NCBI RefSeq assembly: GCF_002214545.1
Contig: NZ_CP015105.1
Coordinates: 1-64,000 of the forward strand
DNA: 64,000 nucleotides
Direction: 5' to 3'
From: Thermococcus thioreducens
Lineage (GTDB): Archaea > Methanobacteriota_B > Thermococci > Thermococcales > Thermococcaceae
Positions 1-64,000 of this stretch are shown in pieces; position 1 is the stretch's first letter; every line of letters starts with the position of its first letter. The notes under the pieces are model-generated. The model made no database searches, was not told where the DNA came from, and saw nothing but the letters and a program-made list of their open reading frames with translations. The translations under genes and the position numbers were made by a program.

Positions 1-135
1 CCTGTTTAGAATATCCCAGAATTCTTGGTAGGGGTCACTGGTCGTTACTGCTGCCGCGTAATTGTTTGACATTCCAGCACTTACCGTCATACCTAAAATC
101 AGTATTACTAACCATAATCCCACTAACTTTCTCAT
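1..135 (-). CDS. Partial secreted protein (N-terminus only)
   Basis: The first 45 codons of a gene running off the left edge. The start ATG (minus strand, 135) follows a GGTGA ribosome binding site. The peptide begins MRKLVGLWLVILILGMTVSA, a basic start, a hydrophobic core and a small-residue cleavage region, so it looks like a signal peptide for export. The mature part visible (about 25 residues, ending near DPYQEFWDILNR) is too short to assign to a family. What it does cannot be said from this window. Confidence 0.75.
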   Translation of the reverse strand, partial: MRKLVGLWLVILILGMTVSAGMSNNYAAAVTTSDPYQEFWDILNR

Positions 136-248
136 GGGAATGTCACCAAAATACTAAAACCAATTGAAGTTTAAAAGAATTTTCTATCCACATTTTGCAC
201 ACCACAAAAAATAGTACACAAAAAACGGAAAATCTGAAAGAGCACTCA

Positions 249-767
249 TCACCACGGCACGCTCTTCCAGCCCATTTTATAGGCAAAGTAGTTGGCCCCC
301 CAGTGGACGAAGGGGGAGACCACGAGGAGGAAGATTATCTGGCCCGAGCTGAGGGTTTTAACAGGATAAGCGAGTGCAAGTGCACTTATAAGAAACCCCA
401 GCTGGTCGAGGCCTATGGCTGGAGCACCGCGCGGGAGGTTTGCCCTCCTCTTGAAGAAGCTCCCAATGAGGTCACCCAGGAGGGCACCAAAGGACAGGAG
501 GAACGCCAGAAGAACGGCCGTCCTAAAATCACCGTAGAAGCCGGGGGTTAAGCGGTACTGAACCACCCCCACGAGGGTGCCTATGGAAACACCACCGATG
601 AGGCCGCGCCAGGTCTTTCCGTCCCCAAACAGCCTGCGGCCGTCCCTCCACGTTCTGCCACAGTCAATGGGTCGCCCACCTCCGACAAGCACGGGGCTCG
701 CGTTGGCAAAGTAGGCAGGGAGGATGTACCAGAACGCCCACAGCAGTGATGAGAGCGACATCGCCAT
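249..767 (-). CDS. carS: CDP-archaeol synthase (CarS, DUF46 family)
   Basis: 172 residues, four or five hydrophobic segments, very similar to the CarS/CdsA-like family that transfers CMP from CTP to archaeal 2,3-di-O-geranylgeranylglycerol phosphate, giving CDP-archaeol for membrane phospholipid synthesis. Seen in sequence: N-terminal membrane helix, the conserved soluble turn with GKTWRGLIGG (about residues 50-60), and FGALLGDLIGSFFKRR followed by AIGLDQLGF (about 92-125), which are the family's polar active-site loops. The length is normal. The start at 767 has GGTGAAATT directly before ATG; an alternative ATG lies two codons in. The gene is co-oriented with the regulator upstream (39-bp gap) and could be co-transcribed with it. 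That would link an envelope-lipid gene to the regulator of the exporter next door, but this link is an inference. Confidence 0.88.
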   Translation of the reverse strand: MAMSLSSLLWAFWYILPAYFANASPVLVGGGRPIDCGRTWRDGRRLFGDGKTWRGLIGGVSIGTLVGVVQYRLTPGFYGDFRTAVLLAFLLSFGALLGDLIGSFFKRRANLPRGAPAIGLDQLGFLISALALAYPVKTLSSGQIIFLLVVSPFVHWGANYFAYKMGWKSVPW

Positions 768-806
768 AATTTCACCCGGTCTGATTATTGAAGGCCGGTT
801 TTAAAG

Positions 807-1328
807 CTACCGTTTTTCGGGTGCTTCAAGACAGTCCATGAGCCTCTCAAGAACCTCCTCGTCCTCGTGCTCAATCAGAAACCTCAGGATCCGTTCCGCA
901 AGGTCATTTCTGTGTATAGCAAACCTGATGCTCTCCCTTATTAGCTCCGCCTCCTCGCTTTCCTCACCCTCAAGCTCCCGAAGGGCCCGTTCCAAGTTCG
1001 CCCTGGTCTGCTGTATGTCCTCCATTATCTTGTTGTAATAGGCCGCCTGCCTCCAGTCCTTGAGGAGTTTTGTTGCTTTGTAGTAGGCCCTCTTGTCACC
1101 GGGCTTTTTAATCCTCACGACGAGTCCTATGCGCTCCATGAACTTGAGGGCGGTGCTCACGTGGGAGAGGGAATAGCCCGTCGCCTCGGCGATCTCACCC
1201 AGGCTCATGGGCTCCCGGGCAAGGAACAGGACGCCGTAGATGTAACCGTAAAGCTCGTTGAAGCCGAACCTCCTCGCGGCCCCTGCGAAATGATCCATAA
1301 TTATCCTCTTGGCCTCTTCGATCCCCAT
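807..1328 (-). CDS. GbsR/MarR-like winged-helix transcriptional regulator
   Basis: 173 residues from ATG 1328 (GGGGTG six bases upstream; a GTG at 1337 is possible). N-terminal half is a winged helix: helix pair around FGFNELYGYIYGVLFLA, then PMSLGEIAEATGYSLSHVSTALKFMERIGLV (split here as helix 2, turn and recognition helix, about residues 39-70) and a basic wing KPGDKRAYYKA. The C-terminal half is a charged helical region typical of GbsR-type dimerisation domains. It is divergently transcribed from an RND exporter, and a perfect palindrome (1413-1436) sits in the shared region, so local control of the exporter and autoregulation are likely. The ligand is unknown; a hydrophobic or lipid-like compound would fit the exporter family but is inference. 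Confidence 0.8.
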   Translation of the reverse strand: MGIEEAKRIIMDHFAGAARRFGFNELYGYIYGVLFLAREPMSLGEIAEATGYSLSHVSTALKFMERIGLVVRIKKPGDKRAYYKATKLLKDWRQAAYYNKIMEDIQQTRANLERALRELEGEESEEAELIRESIRFAIHRNDLAERILRFLIEHEDEEVLERLMDCLEAPEKR

Positions 1329-1412
1329 CACCAACACCCCGATTTTATACCATCGCCGAAAGGGACTGCATCAATCAACTGACAAAAGGTTTTTAAGGTT
1401 TTATTTATTTAA

Positions 1413-1436
1413 AACTTTCGGAAGTTTCCGAAAGTT
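1413..1436. promoter_or_regulatory. Perfect palindromic operator in divergent promoter region
   Basis: AACTTTCGGA (1413-1422), spacer AGTT, TCCGAAAGTT (1427-1436): ten perfectly paired bases per arm. It lies just downstream of the AT-rich TATA-like stretch ttatttatttaaaa and 12 bases before the RND exporter ATG, exactly where a bound dimer would block transcription. A partial copy (cgaaag, about 1355-1360) lies nearer the regulator start. The best candidate binder is the adjacent winged-helix protein. Confidence 0.65.
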
Positions 1437-1448
1437 GGGGGAGAAACC

Positions 1449-3716
1449 ATGAATCCACTGAGGAGCGCCGCGAGAACCATCGTGAGGTACAGGGTGGCCT
1501 TTGCACTGATAGCGGTGTTTCTGCTGGTCGTTTCGGTATACGGAATCCAGAAGCTTCGCTTTGAGAGCGACCTCAGAACCATGCTCCCTGAAAACCACCC
1601 ATCCATAGCGGACTACACGGCATTGCAGAACGAGTTCCAGAGCGGTGACAGCACGCTGATAGTCGTCAAGGTGGCTTCAATAGAGCCCGGAGGAGTCTAC
1701 GACATCCGCGACCCGAAGGTCATAGAGGCCGTTTACGAGCTTGAGCAGAGGCTCAGGCAGAGGGAGTACGTAACCGACACGGTGAGCATCGCTGATGTCT
1801 ACATGCAGGTTCTGGGGAGGCTCCCAAAGAACGAGGAGGAGGCAAAGTTCGTCCTCGACATGCTCCCACCGGACGAAAGGTACAGTCTCGTCAGCAGGGA
1901 CTACACCACGACGATAATAGCCGTGACTATAAGCAGGGAAAAGAAAACGGAGACCCTCGTAAGGGTCTACCGGGGCATAGAGAGGGACATAGAGAGCGTC
2001 AAGTTCCCGAAGAACGTTGAGGTCATCCAGACCGGGAACATAGGGATAACATACCGCATACTGGAACTCCTCCAGAGCGACCTCAATAAGACGATGGTGA
2101 TCTCCTTCATCCTCGTTATAGCCCTGCTCCTGTACTTCTACCGATCCCCGGTAAAGGCGGCCATCCCGCTCATTCCCCTCATCTTCGGCGTCACGATGAC
2201 GCTCGGCTTCATGGGGCTGATGGGAATCCCCCTCGATTTGGCCACGACAACCGTCGGAGCGATGATGATAGGCATGGGCATAGACTACGGAATCCACGTG
2301 ACCAACCGCTATTACGAGGAGAGGAAAAGGGGAAGGAGCATAGAGAAAGCGGCGGAAGAAGCGGTCGCGGAGACTGGAAAAGCCCTCCTTGGAGCGGCGC
2401 TTACCACCATAGGCGGCTTCGCCGCGATGTATCTATCAAGCCTCCCGATGCTCCACCACCTGGCCACCGCGCTGATCCTCGGTTTAAGTTTGGCCGCGCT
2501 CAACGCCGTCGTGATAACCCCCGCGGTCATAATCCTGGAAGAGGACATAATGAAGAGGTTGAAGGGCCACTACGTGGTACCGGAGGTTCGCTCCCATTCG
2601 GGCGTGGTGGGGAAGGCTTTCCACAGCCTCGGAGAGACCATAAGGAGAAAACCCGCAACATTTCTAGCGGCGGTGTTCCTGATAACCCTCTTCTTCGGAT
2701 ACGGAATAACGCAGGTGACCACCGAGGTGAGGCTTGAAAAGTTCGTCCCCAAGGGCATGCCGGAGATAGAGGCGCTCATGGACATAAGGAGCGACTTCGG
2801 CGGTCAGGACGAGCTGTACGTCCTCCTTAAGGCGAACGACGTCAGGAACCCAGCCATAGTCAGGGGCATTTACCGCTTCGAGAATCAGGTAAAGGCGGAC
2901 TCTTACTACAACGGTGTCTTCGACTCAGAAAGCATAGCCGACGTGGTTCACCGGCAGTACGGCTACATTCCCAGCGATGAGGAGAAGATAAAGAGCGCCC
3001 TGGAGAAGAGCCAGGGCGTAAACCTGGTCTCAAGCGACTATTCCATGACCCTCATCAAGTTCAAGGGCGACTTCGGGGGAGCAAGCATGGATGATTTCAG
3101 GAGGATAATGCGCTATTTTGAGGAGGAAACGGCTAGGGCACAGGAAACGGAGTTCCCGCCAGGAGTGAAGCTTTCCCTCACAGGAGACATATACCTGAAC
3201 TACGTACTCGACGGGCTCACAAAGGTCGAGATAAACCGCATCTCGACCTACGGAACGGCTTTTGTCGTGTTGATAGTGCTCCTCCTCTTTAGAAAACCCA
3301 AAGTTTCGGTGGCTATGATAACACCTATGTTCCTGGGTGCCCTCTGGACGGTCGGATTCATGGGGTGGGCCGGAATACCGTTCACCCAGAGTCTGGCCGG
3401 GGTTATCTCAATGATAGTGGGCCTGGGCGTTGACTACGGCATGCACCTAACCCACCGCTTCCTTGAGGAGATGAACGAGGGAAACCCCAGGCCGATAGTC
3501 ACATCGGTTGAGAGCGTCGGGCCCGGCATACTGGCCGGTGCCCTGACAACGGCCGGCGGCTTTCTGGCTTTGCTCGCCGGCGAGCTGCCGACCATACACG
3601 ACTTCGGAACGACCCTGGCGTTTGGAATATTCGCGTCAATGTTTGCCGCTTACCTCGTAACCCCTGCACTGCTGCAGGTCTTTTACGGAAGAAATACCGG
3701 AGGTGGTAGGGAATGA
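1449..3716 (+). CDS. RND-superfamily exporter, MMPL/HAE3 type
   Basis: 755 residues with the duplicated RND layout: helix 1 (about 16-33), a large extracytoplasmic loop, a bundle of five helices (about 213-365), helix 7 (about 403-422), a second loop, and a second bundle (about 598-750). The RND permease proton-relay motif occurs in both halves, GMGIDYGIH with Asp279 and GLGVDYGMH with Asp662. This matches the archaeal HAE3/MMPL proteins that export hydrophobic compounds or lipids by proton motive force; the substrate is not known. The start is ATG 1449 behind GGGGGAG. Its stop overlaps the next gene by four bases (ATGA), so it is translationally coupled to the COG1361-like surface protein, and a LEA14-like protein follows. 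Probably controlled by the divergent winged-helix regulator. Confidence 0.88.
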   Translation: MNPLRSAARTIVRYRVAFALIAVFLLVVSVYGIQKLRFESDLRTMLPENHPSIADYTALQNEFQSGDSTLIVVKVASIEPGGVYDIRDPKVIEAVYELEQRLRQREYVTDTVSIADVYMQVLGRLPKNEEEAKFVLDMLPPDERYSLVSRDYTTTIIAVTISREKKTETLVRVYRGIERDIESVKFPKNVEVIQTGNIGITYRILELLQSDLNKTMVISFILVIALLLYFYRSPVKAAIPLIPLIFGVTMTLGFMGLMGIPLDLATTTVGAMMIGMGIDYGIHVTNRYYEERKRGRSIEKAAEEAVAETGKALLGAALTTIGGFAAMYLSSLPMLHHLATALILGLSLAALNAVVITPAVIILEEDIMKRLKGHYVVPEVRSHSGVVGKAFHSLGETIRRKPATFLAAVFLITLFFGYGITQVTTEVRLEKFVPKGMPEIEALMDIRSDFGGQDELYVLLKANDVRNPAIVRGIYRFENQVKADSYYNGVFDSESIADVVHRQYGYIPSDEEKIKSALEKSQGVNLVSSDYSMTLIKFKGDFGGASMDDFRRIMRYFEEETARAQETEFPPGVKLSLTGDIYLNYVLDGLTKVEINRISTYGTAFVVLIVLLLFRKPKVSVAMITPMFLGALWTVGFMGWAGIPFTQSLAGVISMIVGLGVDYGMHLTHRFLEEMNEGNPRPIVTSVESVGPGILAGALTTAGGFLALLAGELPTIHDFGTTLAFGIFASMFAAYLVTPALLQVFYGRNTGGGRE

Positions 3717-6082
3717 AAAAAACCGGATTGATTCTCGCCCTGATGCTCATCACCGCGATGCTCTCAGGGAGCGTGAGCGCATCAACCGGAAGCCCCCTCT
3801 TCGAGGGCTACCTGGGCAAGGGCGAGGCAATTCTCGTGGGCCCGCTCATAGTGACCTTAACTGACACCCAGAAGGACTACGGGAGCGGCGACTACTACGC
3901 CTTCCTCCTCATAATGAAGGACGGGAGAATACTCAACGCCGAATACAAGACGATACTCGTGCCTGATCCCGACAAGATACAGCGCCTTCTCCTCGACCCG
4001 GAGTTCCTAACGGCCATGGCACAGACCATGGGCTACGACGTGACCCAGTGCGAGCAGTACGTGAACAACAGCGCCGAATTCAACGCCTGTCTGATCGCCA
4101 ACGCCTACGGATTCTACCAGTGGCTCAACAGCGCGTCCCCGCAGGAGATAGCCGACGCCGTGATTAAGACCATCGAGGAGCACCCAGAACTTGGAATAAG
4201 AAAGGAAGACGTCCTGATGGAGATAACCTATCCAGATGTAACCCCTGTCCGGGAAGGAGAAACGGTAGAAGTCAGCGCTGACAACCAGACGGTTTATGTG
4301 ACCGTCAACGAGGTCTATCCAAACAGCGTCAGGGTAAGCATAAGCGGGCCCTCTGAATGGAGAGCCGCAACAGCCCCAGGAATGATAATTTCAAACGTCG
4401 AAATGCCGAGCACGGTTCAGCCGGGGGACACGGTTACCATCAAGGTTCACCTAAGGAACGAGGGGGCACTTAAGGTGCGCTACATAAACGTCTTCGTTAC
4501 GCCCACGCCGATGAGCTTCAACGACAGCTCCTCAATAGCGAGCGCAGTTTCAATGGCCCTGAGCCAGAGCGGAATGTCCAAGAGCGTCTTCTACCCAGAG
4601 GAAAGCGCCGTGCAGTACATTGAGTACCTCGAAGGCAAGGAAAATGCGACTCTGACATTCAGGATAAAGATAAACCCCAACGCCGACGTCGGAACGTATC
4701 CCCTCTACGTCGGGGTCGTCTACTTCACCGGCCTGGGGGCGAACATGCGCATGGTGCAGAGCTACAACTTCGTGGCGCTCACAGTTAAGAAGCCCAGGGA
4801 AGCCTTCGTCGAGATAACCAAGGTCGAGACCGAGCCCCGGGAGATAAGCCCTGGCGATACCTTCACCGTGCGCTTCACCCTTGAGAACACGGGGGCGGAG
4901 CCCGTTAAAGCCCTCAGCCTGAAGATAAGCTCATACAAGGTGCCGGTGCAGGGCGAGATAAAGAACGTCGACCTCTCAGCCCTCTCGCAGCTCCCAGCCC
5001 AGGGGAGCGAGCAGCTGAGCCAGAGCCTGCAGGATGCCCTCAACGGGATAATGGCACAGCTTGCGAAACAGAACATAGAGGCCTTCCTGCCCATCGGGGA
5101 GGACAACGTGAAGTATCTCTCAGAGCTTCAGCCCGGGGAGAAGGCCACCCTTGAGTTCAGAATCAAGGCCAATGAGAAGCTGGAGAACGGCATATACCCG
5201 CTCAGGATAGAGCTGAAGTACATCACGGAGCCGAACGAGAAGGAGATAACCGACGAGAGGCTGGTCGGAATAGACGTGACCGGGAGGGCCCAGCTGATAC
5301 TCTCAAAGGTCTCAACGTCGCCCGGCAAGATAATCCCCGGGACGGACAACGTTGAGGTCGACTTCCAGGTGGACAACGTTGGAACCGGTACTGCTAGGAC
5401 GGTAATAGTCAAACCCATGCCGGGGTGGCCCTTCTCGCTCAGCGAGAGCAGCGAGCAGGTAATTGGCCTGGGAAGCCTGGGGAAGGGCGACTCCGCACAC
5501 TCATCGTTCAAGATAAACGTCGCCGAGAACGCCAGCTCCGGAACCTACGAGATACCCCTGCTGATAACATACACCAACGACCTCGGGATGGAGAAAAACG
5601 TCACGCTCAAGGTTCCCATAATAATCGGCGCCAAGCCGAACATCGAGGTCGTCGGTGTGGACTTTGCTCCAGAGCCCCTCCAGGGGGAGAGGGTCAAAGT
5701 GTACATCAAGCTGAAGAACACGGGCGGTGAAAAGGCCACCAGCGTGCTCATCGAGGGGGTTGTGAAGGCGGACCAGCCTTTCAGTCTGGATAAGAGAACG
5801 GACTACATCGGCGACCTGGCCCCCGGGGCAACGGGAGAAGGAGTAATCGTGCTCAGGATAGACGGGAACGCAATTCCGAAGGACTACAACATCCAGCTGC
5901 GCATAAGGGCCGTCGGAGACCCGGCCCAGGGGGACGACAACGTCTACGTCTTCGAGAGAACCGTGACCATCGCCGTGAAGGAGAACACAAAAACCCAGAC
6001 CAACCTGAGAAACCTGGCCATAGTCATCGGCGTGCTCGTGATTATCGCGGTGCTCTACACCTACAGGAAACGGTCCAGCTAA
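3713..6082 (+). CDS. Secreted CARDB/COG1361-like S-layer-type protein
   Basis: 789 residues. N-terminal signal peptide (about 1-24, ending SGSVSAS), a C-terminal membrane anchor (about 764-782) with a short basic tail, and between them at least three immunoglobulin-like repeats of the CARDB/alpha-galactosidase NEW3 type: each has a phrase such as VQPGDTVTIKVHLRNEG, ISPGDTFTVRFTLENTG, or LQGERVKVYIKLKNTGG. The family is known in archaea as COG1361 'S-layer domain' proteins, often coded next to transporters. ATG overlaps the exporter stop (ATGA), with GGAGGTGG upstream. A membrane-anchored extracellular partner of the RND exporter is the simplest reading. No enzymatic motif is visible. Confidence 0.8.
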   Translation: MKKTGLILALMLITAMLSGSVSASTGSPLFEGYLGKGEAILVGPLIVTLTDTQKDYGSGDYYAFLLIMKDGRILNAEYKTILVPDPDKIQRLLLDPEFLTAMAQTMGYDVTQCEQYVNNSAEFNACLIANAYGFYQWLNSASPQEIADAVIKTIEEHPELGIRKEDVLMEITYPDVTPVREGETVEVSADNQTVYVTVNEVYPNSVRVSISGPSEWRAATAPGMIISNVEMPSTVQPGDTVTIKVHLRNEGALKVRYINVFVTPTPMSFNDSSSIASAVSMALSQSGMSKSVFYPEESAVQYIEYLEGKENATLTFRIKINPNADVGTYPLYVGVVYFTGLGANMRMVQSYNFVALTVKKPREAFVEITKVETEPREISPGDTFTVRFTLENTGAEPVKALSLKISSYKVPVQGEIKNVDLSALSQLPAQGSEQLSQSLQDALNGIMAQLAKQNIEAFLPIGEDNVKYLSELQPGEKATLEFRIKANEKLENGIYPLRIELKYITEPNEKEITDERLVGIDVTGRAQLILSKVSTSPGKIIPGTDNVEVDFQVDNVGTGTARTVIVKPMPGWPFSLSESSEQVIGLGSLGKGDSAHSSFKINVAENASSGTYEIPLLITYTNDLGMEKNVTLKVPIIIGAKPNIEVVGVDFAPEPLQGERVKVYIKLKNTGGEKATSVLIEGVVKADQPFSLDKRTDYIGDLAPGATGEGVIVLRIDGNAIPKDYNIQLRIRAVGDPAQGDDNVYVFERTVTIAVKENTKTQTNLRNLAIVIGVLVIIAVLYTYRKRSS

Positions 6083-6124
6083 GCCGGAAAACTTTAAACG
6101 CACTTCGAAGAATGAGGGGACACG

Positions 6125-7042
6125 GTGAAAAGAATGAACTGGAAGCTGCTGATGCTCGGTGTGGTGCTTATAATCATCTCCTGGATAGGCTACGTGGCCT
6201 ATGCCGCTATTACCGCCAGCCCAACGGTTCACGCCAGCTGGGGCTATGTGGATGAGAAGACGACAGAAATATGGGTGGACGCAGAGCTGAGCAAGCCTCT
6301 GCTCGTCCCGGTGGAGGTAGAGAACCTGAGCCTGAACTTCATGGGGATACCCGTTGCCAGAGTCGCGAGGTTTGACTACGGTGCGACGAGGTCGGAGGTA
6401 AACATGGCCATAGTCATAGACAACGAAAACCTAGTCCGCTCCCTGGTGGCCTACTTGGACAACGGCCAGACGGGGGAGGTCGAGTTCCGCCTCAAGGGAA
6501 GTCTCCTAAAGGTGATACCCATCAACGCGGACATAAGGCAGGTTATCAGCGAGGACGTCCTGGCGTACCTCAACTTCACCGCGGAGAGCAAGGAGCTCGC
6601 TGGTGGACTGGTCAAGAGCCCTGCGCTGGTCGAAACAACTTTCGACTGGGCCGGCGAGCAGAACGGAAAGGCAGTCCTTATAGCCCACATGAAGTTCTAC
6701 AACCCAAACAAATACCCCGTCCCGATCACGAAGCTCAGCTTCGACGCATATGCAAACGGTATAAAAATCGGGTACGGCGAAACCGAAGAGACCACCATCA
6801 TACCCTCCGGCGGATACTCCACCGTGGACGTCAGGATGTACGTTGATGAGAGCAGACTGACCAAAGTGTGGGAGATCCATGTAAAAAACGGTGAGATGAG
6901 TAAGGTTCGCGCGGATATTTTCATGGACATCTCCGTCCTTAACCAGAGATACAGCATCAAGCTGGCGAGCTACGAAGAGACCGTGAAGACGGACATCATG
7001 GGTGGCCTCAACAGCATGCTGGAGAACCTCCTCTCCGGATGA
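6125..7042 (+). CDS. LEA14-like (WHy-domain) membrane-anchored protein
   Basis: 305 residues from GTG 6125 (GAGGGG seven bases upstream; an ATG three codons in is less well placed). One N-terminal transmembrane segment (about 9-30) leads an extracytoplasmic beta-rich part. Two stretches resemble the water-stress/late-embryogenesis WHy domain: around PLLVPVEVENLSLNFMG and again around FYNPNKYPVPITKLSFDAY, the latter being the typical 'N-P-x-x-x-P-v-t' signature near residue 200. LEA14-like domains bind hydrophobic or lipid ligands in some proteins. The third gene after the RND exporter (42-bp gap); possibly a periplasm-side lipid carrier of that module, which is inference. Confidence 0.65.
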   Translation: MKRMNWKLLMLGVVLIIISWIGYVAYAAITASPTVHASWGYVDEKTTEIWVDAELSKPLLVPVEVENLSLNFMGIPVARVARFDYGATRSEVNMAIVIDNENLVRSLVAYLDNGQTGEVEFRLKGSLLKVIPINADIRQVISEDVLAYLNFTAESKELAGGLVKSPALVETTFDWAGEQNGKAVLIAHMKFYNPNKYPVPITKLSFDAYANGIKIGYGETEETTIIPSGGYSTVDVRMYVDESRLTKVWEIHVKNGEMSKVRADIFMDISVLNQRYSIKLASYEETVKTDIMGGLNSMLENLLSG

Positions 7043-7085
7043 AGGTTTTTAAGGCTCCCGTCTTTTCCATTTTCTGGTGAGAGAA

Positions 7086-7604
7086 ATGAACGTGAGAGAG
7101 ATTCACGAGTTCCTAAACGAGATGTGGGAGAACATGTTCACCCTCAACGAAGAGCTCAAGCTTGAGCTCCCGAAGGAGGGCTTTAAGGTTGAAGACGTCG
7201 AGGAGGCCTTCGGGGCCTACATCTTCATAGACGGCGAGTGGAGGCTCATGAAGTACCCCCACCCAGCGTTCGAGATAAAGCCCCAGATAGAGGTCGGTGC
7301 AACCCCGGAGAGCTACTACTTCGTGGTCGCGGTTCCGAAGGAGAGGATAAAGGCCGAGTTTCTGGCGAAATTCATCGAGCTCTTCCCGAGGAGCTTCATC
7401 TACGGTGCCACCGATTTTCTCAGCGACATCTACAACTGGAGGCGCGACGGAAGGGTCTCCCCGGGGGAGATACTTGAAAAGATCAAAGCCAGTGATGAGA
7501 AGCTGTTCCAGTTTGAAGCAAACTTCGAAAGCGCCGGGGAGCTGAAGAGGGGACTTCTGAAGCTCATAGAGACCGGCAAGCTCTTCGAAATCTTCGATCT
7601 CTGA
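7086..7604 (+). CDS. Conserved hypothetical protein (Thermococcales type)
   Basis: 172 residues from ATG 7086, chosen because GGTGA lies five bases upstream; the in-frame GTG at 7077 is itself part of that site. The protein is soluble and acidic, with a helical N-terminus (MNVREIHEFLNEMWENMF), an alpha/beta middle and a C-terminal helix. No catalytic motif or membrane segment is visible and I do not recognise a characterised family. A T-rich TATA-like element (ggtttttaagg, about 7044) gives it its own promoter. It ends 9 bases before the RNA methyltransferase gene, whose RBS overlaps its stop, so the two are probably one operon. Confidence 0.65.
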   Translation: MNVREIHEFLNEMWENMFTLNEELKLELPKEGFKVEDVEEAFGAYIFIDGEWRLMKYPHPAFEIKPQIEVGATPESYYFVVAVPKERIKAEFLAKFIELFPRSFIYGATDFLSDIYNWRRDGRVSPGEILEKIKASDEKLFQFEANFESAGELKRGLLKLIETGKLFEIFDL

Positions 7605-7613
7605 GGTGTAGCT

Positions 7614-8762
7614 ATGTACGCCGATGCTTTCCCCGAGGAGCTGAGGGAGTACTACCGGAGGCTCTTCGGAAGCGAGGCGGAGGAGATAATGGCCTCCCTC
7701 AGAACGCCGGTGGAGAAGTACTACATCAGGGTAAACACCCTCAAGACCAGCAGGTCAAAGCTGATGAGCATCCTCCGGAAGGAGGGCCTAAAGCCGAAGC
7801 GAAGCCCCTACCTCAAAGAGGGGATATACTTCGAGCGCGAAGGCCCAAATTTCCCGGACGACTATGAACCCGGCCTGCCCGTGGTAAGGGCCAACAAGTT
7901 CGCGAGCGAGAGCGTCTACCAGGGGGCCATGCTCTACGCCCCCGGTGTCCTCCAGGCGGACAAGAGAATAAAACCCGGCGACGAGGTGGAGATACGCGAC
8001 CCGAGGGGGCTTCTCGTCGGAATCGGCATCGCCAGAATGAACGCCAAGGAGATGGTGGTCTCGACGCGCGGAGTGGCGGTTGAGGTCACCCTGCCGAAGT
8101 TCAAACTGCCAAGTCTGAGCGAGCTTCAAAGCTTCAAGGAGGGCCTCTTCTACGCCCAGAGTTTGCCCTCGATGGTGGTCGCCCACGTCCTTGAGCCGAG
8201 TGAGGAGGAGCTAGTAATCGACATGGCCGCCGCTCCCGGAGGGAAGACAAGCCACATCGCTCAGCTGATGCAGAACAGGGGCGAGATAATAGCCATAGAC
8301 AAGTCCAGAAACAGGCTCAAAAAGATGGAAGAAGAGCTCAAAAGGCTCGGCGTGAAGAACGTCAAGGCCATCCACATGGACTCGCGGAAGCTTCCCGAGC
8401 TGGGAATCCAGGCGGACAAGATACTCCTGGATGCACCGTGCACGGCCCTTGGCATAAGGCCAAAGCTGTGGGAGAGCAGGACTCCAAAGGATATCGAGGC
8501 CACAGCACGCTACCAGAGGCATTTCATCAACGCCGCCATAAAATCCCTAGGGAAGGGCGGTGTTCTCGTCTACTCCACCTGCACGCTGAGCTACGAGGAG
8601 AACGAGGGGAACGTGAAGTACATCCTCGGCAAAGGTTTAAAGCTCGAAGAGCAGAGCATCTTTATAGGTTCGAGCGGTATGGGTATCGACGAGGTTCAGA
8701 GGTTCTATCCGAACAGGCACCTGACCCAGGGATTCTTCATAGCCAAATTCAGGAAGGTGTAG
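7614..8762 (+). CDS. tRNA (cytosine-5) methyltransferase with PUA domain (archaeal NSUN6-like)
   Basis: 382 residues. Order of domains: NOL1/NOP2/Sun N-terminal region (RVNTLKTS, about 40), an inserted PUA domain (about 92-165, VLQADKRIKPGDEVEI... GIGIARM), and a Rossmann SAM-dependent methyltransferase. Both catalytic cysteines of m5C RNA methyltransferases are present: motif IV DAPCTALG (about 270) and motif VI YSTCTLSYEENE (about 320). SAM-binding motif I is DMAAAPGGKTSH. The PUA insertion is what distinguishes NSUN6, and the archaeal homologue from Pyrococcus has been reported to make m5C at position 72 of several tRNAs; that specificity is therefore likely here. ATG 7614 follows GAGGTGTAGCT. 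Its stop is two bases before the next ATG. Confidence 0.85.
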   Translation: MYADAFPEELREYYRRLFGSEAEEIMASLRTPVEKYYIRVNTLKTSRSKLMSILRKEGLKPKRSPYLKEGIYFEREGPNFPDDYEPGLPVVRANKFASESVYQGAMLYAPGVLQADKRIKPGDEVEIRDPRGLLVGIGIARMNAKEMVVSTRGVAVEVTLPKFKLPSLSELQSFKEGLFYAQSLPSMVVAHVLEPSEEELVIDMAAAPGGKTSHIAQLMQNRGEIIAIDKSRNRLKKMEEELKRLGVKNVKAIHMDSRKLPELGIQADKILLDAPCTALGIRPKLWESRTPKDIEATARYQRHFINAAIKSLGKGGVLVYSTCTLSYEENEGNVKYILGKGLKLEEQSIFIGSSGMGIDEVQRFYPNRHLTQGFFIAKFRKV

Positions 8763-8764
8763 CC

Positions 8765-9802
8765 ATGGACTGGAGGAAGTACTCCCTCCTAGGCCTGGGT
8801 CTGGCGATAATAGCCCTCCTCCTCTGGTGGGCCGGAATAGAGGAGGTCATTGCGATACTCAGGAACGCGAGGGCGGACTACTTCCTCCTGGCGGTTCTTG
8901 TTTACATCGCCGCCGTCATCATATGGGCCCTCCGCTGGAGGGTTCTCCTGAACAGCCTGGGCATTGGGGTTCCCTTCAGGACGATTCTCGGGGCCCTCTT
9001 CGCGGGCATATTTGTGAACAACGTCACTCCTGGCGCAAGGGGCGGCGGCGAGCCTGTGAGGATGTACTACATATCCAAGCATACCAAAGAACCCTACGGC
9101 AACGTCTTCGCCACGATAATGCTAGACAGGATACTCGATGTGATCCCGGTCGTCGTCATGCTCTTCCTCGCGACAGTGTACGTATACCACCTCGGGTCGT
9201 TCACGCTGACAATCACGGTGTTTGTACTCGACCTCGCTTTTGCCGCCCTAACCCTGGCAACGGTCGGCATACTCCTCAGCGAAAGGAAGACCAAGGGCAT
9301 GCTCTACTGGGTCTACCGGCAGTTTGGAAGGATTATGCCGAAAAAGGCCGCCAAGTACGAGGAGAAGTTTGTCCATGCCGTTGAAGTCAGCGTCCCCCAG
9401 TTCCAGGAGAAGTTCAAGTTCCTGCTCACCCACAGGCGCGCCTTTGCACTCTCCTTGGCATACTCCTTCGCCTTCTGGTTCCTTGTTCTCCTCAGGTCGT
9501 ACCTGATATTCCTGAGCATCAACAACCCCATAGGCATCCTCGACGTCATGGTCGTCCAGACCATCGGCATAGTGGTGGGAATGATGATGGTTCTCCCCGG
9601 AGGGGCCGGAATAATCGAGGCCATAAACTCCGCGGTGTACGTCCTACTGGGCATAGGGAAGGGAGTGGCCGTTACGGCAACGGTCCTTGAGAGGCTCATC
9701 TCCTACTGGGCCCCCACATTCACGGGGGCTATAGTGATGGCGCACTTCGGCATAAAGGTCAGGGCCGAGAGGCAGTCCCGCGAGGAAGAGGGAAAGGTAT
9801 AA
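8765..9802 (+). CDS. Flippase-like / lysylphosphatidylglycerol synthase TM domain protein (UPF0104)
   Basis: 345 residues with about eight hydrophobic segments. The conserved family features are visible: [15 protein letters not shown] after helix 2, the glycine/proline-rich loop [18 protein letters not shown] (about 78-95), and [10 protein letters not shown] (about 278-287). These define the UPF0104/AglD-like integral membrane family, thought to act in transfer or flipping of lipid-linked molecules; no cytosolic synthetase domain is attached. The start is ATG 8765 behind AAGGTG; an open frame extends far upstream but only as antisense-like sequence inside the methyltransferase gene. Probably co-transcribed with that gene. 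Confidence 0.75.
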
Positions 9803-9858
9803 ATCCAACCTCCCACATTTTTGAGTTAGCACTACTGCCTCGTGGGGAAGAGGGTAGT

Positions 9859-10678
9859 ATGAAGTTCGGAATCGTTGCCCGAAGGGATAGGGAAGCGGCG
9901 CTGAAGCTGGCGTACAGAGTTTACGACTTTTTAAAGATTAGTGGATACGAGGTCTGCGTCGACAGCGAGACCCACAGGCATCTCCCCGAGTTCCATGAGG
10001 AGGACGTCTGCCCGCTTGAGGATTTCGACGTCGATTTTATAATCGTCATAGGGGGAGATGGGACGATACTGCGGGTGGAGCACAGAACCAGGAAGGACAT
10101 ACCCATCCTCGGAATCAACATGGGAACCCTCGGCTTTCTCACGGAGGTGGAGCCCCACGAGACGTTCTTTGCACTGAGCAAGCTCCTTGAGGGCGATTAC
10201 CACATAGATGAGCGCATAAAACTGAGGACCTACCTAAACGGCGAGAACACCGTGCCGGACGCGCTCAACGAGGTGGCCGTCCTGACGGGAATCCCCGGAA
10301 AGATAATCCACCTCAAGTACTACATAGACGGAGGCCTGGCCGACGAGATAAGGGCCGACGGACTGATAGTCTCGACACCGACGGGATCAACGGGCTACGC
10401 AATGAGCGCGGGCGGGCCCTTCGTGGACCCGAGGCTGGACGTCGTGGTCATAGCACCTCTCGCACCAATAGCCCTGAGCTCAAGGCCCATGATAGTGCCC
10501 TCGTACAGCACCATAGACATCAGAAACATCGCCATTACAAGGGAGGTCATCCTCGCCATCGACGGCCAGTTCTACACGTACCTCGAACCGGAAACGGAGA
10601 TAACCGTGAAACTCTCCCCAAGAAAGGCCAAGTTCATACGCTTCACCAGTGAGGTGTACCCCAAGTACACAATGAAAA

Positions 10679-10695
<17 letters not shown>
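9859..10695 (+). CDS. nadK: NAD kinase
   Basis: 278 residues, the usual archaeal length. Phosphorylates NAD+ to NADP+ using ATP or polyphosphate. The signature GGDGTILR (about 66-73) with its catalytic Asp, the conserved NEVAV stretch (LNEVAVLTG, about 138) and [15 protein letters not shown] (about 174-188) are present. ATG 9859 has GGGGAAGAGGG upstream. A TATA box (ggtataaat, 9795-9803) overlapping the stop of the preceding gene gives it a separate promoter. It converges with the DUF835 gene, overlapping by 17 bp. Confidence 0.92.
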
Positions 10696-13062
<2,367 letters not shown>

Positions 13063-13078
13063 CTAAAAGAGAGAAGCA

Positions 13079-14395
13079 TCAGCGCAGGGAGAGCCAGTGG
13101 AGTGCCCTGGCGGCTCTCTCCGGTGTCGGGAAGTTCTTGATTCCATGGTTTTCGAGAAGCTTAACTCCCCCACTCACCAGCTCTCCGGCCATGAAGTTTA
13201 CCACGATAGGTTTGTCGCAGTCGGCCTCGATTACGGCCTTGGCTATCTCCTCGCTGGGCAGGAAGATGGGCGGCACGCAGATGACGAGGAGCGAATCCAC
13301 GTTTTGGTCCCGACAGACGACTTCAATCGTTTTTCTGTAGCGCTCGTAGTCCGCATCGGCTATCAGGTCAATCGGGTTCCTCACCGAGCATTGACTCGGA
13401 AGGAATGAGCGGAGTTCATCGACCGTCTCATCGCCCAGCTCTGCAATCTCAAGGCCCAGCCTTTCGAGTTTGTCCGTTGCCAGAACACCTGGGCCGCCGG
13501 AGTTTGTGATCACCGCGACCCGCTTCCCGGCTCTGGTGTGCATCTCGAAGGCCTTGGCGGCATCGAAGAGCTCCTCCATCTCCTCAACCTCTATCGCCCC
13601 TGCCTGCTTGAACGCCGCCCTGTAAATCTCGTAGCTCCCGGCCAGAGAGCCTGTATGTGAAGCCGCAGCTTTAGCTCCGCTCGCACTCTTCCCTGCCTTG
13701 AGGATGATGACCGGTTTTCTGGCACTTGCGTAGCGGAGGGCTTTTAGGAACCGCCTGCCGTCCTTGACGCCCTCTATGTAGAGGGCTATCGCCCTTGTGT
13801 TCTCATCGTCCGCGAAGTACTCCAAAAAGTCGCTCTCGTTCAAATCGGAGGCGTTTCCATAGGAAACGAAGGCAGAAAATCCAATTCCCTCATCGTTGCC
13901 CATTGCCAAAGCCGCGCCACCGAAGGCACCGCTCTGACTGATTAATGCCAGCCCTCCGGGCCTAACCCTGACCTCGAAGGAACCGAAGAACCTCCCGTGG
14001 ACGCCGAAGATGCCGGCGCAGTTGGGGCCAATGATTCTGACGCCGTGCCTCCTGGCCTTCTCCACCAGCTCACGCTCAAGCTCCTCGTTTCCAACCTCAG
14101 AGAAGCCGGCGGAGATAACGACGGCGCCCTTGATAAGGGGACCGATTTCGTCGATGAGGGTGGGAACGAACTTCGCCGGGATTGCTATGATGGCGCTGTC
14201 CACAGGTTCATCGAGCCGCCCACGGATTTCAAAGGTTCTCCCCGCGACCTCGACGGTTCCGCCCTTCGGATTGACCGGGATTATCTTGCCCCCAAAGCCC
14301 CCTTCCACGATATTCCGGAGAATCTCGTATGCTATGGCGCCCTTCTTGAAGGAGCCGAACACCGCAACGCTTGAGGGATAAAAGAAGAAGTCCAT
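13079..14395 (-). CDS. ADP-forming acyl-CoA synthetase, alpha subunit
   Basis: 438 residues: a CoA-binding Rossmann domain starting FFYPSSVAVFGS, then two succinyl-CoA-ligase-like domains. The phosphohistidine loop KAAASHTGSLAGS (about 248-260) holds the active His. Converts acyl-CoA + ADP + Pi to acid + CoA + ATP together with a separately coded beta (ATP-grasp) subunit, which is absent from this window. The first domain's glycine loop, GSFKKGAIAYE, is altered compared with GASNVPGKIG in the second paralogue at 43226, and the protein is about 30 residues shorter, so substrate preference probably differs. ATG 14395 is four bases after the previous stop; the RBS GAGGTGA overlaps that stop, indicating translational coupling. 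Confidence 0.85.
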   Translation of the reverse strand: MDFFFYPSSVAVFGSFKKGAIAYEILRNIVEGGFGGKIIPVNPKGGTVEVAGRTFEIRGRLDEPVDSAIIAIPAKFVPTLIDEIGPLIKGAVVISAGFSEVGNEELERELVEKARRHGVRIIGPNCAGIFGVHGRFFGSFEVRVRPGGLALISQSGAFGGAALAMGNDEGIGFSAFVSYGNASDLNESDFLEYFADDENTRAIALYIEGVKDGRRFLKALRYASARKPVIILKAGKSASGAKAAASHTGSLAGSYEIYRAAFKQAGAIEVEEMEELFDAAKAFEMHTRAGKRVAVITNSGGPGVLATDKLERLGLEIAELGDETVDELRSFLPSQCSVRNPIDLIADADYERYRKTIEVVCRDQNVDSLLVICVPPIFLPSEEIAKAVIEADCDKPIVVNFMAGELVSGGVKLLENHGIKNFPTPERAARALHWLSLR

Positions 14396-14399
14396 TCAC

Positions 14400-15578
14400 T
14401 CACCTCCCCTCCGGCTCCTCGGGTAGCTCCTGCTCTCCTGTTTCAGGTGGAGAAGCCCCAGCCGATCCCTCGGGTATTTCGGGCTCTTTCCCGGCCCCTT
14501 TCTTCTTCACAAGGATAACGGCCGCTATCACGAGCACAACGGCTATTCCATAGGCGTAGAGCCGGTAGTTAGATTTCTTCTCCGTGACAGTTATTATCAG
14601 AGTGTGGTCCGGCGCCAGAACGTAAGTGCCCCCGACGACGGAGATGCTGTCAAAAGCCCCCGGAAGCTTTACCATGGCCTTCCATACCTTTTCAGAGGAC
14701 GTCTCATGATAAGCAACCTCCGGTCTGGCAACTCCGATAACGACCAGCGAACCGTTTTCCTGCCGGGTGTCTATACTCATAACGTCCATTGTGGCCCTGA
14801 AGCTGGCCAGGAGCTGGTTTATTATCGACGGGGTAGCGTTGGCACCGGTGAAGGTCGCGTTGAACTGGACGTAGCCCTCTTCCGGATCGTAGAGGAGTGA
14901 AATCTCCTTCCGGGTCGAGTTCAGGAACAGCACGTAGGAATACACGGGGGTGTACAGCTCTATGATCGGGAGAAAGCTTCCGTCCTTCCACACGGCAACG
15001 TTATCGCTCAGGTCATCGGGAACGGGGGCCAGGTTCTTTATCTGGTAGTCCTTGGGCAGAATCAGGGTGAGCTTGTCCCAGCTGTAGTCAAAGACATGCC
15101 CTTTGTAGACAAAATCGAGGGAGCCGCTCAGGGGGCATCTAAGCACCTTCCCATCGCTCACAAGAAAGTTCGCAAGGGCGAAGGTTACGACCGCAGACCA
15201 GTTGTCGAGAACTTTCACGGGGCCCCCCGATGGAAGGTATATCGTGCTGGTCATGTTAACTGCCTCGAACCTCTTTTCAATGTTGTCCCTCATGTTGTCG
15301 TAGACCAGCTGCTTCACAAAACTCTTGAACTCCTCTCTAGCCTTTGTACTGTTGTTGGCGGCCAGGTAGTCGAAGTACGCCCTATAGCCGGGATCCTTCA
15401 GAACCACGTATATTTTGAAGGTTCCCATCCAGGTGGAGGCGTTTTCGACCTTAACAGGAGCCACCGTAATGGTCATCTCCATCCTGAAAAGGGGCTGCGG
15501 GTCGTCGACTGCACTGACCTCACCGATGAGCGAAGTGAGGAGAAAGACGATGAGCATGAACGCCATGAACCGCCTCAT
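14400..15578 (-). CDS. Membrane-anchored extracellular protein of unknown function
   Basis: 392 residues. Signal peptide (about 1-23, ending LIGEVSAVDD), a long extracytoplasmic domain with several N-glycosylation-type sequons (NNST, NMTS, NATF), one C-terminal transmembrane helix (about 345-365, YGIAVVLVIAAVILV) and a cytoplasmic basic patch followed by a Pro/Glu-rich tail. I do not recognise the ectodomain. It is transcribed ahead of, and coupled to, an ADP-forming synthetase subunit, although the functional link is unclear. Good RBS (GGAGGTGG) and a minus-strand TATA near 15608. It shares a 70-bp divergent region with coaD. Confidence 0.65.
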   Translation of the reverse strand: MRRFMAFMLIVFLLTSLIGEVSAVDDPQPLFRMEMTITVAPVKVENASTWMGTFKIYVVLKDPGYRAYFDYLAANNSTKAREEFKSFVKQLVYDNMRDNIEKRFEAVNMTSTIYLPSGGPVKVLDNWSAVVTFALANFLVSDGKVLRCPLSGSLDFVYKGHVFDYSWDKLTLILPKDYQIKNLAPVPDDLSDNVAVWKDGSFLPIIELYTPVYSYVLFLNSTRKEISLLYDPEEGYVQFNATFTGANATPSIINQLLASFRATMDVMSIDTRQENGSLVVIGVARPEVAYHETSSEKVWKAMVKLPGAFDSISVVGGTYVLAPDHTLIITVTEKKSNYRLYAYGIAVVLVIAAVILVKKKGAGKEPEIPEGSAGASPPETGEQELPEEPEGR

Positions 15579-15648
15579 TCAACCACCTCCACGGAAATCT
15601 TCTCGGCGAATAAAAAAGCTTATTGGTTCCTTCGCCTAAGCTTCCTCC

Positions 15649-16131
15649 ATGAGGAAGAGATACAGAAAGGTCGTCGTCGGCGGAACGTTCGACAGACTCC
15701 ACCTGGGCCATAAAGCCCTGCTGCGGAAGGCCTTTGAGGTGGGAGAGTACGTTTACATCGGCCTCACATCGGACGAAATGATTAGAGACAAGCCCTACGC
15801 CGAGAAGATACTCCCCTACGAGCTCCGATTAAAGGATTTGCTCAAGTTTTTTGAAGTGAATGGCTACTCAAACTACCGCATCATCAAAATTCGCACGGCA
15901 ATAGGCTTTGCGGATAAGATGAAAAGCCTCGAAGCGATAGTTGTCAGCGAGGAGACCTACAAGGGTGCTCTCATCGTGAACAGGGCAAGAAAGGAGAAGG
16001 GCCTGAAGCCCCTAGAAATAGTCACTATAGGCCTCGTGAGGAGCTCCTTAGGCCCCAAAATCAGCTCGTCCTTGATAAGGGCGGGCCTAATCGACCCCCT
16101 CGGGAACCCAAGGAAGATAGGTTCACCGTAA
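15649..16131 (+). CDS. coaD: Phosphopantetheine adenylyltransferase, archaeal type
   Basis: 160 residues. Transfers AMP from ATP to 4'-phosphopantetheine to make dephospho-CoA. Nucleotidyltransferase motif GGTFDRLHLGH (about 11-21) with the T/HxGH signature, and the C-terminal KISSSLIRAG (about 141-150) corresponding to ISSTxIR. The archaeal/eukaryotic (COG1019) type differs from bacterial CoaD outside these motifs. TATA-like aaaaagcttattgg (about 15612-15625) lies close to the start. Converges with the DUF917 gene, overlapping by 9 bp. Confidence 0.9.
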   Translation: MRKRYRKVVVGGTFDRLHLGHKALLRKAFEVGEYVYIGLTSDEMIRDKPYAEKILPYELRLKDLLKFFEVNGYSNYRIIKIRTAIGFADKMKSLEAIVVSEETYKGALIVNRARKEKGLKPLEIVTIGLVRSSLGPKISSSLIRAGLIDPLGNPRKIGSP

Positions 16132-17190
16132 TCCCCCCTTCGTTACCGGGACGTATTCCACGTCAAAACCGAAGGCTCTCGGCCCAAGCAGTTCAAGCCC
16201 ACGTGGAGACCTCCACACTTCCGGGGCAGAAAATCCAAAAACCACATATTCTTTTCCAAGCCTTACCTCGGAGTTTACCACCGGAACTCCCTCCGGAGTC
16301 AGCACTGTTATCAAATCGGGCACAGTCACATCTACACTTCCGTTTCTTAATCCAAGAAGGTTTTCATTTTTAAACAGAACCTCATAGTTTTCCCCTTCAA
16401 ATTCACCCGTTCCATCCAATCCCATCAGTCCCAGGGTGAAGCCTCCCTCGTCCCTCCTTTCAAGCGAAGTGCAGACACCTCTGAAGAGGAGAATGCCCCC
16501 GAGCTCCATCAGATTGCTCTCCCATTCCTCACTTCTCAGAGCCCGACCGATGGAAATAGCCCCGCTAAGGGTGCCCCTTAGAAGAACCCGCCTCGAAATC
16601 GCAGCATCAAAGGGGTGGGAGGCAACTCCAACCTTTCCAACAGCACTCACGACCGCCCTAACGAGCAGTTCTGCCCTCCTGTCATCCACAGTGCGAGGTA
16701 CGAGTAGAACATCTTCTCCAGAAGTAACGATGGAGAAGGGCGTCATCTTGTAGCCATGGAGGTAATAAACAGAGTGGTGGAGTTCCGGAACGACCCTTCC
16801 GGCCATGTCCCCATCAATCGTGGGAATCTCCAGCTCAGCGGCGGTGGCCAAGGCAACTGCCGTGCTGTTGCCCCCCAACTCAGTGGGAACAACGGCCCCA
16901 AATTTTTCCCCAAGAACTCTTTGAGCTCCAGAACAGCCAGGCCGCAATGTTTCTCTTTGGAGACCCTCCACAGGCCCAACGAAGTACGGACTCACCGTAA
17001 AAACGTTCTTGGGCAGGTTTTCTACTCCAATTAGCCGTATCTCATAGCCTTTCCTGAGCACCCCTTCAATCCACTTCCAGCCGTTTTCAGGACTTCCCCC
17101 ACCACCACAGCCAAGAAAGGTACATCCGATGATCAGGTCTTTCAAATCATCCTCTTCAAGCCTGCGAGCTGAGGTTTTTAGGTCACTCAT
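16123..17190 (-). CDS. DUF917 / S-methyl thiohydantoin desulfurase-like protein
   Basis: 355 residues from ATG 17190; TTG 17217 and GTG 17199 are other in-frame starts, the former too close to the TATA box (tttatattc, 17219-17228). N-terminal GCTFLGCGGGGSPENG (about 22-37) and PTELGGNSTAVALATAAEL with PTIDGDMAGRVVPELHH (about 102-140) are hallmarks of the PF06032 family, formerly DUF917, often paired with hydantoinase-like genes. Here it stands alone, so the substrate cannot be guessed; hydantoin-type ring chemistry is only a family-level hint. Confidence 0.75.
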   Translation of the reverse strand: MSDLKTSARRLEEDDLKDLIIGCTFLGCGGGGSPENGWKWIEGVLRKGYEIRLIGVENLPKNVFTVSPYFVGPVEGLQRETLRPGCSGAQRVLGEKFGAVVPTELGGNSTAVALATAAELEIPTIDGDMAGRVVPELHHSVYYLHGYKMTPFSIVTSGEDVLLVPRTVDDRRAELLVRAVVSAVGKVGVASHPFDAAISRRVLLRGTLSGAISIGRALRSEEWESNLMELGGILLFRGVCTSLERRDEGGFTLGLMGLDGTGEFEGENYEVLFKNENLLGLRNGSVDVTVPDLITVLTPEGVPVVNSEVRLGKEYVVFGFSAPEVWRSPRGLELLGPRAFGFDVEYVPVTKGGLR

Positions 17191-17263
17191 GATCAACACC
17201 AAGTCATACTCCTCCAAGAATATAAAAGAATTTAAGGGTTGAGCGTTAAGTCACTCTTGGTGA

Positions 17264-17950
<687 letters not shown>

Positions 17951-17987
17951 GCTTTTCATCATTTTTTATCACGAACAATGCCTAAGA

Positions 17988-17995
17988 TTTATAAG
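17988..17995 (+). promoter_or_regulatory. TATA box of tRNA-Gln
   Basis: TTTATAAG in gatttataagcccc, 26 nt before the first purines preceding the mature tRNA 5' end at 18022. This is the normal archaeal spacing. Confidence 0.65.
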
Positions 17996-18021
17996 CCCCT
18001 CCCCGGCTTTTTCTATCGGGC

Positions 18022-18097
18022 AGCCCCGTGGTGTAGCGGCCAAGCATGCGGGACTTTGGATCCCGCGACCCGGGTTCGAATCCCGGCGGGGCTACCA
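18022..18097 (+). tRNA. tRNA-Gln (anticodon TTG)
   Basis: A full cloverleaf folds: acceptor AGCCCCG (18022-18028) with CGGGGCT (18087-18093), D arm GTGTAGCGGCCAAGCAT, anticodon stem CGGGA/TCCCG with loop CTTTGGA giving anticodon TTG, T arm CCGGG-TTCGAAT-CCCGG, discriminator A and a genomically encoded CCA (18095-18097). No intron. A 10-bp hairpin follows three bases later. Confidence 0.93.
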
Positions 18098-18099
18098 TA

Positions 18100-18123
18100 G
18101 AAACTTTGCCTGCGCAAAGTTTC
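18100..18123 (+). terminator. Hairpin immediately after tRNA-Gln
   Basis: GAAACTTTGC, loop CTGC, GCAAAGTTTC: a perfect 10-bp stem beginning three bases after the CCA end. It may act in tRNA 3' processing or termination, or be the left end of the hairpin-rich segment that follows. The TTTGC/GCAAA core recurs in the hairpin at 18576-18599. Confidence 0.5.
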
Positions 18124-18132
18124 ATCAAAGTT

Positions 18133-18368
18133 TGTAGCTCCTCTTGAAAGGCTGATTCCAGGTGATTTTTTCTTTGAGTGGCTGTTTTGGAAGTAAGAAC
18201 TTTCCTAGTTGTTTCCTAATTGCGGGTTTAACTTTAAAATCGACGCCCCTTGGGCGTCAGGAGAGAATAAACCCCATTTCAGCAGGCTTTTTCAAAGTGT
18301 TCTCGCCTGAAAATGAACATTTGGCGTGTAAAATCGGCTTGTATGGACGTTCTTTATGAGGAGCTACA
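18133..18368. repeat. Inverted repeat bounding a 236-bp segment
   Basis: 11-bp perfect inverted repeat, TGTAGCTCCTC at 18133-18143 and GAGGAGCTACA at 18358-18368, with imperfect extension inward (ttgaaag versus ataaaga). This resembles terminal inverted repeats of a small non-autonomous element; no clear target-site duplication was seen. Confidence 0.4.
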
Positions 18369-18575
18369 TGCCTTTGGTGAAGCTCTTTACAAAAGTTTGT
18401 GCTTTAATTGTCAATGTTATTGGTTGTGTTTCTTGTTTTTGGCGCCCGAAGGGCGCTGGTTTGGAGTGAAACACTAGTCAAATTGTCCAACGTTAGTATA
18501 AAACCCTCTAAGAACGCCTTGTAGAAGGCATGCTAATTTCCACACTCCCAGTTTGAACAGTTGGAATATTTTGGT

Positions 18576-18599
18576 CAAGCTTTGCGCAAGCAAAGCTTG
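18576..18599 (-). terminator. Hairpin directly after the stop of the zinc-ribbon gene
   Basis: CAAGCTTTGC, loop GCAA, GCAAAGCTTG: a perfect 10-bp stem that abuts the minus-strand stop codon (18600-18602). A role in transcript end formation is plausible. It lacks the U-run expected of an archaeal intrinsic terminator, so this is tentative. Confidence 0.4.
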
Positions 18600-19292
18600 C
18601 TAGAACGCGAACTCCTCCACACTGAACTCTTCCATTACCCTCTCGAAGTCGTGCTCGGGCGCGTAGGTGAAGCCGCAGGAAGAGCACTTTAGGACACCGT
18701 TCTCCTCATGGAGCGGGGCAAAGCAGACCGGGCAGCGGTACTCCTCGCGGGAAAGCCTGTCGTAAACCTCGTCCTTCATGACGAGAAGGTTCAGCTCAAC
18801 CTCCCAGTCCTCGTGGAGCATGCCCCAGTAGGGGGTCTCGACCGGGTAGAAGTCCTCCAGAATAAGGGCGTTTATTCCAATGCCCCCGATTCCAGGCGGG
18901 AGCTTGCCGGTCGGCTCTATGCTCACCACGTACTGGTCGTAGAACTCTATGTGCTCAGCCCTGACGGTTAAGCCGCGGGAGAGCCTTGAGCGAAGGGGAA
19001 TCAGTTGGAGGAAAAGGTTTTCCCTCTCAACGTCCCAGCTCGCGCTTACTGAAACGCTCCCCTTCGTGAAGAACTGGGTTATGTACCCATCATCGCGCCC
19101 CTCGCCGGCGAGGTGAAAGCCCAGCTTACCCATGGCCCTCCCAAGGAAGTTCGGCCTCGGAAGCCGCTGGTAGTTCACCAGGTACTCACCTATCCATCCC
19201 GCGAGGGGCATAGAATAGCCTATGAACGCCTGCCTCTGGACGCGGAGGTAGGCCACGCTGGGGAGCAATTTGAACCCTGGGTTCATCTCCAT
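18600..19292 (-). CDS. Uncharacterised protein with C-terminal zinc ribbon
   Basis: 230 residues from ATG 19292; the minus-strand TATA-like atatatat (about 19310-19320) about 23 nt upstream fits a leaderless start, whereas the in-frame TTG at 19346 would lie inside the DP2 3' end. The N-terminal 180 residues are a beta-rich domain I do not recognise (motifs RVQRQAFIGYSMPLAGWIG split over 35-52). The C-terminus carries CPVCFAPL...LKCSSCGFTY, four cysteines of a rubredoxin-like zinc ribbon (about 185-208). It follows the cdc6-polB-polC operon on the same strand but has its own promoter. Confidence 0.65.
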   Translation of the reverse strand: MEMNPGFKLLPSVAYLRVQRQAFIGYSMPLAGWIGEYLVNYQRLPRPNFLGRAMGKLGFHLAGEGRDDGYITQFFTKGSVSVSASWDVERENLFLQLIPLRSRLSRGLTVRAEHIEFYDQYVVSIEPTGKLPPGIGGIGINALILEDFYPVETPYWGMLHEDWEVELNLLVMKDEVYDRLSREEYRCPVCFAPLHEENGVLKCSSCGFTYAPEHDFERVMEEFSVEEFAF

Positions 19293-19335
19293 CAAAGAAA
19301 GAGCGGTATAATGATATATATGATTAACGGAAAAA

Positions 19336-22300
19336 CTAAGAGCCAAAGAACTCGTCGAGGCTTATGCCCTTCTTTTTCTTCTTCATGGCGGCCTTCTCCT
19401 TCCTAACCGCCTTCTCCAGCCCCTGCGATGGCTTTACCTTCTTCTCAGAGCGCTTGGGAGATTTGGATTCCTTCTTTTTCCCCACTTTTGACTTCTGCTT
19501 GAGCTTTCCGTTCGCCTTCAGCTCATCGAGGTAGCCGTTCCGCCCGTTGGACTTGCCGGTTCTTGCCTTTATCATCTTCTCACAGACATCAGCGGAAAAG
19601 CCCATCAGCGTCCTCTGCCTCTCGGGGAAGACGTTCTCGAAAAGGCTCTTGATGTCCTTCTCGGTCAGACATATCCTCTGCCTCGTGTAATCGAGAACAT
19701 TGTATTTCGTAACAAGCATCTTTGCCGTGGGGAGATACTTCTCTATCGCGCCCTTGCTAACAGTCAGAACGTTCTTCCCGCCGCACTTGGGGCACTTACC
19801 TGTCAGCGGCGGCCTTCTGTACTTGGTGTTGCACTTCACACAGCGGAACTCCTGCCGGGTGAAGCTCCTCAGGTTGCCCCTCAGGTCGGGGACAAGGTGG
19901 GAGTTGATTATCGTCTCGGCCACGTGGTGCTCGTCCACCGCGCGGATGCGCTCTGCTAAAGCCAGCTGGCGCTCGACCTTCTCAACCATGTCGCCGAGCT
20001 GTTTGTACAGGCTCATCTTCGGGCCGAGGCCGATGTCGTCCGTATCGTGGGTGAACTTCAGTCCCTCGTACATCTCCGGCCTGCCGAGTCTATCTTCAAC
20101 GCGCTCGATGAACTTTATCTCCTTGGGCGACTTCATCTCGTAGGTTGCGCTGTAGAATTCCAAGGGGTAGTACCTGACAACGTCCATGTTGTGAACCTCG
20201 CTGTCAACCTCTCTTGGATCGAGGCGCGTGGTAACGACTAAAGGCGCGTCCATCTTTCCGCCGCGCTTCTCGGGCAGATAGTAACGAGAAAAGTTCAATA
20301 ATGCGTCCATAAGTAACATCACACTATCCTCATCCCCGTCGCAGTTGCGTCTTTTGGCGGCATGGTAATACGGGTGAGCATATCCCACAAGAACGTCAGA
20401 GAAGCCTATTATCCTGCCTATGATTCCAGCCGAGGTGTGGGGAGCAAGGCCTATCACGAGATGTCCAACGAGGTCTTCCATCTTCTCGGCGTTGTAGAAC
20501 CTCGGAAGGCCGTAGAACTTCTCAAGGAGGTCGTCTATGAAGCGGGCAACCTTGAGGAGATAGCGGCCGGCCTCGTAGGGCAGTATGACGTCCTGAACCT
20601 TCAGCTCGAGTATCTGGTCGTCCCTTTCGAGCGGTTTACCCTCGAAATCGTGGGTGTAGCCGAGTTCGCGGAGCTTTTCAACGCTCGTGCCTATCTCTCT
20701 TGGCTTGAAGTGGGTTATCGGGGCGTCGGTGGCATCGAAACGAATCGTGCCGTCCTTAAAGACGTAGACGTCGTTTTTGGCCCTCAGCAGGCCCTTCTCA
20801 AGCGGCTCGGCCATCTTGTAGCCCGAGGTCATACCCTGGACGCCCTTGAGCTTGTCGATTCCGTAGACCTTCACGTTTTCCATAGCCCTCCTGAGCAGTT
20901 CGGACGGCTTTATCGTCCTCCTCGCATAGGGCTTCAGCTCGGTGCCGCACTTGGGACAGTGGAAGTCAAAGCTCTCTGCCTCGTTTTCAGGATAATCAAC
21001 GTTGCACTTGGCGCAGTGCCAGAGGAGCCCCTTCCTGGTGCCACAGCGCGGGCAGATGTGCTCGGGCCCGGTGTGACCGCATTCAGGGCATTTGAAGAAG
21101 GCTATCTCCACGCTCGCTACCTTTCCTTCCTCGGCGGCCTTCTTGATGTCCCTGCTCGACCCTCCCGCCAGACCGATCGGGAAGAGAACCTGAACCGGCG
21201 GCTTCATCTTCCTCTCCTTAGCCTTCTCTGGCCTGCCCATTCTGGCCCCTATCCAGCTTATGCCCCTGTCACGGAGCTTTATCCGGTTGTTCTCATTGAT
21301 GATATCTATGACGGTGAAAAAGGGCTTCGCCCTGAACTCCCATTCGAGGTTCCCGAGGGGTGTAAGGAGCGCGGCGCTCCAGGGGTAGTCGATCACTATT
21401 ACCTTCTTCCTGCCCTCGGTTCTCTCAAGCCTGTGGGGGAGGCCAAGGAGTTCAAGGTAGCGCTTTATCTTCGGGTCGTTTTCGAGAACCACCTTCCGGG
21501 CAAACTTTATCCCCCTGAACTCGTCCCTCTCGATTTGAGCATTAACCAATGCCCTCTGGAGCTCCTCGACTTCCTCAGGTTTGAGCGTGTTCCAGTAGAG
21601 GGTGTAGTACGGGTGGAGAGGAATATCGAGGACCTTTGAGAGGTGCACCGCGACCTCAACGCTCGGCCTCACACGGAGGGGGTCTTTCAGCAGGTCTTCG
21701 AGAAAGTCAGGGTCGACCTCAAGGTACTCCGCCGCCTCCTCTATTGCCCCGCGCGGGTTGTCGGAGAACGGCTTAAGCTCGACCTCGTAGGTTTCCGCTA
21801 TCGCATTAACCAGCTCCTGAATCCACCATTCCTCGACGTAGTTGGCAGGTAAAAGCGTCTGGTTGTTCTCCACGAAGTCGCCAAAGTTCACCAAGGCATC
21901 ACCGACGTAGAGTATCTCGTCCAGCTGATCCCTCACCCTCAGGGCGGTCTCATAGTCGTCCACGCGAATAACGCTTCCGTCCTTGAGCCGGACTATCGGA
22001 CCTTCCACGGTGGTAGCGGGCGTCACGATACAGCCCTTGCCAGGTCTCTCCGTCTTCATCTGGGTCCCAATAGCTATGAACTCGTCCAGAACCAGCATAG
22101 TCGCAGGATTGACACTCCAGGTCGCGAAACCGCTGACACGGGAGCGGCCGTATCTAAGCCTGAAACCGCCGTTCTTTGAGGGCTCAGCGAAGAGCGGCCT
22201 GCCCCCGATTATCTCCTTCGTGTACTTCTTGTTGGGAGCTATGTTGGCCTTAAAGCGCTCGTAGAGCTCGTAGTAGAAGCCCTTCTCGATCTTCTCCTTC

Positions 22301-23229
22301 ACCTCTTCGGGACGAGCCCCTTCAGCCCTTGATTCCCCTGAGGACTTCTTCTCTTCTTTCTCGGCCTTGCCCTTCTCCTTGGCTTCAACAAACTCCTTTA
22401 TCCAGTCCCAGCCCTCAACGCCCATCTTGTCTATGTACTTGACGAGCTTCTTGGCCTTCTGGAGGACACCCTCGGCCAGAACAAGAATCGCTCCGCCGCG
22501 AAGATGATTGGTCTCAACGCCGGGAACGTCCCTGTGGGAGACCTCGACTTTATCCGTTTCTTCACCGGTTATCTCGATGGGGATGTTTCTCATGGCGAGC
22601 CTTACCTCGTCTGCCTCGGGGTGGTACTGCAGCCTTGTAACTGCCCTGTGGTAGAGGTCTATCTCCTCGACCATTCTCTCGATGTGCTTCTCACTGGGCT
22701 TGAAGCGGTCGAGGCCGAGTTTCTTCCTCACGTAGTCGCCGACGAGGACGCTCAAAGCTTGAGCCGTCCCTCCGGAACTCCTTATCGGCCCCGCATAGTA
22801 GAGGGCGAGGTATTCGGAGTTATCGTCCCAGCTGTTGCGTTTGATTTTAACGTCGGCTATTCCCTCCAGTGGGGCCGAAACTATTCCCTCCGTGAGGATT
22901 GCCAGGGCCGTTCTGACCGCCTGCTCTGCGTACTTCTCCTTGCTCCCGAGGTCGCCGAACTTCCCCTCGATAATCTCATCAACGACCTTGAGGGCGGCGA
23001 GTTCCTTCCCGTACTCCTTGACGAGCTCCCTGATCCTCTCGGCGACGCCCTTCGGCCCAACGAGGCTCTCAACACGGCCGGCCATGTCGGTCGCCTGGGG
23101 CACCTCCACTTCCAGGCTGGGATCTTTGCCCTGCTCACGGGCCTTTCTCGCTACCTCGTAGGCCCGGTCTATCTCGCGCTGGAGGGACTCAAAGTAGGCC
23201 TTCATCTCGGGAGAATAAATCTCGGCCAT
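19336..23229 (-). CDS. polC: DNA polymerase D large subunit DP2 (catalytic)
   Basis: 1297 residues from ATG 23229 (GAGGGTG seven bases upstream, overlapping the DP1 stop); GTG 23244 is an alternative. DP2 is the polymerising subunit of archaeal PolD, with a double-psi-beta-barrel core like RNA polymerase. The catalytic stretch NCDGDEDSVMLLMDALLN lies near residue 960. Cysteine-rich zinc modules lie at about 700-770 (CPECGHTGPEHICPRCG, then HCAKCNVDY and CPKCGTEL) and about 1170-1195 (CVKCNTKY...CPKCGG). The highly basic tail ends KKGISLDEFFGS, a PCNA-interacting PIP box. Length shows there is no intein, unlike some Pyrococcus copies. Co-transcribed with DP1 and Orc1/Cdc6. Confidence 0.95.
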   Translation of the reverse strand: MAEIYSPEMKAYFESLQREIDRAYEVARKAREQGKDPSLEVEVPQATDMAGRVESLVGPKGVAERIRELVKEYGKELAALKVVDEIIEGKFGDLGSKEKYAEQAVRTALAILTEGIVSAPLEGIADVKIKRNSWDDNSEYLALYYAGPIRSSGGTAQALSVLVGDYVRKKLGLDRFKPSEKHIERMVEEIDLYHRAVTRLQYHPEADEVRLAMRNIPIEITGEETDKVEVSHRDVPGVETNHLRGGAILVLAEGVLQKAKKLVKYIDKMGVEGWDWIKEFVEAKEKGKAEKEEKKSSGESRAEGARPEEVKEKIEKGFYYELYERFKANIAPNKKYTKEIIGGRPLFAEPSKNGGFRLRYGRSRVSGFATWSVNPATMLVLDEFIAIGTQMKTERPGKGCIVTPATTVEGPIVRLKDGSVIRVDDYETALRVRDQLDEILYVGDALVNFGDFVENNQTLLPANYVEEWWIQELVNAIAETYEVELKPFSDNPRGAIEEAAEYLEVDPDFLEDLLKDPLRVRPSVEVAVHLSKVLDIPLHPYYTLYWNTLKPEEVEELQRALVNAQIERDEFRGIKFARKVVLENDPKIKRYLELLGLPHRLERTEGRKKVIVIDYPWSAALLTPLGNLEWEFRAKPFFTVIDIINENNRIKLRDRGISWIGARMGRPEKAKERKMKPPVQVLFPIGLAGGSSRDIKKAAEEGKVASVEIAFFKCPECGHTGPEHICPRCGTRKGLLWHCAKCNVDYPENEAESFDFHCPKCGTELKPYARRTIKPSELLRRAMENVKVYGIDKLKGVQGMTSGYKMAEPLEKGLLRAKNDVYVFKDGTIRFDATDAPITHFKPREIGTSVEKLRELGYTHDFEGKPLERDDQILELKVQDVILPYEAGRYLLKVARFIDDLLEKFYGLPRFYNAEKMEDLVGHLVIGLAPHTSAGIIGRIIGFSDVLVGYAHPYYHAAKRRNCDGDEDSVMLLMDALLNFSRYYLPEKRGGKMDAPLVVTTRLDPREVDSEVHNMDVVRYYPLEFYSATYEMKSPKEIKFIERVEDRLGRPEMYEGLKFTHDTDDIGLGPKMSLYKQLGDMVEKVERQLALAERIRAVDEHHVAETIINSHLVPDLRGNLRSFTRQEFRCVKCNTKYRRPPLTGKCPKCGGKNVLTVSKGAIEKYLPTAKMLVTKYNVLDYTRQRICLTEKDIKSLFENVFPERQRTLMGFSADVCEKMIKARTGKSNGRNGYLDELKANGKLKQKSKVGKKKESKSPKRSEKKVKPSQGLEKAVRKEKAAMKKKKKGISLDEFFGS

Positions 23230-23230
23230 T

Positions 23231-25339
23231 TCAGACACCCTCACAGTACTGGTCGAACCTTATAACCGCCCTCAGCCGGGCCGTCTCAATGTCGATTATC
23301 GGAACCCTCGCAGGGGTCGGGACTATGTTGACCATCTTCTGGAACTCGGTCTGCGCCTGCCACGTGCCCGTGTTTATAAGAAAAACCCCGTTGTAAATCT
23401 TGTACTGCATAACGTGGACGTGGCCCGCCTGGAAGAGGTCGGGAACGGATTCTATGACGAGGGTATCCTCCGAATCCGGGGCTATAGGCACCTTCTCCCC
23501 AAAGGTCGGCGCAAGGTGGCGGAGCTTGAGCAGATCCAGCATCGCCTCCGCCGGCCTGTGGTGGCTCCTGTTTGGCAGAGCCGTGACGACGTCCTCTATC
23601 CCCCTGCCGTGGGCTATGAGGAAGTCCCTGCCGTGGAGCCTTATCACAGCAGGATTGCTTATTATGACCGCGTTCTTTAACTCCAGAAGGGGTCTCGCGT
23701 ACTCCTCGTAGAAGCCCGGCTGTGGCAGGGCTGTTCTGGCCGCATCGTGGTTGCCCGGGCCGATGAACATGGTTATGTGCTGCGGCACGTTGCTCAAAAG
23801 ATTAGCCAGAGCCTCATACTGGTCGAAAATATCGGGAATGGCAAGCTCGTTGTACTGACCGGGATAGATGCCGATGCCATCGACAACGTCACCGGCGATT
23901 ATCATGTACTTGATCCTGCTGACGAACTCCTCCTCGGCCCTGTTGTTTACGTCTCCATTCAGCCACTCCAGGAAGCGCATGAATGCCTTCTCGCAGAACT
24001 TGTTCGAACCGACGTGAATGTCGCTTAGAAGAACTGCGTAAACCTTCTCCTCAAGGGGCGGCTTTTCGCGTTTGAACTTGGGAACGTCAGGGAGATAAAT
24101 CCTGTTCGCAAAGAATATTCCCCTTCCAGAGTATCGCCCCCTGAAGGCCACCACCGCATCGGGCATTATCTGAAAGAACTTCTGGCTCTCCTCGTTGTTG
24201 CGGTTTATGAAAACTTTGATAACACCTGTGTTGTCCTCAACCTCAAACATAAATCCCCTGGCGGTTTCCTTTTTGCTGTTCACGAGACCAATGATGGTTA
24301 CCTCGTCCTCCCCCCGCACGTATCCCAGCTTGGCTATGTCGATTACACCACCTATCTCCGGGTTTTCCCGGAGGATTCTACGCATCTTCCTGAGCCTGCT
24401 CCTGAAGTAGTCGGAGTAGACCTTGATTATGATGTCCCCCTCTTTGCCGGCAGCATTTTTGGCCTTGGGAAGGGCAAATTTAACGTTCTTTACATCGAAG
24501 ACTACCTCATAGTCGTCGGATATCTCCTTCGCCCTATAGTGAAAGCCCTCCACGGGGGAGATTTTGAAATCTGAGTAGACAGAGTAGCTCTTCTCCTCCT
24601 CTGGAACCTCATCGCCGACGTATGCAATGGGCACCCCGTAGTCTCCGTAGACCACCTTGGGCTTAACCCCGTTTCCGTTTTCATCCACGTTAACGTAGCC
24701 GTTATTATAGCCGTTGCCGTTTTCGGGGAGAGCCTCCTCAACGACGGCTTCACTTTCCACGGGAAGGCTTTCATCTGAAGCCCCCGATAAGGGAGACTTC
24801 GTAACTCCGGTTTCAGATTCGAAGTCCCCTCCGGCGCCGGCGGTCTCGACATCTCCAGTGGAAATGAAACTCTCTCCCCCAGAAAAACTGCCATCATTTT
24901 CCCCAGATTCCGGAATTTCATATGTTTCATTGCCGCTTTCAGAGGCAGTTCCAGTGGAAATAGACGTTCGGAAATCCTCACCAGAAGAAAGAACCTTCTC
25001 GGCCGTTTCCGCCCGAGAAGATGCAGACTCCGCAGATTTGCTTGAAGAAGGCGATTCTTCAGATATTTCCACACTCGGAGTCGAGTCAGGCAAGATGTAT
25101 TCCTCAAGGGAGGGCCCCCCTTGGGACGGAGACTCGGTCGGACTTTCCATTGGAGAGACACCCTTCTGCGACAGGAACTCCTTTGCCAGTGCAGAGTCTA
25201 TCATGAAGGTCCCCTTTGCCTTTGCAAACTTTATCAGCTCCGCGAGCGTGAAGTCTCTCTTATAGGCATCAACTAGAAGATAGTAAGCCGATGGGGTGAT
25301 TAGATAGTTGTTAGCCATTAAATCCTCGATCAGACCCAT
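23231..25339 (-). CDS. polB: DNA polymerase D small subunit DP1 (3'-5' exonuclease)
   Basis: 702 residues. N-terminal helical domain (1-60), then a long Ser/Glu/Gly-rich low-complexity linker (about 65-235), an OB-fold (about 290-400) and a C-terminal Mre11-like calcineurin phosphoesterase. The nuclease metal ligands are present: LLSDIHVGSNKF (about 440), IIAGDVVDGIG (about 480), GPGNHDA (about 530), IAHGRGIED (about 575) and QAGHVHV (about 640). The linker makes it longer than Pyrococcus DP1 (about 620 as I recall). ATG 25339 shares its A with the Cdc6 TGA stop, with GAGGAGG upstream. Two ORB-core 10-mers lie in the linker-coding DNA. Confidence 0.94.
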   Translation of the reverse strand: MGLIEDLMANNYLITPSAYYLLVDAYKRDFTLAELIKFAKAKGTFMIDSALAKEFLSQKGVSPMESPTESPSQGGPSLEEYILPDSTPSVEISEESPSSSKSAESASSRAETAEKVLSSGEDFRTSISTGTASESGNETYEIPESGENDGSFSGGESFISTGDVETAGAGGDFESETGVTKSPLSGASDESLPVESEAVVEEALPENGNGYNNGYVNVDENGNGVKPKVVYGDYGVPIAYVGDEVPEEEKSYSVYSDFKISPVEGFHYRAKEISDDYEVVFDVKNVKFALPKAKNAAGKEGDIIIKVYSDYFRSRLRKMRRILRENPEIGGVIDIAKLGYVRGEDEVTIIGLVNSKKETARGFMFEVEDNTGVIKVFINRNNEESQKFFQIMPDAVVAFRGRYSGRGIFFANRIYLPDVPKFKREKPPLEEKVYAVLLSDIHVGSNKFCEKAFMRFLEWLNGDVNNRAEEEFVSRIKYMIIAGDVVDGIGIYPGQYNELAIPDIFDQYEALANLLSNVPQHITMFIGPGNHDAARTALPQPGFYEEYARPLLELKNAVIISNPAVIRLHGRDFLIAHGRGIEDVVTALPNRSHHRPAEAMLDLLKLRHLAPTFGEKVPIAPDSEDTLVIESVPDLFQAGHVHVMQYKIYNGVFLINTGTWQAQTEFQKMVNIVPTPARVPIIDIETARLRAVIRFDQYCEGV

Positions 25340-26586
25340 CAGAGCAGCCTCCTCTGGCGGGACATGCTGATTGTCAGCACGGTCTGGAGCTGGTGGTCAT
25401 GGCGATATATGTTCTTAACCTTATAAGGGGTTACGTTCAGGCGGATCTCCTTGGTCCTCCCATAGCGGCCCTTGCTGACGACTTTGGCGTTGATGATACC
25501 GAGCATGTCGAGCTCGTTTATAAGGTCGCTCACGCGCCTCTGAGTAAGGGGTTCGAGGTCTATGTGGTCGCAGAGGGACTTGTAAACGGAGTAAACGTCA
25601 CCGGTGTTTGCCGGAAGCTCGCCGTTCTCGTCGAGGAGAACTATGGCGTAGAGGAGGACCTTCGAATGGAGCGGAAGGGTCTTTATAACCTCCTCCATCG
25701 TGTCCTGCTCGATCTTCTCCTGGGCCTTCCATACGTGCCTCTCAGTGACCTTGCTGGCCCCCTCACGCTCGGCTATCTCACCGGCCACGCGGAGAAGGTC
25801 AAGGGCGCGCCGGGCATCGCCGTGTTCTCTAGCCGCCAAAGCCGCACATAGGGGAACAACGCCGTCGTCCAGAACCCCTTCATTGAAGGCGTCCTTTGCA
25901 CGCTGCATGAGAATATCACGGAGCTGGTTGGCATCGTAGGGCGGAAAGACGACTTCCTCTTCACTCAGACTTGAGAGAACACGGGCATCGAGGTACTCTT
26001 TGAATTTTAGGTCGTTGGAAATGCCGATTATGCTGACTTTGGCTTTGGAAAGCTCCGTGTTTATCCTCGTCAGGGAGTACAGTATATCGTCGCCGCTCTT
26101 CTTGATGAGCTTGTCTATCTCGTCCAGCACAATTATAACGAAGCGTTCCTTGGCATCTATAACCTCCTTGAGCTTGGCGTAGACCTCATCAGTCGGCCAG
26201 CCGACGAGGGGAACCTCGACACCGCTCTCAAGCTTGAAGTAGTTTACAATGTTGGCCAGGACGCGGTACTGAGTGTCGACTATCTCACAGTTGACGTAGA
26301 TAACATCCACGGGGACGTTATACTTCTGGGATATCTTCTTAAGTTCCTCAGTCACGAACTTGATGGTCACAGTCTTACCGGTTCCGGTTTTCCCATAGAC
26401 GAAAACGTTGGAAGGTGTTTCTCCACGGAGAACGGGAACGAGGATATGGGCAAGGTTCTCAATCTGCTCACGCCTGTGAGGAAGCTCCCTGGGCGTGTAG
26501 CTGTGCCTGAGAACCTCCTTATTCTTAAAGATCTTCTTGGCGTGAAGGTACTTCTCAAAGATTGAATCAAGGTAATTGTCGTCCAT
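25339..26586 (-). CDS. cdc6: Origin recognition / replication initiator Orc1/Cdc6
   Basis: 415 residues from ATG 26586 (GGTGG upstream; the ORF opens further at 26604). AAA+ ATPase: Walker A YGKTGTGKTVTIKF (about 63-76), Walker B IIVLDEIDKLIKK (about 150-162), sensor 1 SIIGISNDLKF, and arginine-rich sensor 2 EHGDARRALDLLR (about 255-267). A C-terminal winged helix (TGDVYSVYKSLC... TQRRVSDLINELDMLGII) binds ORB sites in oriC. First gene of the cdc6-polB-polC operon; the promoter lies in the AT-rich spacer (tttattaaacat, about 26649-26660). It is coded about 1 kb from the proposed oriC, as in other Thermococcales. Confidence 0.95.
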   Translation of the reverse strand: MDDNYLDSIFEKYLHAKKIFKNKEVLRHSYTPRELPHRREQIENLAHILVPVLRGETPSNVFVYGKTGTGKTVTIKFVTEELKKISQKYNVPVDVIYVNCEIVDTQYRVLANIVNYFKLESGVEVPLVGWPTDEVYAKLKEVIDAKERFVIIVLDEIDKLIKKSGDDILYSLTRINTELSKAKVSIIGISNDLKFKEYLDARVLSSLSEEEVVFPPYDANQLRDILMQRAKDAFNEGVLDDGVVPLCAALAAREHGDARRALDLLRVAGEIAEREGASKVTERHVWKAQEKIEQDTMEEVIKTLPLHSKVLLYAIVLLDENGELPANTGDVYSVYKSLCDHIDLEPLTQRRVSDLINELDMLGIINAKVVSKGRYGRTKEIRLNVTPYKVKNIYRHDHQLQTVLTISMSRQRRLL

Positions 26587-26982
26587 GGACACCACCCACT
26601 CCACTGGAAATCCAGCCCTACCGCTGATCTTTATTCATGAGGTCCAACATTTATTAAACATATGACAATGTTATATTTTATAGTTGCCAATTAGCCAATT
26701 CTATCGAAGAGATCCTGAACATCAAACATGTGCTCCAGAGGAAGCACCGGATGCAGAGGAAAGCATAGATAGTCGAGCCAAGGGGTTTATATGCCTTGTT
26801 GAACAGGCGAATGTAAAAAGGCAGGTGGAAAATAAAAGAGATAATCAATGAAAATAAGGCCGAATCACCATTCTTTGTCGCCCAGTTCCCCAGATATAAC
26901 CCTAAACGGCGTCGAGGAGCCGTTAGTGCAAACGGATCAGAAGAAAATACCCACATGGAAAAATCACTGGGGAATAAAAAGC
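26587..26982. other. Spacer upstream of cdc6
   Basis: About 400 bases. It holds the cdc6 promoter, an ORB-core copy (TCCACTGGAA, 26600-26609) right at the cdc6 start, an ORB-like element (26732-26750), a plus-strand TATA-like ggtttatatgcc (26784-26795) with no convincing ORF after it, and a 6-bp hairpin AACGGC-GTCGAGGA-GCCGTT (about 26904-26923). Short open frames on both strands have no coding character. Confidence 0.5.
26732..26750 (+). repeat. ORB-like element (degenerate)
   Basis: GCTCCAGAGGAAGCACCGG: the CTCCAnnGGAA core with a weakened G-string, compared with the archaeal origin recognition box. It lies between cdc6 and the next gene, about 0.9 kb from the main ORB cluster. Confidence 0.4.
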
Positions 26983-27606
26983 TCAGAAATAACCAACATC
27001 CTTTCCCCGCTCCTCCATTTCCTTCTTGGCCGCAAATACTTCGTCGAGCAGATTCTTGGCATCTTCCACACTCATCCCAACCTTAACAGTTAGGAACCTC
27101 ATGAGCTCATCCCTGCTGGCGCCGCGTTCAACCCTCTCCAAGACCATCCCCACGATGCGGTCAAAGAGTTCCTTCGCAAAGGCCTCCTCAAGGCCCAGCG
27201 CTGAGACGGCAGACATAAGCCCTATTAAGAGCGACGTCAGGGCGTCGTTGAACTCCTCCTTTCCGAGGGTCTTCTTATCCAAATCAACGCGGAGGTAAAC
27301 ATCATCATCCATGCCCGAGAGAGTGAACTTCATGAGGTTCACCTGGTCGTTGAGACGCAGGAGGGTGTGGTAGACCTTAAGCTTCTCGTCCTTTGTCATG
27401 GAGAACGTCTCCAAGCCCAGAGGCACCAGCAGGTGTATAAAGTCCTCCGAGAAGGCCACCAGCAGGGAGAAGGGCATCCTCGGATGCTCCGCCACGTACA
27501 TTCCCGGCCGCATTTCCCTAACGGACCATGGCAGATCAACGATGTCTTCTGCATTGTCATTGCCAGCCTTCAACCACCCCACAACCAGAGTTTCAATATC
27601 CTCCAT
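26983..27606 (-). CDS. Uncharacterised protein next to oriC (YbjN/type III chaperone-like fold suspected)
   Basis: 207 residues from ATG 27606 (GGTGG five bases upstream; GTG 27615 possible). Residues 1-150 read as alternating strands and helices with phrases such as MPFSLLVAFSEDFIHLLVPL and a long helix EEFNDALTSLLIGLMSAVSAL. These resemble the YbjN/Tir-chaperone fold, but I cannot confirm it. The C-terminus is a charged helical hairpin. It lies between cdc6 and the origin, on the same strand as cdc6. A role in initiation is possible from position only; nothing in the sequence proves it. Confidence 0.6.
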   Translation of the reverse strand: MEDIETLVVGWLKAGNDNAEDIVDLPWSVREMRPGMYVAEHPRMPFSLLVAFSEDFIHLLVPLGLETFSMTKDEKLKVYHTLLRLNDQVNLMKFTLSGMDDDVYLRVDLDKKTLGKEEFNDALTSLLIGLMSAVSALGLEEAFAKELFDRIVGMVLERVERGASRDELMRFLTVKVGMSVEDAKNLLDEVFAAKKEMEERGKDVGYF

Positions 27607-27663
27607 GCGAACCACCGATACAAATTTGTCAAAGGGGTTAATAATATTGCACCCGAAGCAGAG

Positions 27664-27685
27664 TCTCCACAGGAAGCAAAGGGGT
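27664..27685 (+). repeat. ORB element 1
   Basis: Core CTCCACAGGAAGCAAAGGGG followed by TT: dyad plus G-string, close to the archaeal consensus TTCCAnnGGAAAC-A-A-GGGG. A binding site for Orc1/Cdc6. Confidence 0.7.
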
Positions 27686-27870
27686 TCTGAGTACAGTAAT
27701 GTACATCAAGAGTTTCTGTTTGTAAATGGATCAGTGGGGCATTCCATCACTTCCACTGAAGGAAGAATGTACTCTTGTGGATATCCATACAAGTCCATCA
27801 GAGCAACTATCTAGACATTTTGAGAAAACAGAATTGTTATCATCTTTGATAAATCGTTAACAAAACATGA

Positions 27871-27899
27871 CCCCCGGGAGTTTTGTTTCCTGTGGAACA
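27871..27899 (-). repeat. ORB element 2
   Basis: Minus strand reads TGTTCCACAGGAAACAAAAC, then TCCCGGGGG. Dyad TTCCACAGGAAAC and a run of Gs; opposite in orientation to ORB 1 and to ORB 3, which lies across the AT-rich core. Confidence 0.7.
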
Positions 27900-28147
27900 C
27901 GGATATGCTACTCGCCTCTTTTCTTGAATCTATGGTGAAACTCTCCCGTTCTGTCTACGACTTCTGGTATTTATATTTTTTCATGAACAATGTTCATAAA
28001 AATCATGCAATCAATTGTAGTGATGAAAACTAGTTCATCACGAATCCAGCATTATTTAAAAATTGTGGATTTGGCATTTGTAATCCGCTTTATAAATTGC
28101 CCTTTCTATAAACTGTCCGCTTAAATCCGTCCATCTCCAAAACTGGG

Positions 28148-28175
28148 TTCCAGTGGAAATGGAACTCTGGGGGGT
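28148..28175 (+). repeat. ORB element 3
   Basis: TTCCAGTGGAAATGG, then AACTCTGGGGGGT. A perfect dyad core TTCCAGTGGAA with a six-G string, right of the AT-rich core. Confidence 0.72.
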
Positions 28176-28192
28176 CTTTCAGATGGGCATCG

Positions 28193-28218
28193 AAAAAGAC
28201 CTTCGTTTCCACTGGAAA
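28193..28218 (-). repeat. ORB element 4
   Basis: Minus strand reads TTTCCAGTGGAAACGAAGG, then TC: perfect dyad core and the following CGAAGG, with a shorter G-string. Opposite in orientation to ORB 3, about 30 bases away. Confidence 0.62.
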
Positions 28219-28288
28219 AATGAGTCCATCCGTGGATGTGTGGGGACATGGGTGATAATTTTTTAAAGTAGGCATCATAGTGTACACC

Positions 28289-29305
28289 ATGATTCCGGTA
28301 CCCCTAGTGCGGAGACTCCTCAGAATGAAGGTCAAGGTCAGCAGGAACCGGCTCCTGCAGATAGCCACCCTTGTGCTCCTGCTGGCGGTTGTTTTCGCGT
28401 TTCTGTTCATGTATTTCGAGAACGTGGGCTTTTACACGGCCTTTTACTGGGCGGTCATAACGATGGCCACGATCGGGTACGGTGATATAACACCCCAGAC
28501 CGAGGCCGGGCGCGCGGTGGCTATGGTCGCTGCCGTTGCCGGAATCTCCACTTTTACGGCCCTTGTTTCAATTCTGGCCGAATACTTTATTTCATCGTCT
28601 CTAAGGAGGATGATGGGCATGCACAGGGTCAACTATTCCGGGCACTACGTGATAATCGGTCGGGGGAGCAGCATCCCGAGCTGCGTGGATGAACTCATGG
28701 CGGCGATTTCCAGTGGAGAGGTGGAGATGCGACCCATAGTGGTGGTCTTTCCAGATGAAAGTGAGAGGAAGAAGGTCGAGCTTCCAGAGGAAGTGGAGGT
28801 TCTCATAGGCGACCCGACGAATCCGGAAACGCTGGAGCGCGCCCATGTGAGAGAGGCTTCCTACGTCATCCTCGCCCTGGAGGACGACTCGAAGTCCGTC
28901 TTCACGACCCTCATGGTGAAGCGCATGTCTAACGCGAAGGTCTTCGTCGAGGCCCTCCGTGGGGAGAGCCTGGAGCTTCTCAAGGGGGCCGGAGCCGATA
29001 GGGTGATACTCAGCAGGAGCCTCGCGGGAAGGCTTCTCGCCAGCTCCGTTTTCGAGCCGGAAGTGGTAGACGTCATAGATGATCTTACCACATCAACAGG
29101 TGGCTATGACATCTCCGTTCTGGAGCGTAAGAACCTCTGGGGTGTCCCATACGTCGAGGCCATGAAGCGCCTCCGTGAGGAGGGCTACTTCCTCCTTGGC
29201 TACTACTGGGAAAGGCCCGTCCTCAGCCCTGCACTGGACGAGAGAATCCCTAAGGGATCCAAACTGATCGTTATACGGTCCGGCTCTTCCAGTGGAAAAA
29301 ATTGA
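28289..29305 (+). CDS. Potassium channel with RCK/TrkA-N domain (MthK-like)
   Basis: 338 residues from ATG 28289 (GTG 28280 also in frame); the TATA (ttttttaaag, 28258-28267) about 26 nt upstream suggests a leaderless mRNA. Two transmembrane helices (about 25-45 and 80-105) flank a pore loop carrying the K+ selectivity filter TIGYGD (about 61-66). The cytosolic part has a Rossmann RCK domain starting HYVIIGRGSSIPS (about 120-132) and a C-terminal RCK_C/TrkA-C domain. This is the gated K+ channel design of MthK. The glycine motif GRGSSIP departs from GxGxxG, so NAD binding is uncertain. ORB 4 lies about 70 bases before the start and an ORB core spans its stop region. Confidence 0.85.
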   Translation: MIPVPLVRRLLRMKVKVSRNRLLQIATLVLLLAVVFAFLFMYFENVGFYTAFYWAVITMATIGYGDITPQTEAGRAVAMVAAVAGISTFTALVSILAEYFISSSLRRMMGMHRVNYSGHYVIIGRGSSIPSCVDELMAAISSGEVEMRPIVVVFPDESERKKVELPEEVEVLIGDPTNPETLERAHVREASYVILALEDDSKSVFTTLMVKRMSNAKVFVEALRGESLELLKGAGADRVILSRSLAGRLLASSVFEPEVVDVIDDLTTSTGGYDISVLERKNLWGVPYVEAMKRLREEGYFLLGYYWERPVLSPALDERIPKGSKLIVIRSGSSSGKN

Positions 29306-29492
29306 TGGTGTTGCTTTATTCCCTTTGTACTCCACCACATGCCCTGTTTCAGCGCATAACGGTTCTTCGGGGGCAGGGATTTGCAATATTTCTTAACACA
29401 TGGCAGTTTCAGCCACCTCTCCATCGGAAAGAAAAGTATATAACCCTTTGACTTTTTACCCCTATGAAAGGTAGGTGTAGAGGGTGAGTGAG

Positions 29493-32003
29493 ATGCCACG
29501 GAAGAAGAAGGCTGACGATGAAATAAAAGAGCTCGAAGAGTTTGAGGAGCTCGACATCGTTGAGGAGTCACCATCAAGCTCAACCAAGAAAAAGAAGGAG
29601 AAGGAAATAAAGACCCTTGAAGACCTCCCTGGTGTTGGGCCAGCCACTGCCGAGAAGCTCCGCGAGGCTGGCTACGACAGCATCGAGGCCATAGCTGTTG
29701 CATCTCCAATGGAGCTCAAGGAGATAGCTGGCATAAGTGAGGGTGCGGCCCTCAAGATAATCCAGGCCGCAAGGGAAGCGGCAAACATCGGAACCTTCAT
29801 GAGAGCAGATGAGTACATGGAGAAGAGGAAGACTATAGGCAGGATTTCCACTGGAAGCAAGAGCCTCGACAAGCTCGTCGGCGGTGGGGTCGAGACCCAG
29901 GCTATAACAGAGGTCTTTGGAGAGTTCGGTAGCGGGAAGTGCTTTGCCAAGGACACGAAAGTTTATTATGAGAACGACACCCTGGTTCACTTTGAGACCA
30001 TTGAGGAGATGTACGAGAAGTACAGGGCCTTGGGCGGGGAAGTTCCCTTTGACACTGGCTTTGCGGTTCCACTGGAAACCGTCAGTGTCTACACTTTTGA
30101 TCCTGCGACCGGAGAAATAAAGCGCACTAAGGCATCTTATCTGTACCGCGAGCGGGTCAGGAAAATACTTCATCTTAACCTCTCCCGGGGGCGGAAGCTC
30201 CGGATAACCGCAGTTCATCCTGTTCTTGTCTTTAGAAACGGCCTCCAGTGGGTTCGTGCTGGGGAGCTTAGGGAAGGCGACGTTGTGGTCGGGATCCGCA
30301 AGGTTCCTGCAAATTCTCTGGAAGTTCTAGAGGAGAAGGCGTACTTCCTCGGTCTCTTTGTCGCTGAGGGTACATCCAACCCGCTCTCGATAACAACGTC
30401 CTCGGAGAAGCTCAGGGATTTCATAGTGGAGTTCATCAGGAAGTACGACGGCTACGACCCCACCGTTGAGATGAGACGCGGCCTTTACAGGATACTCCTT
30501 AGGAAGAAGACCGCCGAGTGGCTCGGCGGCATCGCGGCGTCAACGGCCGAGACAAAATCCGTTCCAGAGGAAATACTCAACGGGGATGAGAGGGCAGTAA
30601 CCAGCTTCCTCGCCGGCTACCTCGACGGTGATGGCCACGTTGCCGGATCCCACATTGAGTTCGTCACCAAGAGCAAAGACCTTATGGAAGGCCTCGTCTT
30701 CCTGCTGAAGCGCCTCGGGATTTCCCCAACGGTCTCCGAGAAGGTCATAAACGGAGAAACCTACTACAGGATTTTCATAACTGGTGAGGACAGGGCTTCC
30801 TTCAGCTCTGTTCTTGAGGTTTCCCTCATCAAGAACTCGGAGCTACCTGGGGGCGGCGTTGGTCGTTATCCCCCGGCAGTGGCCAGGTACCTCTCTGCCC
30901 TTTACTCTGAATTCAGGCTGCCAAAGAGGGAGGGTGAAACTGCATACCACATTCTGACACGCAGTAAGAACGTCTGGTTCACCGAGAGAACCCTCGAAAG
31001 GATCTCTGACTACTTCAGGGATGCTCTCAACAGGCTTGAACTCACAAAGAAAGCAATTGAAAACGGGGAGAAACCAGAGCTTCCGTTCCCGTGGACGGTT
31101 CTCAGGAAGTATGGCTTTACCGATAGGCAGATTTCGAACTACCGTACGAGAGGACTTCCAAAGCGCGAACCCCTTAGGGGTAGGGTGGTCTCGGCTCTCC
31201 TGCGTGAGATTGAAGAGCACGAGAAGATTGCCAGAAAAGCCATTGAATTTATTGAGCTCGTCAAAAAGCTGGAGTTCTACGAGGTAAAGTCCGTTGAACT
31301 GGTTGAATACAACGACTGGGTCTACGACCTCGTTGTTCCAGAGACTCACAACTTCATAGCCCCGAACGGCCTCGTCCTCCACAACACCCAGCTGGCCCAC
31401 ACCCTCGCGGTGATGGTTCAGCTCCCCGAGGAAGAGGGCGGCCTCCACGGTTCGGTCATCTGGATAGACACCGAGAACACCTTCAGGCCCGAGAGAATAA
31501 GGCAGATCGCCGAGAACCGAGGCCTTGACCCCGATGAGACGCTCAAGAACATCTACGTGGCCAGGGCCTTCAACAGCAACCACCAGATGCTCCTCATCGA
31601 GAAGGCGGAAGAGATAATCAAGGAGAAGGCCGAGACAGACAGGCCAGTGAAGCTCCTCGTCGTCGATTCTCTCATGGCCCACTTCAGGAGCGAGTACGTC
31701 GGCAGGGGGACTCTAGCGGAGAGACAGCAGAAGCTGGCCAAGCACCTCTCGGATCTGCACAGGATAGCGGACCTCTACGACATAGCGGTCTTCGTTACCA
31801 ACCAGGTGCAGGCGAAGCCCGATGCCTTCTTCGGTGACCCAACGAGGCCCGTTGGCGGTCACATCCTGGCCCACAGCGCGACCCTTAGGATATATCTCAG
31901 GAAAGGTAAGGCCGGGAAGCGCGTCGCCAGGCTTATAGACAGCCCGCACCTTCCAGAGGGTGAGGCGATCTTCAGGATAACTGACAAGGGCGTCGAGGAC
32001 TGA
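29493..32003 (+). CDS. radA: DNA repair/recombinase RadA, split by an intein
   Basis: 836 residues as translated, 354 after intein removal. ATG 29493 has GGTGAG close upstream (GTG 29484 possible); promoter tatataaccc near 29438. Order: acidic N-terminus, helix-hairpin-helix DNA-binding domain [19 protein letters not shown], then the RecA/Rad51 ATPase core. The Walker A GEFGSGK|TQ is interrupted after its Lys by the intein. Walker B is [11 protein letters not shown], and the L2 and C-terminal regions ([20 protein letters not shown]) are normal. Catalyses strand exchange in homologous recombination. nucS lies 35 bases downstream and may share the transcript. Confidence 0.95.
29940..31385 (+). 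mobile_element. RadA intein with LAGLIDADG homing endonuclease
   Basis: 482-codon in-frame insertion between Lys and Thr of the RadA P-loop. It starts with Cys ([10 protein letters not shown]), ends with the HN dipeptide (GLVLHN) and is followed by Thr as the +1 nucleophile, so all splicing residues are intact. Block B-like TAVHPVL is present (TxxH). The central part has two LAGLIDADG motifs, [11 protein letters not shown] and [11 protein letters not shown], so it is a full-size intein probably able to home. An ORB-core 10-mer occurs at 30068-30077. Confidence 0.93.
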
Positions 32004-32038
32004 GTTAGCTTTTTAACCCCTCTTCTTTACTTCGTCCC

Positions 32039-32791
32039 ATGTCAAAAGTTGAGGCCGTTCAGAACCCCTCCCGCGATGAGCTCATGAGGATGGTTGATTC
32101 TGCCCTGTCAGCCGAGGCAATGCTGACGATATTCGCCCGATGTAAGGTTCACTACGATGGAAGGGCCAAGAGCGAGCTCGGCTCCGGCGACAGGGTGATA
32201 ATAATCAAGCCCGATGGTGCCTTCCTCATCCACCAGAGCAGGAAGAGGGAACCCGTCAACTGGCAGCCGCCGGGGAGCTTCGTGATGATGGAGGAGCGCG
32301 ATGGGATTCTAGTCCTCCGCTCTGTCCGGCGAAAGCCGAAGGAGATACTTGAAGTCGAGCTTGAGGAAGTCTATCTGATCTCCCTGTTCAAGGCTGAGGA
32401 CTATGAGGAGCTTGCCTTGACCGGAAGCGAGGCAGAGATGGCGGAGATGGTATTCCGGAACCCTGAGCTTATCGAGCCGGGCTTCAAGCCTCTCTTCCGG
32501 GAGAAGCAGATCGGCCACGGCATAGTGGACATTCTGGGGCGCGATAGGGACGGAAACCTCGTCGTCCTTGAGCTGAAGCGCAGGAAGGCTGACCTCCATG
32601 CCGTCAGCCAGCTTAAGCGCTACGTTGAAGCGCTGAAAAGAGAACACGAGACTGTGAGGGGGATACTGGTAGCACCGTCCCTTACCGCTGGTGCAAAGAA
32701 GCTCCTCGAAAAGGAGGGCCTTGAGTTCAGAAGGGTTCAGCCGCCGAAGAGGGAAAAGTTCGGAAGGGGCAGACAGAAAACCCTGTTTTAG
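32039..32791 (+). CDS. nucS: Mismatch-specific endonuclease NucS/EndoMS
   Basis: 250 residues, the family's normal length. N-terminal dimerisation/DNA-binding beta domain and C-terminal RecB-like nuclease with the core GIVDILGRDRDGNLVVLELKRRKA (split: Asp in GIVDILG, ELKRRKAD; about 161-185) and QLKRYV (about 192). In Thermococcales it cleaves both strands at mismatches. The C-terminus RGRQKTLF is a PIP-type PCNA-binding peptide. Pairing with radA is conserved in this order and suggests repair of the cut ends by recombination. ATG 32039 without strong RBS; TATA-like gctttttaacc near 32006. Confidence 0.93.
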   Translation: MSKVEAVQNPSRDELMRMVDSALSAEAMLTIFARCKVHYDGRAKSELGSGDRVIIIKPDGAFLIHQSRKREPVNWQPPGSFVMMEERDGILVLRSVRRKPKEILEVELEEVYLISLFKAEDYEELALTGSEAEMAEMVFRNPELIEPGFKPLFREKQIGHGIVDILGRDRDGNLVVLELKRRKADLHAVSQLKRYVEALKREHETVRGILVAPSLTAGAKKLLEKEGLEFRRVQPPKREKFGRGRQKTLF

Positions 32792-33168
32792 CCTATGTCC
32801 ATCTCCTGCGGCAACATCTCGCGAACCCTGACCACAAGCACCGAGTTCCTCTTCCTCACCTCAACTATCCTGCCGAGGCCGAGGAGCTTCACCTGTGCCC
32901 GGCACACTGTCACTTCTCTCTCGTCGCTATCCTCCCATGGAATCCTCTGCTCCATGCTCTCCAGGCGGAGTATCTCCGCCAGGAGTCCCTCCGTGCCCAC
33001 GGTGACGTCTTGGAAGGTCTCGTAGGTGAGGAAGACCCTTCCAAGCTCTTTAGCTCTTTCAAGTGCAATAACGTTCCTCGCGCTCCTTAGTTCAAGTGTC
33101 TTGTACGGGCTCCTCAAAAGCTCATCGAGAACTCGTCTCGCGATTCCGGCGAGGGTTATCGCCTCCAT
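32788..33168 (-). CDS. DUF473-like conserved archaeal protein
   Basis: 126 residues, soluble: helix-rich start MEAITLAGIARRVLDELLRS, a central part with LELRSARNVIAL and a beta-rich end LGLGRIVEVRKRNSVLVVRV. This resembles the archaeal DUF473 family, of unknown function; the family name is from memory. ATG 33168 has GAGGTGGGAG upstream, which overlaps the stop of the PAC2-family gene, so the two form an operon. Converges with nucS, overlapping by four bases. Confidence 0.65.
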   Translation of the reverse strand: MEAITLAGIARRVLDELLRSPYKTLELRSARNVIALERAKELGRVFLTYETFQDVTVGTEGLLAEILRLESMEQRIPWEDSDEREVTVCRAQVKLLGLGRIVEVRKRNSVLVVRVREMLPQEMDIG

Positions 33169-33177
33169 ACTCCCACC

Positions 33178-33906
33178 TCACAGGTAGATGCTCTCGTACT
33201 GCTTCTCGGCCTTTCTCCTCGCCTGCTCCATCTGCTCGTGCATCTTCCTCAGCTGGGCCTCTATCATCTCCGCCTCCTTGATGAGCGGCTCCGTTGAGAC
33301 CTCTATTGGCGTCAGCTTCTTGAGGATCTCTATGACGTTCGCCGCTGCCCTCGGATCGGGTCTGTCCCCGAAGGTCTCGCCGAGAAGGACGTAGGCGTCG
33401 AGTTTTTCCTTGCTCGCCTCCCAGAGGAGCTTCCCGCTCATTCCCATTATCGAGCCGTACTGGAGGATTTTCACGCCCAGGTTCTCAAGCTCCCTGTTCA
33501 GCTCTTCCTTGGCCCCAACACCCCAGACGTCCATCTTCTCCTTGAAGAGCCCTATACCTATGCCGCCGAGGGATATTACCTTCCGGGCGTTGTTCTCTTT
33601 GAGGTACCTCACGAGCTCCCTCGCTATCTCGCTCACGAGGGTTGGGGGCACGTAGATGTCGGCTGTTGCCAGTATTATGTTGTCCTTCCCGTAGAACCTG
33701 AGCGGGGGGTTTGGCTTCCCATCGAGGATCAGTGCCATGGGCGGGATGAACGGGCTCTCCACGTAGCCTATCATCTCCATTCCGAGTTCTTTGGCTAAGA
33801 AGTTGGCCGCTATGTGGCCGACCAGGCCTATTCCGGGATAGCCCTCTATCAGGATGGGGTTCTTTATCTCCGGCAGAACTATCTTGACCGGACTCCCGTT
33901 TTCCAC
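33178..33906 (-). CDS. PAC2-family proteasome assembly chaperone (PbaA/PbaB-like)
   Basis: 242 residues from GTG 33906 (GGTGGT three bases upstream; an upstream TTG at 33936 would overlap the TATA region). PAC2 core: ILIEGYPGIGLVGHIAANFL (about 17-36), then VISLGGIGIGL and ILQYGSIMGMSGKLLWEA (about 155-172). A charged coiled-coil tail ends SIYL, whose last three residues are a HbYX motif (Ile-Tyr-Leu). Archaeal Pba proteins with HbYX tails dock on the 20S proteasome alpha ring and help assembly or degradation; that role is likely here. The neighbouring DUF473-like gene is co-transcribed. Confidence 0.85.
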   Translation of the reverse strand: MENGSPVKIVLPEIKNPILIEGYPGIGLVGHIAANFLAKELGMEMIGYVESPFIPPMALILDGKPNPPLRFYGKDNIILATADIYVPPTLVSEIARELVRYLKENNARKVISLGGIGIGLFKEKMDVWGVGAKEELNRELENLGVKILQYGSIMGMSGKLLWEASKEKLDAYVLLGETFGDRPDPRAAANVIEILKKLTPIEVSTEPLIKEAEMIEAQLRKMHEQMEQARRKAEKQYESIYL

Positions 33907-33962
33907 GGTACCACCCCCGGAGAAATTTAGTTCCAAAAGGTTATTAAATTTTCGTTTCCCGC

Positions 33963-34175
33963 TTAGGTGCTCCCCTTAAGTTCCCCCTTTATTCTCCGCT
34001 CGTACCAGATGAAGCCACCGATTATCCAACCCACCATAAAGGCCACAAACCAGCCGGCCGAAGGTCTGATACCAGAACCTAGCAGGTAGAACATGAGGAA
34101 AGTCCCAATGAACCAGCCGAGGATTCCTGCGAGAGTCCATGATAGGAGCCACTTAGTCCCGGGGTCGTTCAGCAT
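33963..34175 (-). CDS. Small two-helix membrane protein
   Basis: 70 residues from ATG 34175 (GGGGAG seven bases upstream; the in-frame TTG at 34187 overlaps that site). Two transmembrane helices, WLLSWTLAGILGWFIGTFLM and GWFVAFMVGWIIGGFIWY, separated by a short polar loop, with a basic C-terminus. Function unknown. It sits alone between the PAC2 operon and the divergent MTA phosphorylase gene. Confidence 0.6.
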   Translation of the reverse strand: MLNDPGTKWLLSWTLAGILGWFIGTFLMFYLLGSGIRPSAGWFVAFMVGWIIGGFIWYERRIKGELKGST

Positions 34176-34291
34176 AGATCTCCCCAAATTTCTCTTGGGG
34201 TTTCTCCGCCTTAAGCTTTGTTCCGGGCTTCATTTCCACTGGAAAAGCAATCCTTATATGCATGGAGCGAGCATTTAACACGGTGATGACC

Positions 34292-35065
34292 ATGCCGAAG
34301 ATAGGTATCATCGGCGGTTCCGGCGTCTACGGCGTCTTCGAGCCCAAGGAAACAGTGAAGGTCCACACCCCCTACGGCAGGCCTTCCGCTCCAGTGGAAA
34401 TAGGGGAGATAGGGGGCGTTGAGGTCGCCTTTATCCCGAGACACGGCAAGCACCACGAGTTCCCTCCGCACGAGGTTCCCTATAGGGCAAACATCTGGGC
34501 CCTCAAGGAGCTCGGCGTTGAGAGGGTTATCGGGATCACCGCCGTCGGCTCCCTCCGCGAGGAGTACAAGCCCGGCGACATCGTCATAACAGACCAGTTC
34601 ATTGACTTCACCAAAAAGCGTGACTACACCTTCTACAATGGGCCCCGCGTTGCCCACGTGAGCATGGCCGACCCATTCTGCCCTGAGATGAGGAGGATAT
34701 TCTACGAGACGGCAAAAGAGCTCGGCTTTTCCGTCCACGAAAAGGGCACCTACGTCTGCATTGAAGGCCCGAGGTTCTCAACGCGCGCTGAGAGCTTCAT
34801 GTTCAGGCAGTACGCCCACATCATTGGCATGACCCTCGTGCCGGAGATAAACCTCGCCAGGGAGCTTGGAATGTGCTATGCAAACATAGCGACCGTTACC
34901 GACTACGACGTCTGGGCTGACAAGCCCGTTGACGCTCAGGAGGTTCTCAAGGTGATGAAGGAAAACAACTACAAGGTTCAGGAACTGCTCAAGAAGGCCG
35001 TTCCCAGGATCCCCGAGGAGAGGAAGTGCGGCTGTGCAGAGGTTCTGAAGACTATGTTCGTTTGA
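34292..35065 (+). CDS. mtnP: S-methyl-5'-thioadenosine phosphorylase
   Basis: 257 residues from the third in-frame ATG (34292), because GGTGATG is five bases upstream and the TATA (ttatatg, 34254) puts the mRNA start near 34280; ATG 34262 and 34286 are in frame. Splits 5'-methylthioadenosine with phosphate to adenine and methylthioribose 1-phosphate. Family II PNP/MTAP motifs: [11 protein letters not shown] (about 4-14), [15 protein letters not shown] (about 50-64), ITAVGSLRE (about 88-96), and GPRFSTRAE. The C-terminal CGCAEVL cysteines resemble those giving disulfide stability in Pyrococcus MTAP. Followed by the MTA/SAH deaminase, so two alternative MTA salvage routes are adjacent. Confidence 0.9.
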
Positions 35066-35133
35066 TCTTTTCTTCTCCGACACATTTTTAACTTCCACCG
35101 GAAACACACCCCTTTAAAACAGGGGGGATGGTC

Positions 35134-36408
35134 ATGAGCATTCTCATCAAGAACGGTTACGTTGTCTACGGCGAGAATTTCGAAATCATCGAGGCCGACG
35201 TTCTGATCGAGGACAACAGGATTGTTAAGGTTGCAAAGGGCATCAATGAGTCCGCTGACACGGTCATAGACGCCAAGGGGCGCGTTGTCTCTCCGGCCTT
35301 CGTCAACCTCCACACACACTCTCCAATGGGCCTCTTCCGCGGTTTGGCTGACGATCTGCCCCTTATGGACTGGCTCCAGAACCACATATGGCCTCGGGAG
35401 GCGAAGCTCACGCGGGAGTACACCAAGGTTGGGGCATACCTCGGCGCGCTGGAGATGATAAAGGGCGGAACCAGCACGTTTCTCGACATGTACTTCTTCA
35501 TGGACGCCGTTGCGGAGGTTGTCCTTGAGTCTGGCCTCAGGGGCTACCTCTCCTATGGGATGATAGACCTCGGTGACCCCGAGAAGACCGAGAAGGAGCT
35601 CAAAGAGGCCCTCAGGGTGATGGAATTCATAGAGAAGCTCGGCTCCGATAGGGTTCACTTCGTCTTCGGGCCTCACGCACCGTACACCTGCTCCATAGCC
35701 CTCCTCAGGGAGGTCAGAAGGCTCGCGAACGAGCACGGCAAGCTCATCACCATCCACGTGAGCGAGACTATGGCGGAGATCGGCCAGATAAGCGAGCGCT
35801 ACGGCAAGAGCCCCGTGGTTTTGCTCGATGAAATCGGCTTCTTTGGGAGCGACGTCATCATCGCCCACGGCGTCTGGCTCGACAGCAGGGACATCCAAAT
35901 ACTCGCGAGGCACGGCGTCACCGTTGCCCACAATCCCGGCTCAAACATGAAGCTCGCGAGCGGCGTGATGCCCCTCCAGAGGCTGCTCAACGCGGGTGTG
36001 AACGTTGGCCTCGGCACCGATGGAAGCGCAAGCAACAACAACCTCGACATGCTCGACGAGATGAAGTTAGCGGCTCTCCTCCACAAGGTGCACAACCTCG
36101 ATCCAACGGTTGCCGATGCTAAAACTGTCTTCAGGATGGCGACCCTCAATGGGGCCAGGGCTTTGCACCTCAACGCCGGAGTCATAAAGGAGGGCTATTT
36201 GGCGGACATAGCAATCATCGACTTCAACCAGCCCCACTTGAGGCCGATTAACAACGTGATAAGCCACCTTGTCTATTCCGCCACCGGTAGCGACGTCGAG
36301 ACTACGATAGTCGACGGAAAAATCCTAATGCTCGACAGGGAAGTGCTCACGCTCGACGAGGAGAAGATAATTGACGAGGCCGAAAAAACGATAGAAAAGC
36401 TGGCCTAA
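35134..36408 (+). CDS. mtaD: 5-methylthioadenosine/S-adenosylhomocysteine deaminase (amidohydrolase)
   Basis: 424 residues from ATG 35134 (GGGGGG eight bases before; ATG 35128 possible). Amidohydrolase superfamily, ATZ/TRZ-like: metal ligands NLHTHSPMG (HxH, about 59-66), TIHVSETMAE (His, about 207), IAHGVWL (His, about 247) and GTDGSASNNNLD (Asp, about 293). Deaminates MTA, SAH or 5'-deoxyadenosine to the inosine forms. Its position 68 bases after mtnP supports a role in nucleoside salvage from SAM metabolism. A 16-nt palindrome (GACTGGCTAGCCAGTC, 36410-36425) follows the stop. Confidence 0.88.
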   Translation: MSILIKNGYVVYGENFEIIEADVLIEDNRIVKVAKGINESADTVIDAKGRVVSPAFVNLHTHSPMGLFRGLADDLPLMDWLQNHIWPREAKLTREYTKVGAYLGALEMIKGGTSTFLDMYFFMDAVAEVVLESGLRGYLSYGMIDLGDPEKTEKELKEALRVMEFIEKLGSDRVHFVFGPHAPYTCSIALLREVRRLANEHGKLITIHVSETMAEIGQISERYGKSPVVLLDEIGFFGSDVIIAHGVWLDSRDIQILARHGVTVAHNPGSNMKLASGVMPLQRLLNAGVNVGLGTDGSASNNNLDMLDEMKLAALLHKVHNLDPTVADAKTVFRMATLNGARALHLNAGVIKEGYLADIAIIDFNQPHLRPINNVISHLVYSATGSDVETTIVDGKILMLDREVLTLDEEKIIDEAEKTIEKLA

Positions 36409-36409
36409 A

Positions 36410-36425
36410 GACTGGCTAGCCAGTC
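36410..36425 (+). terminator. Palindrome after mtaD
   Basis: GACTGGCTAGCCAGTC, a perfect 16-base palindrome starting one base after the stop codon. It may be a transcript-end hairpin (very small loop) or a protein site; no U-run follows directly. Confidence 0.35.
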
Positions 36426-36476
36426 CGGATCGACGTTCACCTCATCTCTTTTTCTCCATGTTGGTCTTCCACTGCC

Positions 36477-36513
36477 CTCCTCTCCGTCCCGAAGAGCAAA
36501 GCTTGGAGAGGAG
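36477..36513. repeat. 9-bp inverted repeat in the spacer before the macrodomain gene
   Basis: CTCCTCTCC (36477-36485) and GGAGAGGAG (36505-36513) with a 19-nt loop: a stable purine/pyrimidine hairpin within 184 non-coding bases. Could belong to a small RNA or a transcript end. Confidence 0.4.
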
Positions 36514-36592
36514 AGATGTTGTAAGGCAAATCATAGTAATAAATCGCGCAAGGGTTAAATCCCTCTGAGTAATCCCTAAAACGGTGAGCCCG

Positions 36593-37144
36593 ATGGTCTC
36601 CTTCGAGATTGTCCGTGGGGACATAACCCGCTTTCCGGCGGAGGCCATAGTCAATGCCGCCAACCGCTATCTGGAACACGGCGGTGGCGTCGCCTATGCA
36701 ATAGCTAAGGCCGCCGCTGGAAATGCCCGCGAGTACATCAGAATAAGCAAGGAGGCGATGAGGGAGCAGCTCGGAAAGGGCTCCATTGAGCACGGAGAGG
36801 TCGTCGTTACTCCGGCTATGAGGCTTGAGAAATACGGAATCAGGTACGTCATCCACACGGTCGGGCCATACTGCGGCGGTCGCTGGGACGAGAACAAGAA
36901 GGAGAAGCTCAGGAAAGCCATCCTCGGCGCACTGAGGAAGGCCGATGAGCTTGGCATCAGGAGCGTGGCTTTTCCGGCCATAAGCGCCGGTATCTACGGC
37001 TGTCCCTTGGAGGGGGTCGTGAGGACGTTCAAGGAGGTTGTGGAGGGGTTCTCGACGGAAGCAATGAGCGTTGAGAGGGTTTACCTTGTGCTGTACTCGG
37101 AGAGGGATTACAGAACCGCGGTTGAAACCCTCGGTTTGGGCTGA
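36593..37144 (+). CDS. Macrodomain protein (ADP-ribose-binding / O-acetyl-ADP-ribose deacetylase-like)
   Basis: 183 residues from ATG 36593 (GGTGAG six bases upstream). A single stand-alone macrodomain: EIVRGDITRFPAEAIVNAAN (about 4-23) with the catalytic-type Asn, GGGVAYAIAKAAG-like loop (about 31-44), VIHTVGPYCGG (about 88-98) and AFPAISAGIYGCPLE (about 127-141). The sequence fits MacroD-type hydrolases acting on O-acetyl-ADP-ribose or mono-ADP-ribosylated targets. Own promoter likely (ggttaaatcc, near 36553). Confidence 0.87.
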   Translation: MVSFEIVRGDITRFPAEAIVNAANRYLEHGGGVAYAIAKAAAGNAREYIRISKEAMREQLGKGSIEHGEVVVTPAMRLEKYGIRYVIHTVGPYCGGRWDENKKEKLRKAILGALRKADELGIRSVAFPAISAGIYGCPLEGVVRTFKEVVEGFSTEAMSVERVYLVLYSERDYRTAVETLGLG

Positions 37145-37211
37145 GCACTTTAAACTTTATGCTGTAGAAAGGTATATAAATCTTCGAGTTAAAAAATTTG
37201 CTAGGAGTGCA

Positions 37212-37478
37212 ATGTCTTGCGAGAGGGTTGAGGAACTCATCAGAAAGCTTGCCCTTGGATTTATCATGCTGTTCCTCTCGGGCTTTCTGGTTATCTACTA
37301 CGCCATCCGGAAGCTGGCATGTGCATCAACGGGGCTGTGCTCATCGGCCCATTGGCCTGAGCCGCCGGGTATAAGCAGCGTTGACATGCTCGTCATGATT
37401 TTCGTCGTTTCCGTTGTTTTCTTTTCCGTCCTCTGGTATTTCTCGTCCAGCGGAACGGAAAAATCTGACAGGAAATAA
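37212..37478 (+). CDS. Small two-helix membrane protein
   Basis: 88 residues from ATG 37212, chosen because TAGGAGTG precedes it and a TATA (ggtatataaatc, about 37169-37180) lies about 35 nt upstream; the open frame extends further but only through the macrodomain gene. Two transmembrane helices (about 12-32 and 58-80), between them a Cys-containing outer loop (ACASTGLCSS). No family recognised. Next gene starts 15 bases on. Confidence 0.6.
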   Translation: MSCERVEELIRKLALGFIMLFLSGFLVIYYAIRKLACASTGLCSSAHWPEPPGISSVDMLVMIFVVSVVFFSVLWYFSSSGTEKSDRK

Positions 37479-37492
37479 CGGGTGCATCGTCT

Positions 37493-37891
37493 ATGGGACG
37501 TGAGAATAGCATGACTGGAAGGAACAATCCTCCCTTTTTTCATTGGTTGCCTGTTCTTATCCTCTTCCGGCTCGGTTTTCGCTTCGTTACGCTCCTCGAT
37601 TCGGCTCTCGGTCTGGCGCTTTTTTACAACGCACAGCTCCTTCTGCACCTTCCCAGGTTTTTAATCCTGACTTATCCTATCTTAATGGGCATCGTCGAGG
37701 CCCACCTGCTGATAGTCCTCAGAAAGGGAGGGTTTCCATTCAAACTTCTCATGGGTTATTTCATCATCGCCATCATTTTTGAGTTTCCCTACGCGCTCGT
37801 TAAGAGCGGATATGTTGGACTTCTCCTCTTTGCCCTTTTTTGGTATATCACAGCCCCCTCAGGTTTGCTTCTCGTTTTGATTTCGTCCTAG
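37493..37891 (+). CDS. Small multi-helix membrane protein
   Basis: 132 residues from ATG 37493 (GGTG nine bases upstream) or 126 from ATG 37511. Three or four hydrophobic segments separated by short polar turns (LPVLILFRLGFRFVTLLD, LTYPILMGIVEAHLLIVL, LMGYFIIAIIFEFPYAL, LLFALFWYITAPSGLLLVL). Not recognised. Probably an operon with the preceding small membrane protein; both are Thr/Cys-poor, hydrophobic and lie between two conserved metabolic genes. Confidence 0.55.
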   Translation: MGRENSMTGRNNPPFFHWLPVLILFRLGFRFVTLLDSALGLALFYNAQLLLHLPRFLILTYPILMGIVEAHLLIVLRKGGFPFKLLMGYFIIAIIFEFPYALVKSGYVGLLLFALFWYITAPSGLLLVLISS

Positions 37892-37940
37892 CGGGGAAAA
37901 CCCCTTAACCACTGATGCCCAAATTCCCCTGGTGGTGCTC

Positions 37941-39383
37941 ATGCGCATCGAGGACGTTTACATCTGGGACATCAACGCGGAGTGGCTCGGGATTACCCCT
38001 TACCAGCTCATGGAGAACGCCGGAGCGAGCGTTGCCAGAGTTATAGAGGAGCGCTTTGGAACAGGGCTGAGGGTGGCGGTCTTCTCCGGCACCGGCAACA
38101 ACGGCGGCGACGGATTTGTTGCCGCCCGGCATCTCAGCTTCGAGAACGATGTCGCCCTATTCCTCGTCGGAGATGAGACGAAGATAAGGAGCGAGGAAGC
38201 TAGGCACAACTGGGAGATACTCAAGGGCCTGGACTTCGTGAAAATCAAGGTTCTTAGGGACTCGGCATACATTAAAGCCCTTGATTTGTCTGGCTTTGAC
38301 GTTATCGTTGATGCTCTCCTCGGGGCCGGCACGAGGGGCGAGCCGCGCGAACCGATACGCTCTGCGATAGAGAAGATTAACGAATACGCGGGAAGGGCGA
38401 GGATAGTTAGCGTTGATCTGCCGAGCGGTTATCCATCCTCGGTTCGCGTCAATGCCGACTTCGCGGTGACCTTCCAGTGGGACAAGGAGGAGTATGAGGG
38501 CTTCGAGCGTGTTGTGGTTAAGATAGGCTATCCGAAGGAGCTCTACCACCTCGTCGGCCCAGGTGGTGCAAAGTTCGCTTTAAGGAAGAAGGGCGAGCAC
38601 AAGGGTCAGAACGGTAAACTGCTCATCATCGGTGGGAGTTCCAGCTATTACGGTGCTCCTTACCTTGCTTCCAAGGGGGCGAGCTACCTCGTCGATTTGG
38701 TTTACTTAGCGATGCCCTCCGAACCGGCGAAACGGATAAGCGACCCCGATCTGATACTCAGGCCGGTTGAGGGGAAAAACTTCTCGCCGGGGCACGTTCA
38801 TGAACTCCTGAGCATAGCTGAAAAGGCCGATGCCGTCGTCATCGGCCCGGGAATCGGTCTCGCCGAAGAAACTAATGAGTTCGTCAGGGAATTTGTAAAG
38901 CGCTGCGAAAAGCCTTTGGTCATAGACGCCGATGGCCTGAAGGCGGTGGCCGAGGATCTGGGTGTTCTCAAGGGCAAGACCTTCGTTCTAACTCCCCACG
39001 GTAGCGAGTTCAAGGTCCTCTTTGGCGTGAAGCCAGAGGGTTCCTTCCAGGAAAAAGCAGAGCTCGTGAGGGCGAAGGCAAGGGAAATTGGCGGCGTTAT
39101 CCTGCTCAAAGGTGCTTACGACATCATCAGCGACGGAAAAACCTGGAAGTACAACAGAACCGGTAACAGGGGCATGACCACCGGGGGAACCGGGGACGTT
39201 TTAGCGGGCCTGGTTGGAGCACTCCTTGCACTCGGCAACGAGCCGCTAAGGGCCGCTTCCGTTGGCGCCTTCCTCAACGGCCTTGCCGGGGACATGGTGA
39301 AGGAAGAGCTCGGCGAGAACTTCACTGCTTTAGAGGTTGCGAAGAAGGTGCCGCACGCGGTTAGATGGGTGATGGAGTTCTGA
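37941..39383 (+). CDS. nnr: Bifunctional NAD(P)H-hydrate epimerase / ADP-dependent dehydratase
   Basis: 480 residues from ATG 37941 (GGTGGTG upstream). Repairs hydrated NADH/NADPH. N-terminal YjeF_N epimerase (1-205): MENAGASVARVIEE and FSGTGNNGGDGFVAARHL (about 48-65). C-terminal ribokinase-like dehydratase (about 215-480): KLLIIGGSSSYYGAPYLAS, VIGPGIGLAEE, and the anion-hole motif NRGMTTGGTGDVLAG (about 402-416) with the catalytic Asp. Fusion of the two is usual in archaea. Co-directional with the next gene, nine bases away. Confidence 0.92.
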   Translation: MRIEDVYIWDINAEWLGITPYQLMENAGASVARVIEERFGTGLRVAVFSGTGNNGGDGFVAARHLSFENDVALFLVGDETKIRSEEARHNWEILKGLDFVKIKVLRDSAYIKALDLSGFDVIVDALLGAGTRGEPREPIRSAIEKINEYAGRARIVSVDLPSGYPSSVRVNADFAVTFQWDKEEYEGFERVVVKIGYPKELYHLVGPGGAKFALRKKGEHKGQNGKLLIIGGSSSYYGAPYLASKGASYLVDLVYLAMPSEPAKRISDPDLILRPVEGKNFSPGHVHELLSIAEKADAVVIGPGIGLAEETNEFVREFVKRCEKPLVIDADGLKAVAEDLGVLKGKTFVLTPHGSEFKVLFGVKPEGSFQEKAELVRAKAREIGGVILLKGAYDIISDGKTWKYNRTGNRGMTTGGTGDVLAGLVGALLALGNEPLRAASVGAFLNGLAGDMVKEELGENFTALEVAKKVPHAVRWVMEF

Positions 39384-39392
39384 GGTGGTACG

Positions 39393-40037
39393 ATGGGGCG
39401 TTTTTTGAAGGCCTTCCTTTTCCTTGTTGTTGCCTCCCTGGCTCTGGTTTCATTTCTTATTCTCTCTTCAGGGGAGAAGTACCCGATAGAGGTCGAGGCT
39501 CACTTCAGCTCTCCAGTTGAGTTTGAGGGTGCGGAGCTTATGGCCGGCTATCCCAACGAGGTCACCCACGTGGCGCTCTTCAAGTTCAGGCGCTCAGGCG
39601 GGAGTGGAAGGGACTTTCGGTTCGTGAAGGCCTTTGACCTTCCCGTCGATTACGTTGTGGCGGAGATACGCGACGGAGACATGCTCTACTGCAGGGCGAG
39701 TTTTGAGGACGGACGATTTGTGATCCGTGAAGAAAACTGCTCCTCAACCCTTGAAGACGCCCTCAAGAGCAGGATAACCCTGAGTTCCTGCATCAACGGC
39801 ACTTACCTCGGCTACAAAATTGAAAGGAACTCCATCGTTTACTTCCTCTTCGAGACTTCCAACGAGACAACCTGTGTGAACGGGAGCGCTGAGGTCGTTG
39901 GGAGAACGTGGGGAATTTTCGCGGAGATAACCGGGGCGAACGGAACCCTTCTTTGCCAGGTGGAGGTCATTAACGGGACGTATCTCACCGACGAGGTTGT
40001 GAGGATAAATAAAGAGGTGTGCAGGGTGGAAAATTAA
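39393..40037 (+). CDS. Membrane-anchored extracellular protein of unknown function
   Basis: 214 residues. Uncleaved anchor or signal peptide (about 5-26, AFLFLVVASLALVSFLILSS) and a beta-rich outer domain with many N-glycosylation sequons (NCSS, NGTY, NETT, NGSA, NGTL, NGTY) and several cysteines that may pair. No motif recognised. GAGGTGG before ATG 39393 overlaps the nnr stop, so it is in the same operon. Converges with the amylase gene, two bases apart. Confidence 0.6.
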   Translation: MGRFLKAFLFLVVASLALVSFLILSSGEKYPIEVEAHFSSPVEFEGAELMAGYPNEVTHVALFKFRRSGGSGRDFRFVKAFDLPVDYVVAEIRDGDMLYCRASFEDGRFVIREENCSSTLEDALKSRITLSSCINGTYLGYKIERNSIVYFLFETSNETTCVNGSAEVVGRTWGIFAEITGANGTLLCQVEVINGTYLTDEVVRINKEVCRVEN

Positions 40038-40039
40038 TG

Positions 40040-41413
40040 TCACCCTACCCCACAGTAGCTCCAGACGGAGTAGCCGTACTGGCCGTTGGCCGGGTCGTGG
40101 GCCGGGGCCTCAAGGTAGACCCATCCGCTTGAGTCCACCCACTTGTCCACCCAGCCGCCGAGGTTGCCTGTGTACTCGTGTATGCAGGAGCCGGCGAACT
40201 TCGGAACGTAGACCCACCTCCCGGCCTTGCTTGAGCCGAGGTTGATGTAGGTTATCAGTCCGGGCTTGCTTCCGTAGCCGTTTCTCACGAAGATCAGCTC
40301 GTCGCTGTCGTAGTAGACTATGTCGGTGCTTCCCCCAGCGAGATGGTCGTGTATCCAGATGAGGTTTTTGAGCCTGTCCTTGTTGAGCCACTCCTCATAG
40401 TCCCTGTAGAATATCATGGGCTGACCCTCGTAGGTGAGGATGAACGCATAAGCTGGATACTTGTTCCAGATTATGTCGGTGTCGTGGTTTGCCACGAAAG
40501 TCACCGCCTTGAACGGGTCGCGGCTGACCACAGTCTGTCCGTATCTGAGGGCGTCGACAAGTGCTGGGATGTTGTTGTTATCGAAGGCCTCGTCCATCTT
40601 GTAGTAGAGCGGGAAGTCAAAGACCTTGGCACCGCTCGCGTAGGCCCAGTTGAGAAGGGCATCAACGTTGGTGTCCCAGTACTCTCCAACCGCCCAGCCT
40701 CCCCACCAGTTCAGCCAGTCCTTGACGACCCAGGGAGCGTAGCCCTTAACGTAGTCGAAGCGCCAGGCGTCGATGCCGATGCTCCTGAGATAGGCGGCAT
40801 AGCTTTCATTGCTTGCCCAGAGCCAGTACTGGTCCCAGCTCTTGTCGTGGCATATGTCCGGGTAGCCTCCGAATGTTCCGGAATCTCCAGCGTGGAGCTC
40901 GTTCGGGTGGAAATCAAGGTAGTTGGCCGTGTACTTGCCCGATGCAACCTTTGAGAAGTCTGTCCATGTGTAGTCGTTCACGAAGGGGTTCCACTCCAGG
41001 TCGCCGCCGGCGCGGTGGTTGATAACGATGTCCGCTATCACCTTCATGCCGTAGGCGTGGGCGGTGTTTATCATGTTCACCAGTTCCTGCTTCGAGCCGA
41101 ACCTCGTTTCCACCGTTCCCTTCTGGTAGTACTCGCCGAGGTCGAAGTAGTCATAGGGGTCGTAGCCCATGGAATAGCCGCCGCTCATGCCCTTGCTCGC
41201 AGGGGGAATCCATATCGCCGAAATCCCGGCGCTCGCCCAGTCCGGTATCTTCTGGGCTATCGTGTCCCACCAGATTCCCCCCATCGGGACGTCCCAGTAG
41301 AAGGCCTGCATTATGACGCCGCCGTTCTCAAGGGTCTCCGCCTTTGCCGGAACTGCCGAGAGGCTGAGAACTACCAGAAGCACGAGAAGTGCAACCGTCA
41401 CCTTCCTGGCCAT
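40040..41413 (-). CDS. amyA: Secreted alpha-amylase (GH13)
   Basis: 457 residues from ATG 41413 (GGTGGTG upstream; ORF opens at 41446). Signal peptide ending SAVPAKAE (about 1-25). GH13 regions: [13 protein letters not shown] (region I, about 115-127), [12 protein letters not shown] (region II with nucleophile Asp, about 218), [15 protein letters not shown] (general acid Glu, about 244) and [11 protein letters not shown] (region IV Asp, about 311). The C-terminal beta domain contains the Cys/Trp-rich ending known for Pyrococcus/Thermococcus extracellular calcium- and zinc-binding amylases. Endo-hydrolysis of starch outside the cell. A TGM operator (41441-41457) overlaps the promoter. Confidence 0.95.
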
Positions 41414-41440
41414 GGCAATCACCACCTGATGGTCAGAATA

Positions 41441-41457
41441 TATCACCGGTGGTGAAA
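41441..41457. promoter_or_regulatory. Thermococcales glycolytic motif (TGM) at the amylase promoter
   Basis: TATCACCGGTGGTGAAA, against the TGM consensus TATCAC-N5-GTGATA, directly downstream of and touching the minus-strand TATA (ttaaatattt, 41455-41464). The known TGM-binding regulator (TrmBL1/Tgr) represses when the site is downstream of TATA, so the amylase is probably switched on by maltooligosaccharides. The regulator gene is not in this window. Confidence 0.75.
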
Positions 41458-41558
41458 TATTTAAGCTTTATCGTTAATGTACATTAAGGAGCGTAATTGT
41501 TCATTACAATCGGGGCCAAAAATAAAACGTCATGTTTCATGTTGGGTGTGTAAAAAAG

Positions 41559-42116
41559 TTAGAACCCAACCAGCTTTCTCACTTCCTTTGCCTTCTCACA
41601 GAGTTCGCAGCTCTGGAGGAAGACCAGCATGTTGAGGAGGTGGAAGAGCTCTATCTCCGTGAGGTCAACGTCGGCCTGGGATATTCTTTTGATTATTGGC
41701 TGGGAGTTGAGCTCTATCTCGTTCAGGACTTCCTTCGCCAGTTTCTTGAGCGTCTCCCTGTCCTCTATCCGGAATCCTGCCTTCTCCAGGATCTGAACCA
41801 GCTTCTCTGCCTCCACCTGGAGGTAGTCCTGCCTGAACTCCTCGACGCTCTCATCCGGATCCGCTTTTATGAGGAATATCCTCGCCGCCCTTGCGTAGAC
41901 CCTCTCGTTCCCGTGAATCTCCAGCTCCTCCACGAGGCCCGCTGATTCAAGCATTTTCACGTGCCTGTATATAGTCGTTCTGTCCTTTCCTATGGCGTCG
42001 CTGAGCTCGTTGATCGTCATTGGCCTGTCTCTGAGTAGTTGAAGAATTTTAAAGCGCGTCTCCTCGGAGAGAACCTTGACCTTTTCGGGCTCGGTGATAA
42101 TGAGAACTTCCCTCAA
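41559..42116 (-). CDS. ArsR-like winged-helix regulator
   Basis: 185 residues from TTG 42116: GGAGGAG (end of the DUF211 gene) sits seven bases upstream, and no ATG or GTG is as well placed. Winged helix: VKVLSEETRFKILQLLRD, then PMTINELSDAIGKDRTTIYRHVKMLESAGLV (helix-turn-helix, about 33-63). The C-terminus is a helical region with CELCEK, where two cysteines (CxxC) might bind metal or sense redox. Translationally coupled to DUF211 (1-bp gap). Similar in plan to the regulator at 42448, so the three genes look like a small regulatory operon. Confidence 0.8.
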   Translation of the reverse strand: MREVLIITEPEKVKVLSEETRFKILQLLRDRPMTINELSDAIGKDRTTIYRHVKMLESAGLVEELEIHGNERVYARAARIFLIKADPDESVEEFRQDYLQVEAEKLVQILEKAGFRIEDRETLKKLAKEVLNEIELNSQPIIKRISQADVDLTEIELFHLLNMLVFLQSCELCEKAKEVRKLVGF

Positions 42117-42117
42117 C

Positions 42118-42423
42118 TCAATACTCCTCCAGCTTGTCCTGGGGAGTTTCTCCTTCCTCAACTATCTTTTTGCCCGCCGCGACCATATCTATGCTGTGGA
42201 CTACCCCGCCGAACTCCTCGATGGTTCTGACTATCTCATCGTAGTCGAGGTTGTCGCCGACCATCGTTATCTTGACGTTCTCCGTTTCCTTGTCTATCTC
42301 CACCAGTGTTATGTTGACGCCGTCGACGCCCTCAAGCTCGCTGAGTCCAAGGGCCAGCTCCGTCACCATGGGCTGGTGCGGCTTGAGCACGTCCAGGACT
42401 AGAAGCCGTATCCCCTTCGCCAT
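42118..42423 (-). CDS. DUF211 family protein
   Basis: 101 residues, ferredoxin-like alpha/beta sandwich: GIRLLVLDVLKPHQPMVTEL, VDGVNITLVEIDKETENVKI and IVRTIEEFGGVVHSIDMVAAG, which are diagnostic of archaeal DUF211 (PF02680). Some members have been crystallised as multimers; function unsettled, metal or ligand sensing has been proposed. Placed between two ArsR-like regulators, so it may act as a sensory partner; this is inference. Confidence 0.82.
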   Translation of the reverse strand: MAKGIRLLVLDVLKPHQPMVTELALGLSELEGVDGVNITLVEIDKETENVKITMVGDNLDYDEIVRTIEEFGGVVHSIDMVAAGKKIVEEGETPQDKLEEY

Positions 42424-42447
42424 ATCCCATCGCTTCTCCTTTCCCCA

Positions 42448-43023
42448 TCACTTTTTAAGTATTTTCCCGAGCCTCTTGAGGAGCTCCATTGCCTCTTCAT
42501 CGCGCCCCATCCTCGCCATGGCGAGCCACTCGATGGCGTGGATGATGTCCTCGTTGGAGAAGTCCCTGAGCCTGTCCTCGTTTTCCTCTATCTCCCGGGA
42601 TATTTCAGTCTTAAACTCGTGCTCCTTCTTCAGCAGTTCGTCCATCGTGTTGAGGAGTTCTTCATCGTCAAACTCGTATCCGAGCGCCTTGAAGACTTCG
42701 AGCTTTGTCTTCAGTCTGGAGCGGGCGAAGTACCTCAGCTCCTCGTCTCCGAGGTAGAGGTTTATGTAGAACGCATCGGCCGTTCTCCCGTAGTACTTCT
42801 CCACCAGGTTGCCCTTCATCTCCGTCCTCTTAACCTCGACCAGGCCCGCTTCCTTGAGCTTCTCGATGTGGTGGTATATAGTCTGGGGAGTCTTGCCCAG
42901 TATCTCGCTCAGCTGGGAGATGGTCATCTCCTTGTTGCGGAGCAGCCCGAGGATCTTTCTCCTCGTGTCCTCAAGCATCAGCTTTATTACTTCGGGGTCT
43001 GTTATGACCTTCACCTTCGCCAT
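42448..43023 (-). CDS. ArsR-like winged-helix regulator
   Basis: 191 residues from ATG 43023 (GGTGG upstream). N-terminal winged helix LMLEDTRRKILGLLRNKE, then MTISQLSEILGKTPQTIYHHIEKLKEAGLV (split over helix 2/3, about 35-64) and a basic wing with EKYYGRTA. The C-terminal two thirds is helical and highly charged. It is not Phr, whose sequence is different. The upstream region carries two GAACGTTC-like boxes (43041-43067) overlapping the promoter, suggesting autoregulation. First gene of the regulator-DUF211-regulator operon. Confidence 0.8.
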   Translation of the reverse strand: MAKVKVITDPEVIKLMLEDTRRKILGLLRNKEMTISQLSEILGKTPQTIYHHIEKLKEAGLVEVKRTEMKGNLVEKYYGRTADAFYINLYLGDEELRYFARSRLKTKLEVFKALGYEFDDEELLNTMDELLKKEHEFKTEISREIEENEDRLRDFSNEDIIHAIEWLAMARMGRDEEAMELLKRLGKILKK

Positions 43024-43040
43024 TCCCACCACCCAATTTA

Positions 43041-43067
43041 AACGTTCTAATGGTTTTTTGAACGTTC
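43041..43067. promoter_or_regulatory. Paired AACGTTC boxes upstream of the ArsR-like operon
   Basis: AACGTTC (43041-43047) and GAACGTTC (43060-43067), two copies about two helical turns apart, each close to an 8-bp palindrome. They flank an A/T tract (minus strand aaaaaacc) that may be the TATA region of the regulator gene. Possible autoregulatory operators. Confidence 0.5.
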
Positions 43068-43225
43068 GAGAATTTAACTCTTTTGCTCCCCGGTAGGTTT
43101 ATATATGTAAAATCCATGCCCTCTTAGAACACATGCTGGACAAAATATCCAGCCTTTCCGGATGTACCCATCTGCGGAGGAAGGCTTAAATATGGGCTCC
43201 CTAAAAACCTTCGGAGGTGGATACG

Positions 43226-44638
43226 ATGGAGGCTCCAAAGCTCGATTTCCTGTTTTATCCACGGAGCGTCGCGGTCATCGGGGCGTCAAACGTCCCAGGA
43301 AAGATAGGAAACTCGATAATGCGCTCAATAACGCTCAAATTCGATGGAAAGGTCTACGCCGTCAACGTCAAGGGTGGCGAAGTCGAGGTCAACGGGAAGC
43401 GCTTTAAAGTTTACAGGAGCATCAGGGAGATACCGGACGAGATAGATGTGGCCGTCATAGCGGTTCCCGCGAAGTTCGTCCCGGACGTTATAGACGAGTG
43501 CGGTGAAAAGGGCGTTAAGGGGGCGGTTGTCATCTCCGCCGGCTTCAAGGAGGCCGGAAGGGTCGAACTTGAGGAGGAGCTCGTAAGGAGAGCCAAGAAG
43601 TGGGGCATCAGGCTCGTCGGCCCCAACTGTCTCGGCGTCACCAACCTTGAGAACGGCTTCGACTGCAACTTCAACCCGCCGGAGAGACAGGCAAGACCGC
43701 CCGCTGGAAAGATAGCGTTCATGAGCCAGAGTGGAGCGTTCGGCGCTGCAATCCTTGACTGGGCGGCCAACCATGAGATAGGTATGAGCAAGTTCATCAG
43801 CCTCGGCAACATGGCCGACCTGGACGAGAGCGACTTCATAGCGTACCTTGGCGAGGATGAGAAGACCGGCGTCATCACCGGCTACATCGAGGGCGTTAAG
43901 GACGGGAGGAAGTTCTTCAACGTCGCCAAGGAGGTCACGCTCAAGAAGCCCATCATAGTCCTCAAAGCCGGAAGAACAGAGGCCGGCGCCAAGGCCGCCG
44001 CAAGCCACACCGGTTCGCTCGCGGGTTCCTACAAGATATACGAGGCCGCTTTTGAGCAGACCGGGGTTTTGAGCGCCAAGAGCATGCGCCAGCTCTTCAA
44101 CTACGCCAAAGCTCTGGCAATGCAGAAGCCGGCCAAAGGAAACCGCGTCGCCATAGTCACCAACGGCGGTGGGGCCGGGGTCATGATGAGCGACGGCCTG
44201 CTTGAGCGCGGCATGAAGCTCGCAGAGCTGAGCGATGAGACCAACGAGCGCTTTAGGAAAGACATCGAGGAAGGCAAACTCCCGCACCACATGTCTTACA
44301 GAAACCCGATAGACGTCATTGGCGATGCTCCCTCCAGCAGGTACGAGCTTGCCATGCGCTACGCGCTGGAGGATCCAAATGTTGATGTCCTCGTCGTCAT
44401 AGCGCTCTTCCAGAGCCCGGCTTTGGACGAGGGAATCGTCGAGGCGATGGTCAGAATGGGGGAGTACGGCAAGCCGATAGTCTTTGTGGCCCCCGGTGGA
44501 GACTACCCGCACAGGATGGCCAGGAGGATGGAGAAGGAAGCCGGTGTCCCCGTCTACGAGACAGTCGAGGACGGCGTCGATGCGGTCTATGCCCTCGTCA
44601 AGTACGGTGAGTGGCTGAGGGAGAACGAGAAGCTTTGA
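43226..44638 (+). CDS. ADP-forming acetyl/acyl-CoA synthetase, alpha subunit
   Basis: 470 residues from ATG 43226 (GGAGGTGG upstream). CoA-binding Rossmann domain starting FYPRSVAVIGASNVPGKIG (about 8-26), then the two ligase domains; the phosphohistidine loop is KAAASHTGSLAGS (about 255-267). Makes ATP from acyl-CoA with a separate beta subunit, the energy-conserving last step of sugar and peptide fermentation in Thermococcales. Compared with the paralogue at 13079 it has the canonical glycine loop and usual length, so it is the better candidate for a main ACD enzyme. No beta subunit gene is in the window. Confidence 0.9.
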   Translation: MEAPKLDFLFYPRSVAVIGASNVPGKIGNSIMRSITLKFDGKVYAVNVKGGEVEVNGKRFKVYRSIREIPDEIDVAVIAVPAKFVPDVIDECGEKGVKGAVVISAGFKEAGRVELEEELVRRAKKWGIRLVGPNCLGVTNLENGFDCNFNPPERQARPPAGKIAFMSQSGAFGAAILDWAANHEIGMSKFISLGNMADLDESDFIAYLGEDEKTGVITGYIEGVKDGRKFFNVAKEVTLKKPIIVLKAGRTEAGAKAAASHTGSLAGSYKIYEAAFEQTGVLSAKSMRQLFNYAKALAMQKPAKGNRVAIVTNGGGAGVMMSDGLLERGMKLAELSDETNERFRKDIEEGKLPHHMSYRNPIDVIGDAPSSRYELAMRYALEDPNVDVLVVIALFQSPALDEGIVEAMVRMGEYGKPIVFVAPGGDYPHRMARRMEKEAGVPVYETVEDGVDAVYALVKYGEWLRENEKL

Positions 44639-44766
44639 GGACTTTCTGTTTTCTTCTTTGGCATTTGTTACAGTTTTCTAACACTTTTGTATTATCGTGT
44701 CTGAACTTTTGGGACTTTCATTTGTGGAGACCTTATAGACTTCTGCTTCTTACGTTCCCCAGTATA

Positions 44767-44786
44767 TTACCCTTCGGGAGAAGGGA
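44767..44786 (+). promoter_or_regulatory. Hairpin plus TATA before the 44816 gene
   Basis: CCCTTC-ggga-GAAGGG, a perfect 6-bp stem (about 44770-44785), lies just before the TATA box tataaata (44791-44798). It is close to the BRE, so it may be an operator or the end of an upstream transcript. Confidence 0.4.
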
Positions 44787-44815
44787 AAAGTATAAATACC
44801 CGGAGGGAGAAGGGG

Positions 44816-45454
44816 GTGGGGATTAATTTGTTTCTCCGGGGAGGAAAGGGCTTATTAGAACGAGAGGCAATTAAACAGTTGTATTCGGAGTACATGGAAG
44901 CACTGAAGAACATTATGGAAAAAGATGAAGACGCTCCGTTTAATTTGGGGCCAATAGGCTCGTGGACAGAAATTCGGACGATCCCTGTGGGTTTTTATGT
45001 TAAATTTGGAATGCTTTCAAGTGTTTATTACCCGCCCCCGGAGTGGAAGATGGAAACGGCCGATGCCGACGTGTTACTGGCTGACAAAAGGCTATACATC
45101 TTAAAAATGTGGACAAGTAGGGGCGTAAGAGGAAAAAAGATACACACTATTTTTGCTGGACTCCCTCACTATGCAATAAAGAGGGTTTCCATAAAGGATG
45201 GCCTTATCTCTGGCTCGACTTTGAGGGTTGATTATGACAGCTTTTATCTCGAAGGGTGGGACAGACCGAAGGAGGCAAGGTTTTGGATGACTTTTAAGAC
45301 TAAAAGCACCCAAAAGGACATCGAATACATAGGGGGGCAGAAAGTCAGTGCCGTCCAACTGTTGGCCAGCTGGTTCGAACTCCTCTCAAAGAGGGCCAAG
45401 GACGAAAAGTGGGACGTTGATGGAATCCTTGTTAAGGAGGACATACCGCTCTGA
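44816..45454 (+). CDS. Hypothetical protein, not recognised
   Basis: 212 residues from GTG 44816 (agaaggggGTGgg) or 208 from TTG 44828; the TATA at 44791 predicts an mRNA start near 44818, which favours the TTG start with GGTGGGG in front. Soluble, rich in aromatic residues, with strands such as FYVKFGMLSSVYYP, ADVLLADKRLYILKMW and KTIFAGLPHY-like stretches. Slightly more AT-rich and less Thermococcus-like in codon choice than its neighbours, and placed beside a toxin-antitoxin pair, so it may be acquired. Function unknown. Confidence 0.55.
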   Translation: MGINLFLRGGKGLLEREAIKQLYSEYMEALKNIMEKDEDAPFNLGPIGSWTEIRTIPVGFYVKFGMLSSVYYPPPEWKMETADADVLLADKRLYILKMWTSRGVRGKKIHTIFAGLPHYAIKRVSIKDGLISGSTLRVDYDSFYLEGWDRPKEARFWMTFKTKSTQKDIEYIGGQKVSAVQLLASWFELLSKRAKDEKWDVDGILVKEDIPL

Positions 45455-45457
45455 CTC

Positions 45458-45892
45458 TTATCTCAGTATCTTCAGCGTTTCCACTCTTTTGAAATCATCA
45501 TCGAAGGTCGCTATCGTTTCTATCCCGTAGAACTCGCAGGTTGAGACGATCAGAGCGTCGTTTGGGAGGAGATGATACTTTTCAATTGCATTCTTCGAGT
45601 TCGACACTATATCGGAGTTTATATCCAGGGTGACGAATATGGAAAGGAGCTCAAAGAGCGGCTCCAGATCAACCTCGGCCAAGATTGAGGGAGTCTTCTT
45701 GATTTCATAGGATTTCATCCCAGTTTTAGCCTTTATGTAGAAGAACATGACCTCAGAGGCAACTATTGGGTTTATAAATCCCCTCACATCGCCGTTTTCA
45801 ACGCTTTCTATAAGTGATCTGGCTTTTTCTATGCCGCCTAAGTGATATATGAGAACGTTTGAGTCAAAGAAAACGTTAGGCCTGCCACTCAT
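45458..45892 (-). CDS. vapC: VapC-type PIN-domain toxin
   Basis: 144 residues. PIN ribonuclease core with the acidic quartet: NVFFDSNVLIYHL (Asp about 10), NPIVASEVMFFY (Glu about 47), LPNDALIVSTCEFYGI (Asp about 112) and IATFDDDFKRV (Asp about 130). VapC toxins cleave specific RNAs to slow translation and are held in check by VapB. It overlaps the antitoxin gene by 17 bp on the same strand, the normal VapBC order. Toxic activity is likely intact because no key residue is missing. Confidence 0.88.
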   Translation of the reverse strand: MSGRPNVFFDSNVLIYHLGGIEKARSLIESVENGDVRGFINPIVASEVMFFYIKAKTGMKSYEIKKTPSILAEVDLEPLFELLSIFVTLDINSDIVSNSKNAIEKYHLLPNDALIVSTCEFYGIETIATFDDDFKRVETLKILR

Positions 45893-46073
45893 CCTCGATC
45901 TCCTCTATTATTGCATCAATTTCATCCTTCTCCATCTTGACTATCCCAAAGGTTCTCTCCGATACCTTCTTTGGCAGAATCTTGAGGGTAACCTTGCTCC
46001 CCTCGGGAAGATTGAGCTTTTTCTTGGGTCTTAGAATTCCGTTTTCATAAACAGCCTCGACTGTGACTTCCAT
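45876..46073 (-). CDS. vapB: VapB-type antitoxin (AF2212/DUF104 family)
   Basis: 65 residues. N-terminal beta-rich DNA-binding part VEAVYENGILRPKKKLNLPE (about 5-24), the characteristic AF2212-like signature, and a C-terminal acidic helix KDEIDAIIEEIEDEW that would cover the toxin. First gene of the vapBC operon; probably autoregulates it. Start ATG 46073 with GTGGGAC just upstream. Confidence 0.88.
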   Translation of the reverse strand: MEVTVEAVYENGILRPKKKLNLPEGSKVTLKILPKKVSERTFGIVKMEKDEIDAIIEEIEDEWQA

Positions 46074-46230
46074 TGTCCCACCAATGGAACTCCGCTTTTG
46101 AGGCTAATAAGGATTTTGGCGTGTTTTACCTTTCTGGTATGTTATCATTTGGTGGAGAGAATTGGCATTGAATAGTCAAAGAGCAGGACGGAAAAGTTGG
46201 GCGCATGTCTAAAGTCATGATTTCCAAAAA

Positions 46231-46239
46231 CTTTAAATT
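46231..46239 (+). promoter_or_regulatory. TATA box of the trpS leader transcript
   Basis: aaaaactttaaattcc: BRE-like A-run and TTTAAATT. Every base from 46240 to 46261 is a pyrimidine, so the first purine available for initiation is A46262, 27-28 nt from the TATA centre. This predicts transcription starting exactly at the leader ATG. Confidence 0.65.
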
Positions 46240-46261
46240 CCCTTCCTCCCTTTTTCTTTCC

Positions 46262-46291
46262 ATGCGCGGTGGTCGTTTTTGGCCCTGGTGA
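46262..46291 (+). CDS. Candidate Trp leader peptide, MRGGRFWPW
   Basis: ATG CGC GGT GGT CGT TTT TGG CCC TGG TGA: nine codons with two Trp codons, the second directly before the stop. It begins at the predicted transcription start, so it would be translated as a leaderless mRNA, and ends 65 nt before the TrpRS ATG. Between the two are a small hairpin TTTCC-act-GGAAA (46330-46342) touching the TrpRS RBS GGAGGTG (46344-46350), and CCTTCC (46294-46299), which could pair with GGAGG of that RBS. Stalling on Trp codons could therefore free or hide the RBS. Too short for gene finders; expression is not proven. Confidence 0.5.
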   Translation: MRGGRFWPW

Positions 46292-46356
46292 AGCCTTCCT
46301 TTTCTGCCCCGGCTTAGTCCTGAGTTTCGTTTCCACTGGAAATGGAGGTGTTTTGA

Positions 46357-47511
46357 ATGGACGAATTTAAGGTCACCCCATGGGACGTTGAGGGTGTTGT
46401 GGACTACGCGAAGCTGATAGAGGAGTTCGGAACCAGTCCGCTGACGGACGAACTGATAGAGAAAACAGCAGAGCTGACGAAGAGCGAACTGCCGATATAC
46501 TTCAGGAGGAGGTTCTTCTTCTCCCACAGGGACTACGACAAGGTTCTGGCTGATTACGAGAGCGGAAAGGGCTTTTTCCTCTACACCGGTAGGGGCCCGA
46601 GCGGTCCGATGCACATAGGCCACATCATTCCATTCTTCGCCACAAAGTGGCTCCAGGAGAAGTTCGGCGTGAACCTCTACATCCAGATTACGGACGACGA
46701 GAAGTTCCTCTTCAAGGAGAAGCTCACCTTCGACGACACCAAGAAGTGGGCCTACGACAACATCCTTGACATCATAGCTGTCGGCTTCGATCCGGACAAG
46801 ACCTTCATCTTCCAGGACAGCGAGTTCACCAAGATATACGAGATGGCGATACCGATAGCGAAGAAGATAAACTACTCGATGGCCCGTGCTGTTTTTGGCT
46901 TCACGGAGCAGAGCAAGATTGGGATGATATTCTACCCGGCGATTCAGGCGGCGCCGACCTTCTTTGAGAGGAAGCGCTGTCTCATTCCAGCGGCTATAGA
47001 CCAGGATCCGTACTGGAGGCTCCAGAGGGACTTTGCAGAGAGCCTCGGCTATTACAAGACCGCTGCCATTCACTCCAAGTTCGTGCCAGGGCTCATGGGC
47101 CTTGAGGGCAAGATGAGCGCCAGCAAGCCCGAGACGGCCATTTACCTCACCGACGACCCGGAGGAGGCCGGTAAGAAGATATGGAAGTACGCCCTAACCG
47201 GAGGCAGGGCAACCGCAAAGGAGCAGCGCGAGAAGGGCGGCGAGCCCGAGAAGTGTGTCGTCTTCAAGTGGCTGGAGATATTCTTCGAGGAAGACGACAA
47301 GAAGCTCATGGAGCGCTATCAGGCATGTAAGAACGGCGAGCTCCTCTGCGGCCAGTGCAAGCGCTACCTTATCGAAAAGGTTCAGAACTTCCTGAAGGAG
47401 CACCAGAGGAAGAGGAAAGAGGCCGAGAAGAAGGTCGAGAAGTTCAAGTACACCGGCGAACTGGCGAGGGAGCAGTGGGAGAAGAGCATCCCGGGGCCTC
47501 TGAGGGGCTGA
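46357..47511 (+). CDS. trpS: Tryptophanyl-tRNA synthetase
   Basis: 384 residues, the archaeal/eukaryotic type. Class I synthetase charging tRNA-Trp. Signature motifs: GPSGPMHIGHIIP (HIGH, about 82-94) and GKMSASKPE (KMSKS variant, about 251-259). The N-terminal extension and the eukaryote-like core (YIQITDDEKFLF, IFYPAIQAAPTFF) are normal. Four cysteines near the C-terminus (CKNGELLCGQCKRY) might bind zinc. ATG 46357 follows GGAGGTG. An unusual 95-nt leader carries a Trp-rich nine-codon ORF. It ends before the M1-like peptidase gene, which has its own promoter (ttttttatactc, near 47540). Confidence 0.95.
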   Translation: MDEFKVTPWDVEGVVDYAKLIEEFGTSPLTDELIEKTAELTKSELPIYFRRRFFFSHRDYDKVLADYESGKGFFLYTGRGPSGPMHIGHIIPFFATKWLQEKFGVNLYIQITDDEKFLFKEKLTFDDTKKWAYDNILDIIAVGFDPDKTFIFQDSEFTKIYEMAIPIAKKINYSMARAVFGFTEQSKIGMIFYPAIQAAPTFFERKRCLIPAAIDQDPYWRLQRDFAESLGYYKTAAIHSKFVPGLMGLEGKMSASKPETAIYLTDDPEEAGKKIWKYALTGGRATAKEQREKGGEPEKCVVFKWLEIFFEEDDKKLMERYQACKNGELLCGQCKRYLIEKVQNFLKEHQRKRKEAEKKVEKFKYTGELAREQWEKSIPGPLRG

Positions 47512-47583
47512 GCCGGATTTTTAATCTATTTTCTCGAAACTTTTTTATACTCGCTGAGGTTAACTTTTACCGGTGAGTTAAAG

Positions 47584-49362
47584 GTGAGGAAGGCCCTTCT
47601 TGCTTCTCTGGTTATTCTCGTGGTTCTCGTGAGCGGCTGTCTTGGTGGGAATACGACAACCGGAACGACATCAACTGGATCGGCCTCGAACACAGTTTCG
47701 TCCCTTCAATCACCGGCTTCTCAGCACAAGACGCCGCTGAAGTTCCTCTACCCAGAAGAGCGGGCTGACGTAAACATGACCTTTGAGAACATGACCGAAT
47801 TCTTCTGGAAGACGTATTCTGCAGTGCCTTATTCCCAGCACGGGAACATAAGCGTGAACTACACAGATGGAACCTTCAGGGGCAGGTACGAGTTCGTCCT
47901 CACAAATTTCACCTCTGGAACGCTTTATCTGGCGCTCCTTGTCACCCAGAAGGACCCTATAACCCTCAACATCACCATAGAGGGCGTTCCGCTTGAGCTT
48001 TCCCGCATGGACGTTTACAGATGGGTTGATGAAGATGGCGTTGGCATTGAGATCTACGCGGTCAACGTCTCGACCAGCCTGTCCGAGCTCCACGGCGTTG
48101 CCACCTACGAGTTTCGATACCTTGAGAACGAGGACTACCTGCGTGAGATGTGGAAGCAGGACGTCCTCATTGGAACCGACTTTTCCTGGTGGGAGTTTGC
48201 TTCGAGGAATGCAACCATCACGGTAATCCCCACGTTTCCAGAGAACACGGTTTTTGTGCTGTCAAAGTGGGGCATAGTCCGTTCGGGCATGAAGGTCGTT
48301 TACAACGCCTCCCTTAAGCCCTACGAGGGCTTTACACTCTACATCCCGGACATGGAATGGAAGGGCTTCCAGTGGAACGGGGTAAACTTCACCGTCTATT
48401 TCACCAAGAACATATACAACGAGGAAGGCTTTGATTTGGTTAAAAGGGAGTTCACCTTCGCCATGGGGCTGTACAGCAACCTGACAGGGATTCTTCCGGT
48501 TGAAAGGTTTGATGCCGTCTTCTTCCCTGGTTTGCGGAGGATGATGTACAAACGCTTTGGAAGGAAGCCCTTTGGAATAGATTTAGGACATGTTATACTC
48601 GTGGAATGCCCCGTTGACATGGAAGACTCCGCGGTAAACTATGCTTCAATAATCTTCCACGAGATTGCCCACGAGTGGGCCGGCTATTACGCTCCCTTCG
48701 GTTACTTTAGCGAACCACTGGCAACTTTTATGCAGATGGAGGCGTACGGCAGGTGGAACCCCGGGGGCTATCTCTCCTGGCTGAACCAAAATGAGTATAC
48801 GGCGCTGAAATATGGGGACGATATGCCCTTCTACGAGGTGGTGAGGGACCCGATGAAGTACCCCCGCTCTACCCTCACCCTTTACTGGAAGGGCGCCTTC
48901 ATGCTCCGCTCCCTCCGCTTCATCGTCGGAAACGAGACCTTCAACAGGGCCCTTCACGATGTCCTTGAGGAGTGCCACGGCTCCTCCTGCAACTACACGG
49001 CATTCATCAGAACGGTTGAGAACGTTTCCGGCGAAGACCTTGGCTGGTTCTTTGACGAGTGGTTCAACTCGACGCTGTTCCCGGACTACAACATCACCAA
49101 CCTGAGCCTCTCACAGGTGGGGGACGGTTACAACCTGACCTTCACCATCGTCGACGCCAGCAACTTCACGATGCCCGTCCCGGTGCGGATTTACCTCGAC
49201 GACGGGAGCTATGTTGAGGGGACGGTCTGGGTTAACGGAACGGCAACGGTGAGCTTTGAACTCCCCTTCAAGCCGGTGAGGATAGTCATCGACCCGGATG
49301 AGGTAATGGCCAATGTGAACCGGGAGTTTGAAGTTGCAGGGATAGAGGTGGATGTGAATTGA
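47584..49362 (+). CDS. M1-like (gluzincin) metallopeptidase lipoprotein
   Basis: 592 residues from GTG 47584 (GGTGAG ten bases upstream). Lipoprotein signal: VILVVLVSGCLGG, lipobox Cys about residue 19, then a Ser/Thr linker. The zinc site is HEIAHEW (His359, Glu360, His363) with the third ligand likely Glu377 in YFSEPLATF; the spacer is 13 residues instead of the 18 usual for M1, so the loop is shortened. The C-terminal GEDLGWFFDEWFNS matches M1 proteins. Probably an aminopeptidase-like enzyme on the outer face of the membrane, feeding peptides to transporters. Its stop overlaps the next gene's start. Confidence 0.82.
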   Translation: MRKALLASLVILVVLVSGCLGGNTTTGTTSTGSASNTVSSLQSPASQHKTPLKFLYPEERADVNMTFENMTEFFWKTYSAVPYSQHGNISVNYTDGTFRGRYEFVLTNFTSGTLYLALLVTQKDPITLNITIEGVPLELSRMDVYRWVDEDGVGIEIYAVNVSTSLSELHGVATYEFRYLENEDYLREMWKQDVLIGTDFSWWEFASRNATITVIPTFPENTVFVLSKWGIVRSGMKVVYNASLKPYEGFTLYIPDMEWKGFQWNGVNFTVYFTKNIYNEEGFDLVKREFTFAMGLYSNLTGILPVERFDAVFFPGLRRMMYKRFGRKPFGIDLGHVILVECPVDMEDSAVNYASIIFHEIAHEWAGYYAPFGYFSEPLATFMQMEAYGRWNPGGYLSWLNQNEYTALKYGDDMPFYEVVRDPMKYPRSTLTLYWKGAFMLRSLRFIVGNETFNRALHDVLEECHGSSCNYTAFIRTVENVSGEDLGWFFDEWFNSTLFPDYNITNLSLSQVGDGYNLTFTIVDASNFTMPVPVRIYLDDGSYVEGTVWVNGTATVSFELPFKPVRIVIDPDEVMANVNREFEVAGIEVDVN

Positions 49363-50708
49363 AGCGGATATTCGTTCCCCTCTTTCTTCTCATCCTTTTC
49401 TCTCCCATGGTTTCAGCTCACTACTACATCCTCCTCGACGAAAACGTGAGCGGCCTGTACCCCTACGCCCAAGTGATCGCCGAACTTCACAACGGAACTG
49501 TAGTCGTCTCGAACTTCTCCGATCTTACCTTTTTAAGCTCTGACGACTATGCTCTCCTAATAGTTAGCTATTATCAGTTTAACGAGCACTTTGTCTATTC
49601 CATTTATGACCGCCTGGATTTTGACGGCGACGGCATCTACGACCCTGCCGTCGGTTTCCTGCCGGTCAGGGGCTCGCCCGATATCGCTCCGCTCATGTAT
49701 TCGCTCCGGGAGTTCAGGCCTGATGGGGCAATATTTCTTCGGGCCGGAAAAGTTGAATACGATGAGTACCTGAGGCTTTCGGAAAACGCATCCCTCGTGT
49801 GGCTTGAAGGCCACGGCAGTCCCTTTGGTGTGAATATGGGGTCGTGGGGTCTCTATCCTTCACGTCTCGGCAACCCTTCTGGAAAGGCCTTTGTTTTGGA
49901 ATCCTGCGACGTTGGGAAGGTCTGGGAGACGGGCGATTCCCTCGTGTTCGCCCTCCTCAGAAAGGGCTCCCCATCCGTGGTGGCATCAATAGACATGGGC
50001 GGCGTCTCCTACCTTCCGGAGCAATTCTGGGCCTCGGGTTACCCCATGGGAAAGCTTGTCCAGATAAGCAACGCGTACTTCATGAAGGTCGGGGTGAGGC
50101 CTAAGGTGGTTCTCTTTGGCGACCCGGCGCTCGTTCCGGTGAACTCAAGCGAATACCTCCTCGTGAAAAGCCCTGAAACGGGGTTCTACTCCAAAATATT
50201 TCCCCGGATAAACGGCTACATCTACACACCAGGTGAACCTGGCCTGAGGGCGATTTTCAGAGCCTATAATAACCTTTTCTCGGTGATGGATTTGTGGGAA
50301 GGCCTTTTCACGATGGGCGGCATCGGATTCATCGTCCTTGTGATTGCATTCGCCGTGATTTTTGGCCACATTCATCCGGGGAAGAAAACGCTGCTCGGGG
50401 CGTTGGTCTTGGCAACGGTCTCTTTTCTCCTCCTAGGTGCGGTCATGTATTATCCTCCGCTCAATGTTTCCATTCAGATAGTCCTTTTCTGGACTGCCGT
50501 CGCAGTTTTCATGGAGAGAAAAGTCCTCTGGGGACTTCTAGCGCTCCTTCTGCCTCCAATGATAATAGCTTCTGGTGCAGTGCTCTTGGGGACGGCAACT
50601 CCCTCTTATGGGGGCTTTTTGGTATTCGTTTCACTTCTGACCTCACTCATTGTCCTGGCGCTTCTTTTTGTCTCTTGTACGCTCTTTGGGAGGATCGCTA
50701 ATCTCTGA
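49359..50708 (+). CDS. Membrane-anchored gingipain/caspase-like (clan CD) cysteine peptidase candidate
   Basis: 449 residues from TTG 49359, which overlaps the previous TGA; AGGTGGATG is well placed upstream. Signal peptide (ending MVSAHYY), an ectodomain of about 300 residues and about five C-terminal membrane helices (about 318-446). The ectodomain resembles peptidase family C25: DGDGIYDPAVGFLPVR (about 88-103), then WLEGHGSPFG with His152 and FVLESCDVGKVWETG with Cys183, the His-Gly/Cys dyad layout of clan CD. The last strand, VVASIDMGGVSYLP, also fits. Coupled to the M1-like lipoprotein, it may form an extracellular proteolysis pair. Activity is inferred. Confidence 0.65.
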   Translation: MKRIFVPLFLLILFSPMVSAHYYILLDENVSGLYPYAQVIAELHNGTVVVSNFSDLTFLSSDDYALLIVSYYQFNEHFVYSIYDRLDFDGDGIYDPAVGFLPVRGSPDIAPLMYSLREFRPDGAIFLRAGKVEYDEYLRLSENASLVWLEGHGSPFGVNMGSWGLYPSRLGNPSGKAFVLESCDVGKVWETGDSLVFALLRKGSPSVVASIDMGGVSYLPEQFWASGYPMGKLVQISNAYFMKVGVRPKVVLFGDPALVPVNSSEYLLVKSPETGFYSKIFPRINGYIYTPGEPGLRAIFRAYNNLFSVMDLWEGLFTMGGIGFIVLVIAFAVIFGHIHPGKKTLLGALVLATVSFLLLGAVMYYPPLNVSIQIVLFWTAVAVFMERKVLWGLLALLLPPMIIASGAVLLGTATPSYGGFLVFVSLLTSLIVLALLFVSCTLFGRIANL

Positions 50709-51663
50709 ACCCCCACTCCTCCTCGAACTCCCTTCCTTTCTCGATTTCCTCTCCCCTCAGCTCGACCCTGAAGGTTTCCTCAGCCCGCACGTCCGGCCTC
50801 AGCCTTACGTCCAGAACGCCCCGGATTATGAACTCACCGTGACCGAGGAGCACCGTCCCTCCACCGAGAGCCTTTGCCACCATCCTCGGAGTCACCGTCC
50901 CGTAGGTTCCTACCATGACGACCTTCTCCTCTGGGAGCATTCTCTCACGGAACTCGAAGCTCCGGCCCTTTCCGATGACCTTCTCGTACTCAAAGCCTTC
51001 AGCGGTGAGAACCACCTTTACGCGCCTCGCCTTTGTGAGGGTGGAGTAAACCGTCCCCGCTATGAACTTCCCGTCTCCACGGTAGTTTACCTGCGCCGAG
51101 TCGCTCTCGGTCACCACCGTTACCGTGCCGCTCCCCCTGACTTCACCCTCATCTGTGAAGAAAAGCACCACGATGTTTTTGTAGGGCTCGTCGGTTATTC
51201 TCACGGCGGGGGCCTTTACGAAGCCCGTTCCGTCTGGGGAAACGGCCACCTTGAACGGTGAGCTCATGAAGGGAACCTTGGATGCCCTCTCCCGCTTCCC
51301 GGGAAGGAAATTCCTCTCCACGTGGTAGCTCCTGTTCCTTCCGCTCCCGACCCAGTAGCCCCTCATCTCAAGAGTTCCTGTCTCGAATTCAAGCTCCTCC
51401 GGGAACGTTAACCCCGAGTCGGAAAAGCCGGACAGACCAGCAAAGCTCTCAGCACGCCTGTATTCTCCCCGCTTTTTCATCAGGACGTAAAGCCCGGAGA
51501 ACATTATCAGCAGGAAGAACGCAAAGAACGCCGTAATCAGGAGCCTGCCCTCCGACACGCTGATGAACACAAAGGCGAGAACCGCTATTAAAAGTATCGT
51601 GAAGACCCCCAGAACGGCAAGTGCAACCGTGCTCCCCCTCTCCTTGAGGACGACCAGCTTCAT
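50698..51663 (-). CDS. Two-helix membrane protein of unknown function
   Basis: 321 residues from ATG 51663 (CCGGTGAATCC upstream; the ORF opens at 51735 but this is before the promoter). Two N-terminal transmembrane helices (about 12-36 and 42-62), then a cytosolic or outer beta-rich domain of about 240 residues with GTLEMRGYWVGSGRNRSYHV and VLLGHGEFIIRGVLDVRLRP. I do not recognise it. Converges with the peptidase gene (11-bp overlap). Its promoter appears to use the symmetric TATA at 51713-51723, shared with the divergent FAH gene. Confidence 0.6.
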   Translation of the reverse strand: MKLVVLKERGSTVALAVLGVFTILLIAVLAFVFISVSEGRLLITAFFAFFLLIMFSGLYVLMKKRGEYRRAESFAGLSGFSDSGLTFPEELEFETGTLEMRGYWVGSGRNRSYHVERNFLPGKRERASKVPFMSSPFKVAVSPDGTGFVKAPAVRITDEPYKNIVVLFFTDEGEVRGSGTVTVVTESDSAQVNYRGDGKFIAGTVYSTLTKARRVKVVLTAEGFEYEKVIGKGRSFEFRERMLPEEKVVMVGTYGTVTPRMVAKALGGGTVLLGHGEFIIRGVLDVRLRPDVRAEETFRVELRGEEIEKGREFEEEWGFRD

Positions 51664-51712
51664 TGGATTCACCGGTGGAATTTCGGCGTCATCGTTATTA
51701 TCCTTTGCGAGC

Positions 51713-51723
51713 GGTTTATAACC
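51713..51723. promoter_or_regulatory. Near-symmetric TATA element shared by divergent genes
   Basis: GGTTTATAACC reads as GGTTATAAACC on the other strand, a good TATA with similar flanks each way. It is about 36 nt before the FAH start and 55 nt before the membrane protein start. No second TATA is evident for either gene, so one box may be used in both directions. Confidence 0.5.
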
Positions 51724-51753
51724 TTGGACGTTCAACTCTATCCGGTGTTGAAG

Positions 51754-52431
51754 ATGGTCAGACTCCCCTTCCGCGATACCTACTACGAGCTCCGTCCGAG
51801 CAAGATAATAGCGTTAGCCAAAAACTACGCAGAACACGCTAAAGAGATGAAGGGCGACGTTCCGGAAAAGCCCGTCTTCTTCCTCAAACCACCGAGTGCA
51901 CTGATAGGCCCCGGCGAGCCGATAATCCTCCCGAGGATAAGCAAAAGGGTTGACCACGAGGTTGAGCTGGCGGTGATAATCGGAAAGCGCGGGAGGAGAA
52001 TCCCGAGGGAAAAGGCGCTCGATTATATCCTCGGCTACACGATAATGCTCGACATAACCGCCCGCGACCTTCAGGCCGAGGCGAGGGAGAAGGGCCTCCC
52101 CTGGACGATAGCGAAGGGCTTCGACACCTTTGCCCCGGTCGGCCCGAGGGTGGTTGACAGGCGCGAGTTGAACATAGACGACCTTGAAATTGGCCTCAGG
52201 GTGAACGGCCAACTCAGGCAACTCGGAAGGACGAGCGAGATGGTCTTCAAGGTTCCTGAGCTGATAGAGCACATAAGCTCCGTCATGACGCTTGAGCCAG
52301 GCGACATAATAGCGACCGGAACCCCGGCCGGAATCGGCCCGCTCAGGCACGGCGACCACATCGAGGCATGGATTGAGGGCATTGGGAAGGTCGAGTTCGA
52401 CGTTCTGGCCGAGGGCGCGATACTCTGCTGA
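51754..52431 (+). CDS. Fumarylacetoacetate hydrolase (FAH) family protein
   Basis: 225 residues from ATG 51754 (GGTG eight bases upstream). FAH C-terminal fold: KIIALAKNYAEHAKE (about 17-31), the metal ligands VDHEVELAVIIGKRG (Glu-x-Glu, about 68-82), ITARDLQAEAREKGLPW (Asp, about 104-120), KGFDTFAPVGP, and the closing GDIIATGTPAGIGP (about 190-203). Members act on 2-hydroxy-hepta-2,4-diene-1,7-dioate, acylpyruvates or oxaloacetate; the substrate here is open. Confidence 0.85.
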   Translation: MVRLPFRDTYYELRPSKIIALAKNYAEHAKEMKGDVPEKPVFFLKPPSALIGPGEPIILPRISKRVDHEVELAVIIGKRGRRIPREKALDYILGYTIMLDITARDLQAEAREKGLPWTIAKGFDTFAPVGPRVVDRRELNIDDLEIGLRVNGQLRQLGRTSEMVFKVPELIEHISSVMTLEPGDIIATGTPAGIGPLRHGDHIEAWIEGIGKVEFDVLAEGAILC

Positions 52432-52476
52432 GAAACTTTTTTAAGTTTTTGCTTTCTAACTATTTTTGGTGGTGTC

Positions 52477-52815
52477 ATGAAGAGGGTGCGTTTGGGGGTC
52501 GTCCTCCTGCTGGTTCTTTCCGTTGCGATGGCTGGCTGTCTGGACAACAACTTCGTTTACGCCAGGGGGAAGAGCGTCCCGCCGGGGGAGAGCAGGGGGT
52601 GGTTCTTCAAGGGGCCAGCGAACCTGACCGTGAAGGTTACCTCAAACATTCCCGTTGAGGTGGAGGTTGTCTCCTCCGGCGGAACCGTGCTGAAGGATTT
52701 TGGAACCGTCAGGGAAGTAAATGCGGTCGTTGAGCTTCCGAAGGGCAGGTGGAAGGTCGTGGTGAGGAACCCCGGCAACGAGACCGCGGTCATTGATGTG
52801 ACCATTAAAGCCTGA
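52477..52815 (+). CDS. Small lipoprotein
   Basis: 112 residues. Lipoprotein signal VVLLLVLSVAMAGCLDN (lipobox AGC, Cys about 21) and a short all-beta domain (about 35-112) ending in strands RWKVVVRNPGNETAVIDVTI. GGTGG(T) before ATG 52477 and a TATA-like ctttttta (about 52435). No family recognised; it could be a ligand-binding or scaffold lipoprotein. The 341-bp spacer that follows precedes an OPT transporter. Confidence 0.65.
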   Translation: MKRVRLGVVLLLVLSVAMAGCLDNNFVYARGKSVPPGESRGWFFKGPANLTVKVTSNIPVEVEVVSSGGTVLKDFGTVREVNAVVELPKGRWKVVVRNPGNETAVIDVTIKA

Positions 52816-53156
52816 GCCTTCGTTTTTCTCTGGAATTTTCCTAAATAGCTTCAGCCTTTTCAAGTTTCAACTAACCCTCGTTCGGCAGATTAAACGGCAC
52901 ATTAAACACCCTTCGAGCCTTCAATGTCGTAATGTGCGCTGGTGTTCACTTGTCCATCTTCCTGATGAATTTTTATTCATGCGGAAGCTAAAAAGGTCAT
53001 AAAGGCTTTTTTTGACTCGTTTCTGGATTTAAATCCACTTTCTTGACTTTTACAGGTCTGAAAAACTTTATATTTTGGAAAGAGGCGATATCTAAGGGTT
53101 GCACATCCCATGGGCATGTGGACATGAATGCTCATAAATGTGCAGGAGGTTGGGAG
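52816..53156. other. Spacer and leader of the OPT transporter gene
   Basis: About 340 bases without a gene. It has a small IR TGAAT-tttt-ATTCA (about 52966-52979), a TATA box ctttatatt (53068-53075) and, in the predicted leader, a near-palindrome CACATCCCATGGGCATGTG (53102-53120) plus an inverted pair tgcacat/atgtgca (53100-53106 and 53138-53144). In-frame ATGs at 53043 and 53124 are less well placed than 53157. Confidence 0.45.
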
Positions 53157-54908
53157 ATGGCAGACGCCAGCTGGAAACTGAGGTCATCTGGATGGAAGCG
53201 TGGCAATTCTGACGAGACCTACCGCGAAATCACTCCCGCGGCGGTAATCCTCGGCGTCATCTGGGGCGCCTTCATGGCGGCCAGCTTCACCTACGCAGGG
53301 ATGATAATGGGCTTTACCTCCGGCGGTTCGGCCATAGCCGCCATCGTCGGCTGGGGAGTCCTTAGGGGAATCCTCAAGAAGGGAACAGTCGTTGAGAACA
53401 ACATCGTCCAGACCATCGCTTCGGCAGTCAACATCTCCGTCTCTGGAGTCATCTTCACCATCCCGGCGCTCTACATCATGGGGCTCCACGGGGAAATAAA
53501 CACTACGTACTTCTTCCTCGCCACCGCGGCTGGGGCGATACTGGGAATCACCTTCATCATCCCGCTGAGGAAGCAGATGATCGAGATTGACCGCCTCCGC
53601 TTCCCGACCGGAACGGCCGTCGCCACCGTCCTCAAGACCCCGGGAAGCGGAATCGAGAAGGCCAGGCTGCTCTTCCTCGGCATGGCCGTCAGCGCTATTG
53701 TTTACCTTGTCCAGCAGTTCCCGGTGCTCGGCCTCCCGGAGATCATCCCCGAATACATCGATCTTGGAGCCATGCTCCACCTCCCTGACTGGGTCAGCCT
53801 CGCGATGGCCCTCTCGCTCATGGTCTTTGGAATGGGCCTCATCACCGGAAGGAACGGTCTCATAGTCCTCGCCGGTGGAATACTCTCCTACTACATCATA
53901 ACCCCCATAGTCAAGAGCCTCGGCTGGCTCCCGAGCGACGTCACCGGAGGGGCCATCAGTGGCTTCGTCTACGCCAACATGACTAGGCCGCTCGGCATCG
54001 GTATGCTCCTCGGCGGTTCGATAGCCGGCCTCATCCTTTCAATGCCGGTCATCATCGTCGCCCTCAGGAGCATAGCCAACGCGAGCAAACTCGACTCCAG
54101 CAGGAACGAGGAGCTCCCGATCAAGTACCTCTACGCCGGAATAACCCTCGCCTTCCTGCTGCTCCTCGTCACGACCTACAAGCTCGGTAACCTAGGCATC
54201 TGCAGGAGCCTGCTCACTGCCCTCGTCGGCGTCGCCTGGATATTCGTCGCTTCACTGCTCGTGGCCATGTCCACCGGAATGACCGACTGGAGCCCCGTTT
54301 CGGGTCTCTCGCTCGTGTCGGTCATGATACTCCTCTACCTCACCGGCAAGCAGGTGCCGCTGACCATACTCCTCGGAGCCACCGTCGGTGTCGCCATCTC
54401 AGGAGCGGCCGACATGATGCAGGATCTCAAGACCGGCCACCTCGTTGGCGGCATTCCCTCCAGGCAGCAGAAGGTCGAGCTCCTCACCGCCTGGATAGGG
54501 CCGATAATAGCCCTCACCGTCGTCGGACTCATCTGGAAGGCCTACGGAATAGGAAACGAGGCCGTCCCGGCGCCGCAGGCCATGGCCCTCAAGTCCATGG
54601 TCGAGGCCATCCTCGGCGGCAACGTCCCGGTGGACAAGTTCATCGCGGGAGGAATCCTCGGCTTCGCCCTCTCCATGAGCGGAATACCGGGACTCGGCGT
54701 CCTCGTCGGTCTGTCAATGTACCTGCCGATGCTCTACATCCTGCCCTACGGACTCGGCTGTATCGTCCACGAGATAGCCAAGAGGAAGAAGGGGGGCGAG
54801 TTCATAACCGAGAAGGTGCTTCCAGTGGCGGCTGGACTCATGGTCGGAGAGGCCGCGATGACGCTCCTCTTCGCGGTCCTCACAGTGCTCGGAGTGCTCC
54901 ACCCGTGA
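53157..54908 (+). CDS. OPT-family oligopeptide transporter
   Basis: 583 residues from ATG 53157 (GGAGG seven bases upstream). About 14-16 transmembrane segments. The family's conserved phrases are present: ITPAAVILGVIWGAFMAASF (about 23-42), FPTGTAVATVLK (about 155-166), and the later ADMMQDLKTGHLVGGIPSRQ (about 412-431), the Q/D-rich signature of OPT proteins. Proton-coupled uptake of oligopeptides or metal-peptide complexes. Follows the peptidase region, fitting peptide fermentation, though transcribed separately. Its stop is ten bases from the start of the next gene. Confidence 0.88.
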   Translation: MADASWKLRSSGWKRGNSDETYREITPAAVILGVIWGAFMAASFTYAGMIMGFTSGGSAIAAIVGWGVLRGILKKGTVVENNIVQTIASAVNISVSGVIFTIPALYIMGLHGEINTTYFFLATAAGAILGITFIIPLRKQMIEIDRLRFPTGTAVATVLKTPGSGIEKARLLFLGMAVSAIVYLVQQFPVLGLPEIIPEYIDLGAMLHLPDWVSLAMALSLMVFGMGLITGRNGLIVLAGGILSYYIITPIVKSLGWLPSDVTGGAISGFVYANMTRPLGIGMLLGGSIAGLILSMPVIIVALRSIANASKLDSSRNEELPIKYLYAGITLAFLLLLVTTYKLGNLGICRSLLTALVGVAWIFVASLLVAMSTGMTDWSPVSGLSLVSVMILLYLTGKQVPLTILLGATVGVAISGAADMMQDLKTGHLVGGIPSRQQKVELLTAWIGPIIALTVVGLIWKAYGIGNEAVPAPQAMALKSMVEAILGGNVPVDKFIAGGILGFALSMSGIPGLGVLVGLSMYLPMLYILPYGLGCIVHEIAKRKKGGEFITEKVLPVAAGLMVGEAAMTLLFAVLTVLGVLHP

Positions 54909-54918
54909 GGTGATGGAA

Positions 54919-55431
54919 ATGAAGAAGCTCATAGGAAACGTCCTGCTCACGGTAGGCCTCGTCGCAGGTTCGATAACCGCCGCCAGGATACCGCCCATGT
55001 GGGGTGGTTTAGCGGTTTCCCTGGCCGTCATGGGTGTCGGAATATTCCTCAGGCGCCGGGGTGCGAAGGAGGAGCTCCACAGGGCGGCCCAGACCGGAAC
55101 CGGCGGCGTCAGGGAGCTTGAGAGGCTCCTCACCGATGCCCTTGGCAGAATCGAGAGGATAATGGACGCCTCCGGCGAAAGAGCCACGGCGGAACTGACG
55201 AAGATACTCGAAGAACTCGACGAGTTCGCAGAGAAGGCCCAGCCGCTCAGGATAGAGGGGCTCATGACCTACGGAACCATCATGAGCGTCTTCAGCAGGG
55301 GCGAGAGGGCCCTCAACAGGGCCTGGAGCGCCTTCGCTGACGGCTACGAGAAGGAGGGACGGAGGTACCTCCGCTACGGCTACAACGACCTTAAGGAGAC
55401 CCTCAGCGCGGTCAAGGCGCTGAAGGTCTGA
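54919..55431 (+). CDS. Membrane protein with C-terminal coiled coil
   Basis: 170 residues from ATG 54919 (GAGGTGA upstream). Two N-terminal transmembrane helices (about 4-22 and 29-45) and a long charged helical part (about 52-170, GGVRELERLLTDALGRIERI and AELTKILEELDEFAEKAQ). Not recognised as a family. Directly follows the OPT transporter with a 10-bp gap; probably an accessory or stabilising subunit of it. Confidence 0.6.
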   Translation: MKKLIGNVLLTVGLVAGSITAARIPPMWGGLAVSLAVMGVGIFLRRRGAKEELHRAAQTGTGGVRELERLLTDALGRIERIMDASGERATAELTKILEELDEFAEKAQPLRIEGLMTYGTIMSVFSRGERALNRAWSAFADGYEKEGRRYLRYGYNDLKETLSAVKALKV

Positions 55432-55451
55432 CCCTAAATTTTTCTTTCCCG

Positions 55452-57628
<2,177 letters not shown>

Positions 57629-58009
57629 CTCTCACCACCGTTATCTCAAAGATTACTGTACCGCCGTCGGTGTATGGCGGCCCCGGGTCGAGGCACTGGA
57701 CGTAGGCTTTCTCACCCCTGCCAAGCCCTAGTTCACTGGGCTTAATACCCTTTCGCAGTGCGACTATGTACGGCAACAGTGATGCGAAGGCGTGGGTGCA
57801 TATGGCATCGGTTTCGTCAAGATTGACCCTTGCCCCATCGATCACTATTCTGTCCCCTGGGCTAAAAACGGGACATTTCCCCCGGATTTTCATTACTCTA
57901 ATCTCTAACCGCCCCATACATCTCACCGAAACCTAAATAAAGATTGAAGTTCAAAAAACTATTCGACATGAGAAGCTGGTTATGATAACGATTGATGGTG
58001 GTGCTCAAC

Positions 58010-59446
58010 GTGTCCGAGGATATTGAGGCGAAAATCCGCCGCCTTAGAGAGCTGGGTAAAGCCAGCGTAGAGCCTGAAGTTCCCAAAACTGCCAAACCCC
58101 CTGTCAGGAAACCCCCTAAAAAGCCCCGTCCCGTAGGCAGTATCAGGGAGAGAGAAAGAAGAAAACGCATTCTCATTGGTGCATCAATAGTCATACTCGT
58201 GATTTTGATAATTTCTATAGGGGCTTACATTTACATGGAAAACCGGGCCGCAGAGGAGCTCACCCAGGCTAAGACCAAAAAACTCGCAGAAGTCAACGCT
58301 TATTTTAAGCCCGGGAGCGAGCTCATGAACACAACGTTTGGAAAAAACGCCCGTGATGAGCTGATCAGAAAGATAAACGCTGCCCAAACGGTTGAGGAGG
58401 TTCAGTCGATAGACGTCAAAGCTGCCTACCAGGAGGCATGGAACCAGTACCAGGCTTACCTTGAGGAGCAGAAGCGTCTTGAGATGGAGCGGCAGCTCAA
58501 TCAGACCAAGAAAGAGAAGATAAGTCAAATCGAGGCCCAGTTTAGCCAGCTTCTCGCAATGCCGCTGCCGGACGATCTCAAGAGGAAGGTTGTTGACTCC
58601 ATGAACAGCCTTGAAGAGCAGGTCATGAGCGCCACCACCGAGCAGCAGGTCAACGCAGTAAACGCCGACCCGTATCTCCTGGAACTGTGGAGGGAGTACT
58701 ACTACTACGTCATTGACACGATCCCGACCCAGAACGTTATCCTTGAGAGGGACAACGTCAAAAAGATAGTCACCAAGGCCGAGGCCAAGTCCGTTCTGGG
58801 AGGCATACTCGACTACAGGGAGCTCATCCAGTACAAGGTTTATAAGGTCGAGTTCGTTGACATCGCCCTCGTCCTCTCAAGGGACAAGATAAACGGTGCC
58901 TTCCTCGCTCCGGGAGACAAGATCATGATATTCGCAAAGAACGCGACCAACGCGCCTTTCAAGGAGATAGTCAACGAGGGCTACGTTGAGCTGGTTCTCC
59001 TGCCGACCCAGGCTGGAACCATATCCGTCAACGAGGCACAGAGCCAGACGAGTTCATCGAGCACCACTTCATCGACCCAGTACACCGAGCAGCACAACAC
59101 CCAGTACACGCCGGGCGACACTTCCATAACCAACGGACAGGCCATCAGCGACATATACACCAACTCCCAGACGGCCAGCCAGAGTGCCTCGGCCAGCTAC
59201 AGCTACACCGTTGACCTCACGGAGATACTCAAGGCCATCGCGGCAGGCAAGATACAGGCCAGCGAGGACGTCAAGGAGCAGCTCAGGGCATACGGCTGGG
59301 AGATAGTTGGCCTTGAGAAAGAATCGGGCATGCTCGTGCTTGACCCGAACACCCAGTTCCTGGTGATAGTGAAGGTGCCCTCGATATTCGTGCCCGACAT
59401 ACTTTCCAACCAGCAGTACCTTTACATCGCTAAGGTCGCTACCTGA
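58010..59446 (+). CDS. DUF515 family membrane protein of the pilus cluster
   Basis: 478 residues from GTG 58010 (GGTGGTG six bases upstream; ATG 57995 and TTG 57992 are also in frame). Basic, Pro-rich N-terminus, one transmembrane helix (about 52-72, ILIGASIVILVILIISIGAY), a coiled-coil of about 130 residues, a beta domain, and a Ser/Thr/Gln-rich glycosylation-like stretch (about 355-410), then a closing domain. DUF515 proteins are found with archaeal type IV pilus/secretion genes, as here; a role as assembly or platform component is inferred. Confidence 0.78.
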   Translation: MSEDIEAKIRRLRELGKASVEPEVPKTAKPPVRKPPKKPRPVGSIRERERRKRILIGASIVILVILIISIGAYIYMENRAAEELTQAKTKKLAEVNAYFKPGSELMNTTFGKNARDELIRKINAAQTVEEVQSIDVKAAYQEAWNQYQAYLEEQKRLEMERQLNQTKKEKISQIEAQFSQLLAMPLPDDLKRKVVDSMNSLEEQVMSATTEQQVNAVNADPYLLELWREYYYYVIDTIPTQNVILERDNVKKIVTKAEAKSVLGGILDYRELIQYKVYKVEFVDIALVLSRDKINGAFLAPGDKIMIFAKNATNAPFKEIVNEGYVELVLLPTQAGTISVNEAQSQTSSSSTTSSTQYTEQHNTQYTPGDTSITNGQAISDIYTNSQTASQSASASYSYTVDLTEILKAIAAGKIQASEDVKEQLRAYGWEIVGLEKESGMLVLDPNTQFLVIVKVPSIFVPDILSNQQYLYIAKVAT

Positions 59447-59456
59447 GGTGGTCATA

Positions 59457-60437
59457 ATGAAGCGCCTCACAGCATCTCTCTTTATTCTTTTGTTAGCTTC
59501 ATCTCTAGTTAGTGCGGCTACCTACACTCTCCCCGGTGACACCTATAACAACATCGGAGTCATGGGGGAGGTGATGATAAACCTAAACGTGACCATTGTA
59601 AACACCGCTCCCTTCCCCAAGTTCATCGTCGTTAACCCGCGCTATGACTTCACCGTTTACAGGCTGGATAACAGTGAGAGCGTTCAGGCCTTTCTTCTGG
59701 GGGATACCGTTGTCCACAACATCTCGAACGTCCAGAGAACAACCCTCAACTACTACACAGGCTTCTGGATAATGCCCTATGAAACCGTTGTCGTCAACTT
59801 TAGAATAACGTCCCACTACTCATACATCATACCCACCATCGACTACCAGACGGTGTGCGGTGACTCAGCCAAAATAACATCCGTTGAGTACAACGGAAGC
59901 AGTGTTAGTGGAGTCGTCCAGGACCTCGATGATATCGGCGTTTTAAGCTGTGGAGTAGTGTACCCCCAGCTTATAAACACCCCAAAAGTTATCTACATGA
60001 GGAGCATGTTCCCAATTATAGATGGACACATTAAAATCCTCGGGTATGAGGGGGACGTTACCTTCCGCCTGACCAACGTTCCAAACGGGGCTGGGATATT
60101 CAACACCTTCTTTGCAGCTGCGATACCGGTCATATTTGATGGGGCTAACATGACCGACTTCACCCCGAACTACACGATGACCTACAGGGACTATATGGAG
60201 GAGTTCATCTGGAAGTACAAGGGGCTCAACCCACCCCAGAAGACCCAGCCACAGCCTCTTCCCTCAATGCCCGGAATGTTCCAGCTCTCGAACAGCCTTA
60301 TAAGCGGGGTCTCAGTTGGAGTCCCGGAGCTTAAACCACCCGAGCAGGCAGGCTTTGACTTCCCCGTCTGGATAATATTCATGGGTAAGGGTGTTGATAT
60401 AACCTATCACGTCAGCTGGAAGACTGAGGGGCGGTGA
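59457..60437 (+). CDS. Secreted protein of the pilus/secretion cluster
   Basis: 326 residues from ATG 59457 (GAGGTGG upstream, overlapping the DUF515 stop). Signal peptide MKRLTASLFILLLASSLVSA, mature domain beta-rich with several N-glycosylation sequons (NVTI, NISN, NGSS, NMTD, NYTM). Pro/Gln-rich stretch (QKTQPQPLPSMPGMF) before the last 55 residues; no membrane anchor at the end. Not recognised; it is between DUF515 and the assembly ATPase, so it probably belongs to the filament machinery. It lacks the pilin signature. Confidence 0.62.
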   Translation: MKRLTASLFILLLASSLVSAATYTLPGDTYNNIGVMGEVMINLNVTIVNTAPFPKFIVVNPRYDFTVYRLDNSESVQAFLLGDTVVHNISNVQRTTLNYYTGFWIMPYETVVVNFRITSHYSYIIPTIDYQTVCGDSAKITSVEYNGSSVSGVVQDLDDIGVLSCGVVYPQLINTPKVIYMRSMFPIIDGHIKILGYEGDVTFRLTNVPNGAGIFNTFFAAAIPVIFDGANMTDFTPNYTMTYRDYMEEFIWKYKGLNPPQKTQPQPLPSMPGMFQLSNSLISGVSVGVPELKPPEQAGFDFPVWIIFMGKGVDITYHVSWKTEGR

Positions 60438-60440
60438 GCG

Positions 60441-62303
60441 TTGGTGCTGGGCGAGAAGAAAAAGAAGAAAGAAGCTGTCTCGTGGATTGATGAGATACTG
60501 AGCGGGGAGGATGACCTCCTTGAGAACGTTCTCAAGGAGGGTAAGAAAAAGGAGAAAGAGGAGGAGCACCTTCCCTTCGTGAGGGAAGAGGGGGGCATTG
60601 ATCTTGAAGAGATACTCAGCCGCCCCTCTCCCGAGGAAGCGATAACCAGCAGGCCTACTGGGGCAGACATCTTGGGGGAGATTTTGGTAGAGGAAAAGGC
60701 CCCTACTGGAGGGCTCAAGCCCGCTCCGAAGCCAAGGCCACCCTCAACTCTCCAGGACATACTGGGTTCTTCTATCCGCTCGGAGGAGGCCACCTACGCC
60801 GGGAAGGCAGAGGTTTTGGATGCCTACGGAAACGTCCGCATACTCCGTGTAAAGGGCGAGCCTGTTCCCATATATGAGATACGCCTCCCCAAGCTGAGCC
60901 GTGAGGAGGAGGAGCTGTTCAAAAGGATAAAGGACAGGGCGATTACCGAACTTCAGATTGACCCCACCGCCTTCCCCGACGTGGAGGAGCGCCGGCGTGT
61001 CTTCATGAACGCCGTCAGGCGGATGATTAAGGACGAGGCCCCCCATTTTTCCGAGGGCAGGATTGAGGTTCTCACGGAGCTGATAGTCCAGTCCATGATA
61101 GGTTACGGCAAGCTCGATCCCTTGGTTAGGGACGACAACCTTGAGGAGATAATGGTTATCGGAACGAACAGGCCTGTATACGTCTGGCACAGGCGCTTTA
61201 ACATGTGTAAGACAAACATAACCTTCCGAGAGGAGAAGGAGATACTCAACATCATAGAGCGCATTGCGAGGGAGGTTGGCAGGAGGATAGACCAGCAGAG
61301 CCCGCTCCTCGATGCCCGCCTTCCGGACGGGAGCCGTGTCAACGCCACAATACCCCCCATAAGTCTCGACGGCCCGACCATAACCATCCGTAAGTTCAAA
61401 AAAGACCCGCTCACGATAATTGACCTCATAAAGTATGGAACCATGAACACAGATATAGCGGCCCTCCTCTGGATATTCGTTGACGGTCTCGGAGTTAAAC
61501 CCGCCAACGTTCTCGTAGCTGGAGGTACAGGTTCCGGAAAGACGACCACCCTGAACTCCCTGGCGATGTTCATCCCGCCAAGCGAGCGTGTTATCACGAT
61601 AGAGGACACCGCCGAGCTTCAGCTCCCGGTTGAACACTGGATCAGGCTTGAGACAAGGCCTCCCAACGTTGAGGGCAGGGGAGAAATCACGATGGATGAC
61701 CTCGTGAAAAACACCCTTCGTATGCGTCCCGACAGGATCATAGTCGGTGAGGTTCGTGGCCCCGAAGCCAGGACGATGTTCACTGCCATGAACACGGGCC
61801 ACGATGGATGTATGGGAACCATCCACTCCAACAGTGCGAGGGAGACTATAGTCCGCCTTGAGAGTCCCCCGATGAATGTTCCGAGGATAATGATACCGGC
61901 TCTTGATATTATCATAATGCAGGTGAGGTTCCACAGCAGGAAGAAGGGCACCATAAGGCGCATTACTGAGATCGCAGAGGTATCGGGTATAGAAGGGGAA
62001 AGCGTCCAGCTGAACAAGCTCTACAAGTACGATCCCGCGAAGGACGAGCTCATCCCCACTGGAGTCCCGAGTAAGACCCTTAACACCCTTGCTCACCACA
62101 CCGGGATGAGTGTATCGGAGCTTGAGTTCGAAAAGGAGAAGCGTAAGATAATCCTCGACTGGATGATAGAGCGGGGTATACGAAGCATTGAGAAGGTTGG
62201 GTACTACATAAGGCAGTTTTACATAGATGAGGAGGCACTGTTCAGGAGGATTCAGGCTGAAAGTGGCATCGAGACCAGTAGACAGATTAAGAATCTGGTC
62301 TAA
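60441..62303 (+). CDS. Type II/IV secretion / type IV pilus assembly ATPase
   Basis: 620 residues from TTG 60441 (GGTGAGCG upstream; GTG 60444 close). A disordered, charged N-terminus (1-115) leads to the VirB11/PilB/TadA domain. Walker A is GGTGSGKTTT (about 361-370), Asp box TIEDTAELQLP (about 385-395), Walker B RPDRIIVGEVRGPEA (about 427-441) and His box HDGCMGTIHSNSA (about 454-466). Hydrolyses ATP to drive pilus extension or secretion, working with the TadC-like proteins downstream. Coupled in an operon (10-bp gap). Confidence 0.92.
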   Translation: MVLGEKKKKKEAVSWIDEILSGEDDLLENVLKEGKKKEKEEEHLPFVREEGGIDLEEILSRPSPEEAITSRPTGADILGEILVEEKAPTGGLKPAPKPRPPSTLQDILGSSIRSEEATYAGKAEVLDAYGNVRILRVKGEPVPIYEIRLPKLSREEEELFKRIKDRAITELQIDPTAFPDVEERRRVFMNAVRRMIKDEAPHFSEGRIEVLTELIVQSMIGYGKLDPLVRDDNLEEIMVIGTNRPVYVWHRRFNMCKTNITFREEKEILNIIERIAREVGRRIDQQSPLLDARLPDGSRVNATIPPISLDGPTITIRKFKKDPLTIIDLIKYGTMNTDIAALLWIFVDGLGVKPANVLVAGGTGSGKTTTLNSLAMFIPPSERVITIEDTAELQLPVEHWIRLETRPPNVEGRGEITMDDLVKNTLRMRPDRIIVGEVRGPEARTMFTAMNTGHDGCMGTIHSNSARETIVRLESPPMNVPRIMIPALDIIIMQVRFHSRKKGTIRRITEIAEVSGIEGESVQLNKLYKYDPAKDELIPTGVPSKTLNTLAHHTGMSVSELEFEKEKRKIILDWMIERGIRSIEKVGYYIRQFYIDEEALFRRIQAESGIETSRQIKNLV

Positions 62304-62313
62304 GGTGATAATC

Positions 62314-63378
62314 GTGGGCGTCGTTAAAGTCATCACAGACTTTTTGGAACGTCTGGGTGGGAAGACTGTTGAAGTAGCTGAGAAACCTATAAGGAGAATT
62401 CCTCAGGGCAAGAGCGTCCAGGAGAGGCTTAGGGCACTTAAAGAGCTACAGAAAGAAATTCAAAAAGAGAAAACTGAAGCAGAAAAAGAGAAGGAACTCG
62501 AAGAAATACTTGAATGGCGAAAAAAAGAGATGCAGAGGCCATTTTCTGAGAGACTCGCCGACACTGTGCTACGCTACTTTAAAGGGCCTGTGGAGGCGCT
62601 CACAAACTCACTGAGAGGATTGGACCAGGATCTTTACCGTGCAAGCATACTGATGCCCCAAGAAAAGTATGTTGCCCTGATGCTTGCAGTTGCAATTTTT
62701 GCGGGCATTTTTGGGTTTCTCTTTGCATATCTCCTGTACGTCCCGGTTGATATGTCCGCTCTGGTGGGGTTCCTGGGTTTTGTGGGCGGCTTCATGTACA
62801 TGAGGTACTACCCAAGGATGGTCTGGAAGCGCAGGGTCGTTGAGGTGGAAAGGGCCATGCCCTATGCCCTGAGGCACATGGCGTCTCTCCTGAGTGCGGG
62901 CGTTGGTATTTCAGAGGCCCTTCTCTCCGTTGCCCGTGCGGATTACGGTGTCATCTCTGAGGAGTTTGAGCTCATCCTGAGGGACATGAGGACGGGTTCG
63001 TCCTTTGAGGATGCCCTTACAAAGTTTGACGAGAAGATGGGTTCGGAAAACGTCAGCCGTGTCGTCAAGCAGATACTCAGGGCAATGAAGTTCGGTGGAA
63101 ACCTCTCCGAGATCCTTTACAAGATGGCAGAAGACTTCGCCTTTGAATACAGAATGAAACTGGTGGAGTATGTCCAGAGGGTCAACGGTATAGCCTTCAT
63201 CTACATGTTCCTGACAATAGTCATGCCCACCATGTTCGTCGTTGGAATACTGGCTGGTTCGGTTATGGCTCAACAACTTATAATGCCCCCCGAAACCCTT
63301 GCAGTAATACTGCTCTTCGCCTTCCCGGCGCTGTCGTTCATAGTGGTCAACATGATTAAGAAGGGAGAGCCGAGGTGA
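62314..63378 (+). CDS. TadC-like type II secretion F-domain membrane protein (1)
   Basis: 354 residues from GTG 62314 (AAGGTGATAATC upstream). N-terminal charged coiled coil (about 35-90), then a T2SSF domain: transmembrane helices at about 125-145, 150-165 and two C-terminal ones (about 290-312 and 325-345), with the cytoplasmic MPYALRHMASLLSAGVGISE (about 183-202) signature. Platform protein for the pilus assembly ATPase. The second copy starts six bases on, as in archaeal systems that use a pair of TadC proteins. Confidence 0.86.
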   Translation: MGVVKVITDFLERLGGKTVEVAEKPIRRIPQGKSVQERLRALKELQKEIQKEKTEAEKEKELEEILEWRKKEMQRPFSERLADTVLRYFKGPVEALTNSLRGLDQDLYRASILMPQEKYVALMLAVAIFAGIFGFLFAYLLYVPVDMSALVGFLGFVGGFMYMRYYPRMVWKRRVVEVERAMPYALRHMASLLSAGVGISEALLSVARADYGVISEEFELILRDMRTGSSFEDALTKFDEKMGSENVSRVVKQILRAMKFGGNLSEILYKMAEDFAFEYRMKLVEYVQRVNGIAFIYMFLTIVMPTMFVVGILAGSVMAQQLIMPPETLAVILLFAFPALSFIVVNMIKKGEPR

Positions 63379-63383
63379 CAGTG

Positions 63384-64000
63384 ATGGCCGGTGGATTGTC
63401 TTCAGCGTTGATAAAAATCGTCGAGAGAATAGTTCCCAAGCGCTGGATGAGGCGTTACGAGGTTTTCATGTACTCTTCCGGCATAAACTTCCTCGCCGCC
63501 GAGTACCTTATAGTGTCCCTGCTGATTGGGATAATCGGAGGTCTTGTTGCTGAGCTGTTCCTTCATCCAGTGTATGCCGTTGCAACGTTCGTAGCACTTT
63601 TTGCGGCAATGGCTTTTGGTTATCCCTACTGGAAAATCACCAAGCGCATAGAGGATATGGAGAAAATGTTGCCGGATGCGTTCTTTTATTTGGCCAGTTC
63701 CCTTAGGGCAGGGATCTCTTTCTCGGAGGCGCTGGAGGAGCTAACGACGACTAAATTTGGTGCACTTACGGAAGAATTCAGGAGGACTGTCGCCGAAATA
63801 AAGAAAGGTCGTCCAACATCTGAGGCACTTCGTGCCTTTGCGATAAGGAACATGAAATCCCCCGTCATTTATCGTTCCATGATGATAATTATTGAGGCCC
63901 TTGAGAGGGGCGCACCTATGAGCGATGTGCTAGTCTACGTTGGAAACGATGTGAGGGAAATACTCAGGATAAAGCAGGAGAGAAAAGCCTCGACCGGCAT
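63384..64000 (+). CDS. TadC-like type II secretion F-domain membrane protein (2), partial
   Basis: First 205 residues, cut by the window end. ATG 63384 has GAGGTGACA upstream. Two N-terminal transmembrane helices (about 35-55 and 60-80), then the T2SSF signature LPDAFFYLASSLRAGISFSE (about 95-114). It is the partner of the preceding TadC protein; no in-frame stop before the window edge. Confidence 0.85.
   Translation, partial: MAGGLSSALIKIVERIVPKRWMRRYEVFMYSSGINFLAAEYLIVSLLIGIIGGLVAELFLHPVYAVATFVALFAAMAFGYPYWKITKRIEDMEKMLPDAFFYLASSLRAGISFSEALEELTTTKFGALTEEFRRTVAEIKKGRPTSEALRAFAIRNMKSPVIYRSMMIIIEALERGAPMSDVLVYVGNDVREILRIKQERKASTG

What the first reader, a model, noticed from the sequence alone, without database searches (positions are those of the whole stretch)
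46231..46357. Leaderless Trp-rich leader peptide (MRGGRFWPW) in front of tryptophanyl-tRNA synthetase
The trpS promoter TATA (46231-46239) is followed by 22 consecutive pyrimidines; the first purine is A46262, the A of an ATG that opens a nine-codon ORF with Trp at codons 7 and 9, then TGA. Two Trp codons in nine, right before the stop, in the only TrpRS leader of the window, is hard to explain by chance. The ORF ends 65 nt before trpS, and the intervening RNA offers a hairpin abutting the RBS plus a CCTTCC that could pair with it. This resembles bacterial trp attenuation or translational control, but here on a leaderless archaeal mRNA. I know of no described archaeal example.
Basis: partly seen in the sequence, partly recalled or inferred. 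Interest (0 to 1): 0.82.

Follow-up and report, generated by a model that had tools for sequence, protein, structure and literature searches.

The report
Tryptophan-starvation frameshift switch in archaea
A tiny reading frame in front of the archaeal tryptophanyl-tRNA synthetase gene looks like a shortage gauge: when charged tryptophan tRNA runs low, the ribosome should slip one base at a tryptophan codon and read on towards the enzyme gene, and the same device sits on tryptophan-making genes across several archaeal lineages.

Summary
In detail: ATG46262 opens MRGGRFWPW*, 30 nt after the TATA box and 65 nt before trpS. It is no accident of one genome. All 83 distinct trpS leaders compared, from Thermococcaceae (six genera) and Korarchaeia, carry M-x-G-[G/D]-x-[F/L]-W with a stop 0-5 codons later.

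The hairpin-attenuation reading is not supported. The best explanation is a programmed +1 frameshift at a hungry Trp codon. The invariant core is GGTG-N5-YTT-TGG. YTT|T is the shift site of bacterial release-factor-2 genes (CUU_U, rarely UUU_U), with UGG in place of UGA. In the window the +1 frame is open from the slip to 14 nt inside trpS. In Korarchaeia and Caldarchaeales it runs straight into TrpRS, and two Korarchaeia genes have no other start codon. The same cassette, fused in the +1 frame, sits on trpC (14 of 15 Thermococcaceae that have it), trpE and a trpB-like gene. Pattern searches of whole genomes recover mostly Trp genes.

I infer that Trp-tRNA shortage makes ribosomes slip into the frame that yields, or is coupled to, the enzyme. 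No experiment shows the slip. An internal GTG start in the +1 frame is the main rival. A 2016 review says no natural hungry-codon example was known.

The parts
46232..46237 (+). TATA box (TTTAAA) of the trpS promoter, 30 nt before the uORF ATG
   Evidence: TATA-to-ATG 28-30 nt in 82 of 83 trpS leaders while ATG-to-GTG varies 7/10/13
46262..46291 (+). Leaderless 9-codon uORF MRGGRFWPW* (frame 0)
   Evidence: conserved as M-x-G-[GD]-x-[FL]-W with an in-frame stop 0-5 codons later in all 83 distinct leaders
46268..46274 (+). GGTGGTC, conserved GGTG element inside the uORF; proposed SD-like frameshift stimulator (complementary to the archaeal 16S 3' end from general knowledge, not tested)
   Evidence: codon 3 GGT 75/75 and codon 4 GGT/GAT 75/75 in Thermococcaceae although GGT is only 123 of 732 Gly codons in trpS genes
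46277..46280 (+). Proposed +1 slippery site TTT_T (P-site UUU slips to UUU)
   Evidence: codon 6 TTT 73/75, CTT 2/75, never TTC, although TTC:TTT is 839:107 in the trpS genes of the same group; CUU_U and UUU_U are the RF2 shift sites (PMC5009743)
46280..46282 (+). Hungry codon TGG (Trp7), the proposed sensor
   Evidence: invariant in all trpS leaders and in the trpC, trpE and trpB-like cassettes
46281..46370 (+). Trans-frame (+1) reading frame GPGEAFLFCPGLVLSFVSTGNGGVLNGRI*, open from the slip to 14 nt inside trpS
   Evidence: in 83/83 leaders the +1 frame reaches at least to within 3 nt of trpS or continues into it, the -1 frame always has an early stop
46289..46291 (+). Frame-0 stop (TGA) that ends translation when Trp is plentiful
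46330..46342 (+). Short hairpin TTTCC-ACT-GGAAA just upstream of the trpS SD; near-invariant within the genus, role unknown
46344..46350 (+). Shine-Dalgarno GGAGGTG of trpS
46357..47511 (+). trpS, tryptophanyl-tRNA synthetase

Best explanation
The uORF is a hungry-codon-gated +1 frameshift switch. Ribosomes start on the 5'-terminal AUG. When Trp-tRNA is plentiful they decode UGG (codon 7) and stop a few codons later. When Trp-tRNA is scarce they pause with UUU (or CUU) in the P site and an empty UGG in the A site; the P-site tRNA slips one base onto UUU, perhaps helped by the upstream GGUG element, and translation goes on in the +1 frame. In fused genes (trpS of Korarchaeia and Caldarchaeales; trpC, trpE and trpB-like genes) the +1 frame is the enzyme itself, so the product is M-x-G-x-x-[F/L]-G...enzyme. 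In Thermococcus trpS, as in the window, the +1 frame carries the ribosome through the leader to the trpS start, where I infer that coupled re-initiation (or continued transcription-translation coupling) raises TrpRS. Shown: anatomy, conservation, frame and gene specificity. Inferred: that the slip happens, that it depends on Trp-tRNA, and the coupling step.
For: (1) Frame: +1 open to the trpS start in 83/83 leaders of all three length classes mod 3, -1 closed in 83/83; shuffles of 10 diverged leaders give P about 6e-6 for all being open. (2) Fusion: +1 = trpS frame in every overlapping case, Korarchaeia and Caldarchaeales alike; L167 and L183 have no ATG/GTG/TTG in the trpS frame. (3) Four unrelated Trp proteins carry the same cassette fused in +1: trpC 14/15 found by family search, trpE 19/19 and trpB-like 8/8 plus one degenerate copy, identities by NCBIfam. 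(4) Pattern-found loci with a frame-0 stop within 20 codons: 32; 27 have a +1 ORF of 100 codons or more, 1 has such a -1 ORF. (5) YTT and GGT are fixed against strong codon bias. (6) CUU_U/UUU_U and an internal SD are the RF2 hallmarks (PMC5009743). (7) TATA spacing is tied to ATG, not to the +1-frame GTG.
Against: No experiment, ribosome profile or peptide was available. A GTG (from GGTG) lies in the +1 frame in nearly all cases, and trpC often has ATG there too, so internal starts could make the enzyme without slippage. Within Thermococcus the trans-frame peptide shows no amino-acid constraint (105 changes observed, 106 expected) and stop avoidance alone is weak (9% of null runs have none). 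The GGTG element sits about 7 nt from the shift codon in SD register, not 3 nt as in RF2, so its role is uncertain; pairing with 16S was not tested here (the motif hit is an RBS). How frame-0 termination lowers trpS in Thermococcus is not explained by structure. The trpE and trpB-like clusters were found by a pattern that imposed YTTTGG.
Confidence: 0.82

Rival explanations
1. Dual starts without slippage: the enzyme (or +1 ORF) starts at the GTG formed by GGTG in the +1 frame, and the Trp uORF is a competing overlapping ORF.
For: GTG is present in the +1 frame in nearly all cassettes; 10/14 trpC also have ATG there. It would explain the fixed GGTG.
Against: L167 and L183 have no start at all in that frame; L168 only a GTG overlapping the SD. 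TATA or SD spacing fits the ATG while ATG-to-GTG varies 4-13 nt. It does not explain the fixed YTT TGG nor the restriction to Trp genes, and a ribosome stalled at UGG would block a GTG a few nt away, the wrong sign of control.
Confidence: 0.1
2. Classical attenuation: stalling at Trp codons on the leader switches hairpins that hide the trpS SD or terminate transcription.
For: Trp codons in a leader ORF before TrpRS; a short hairpin next to the SD in Thermococcus.
Against: SD accessibility equals shuffled controls in 14 leaders at 37 and 75 C; no room for hairpins in overlapping types; it cannot explain +1 fusion of four proteins or the fixed YTT.
Confidence: 0.04
3. Nascent-peptide arrest: the short peptide M-x-G-D-x-F-W senses free Trp or stalls at the stop, as in TnaC.
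For: G3 and F/L6-W7 are conserved at residue level.
Against: Residues 2, 5, 8 and 9 vary freely; conservation is at nucleotide level (GGT, YTT); it leaves the +1 fusion unexplained.
Confidence: 0.03
4. The GGTG..TTTTGG block is a DNA or RNA protein-binding operator that happens to encode a peptide.
For: Strong nucleotide conservation.
Against: Insertions between ATG and GGT are multiples of three, in-frame stops follow in varied sequence, and the +1 frame rule holds; the position relative to the promoter varies (leaderless or SD-led).
Confidence: 0.01

Closest known systems
Bacterial release factor 2 (prfB) autoregulatory +1 frameshift
   Same: Short frame-0 ORF, CUU_U (rarely UUU_U) shift site before a slowly decoded A-site codon, SD-like element upstream, enzyme encoded in the +1 frame, autoregulatory logic (PMC5009743)
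   Different: A-site codon is sense UGG, sensing charged tRNA-Trp instead of a release factor; archaeal; several genes; GGTG further from the shift codon; some members use coupling instead of fusion
ermC leader frameshifting
   Same: Ribosomes that shift frame in a leader ORF read on through the spacer and switch on the next gene (PMC5009743), as proposed for the window's trpS
   Different: Trigger is an antibiotic, not aminoacyl-tRNA shortage
Bacterial trp and phe leader peptides (trpL, pheL)
   Same: Leader ORF with codons for the regulated amino acid before biosynthetic or synthetase genes
   Different: They act by hairpin switching; pheL frameshifting is judged incidental (PMC5009743); no conserved switching hairpins here
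TK0271 activator and TrpY of Thermococcales
   Same: Trp-responsive control of trpCDEGFBA in T. kodakarensis is ascribed to the TK0271 protein (PMC6737238)
   Different: Transcription factors; TK0271 binds upstream of BRE/TATA. The cassette would be an added translational layer

Membership tests
RF2-type programmed +1 frameshift | CUU_U or UUU_U shift site | tested here: met
RF2-type programmed +1 frameshift | Product encoded in the +1 frame after a short frame-0 ORF with an early stop | tested here: met
   fused trpS, trpC, trpE and trpB-like; window trpS only by coupling
RF2-type programmed +1 frameshift | Slow A-site codon is UGA decoded by the gene product | tested here: not met
   the codon is sense UGG; so it is not an RF2 cassette, though it may work like one
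RF2-type programmed +1 frameshift | SD-like stimulator 3 nt before the shift codon | tested here: inconclusive
   GGTG conserved but about 7 nt away in SD register; 16S pairing not tested
RF2-type programmed +1 frameshift | Frameshift occurs in the cell | not testable with these tools
   no proteomics or ribosome profiling
Trp transcription or translation attenuation | Leader ORF with codons of the regulated amino acid | tested here: met
Trp transcription or translation attenuation | Conserved mutually exclusive RNA structures | tested here: not met
   SD accessibility as in shuffles
T-box or other described RNA element | Rfam match | tested here: not met
   only a tRNA in the window

The most novel reading that the evidence does not exclude
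The first natural starvation sensor made of a hungry sense codon plus a programmed +1 frameshift: an archaeal tryptophan regulon (trpS, trpC, trpE, trpB-like) in which scarcity of charged tRNA-Trp is required for, or greatly raises, synthesis of the Trp enzymes, found from Thermococci through Korarchaeia and Caldarchaeales to other Thermoproteota/Nitrososphaerota.
Probability: 0.78. Interest if true: 0.96.

Novelty: categorically new. Interest (0 to 1): 0.94.

Why it matters
Hungry-codon frameshifting has been studied mainly as a starvation-induced error. The 2016 review of the field says it could serve starvation-specific products but that no examples are known (PMC5009743). No archaeal attenuator or riboswitch had direct in vivo support as of 2014 (PMC4247193). 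If true, this is a third way, beside attenuation and T-boxes, to read out aminoacyl-tRNA supply. It would explain how many archaea regulate Trp genes, correct the start annotation of trpE, trpC, trpB-like and trpS genes, and give a 21-nt portable Trp sensor. It is directly testable in T. kodakarensis.

Tried and rejected
Hairpin attenuation: folding of 14 leaders with two ribosome positions at 37 and 75 C gave no SD sequestration beyond shuffles. Amino-acid-level constraint on the Thermococcus trans-frame peptide: none found. Two-Trp rule: codon 9 is not conserved. TTG start in the -1 frame after GGTG: -1 frame lengths vary and are sometimes only 2-5 codons. Direct check of the 16S 3' end: the only GGATCACCTCC in the genome proved to be an RBS on the other strand, not rRNA. 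Rfam: no known RNA family. Other +1-open pattern hits, L298 (weak ParB_N) and L309 (no family), are treated as chance or unknown.

Full report
What is there. trpS is a TrpRS by NCBIfam. No Rfam family matches here.

Is it real? I took trpS from 55 genomes of the genus, 86 of 94 Thermococcaceae in all, and from other archaea and compared the upstream regions. All 83 distinct leaders in the Thermococcaceae plus Korarchaeia set carry the uORF. The core is ATG-(1-3 codons)-GGT-G[GA][TC]-NNN-YTT-TGG, then a stop 0-5 codons later (TGA, TAA or TAG). Insertions before GGT are whole codons (MPSGDVFW, MTSGDLLWP, MMKLGDCFWLW). The stop is kept in otherwise drifting sequence. This says the ORF is translated. 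TATA-to-ATG spacing is 28-30 nt in 82 of 83 and stays put when ATG-to-GGTG grows by 3 or 6 nt, which fits a leaderless start at the ATG. A strict pattern hits about once per Thermococcaceae genome, with no control hits; 82 of 86 hits are at trpS and the other 4 at trpC (matched by place).

What is conserved is not just Trp. Codon 3 is GGT in 75/75 and codon 6 is TTT or CTT in 75/75 Thermococcaceae, although trpS genes of the same group use TTC:TTT 839:107 and GGT for 123 of 732 glycines. The third base of codon 6 is what a +1 slip needs: YUU_U lets the P-site tRNA re-pair with UUU. CUU_U, rarely UUU_U, before a slowly decoded codon and after an internal SD is the RF2 cassette (PMC5009743). Here UGG, the Trp codon, stands where RF2 has UGA.

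The +1 frame. After the slip, the +1 frame is open to within 3 nt of the trpS start or beyond in 83/83 leaders. In the Thermococcaceae its stop lies at -3, 0, +4, +8 or +14 relative to the trpS ATG (one at +43), although leader lengths fall in all three classes mod 3; the -1 frame has an early stop in 83/83. Ten diverged leaders all being open has P about 6e-6 by dinucleotide shuffles. In Korarchaeia (L049-L057, L167-L180, L183; class named from Methanodesulfokora) the +1 frame continues into TrpRS itself. So it does in Caldarchaeales and relatives (L197, L198, L201, L205, L207, L210, L211, L214, L290; names). L167 and L183 (MMGDRLWQR*, MGDRLWKR*) have no ATG, GTG or TTG in the trpS frame at all: the slip, or a non-standard start, is needed to make TrpRS. 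L181, L182, L199, L203, L204 and L206 show the Thermococcus-like separate form, with the +1 frame ending just past the trpS start. Some relatives have lost it (L208, L209, L212, L213, L215-L217).

Other genes. A stray second hit of the pattern led to trpC. A family search found trpC in only 15 of 94 Thermococcaceae (the window genome has none over the cut-off, so it is probably a Trp auxotroph); 14 of the 15 carry an SD-led uORF (MGDGFWIEQGY*, MTGDGFWPEQGN* and so on) whose +1 frame, from the slip, is IGPS. In T. kodakarensis trpC is the first gene of the single trpCDEGFBA mRNA (PMC6737238). A pattern search not tied to any gene then found the cassette on trpE in the class of Pelearchaeum and Geocrenenecus (8 loci), and in 398 genomes of the phylum of L104's genome two recurrent groups: one on trpE (11/11 fetched), one on a trpB-like gene (9 fetched, 8 intact). 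NCBIfam names the products: TrpE-arch 3.5e-144 and 5.4e-115 (below the model's own cut-off, the second a truncated piece), TrpB-like 1.1e-171, TrpC 9.2e-105. Over all pattern loci delivered, 32 have a frame-0 stop within 20 codons; 27 of them have a +1 ORF of at least 100 codons and one has such a -1 ORF. Twenty-five of the 27 are trpS or trpE. Four unrelated proteins share nothing but tryptophan and this cassette.

Mechanism. I propose that Trp-tRNA scarcity leaves UGG empty, the P-site YUU tRNA slips +1, and the ribosome reads on in the enzyme frame. With Trp-tRNA abundant the ribosome stops a few codons later. For fused genes this makes the enzyme directly. For Thermococcus trpS, including the window, the shifted ribosome is carried to the trpS start; the ermC leader is a described case in which frameshifted ribosomes read through the spacer and enable the next gene (PMC5009743). 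Folding gives no sign that the SD is specially hidden, so the benefit may be coupled re-initiation or protection of the nascent transcript by coupled translation; that step is a guess. The GGTG element resembles an SD and may stimulate the slip; its pairing to 16S rests on general knowledge and its spacing differs from RF2.

Rivals. The strongest is internal initiation at the GTG that GGTG supplies in the +1 frame (or ATG in 10/14 trpC). Against it: L167 and L183 lack it, promoter and SD spacing fit the ATG, the fixed YTT-TGG would have no reason, and a stalled ribosome would then repress under starvation. Hairpin attenuation fails on structure and on the fused genes. The weak points are these: no expression data; trans-frame peptide of Thermococcus unconstrained and stop avoidance within the genus only suggestive; trpE and trpB-like groups found with a pattern that contains YTTTGG (their +1 fusion and gene identity are independent of it).

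Novelty. The 2016 recoding review calls productive hungry-codon frameshifting possible but without known examples; the 2021 review of archaeal recoding had no hit for tryptophan or Thermococcales in its text; searches to 2026 in the open library found none. Subscription papers were not searchable. It works like RF2 control but is not a member, since the sensed codon is a sense codon. I therefore rate the kind as new and the mechanism as very probable but unproven.

Noticed in passing
window 45458-45892 (-) and 45876-46073 (-): PIN-domain toxin (PF01850) with an AF2212-like antitoxin (PF01954), a VapBC-type pair, divergent to trpS. In several relatives a gene whose end resembles the CoA-ligase gene at 43217-44638 stops right at the trpS promoter, so DNA including this pair seems to have come in between here.
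   Followed up: partly
window 46330-46342: TTTCC-ACT-GGAAA block just before the trpS SD has almost no substitutions in 43 Thermococcus leaders; some RNA-level role not explained by the frameshift model.
   Followed up: partly
L231-L244, about 60-75 nt upstream of trpC: Conserved TGTCCAAA-type element before the TATA box, possibly the binding region of the TK0271-type activator (PMC6737238).
   Followed up: no
L356 (G341:C1, about 22749-22766): Second, degenerate copy of the trpB-like cassette and gene (113-codon +1 frame) in a genome that also has an intact copy (L357).
   Followed up: no
L298 position 1500 and L309 position 1500 (minus strand): Two Korarchaeia-phylum cassette look-alikes (MGGLLWFSP*, MGDHLWPP*) with open +1 frames of 163 and 134 codons, one weakly ParB_N-like, not known Trp genes; chance or new targets.
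   Followed up: partly
window genome G000: No trpC over the Pfam cut-off although 15 relatives have it; the organism is probably a Trp auxotroph that keeps only the trpS switch.
   Followed up: no
L245: A divergent trpC (61% identity) in G003 without the cassette, possibly acquired from elsewhere.
   Followed up: no
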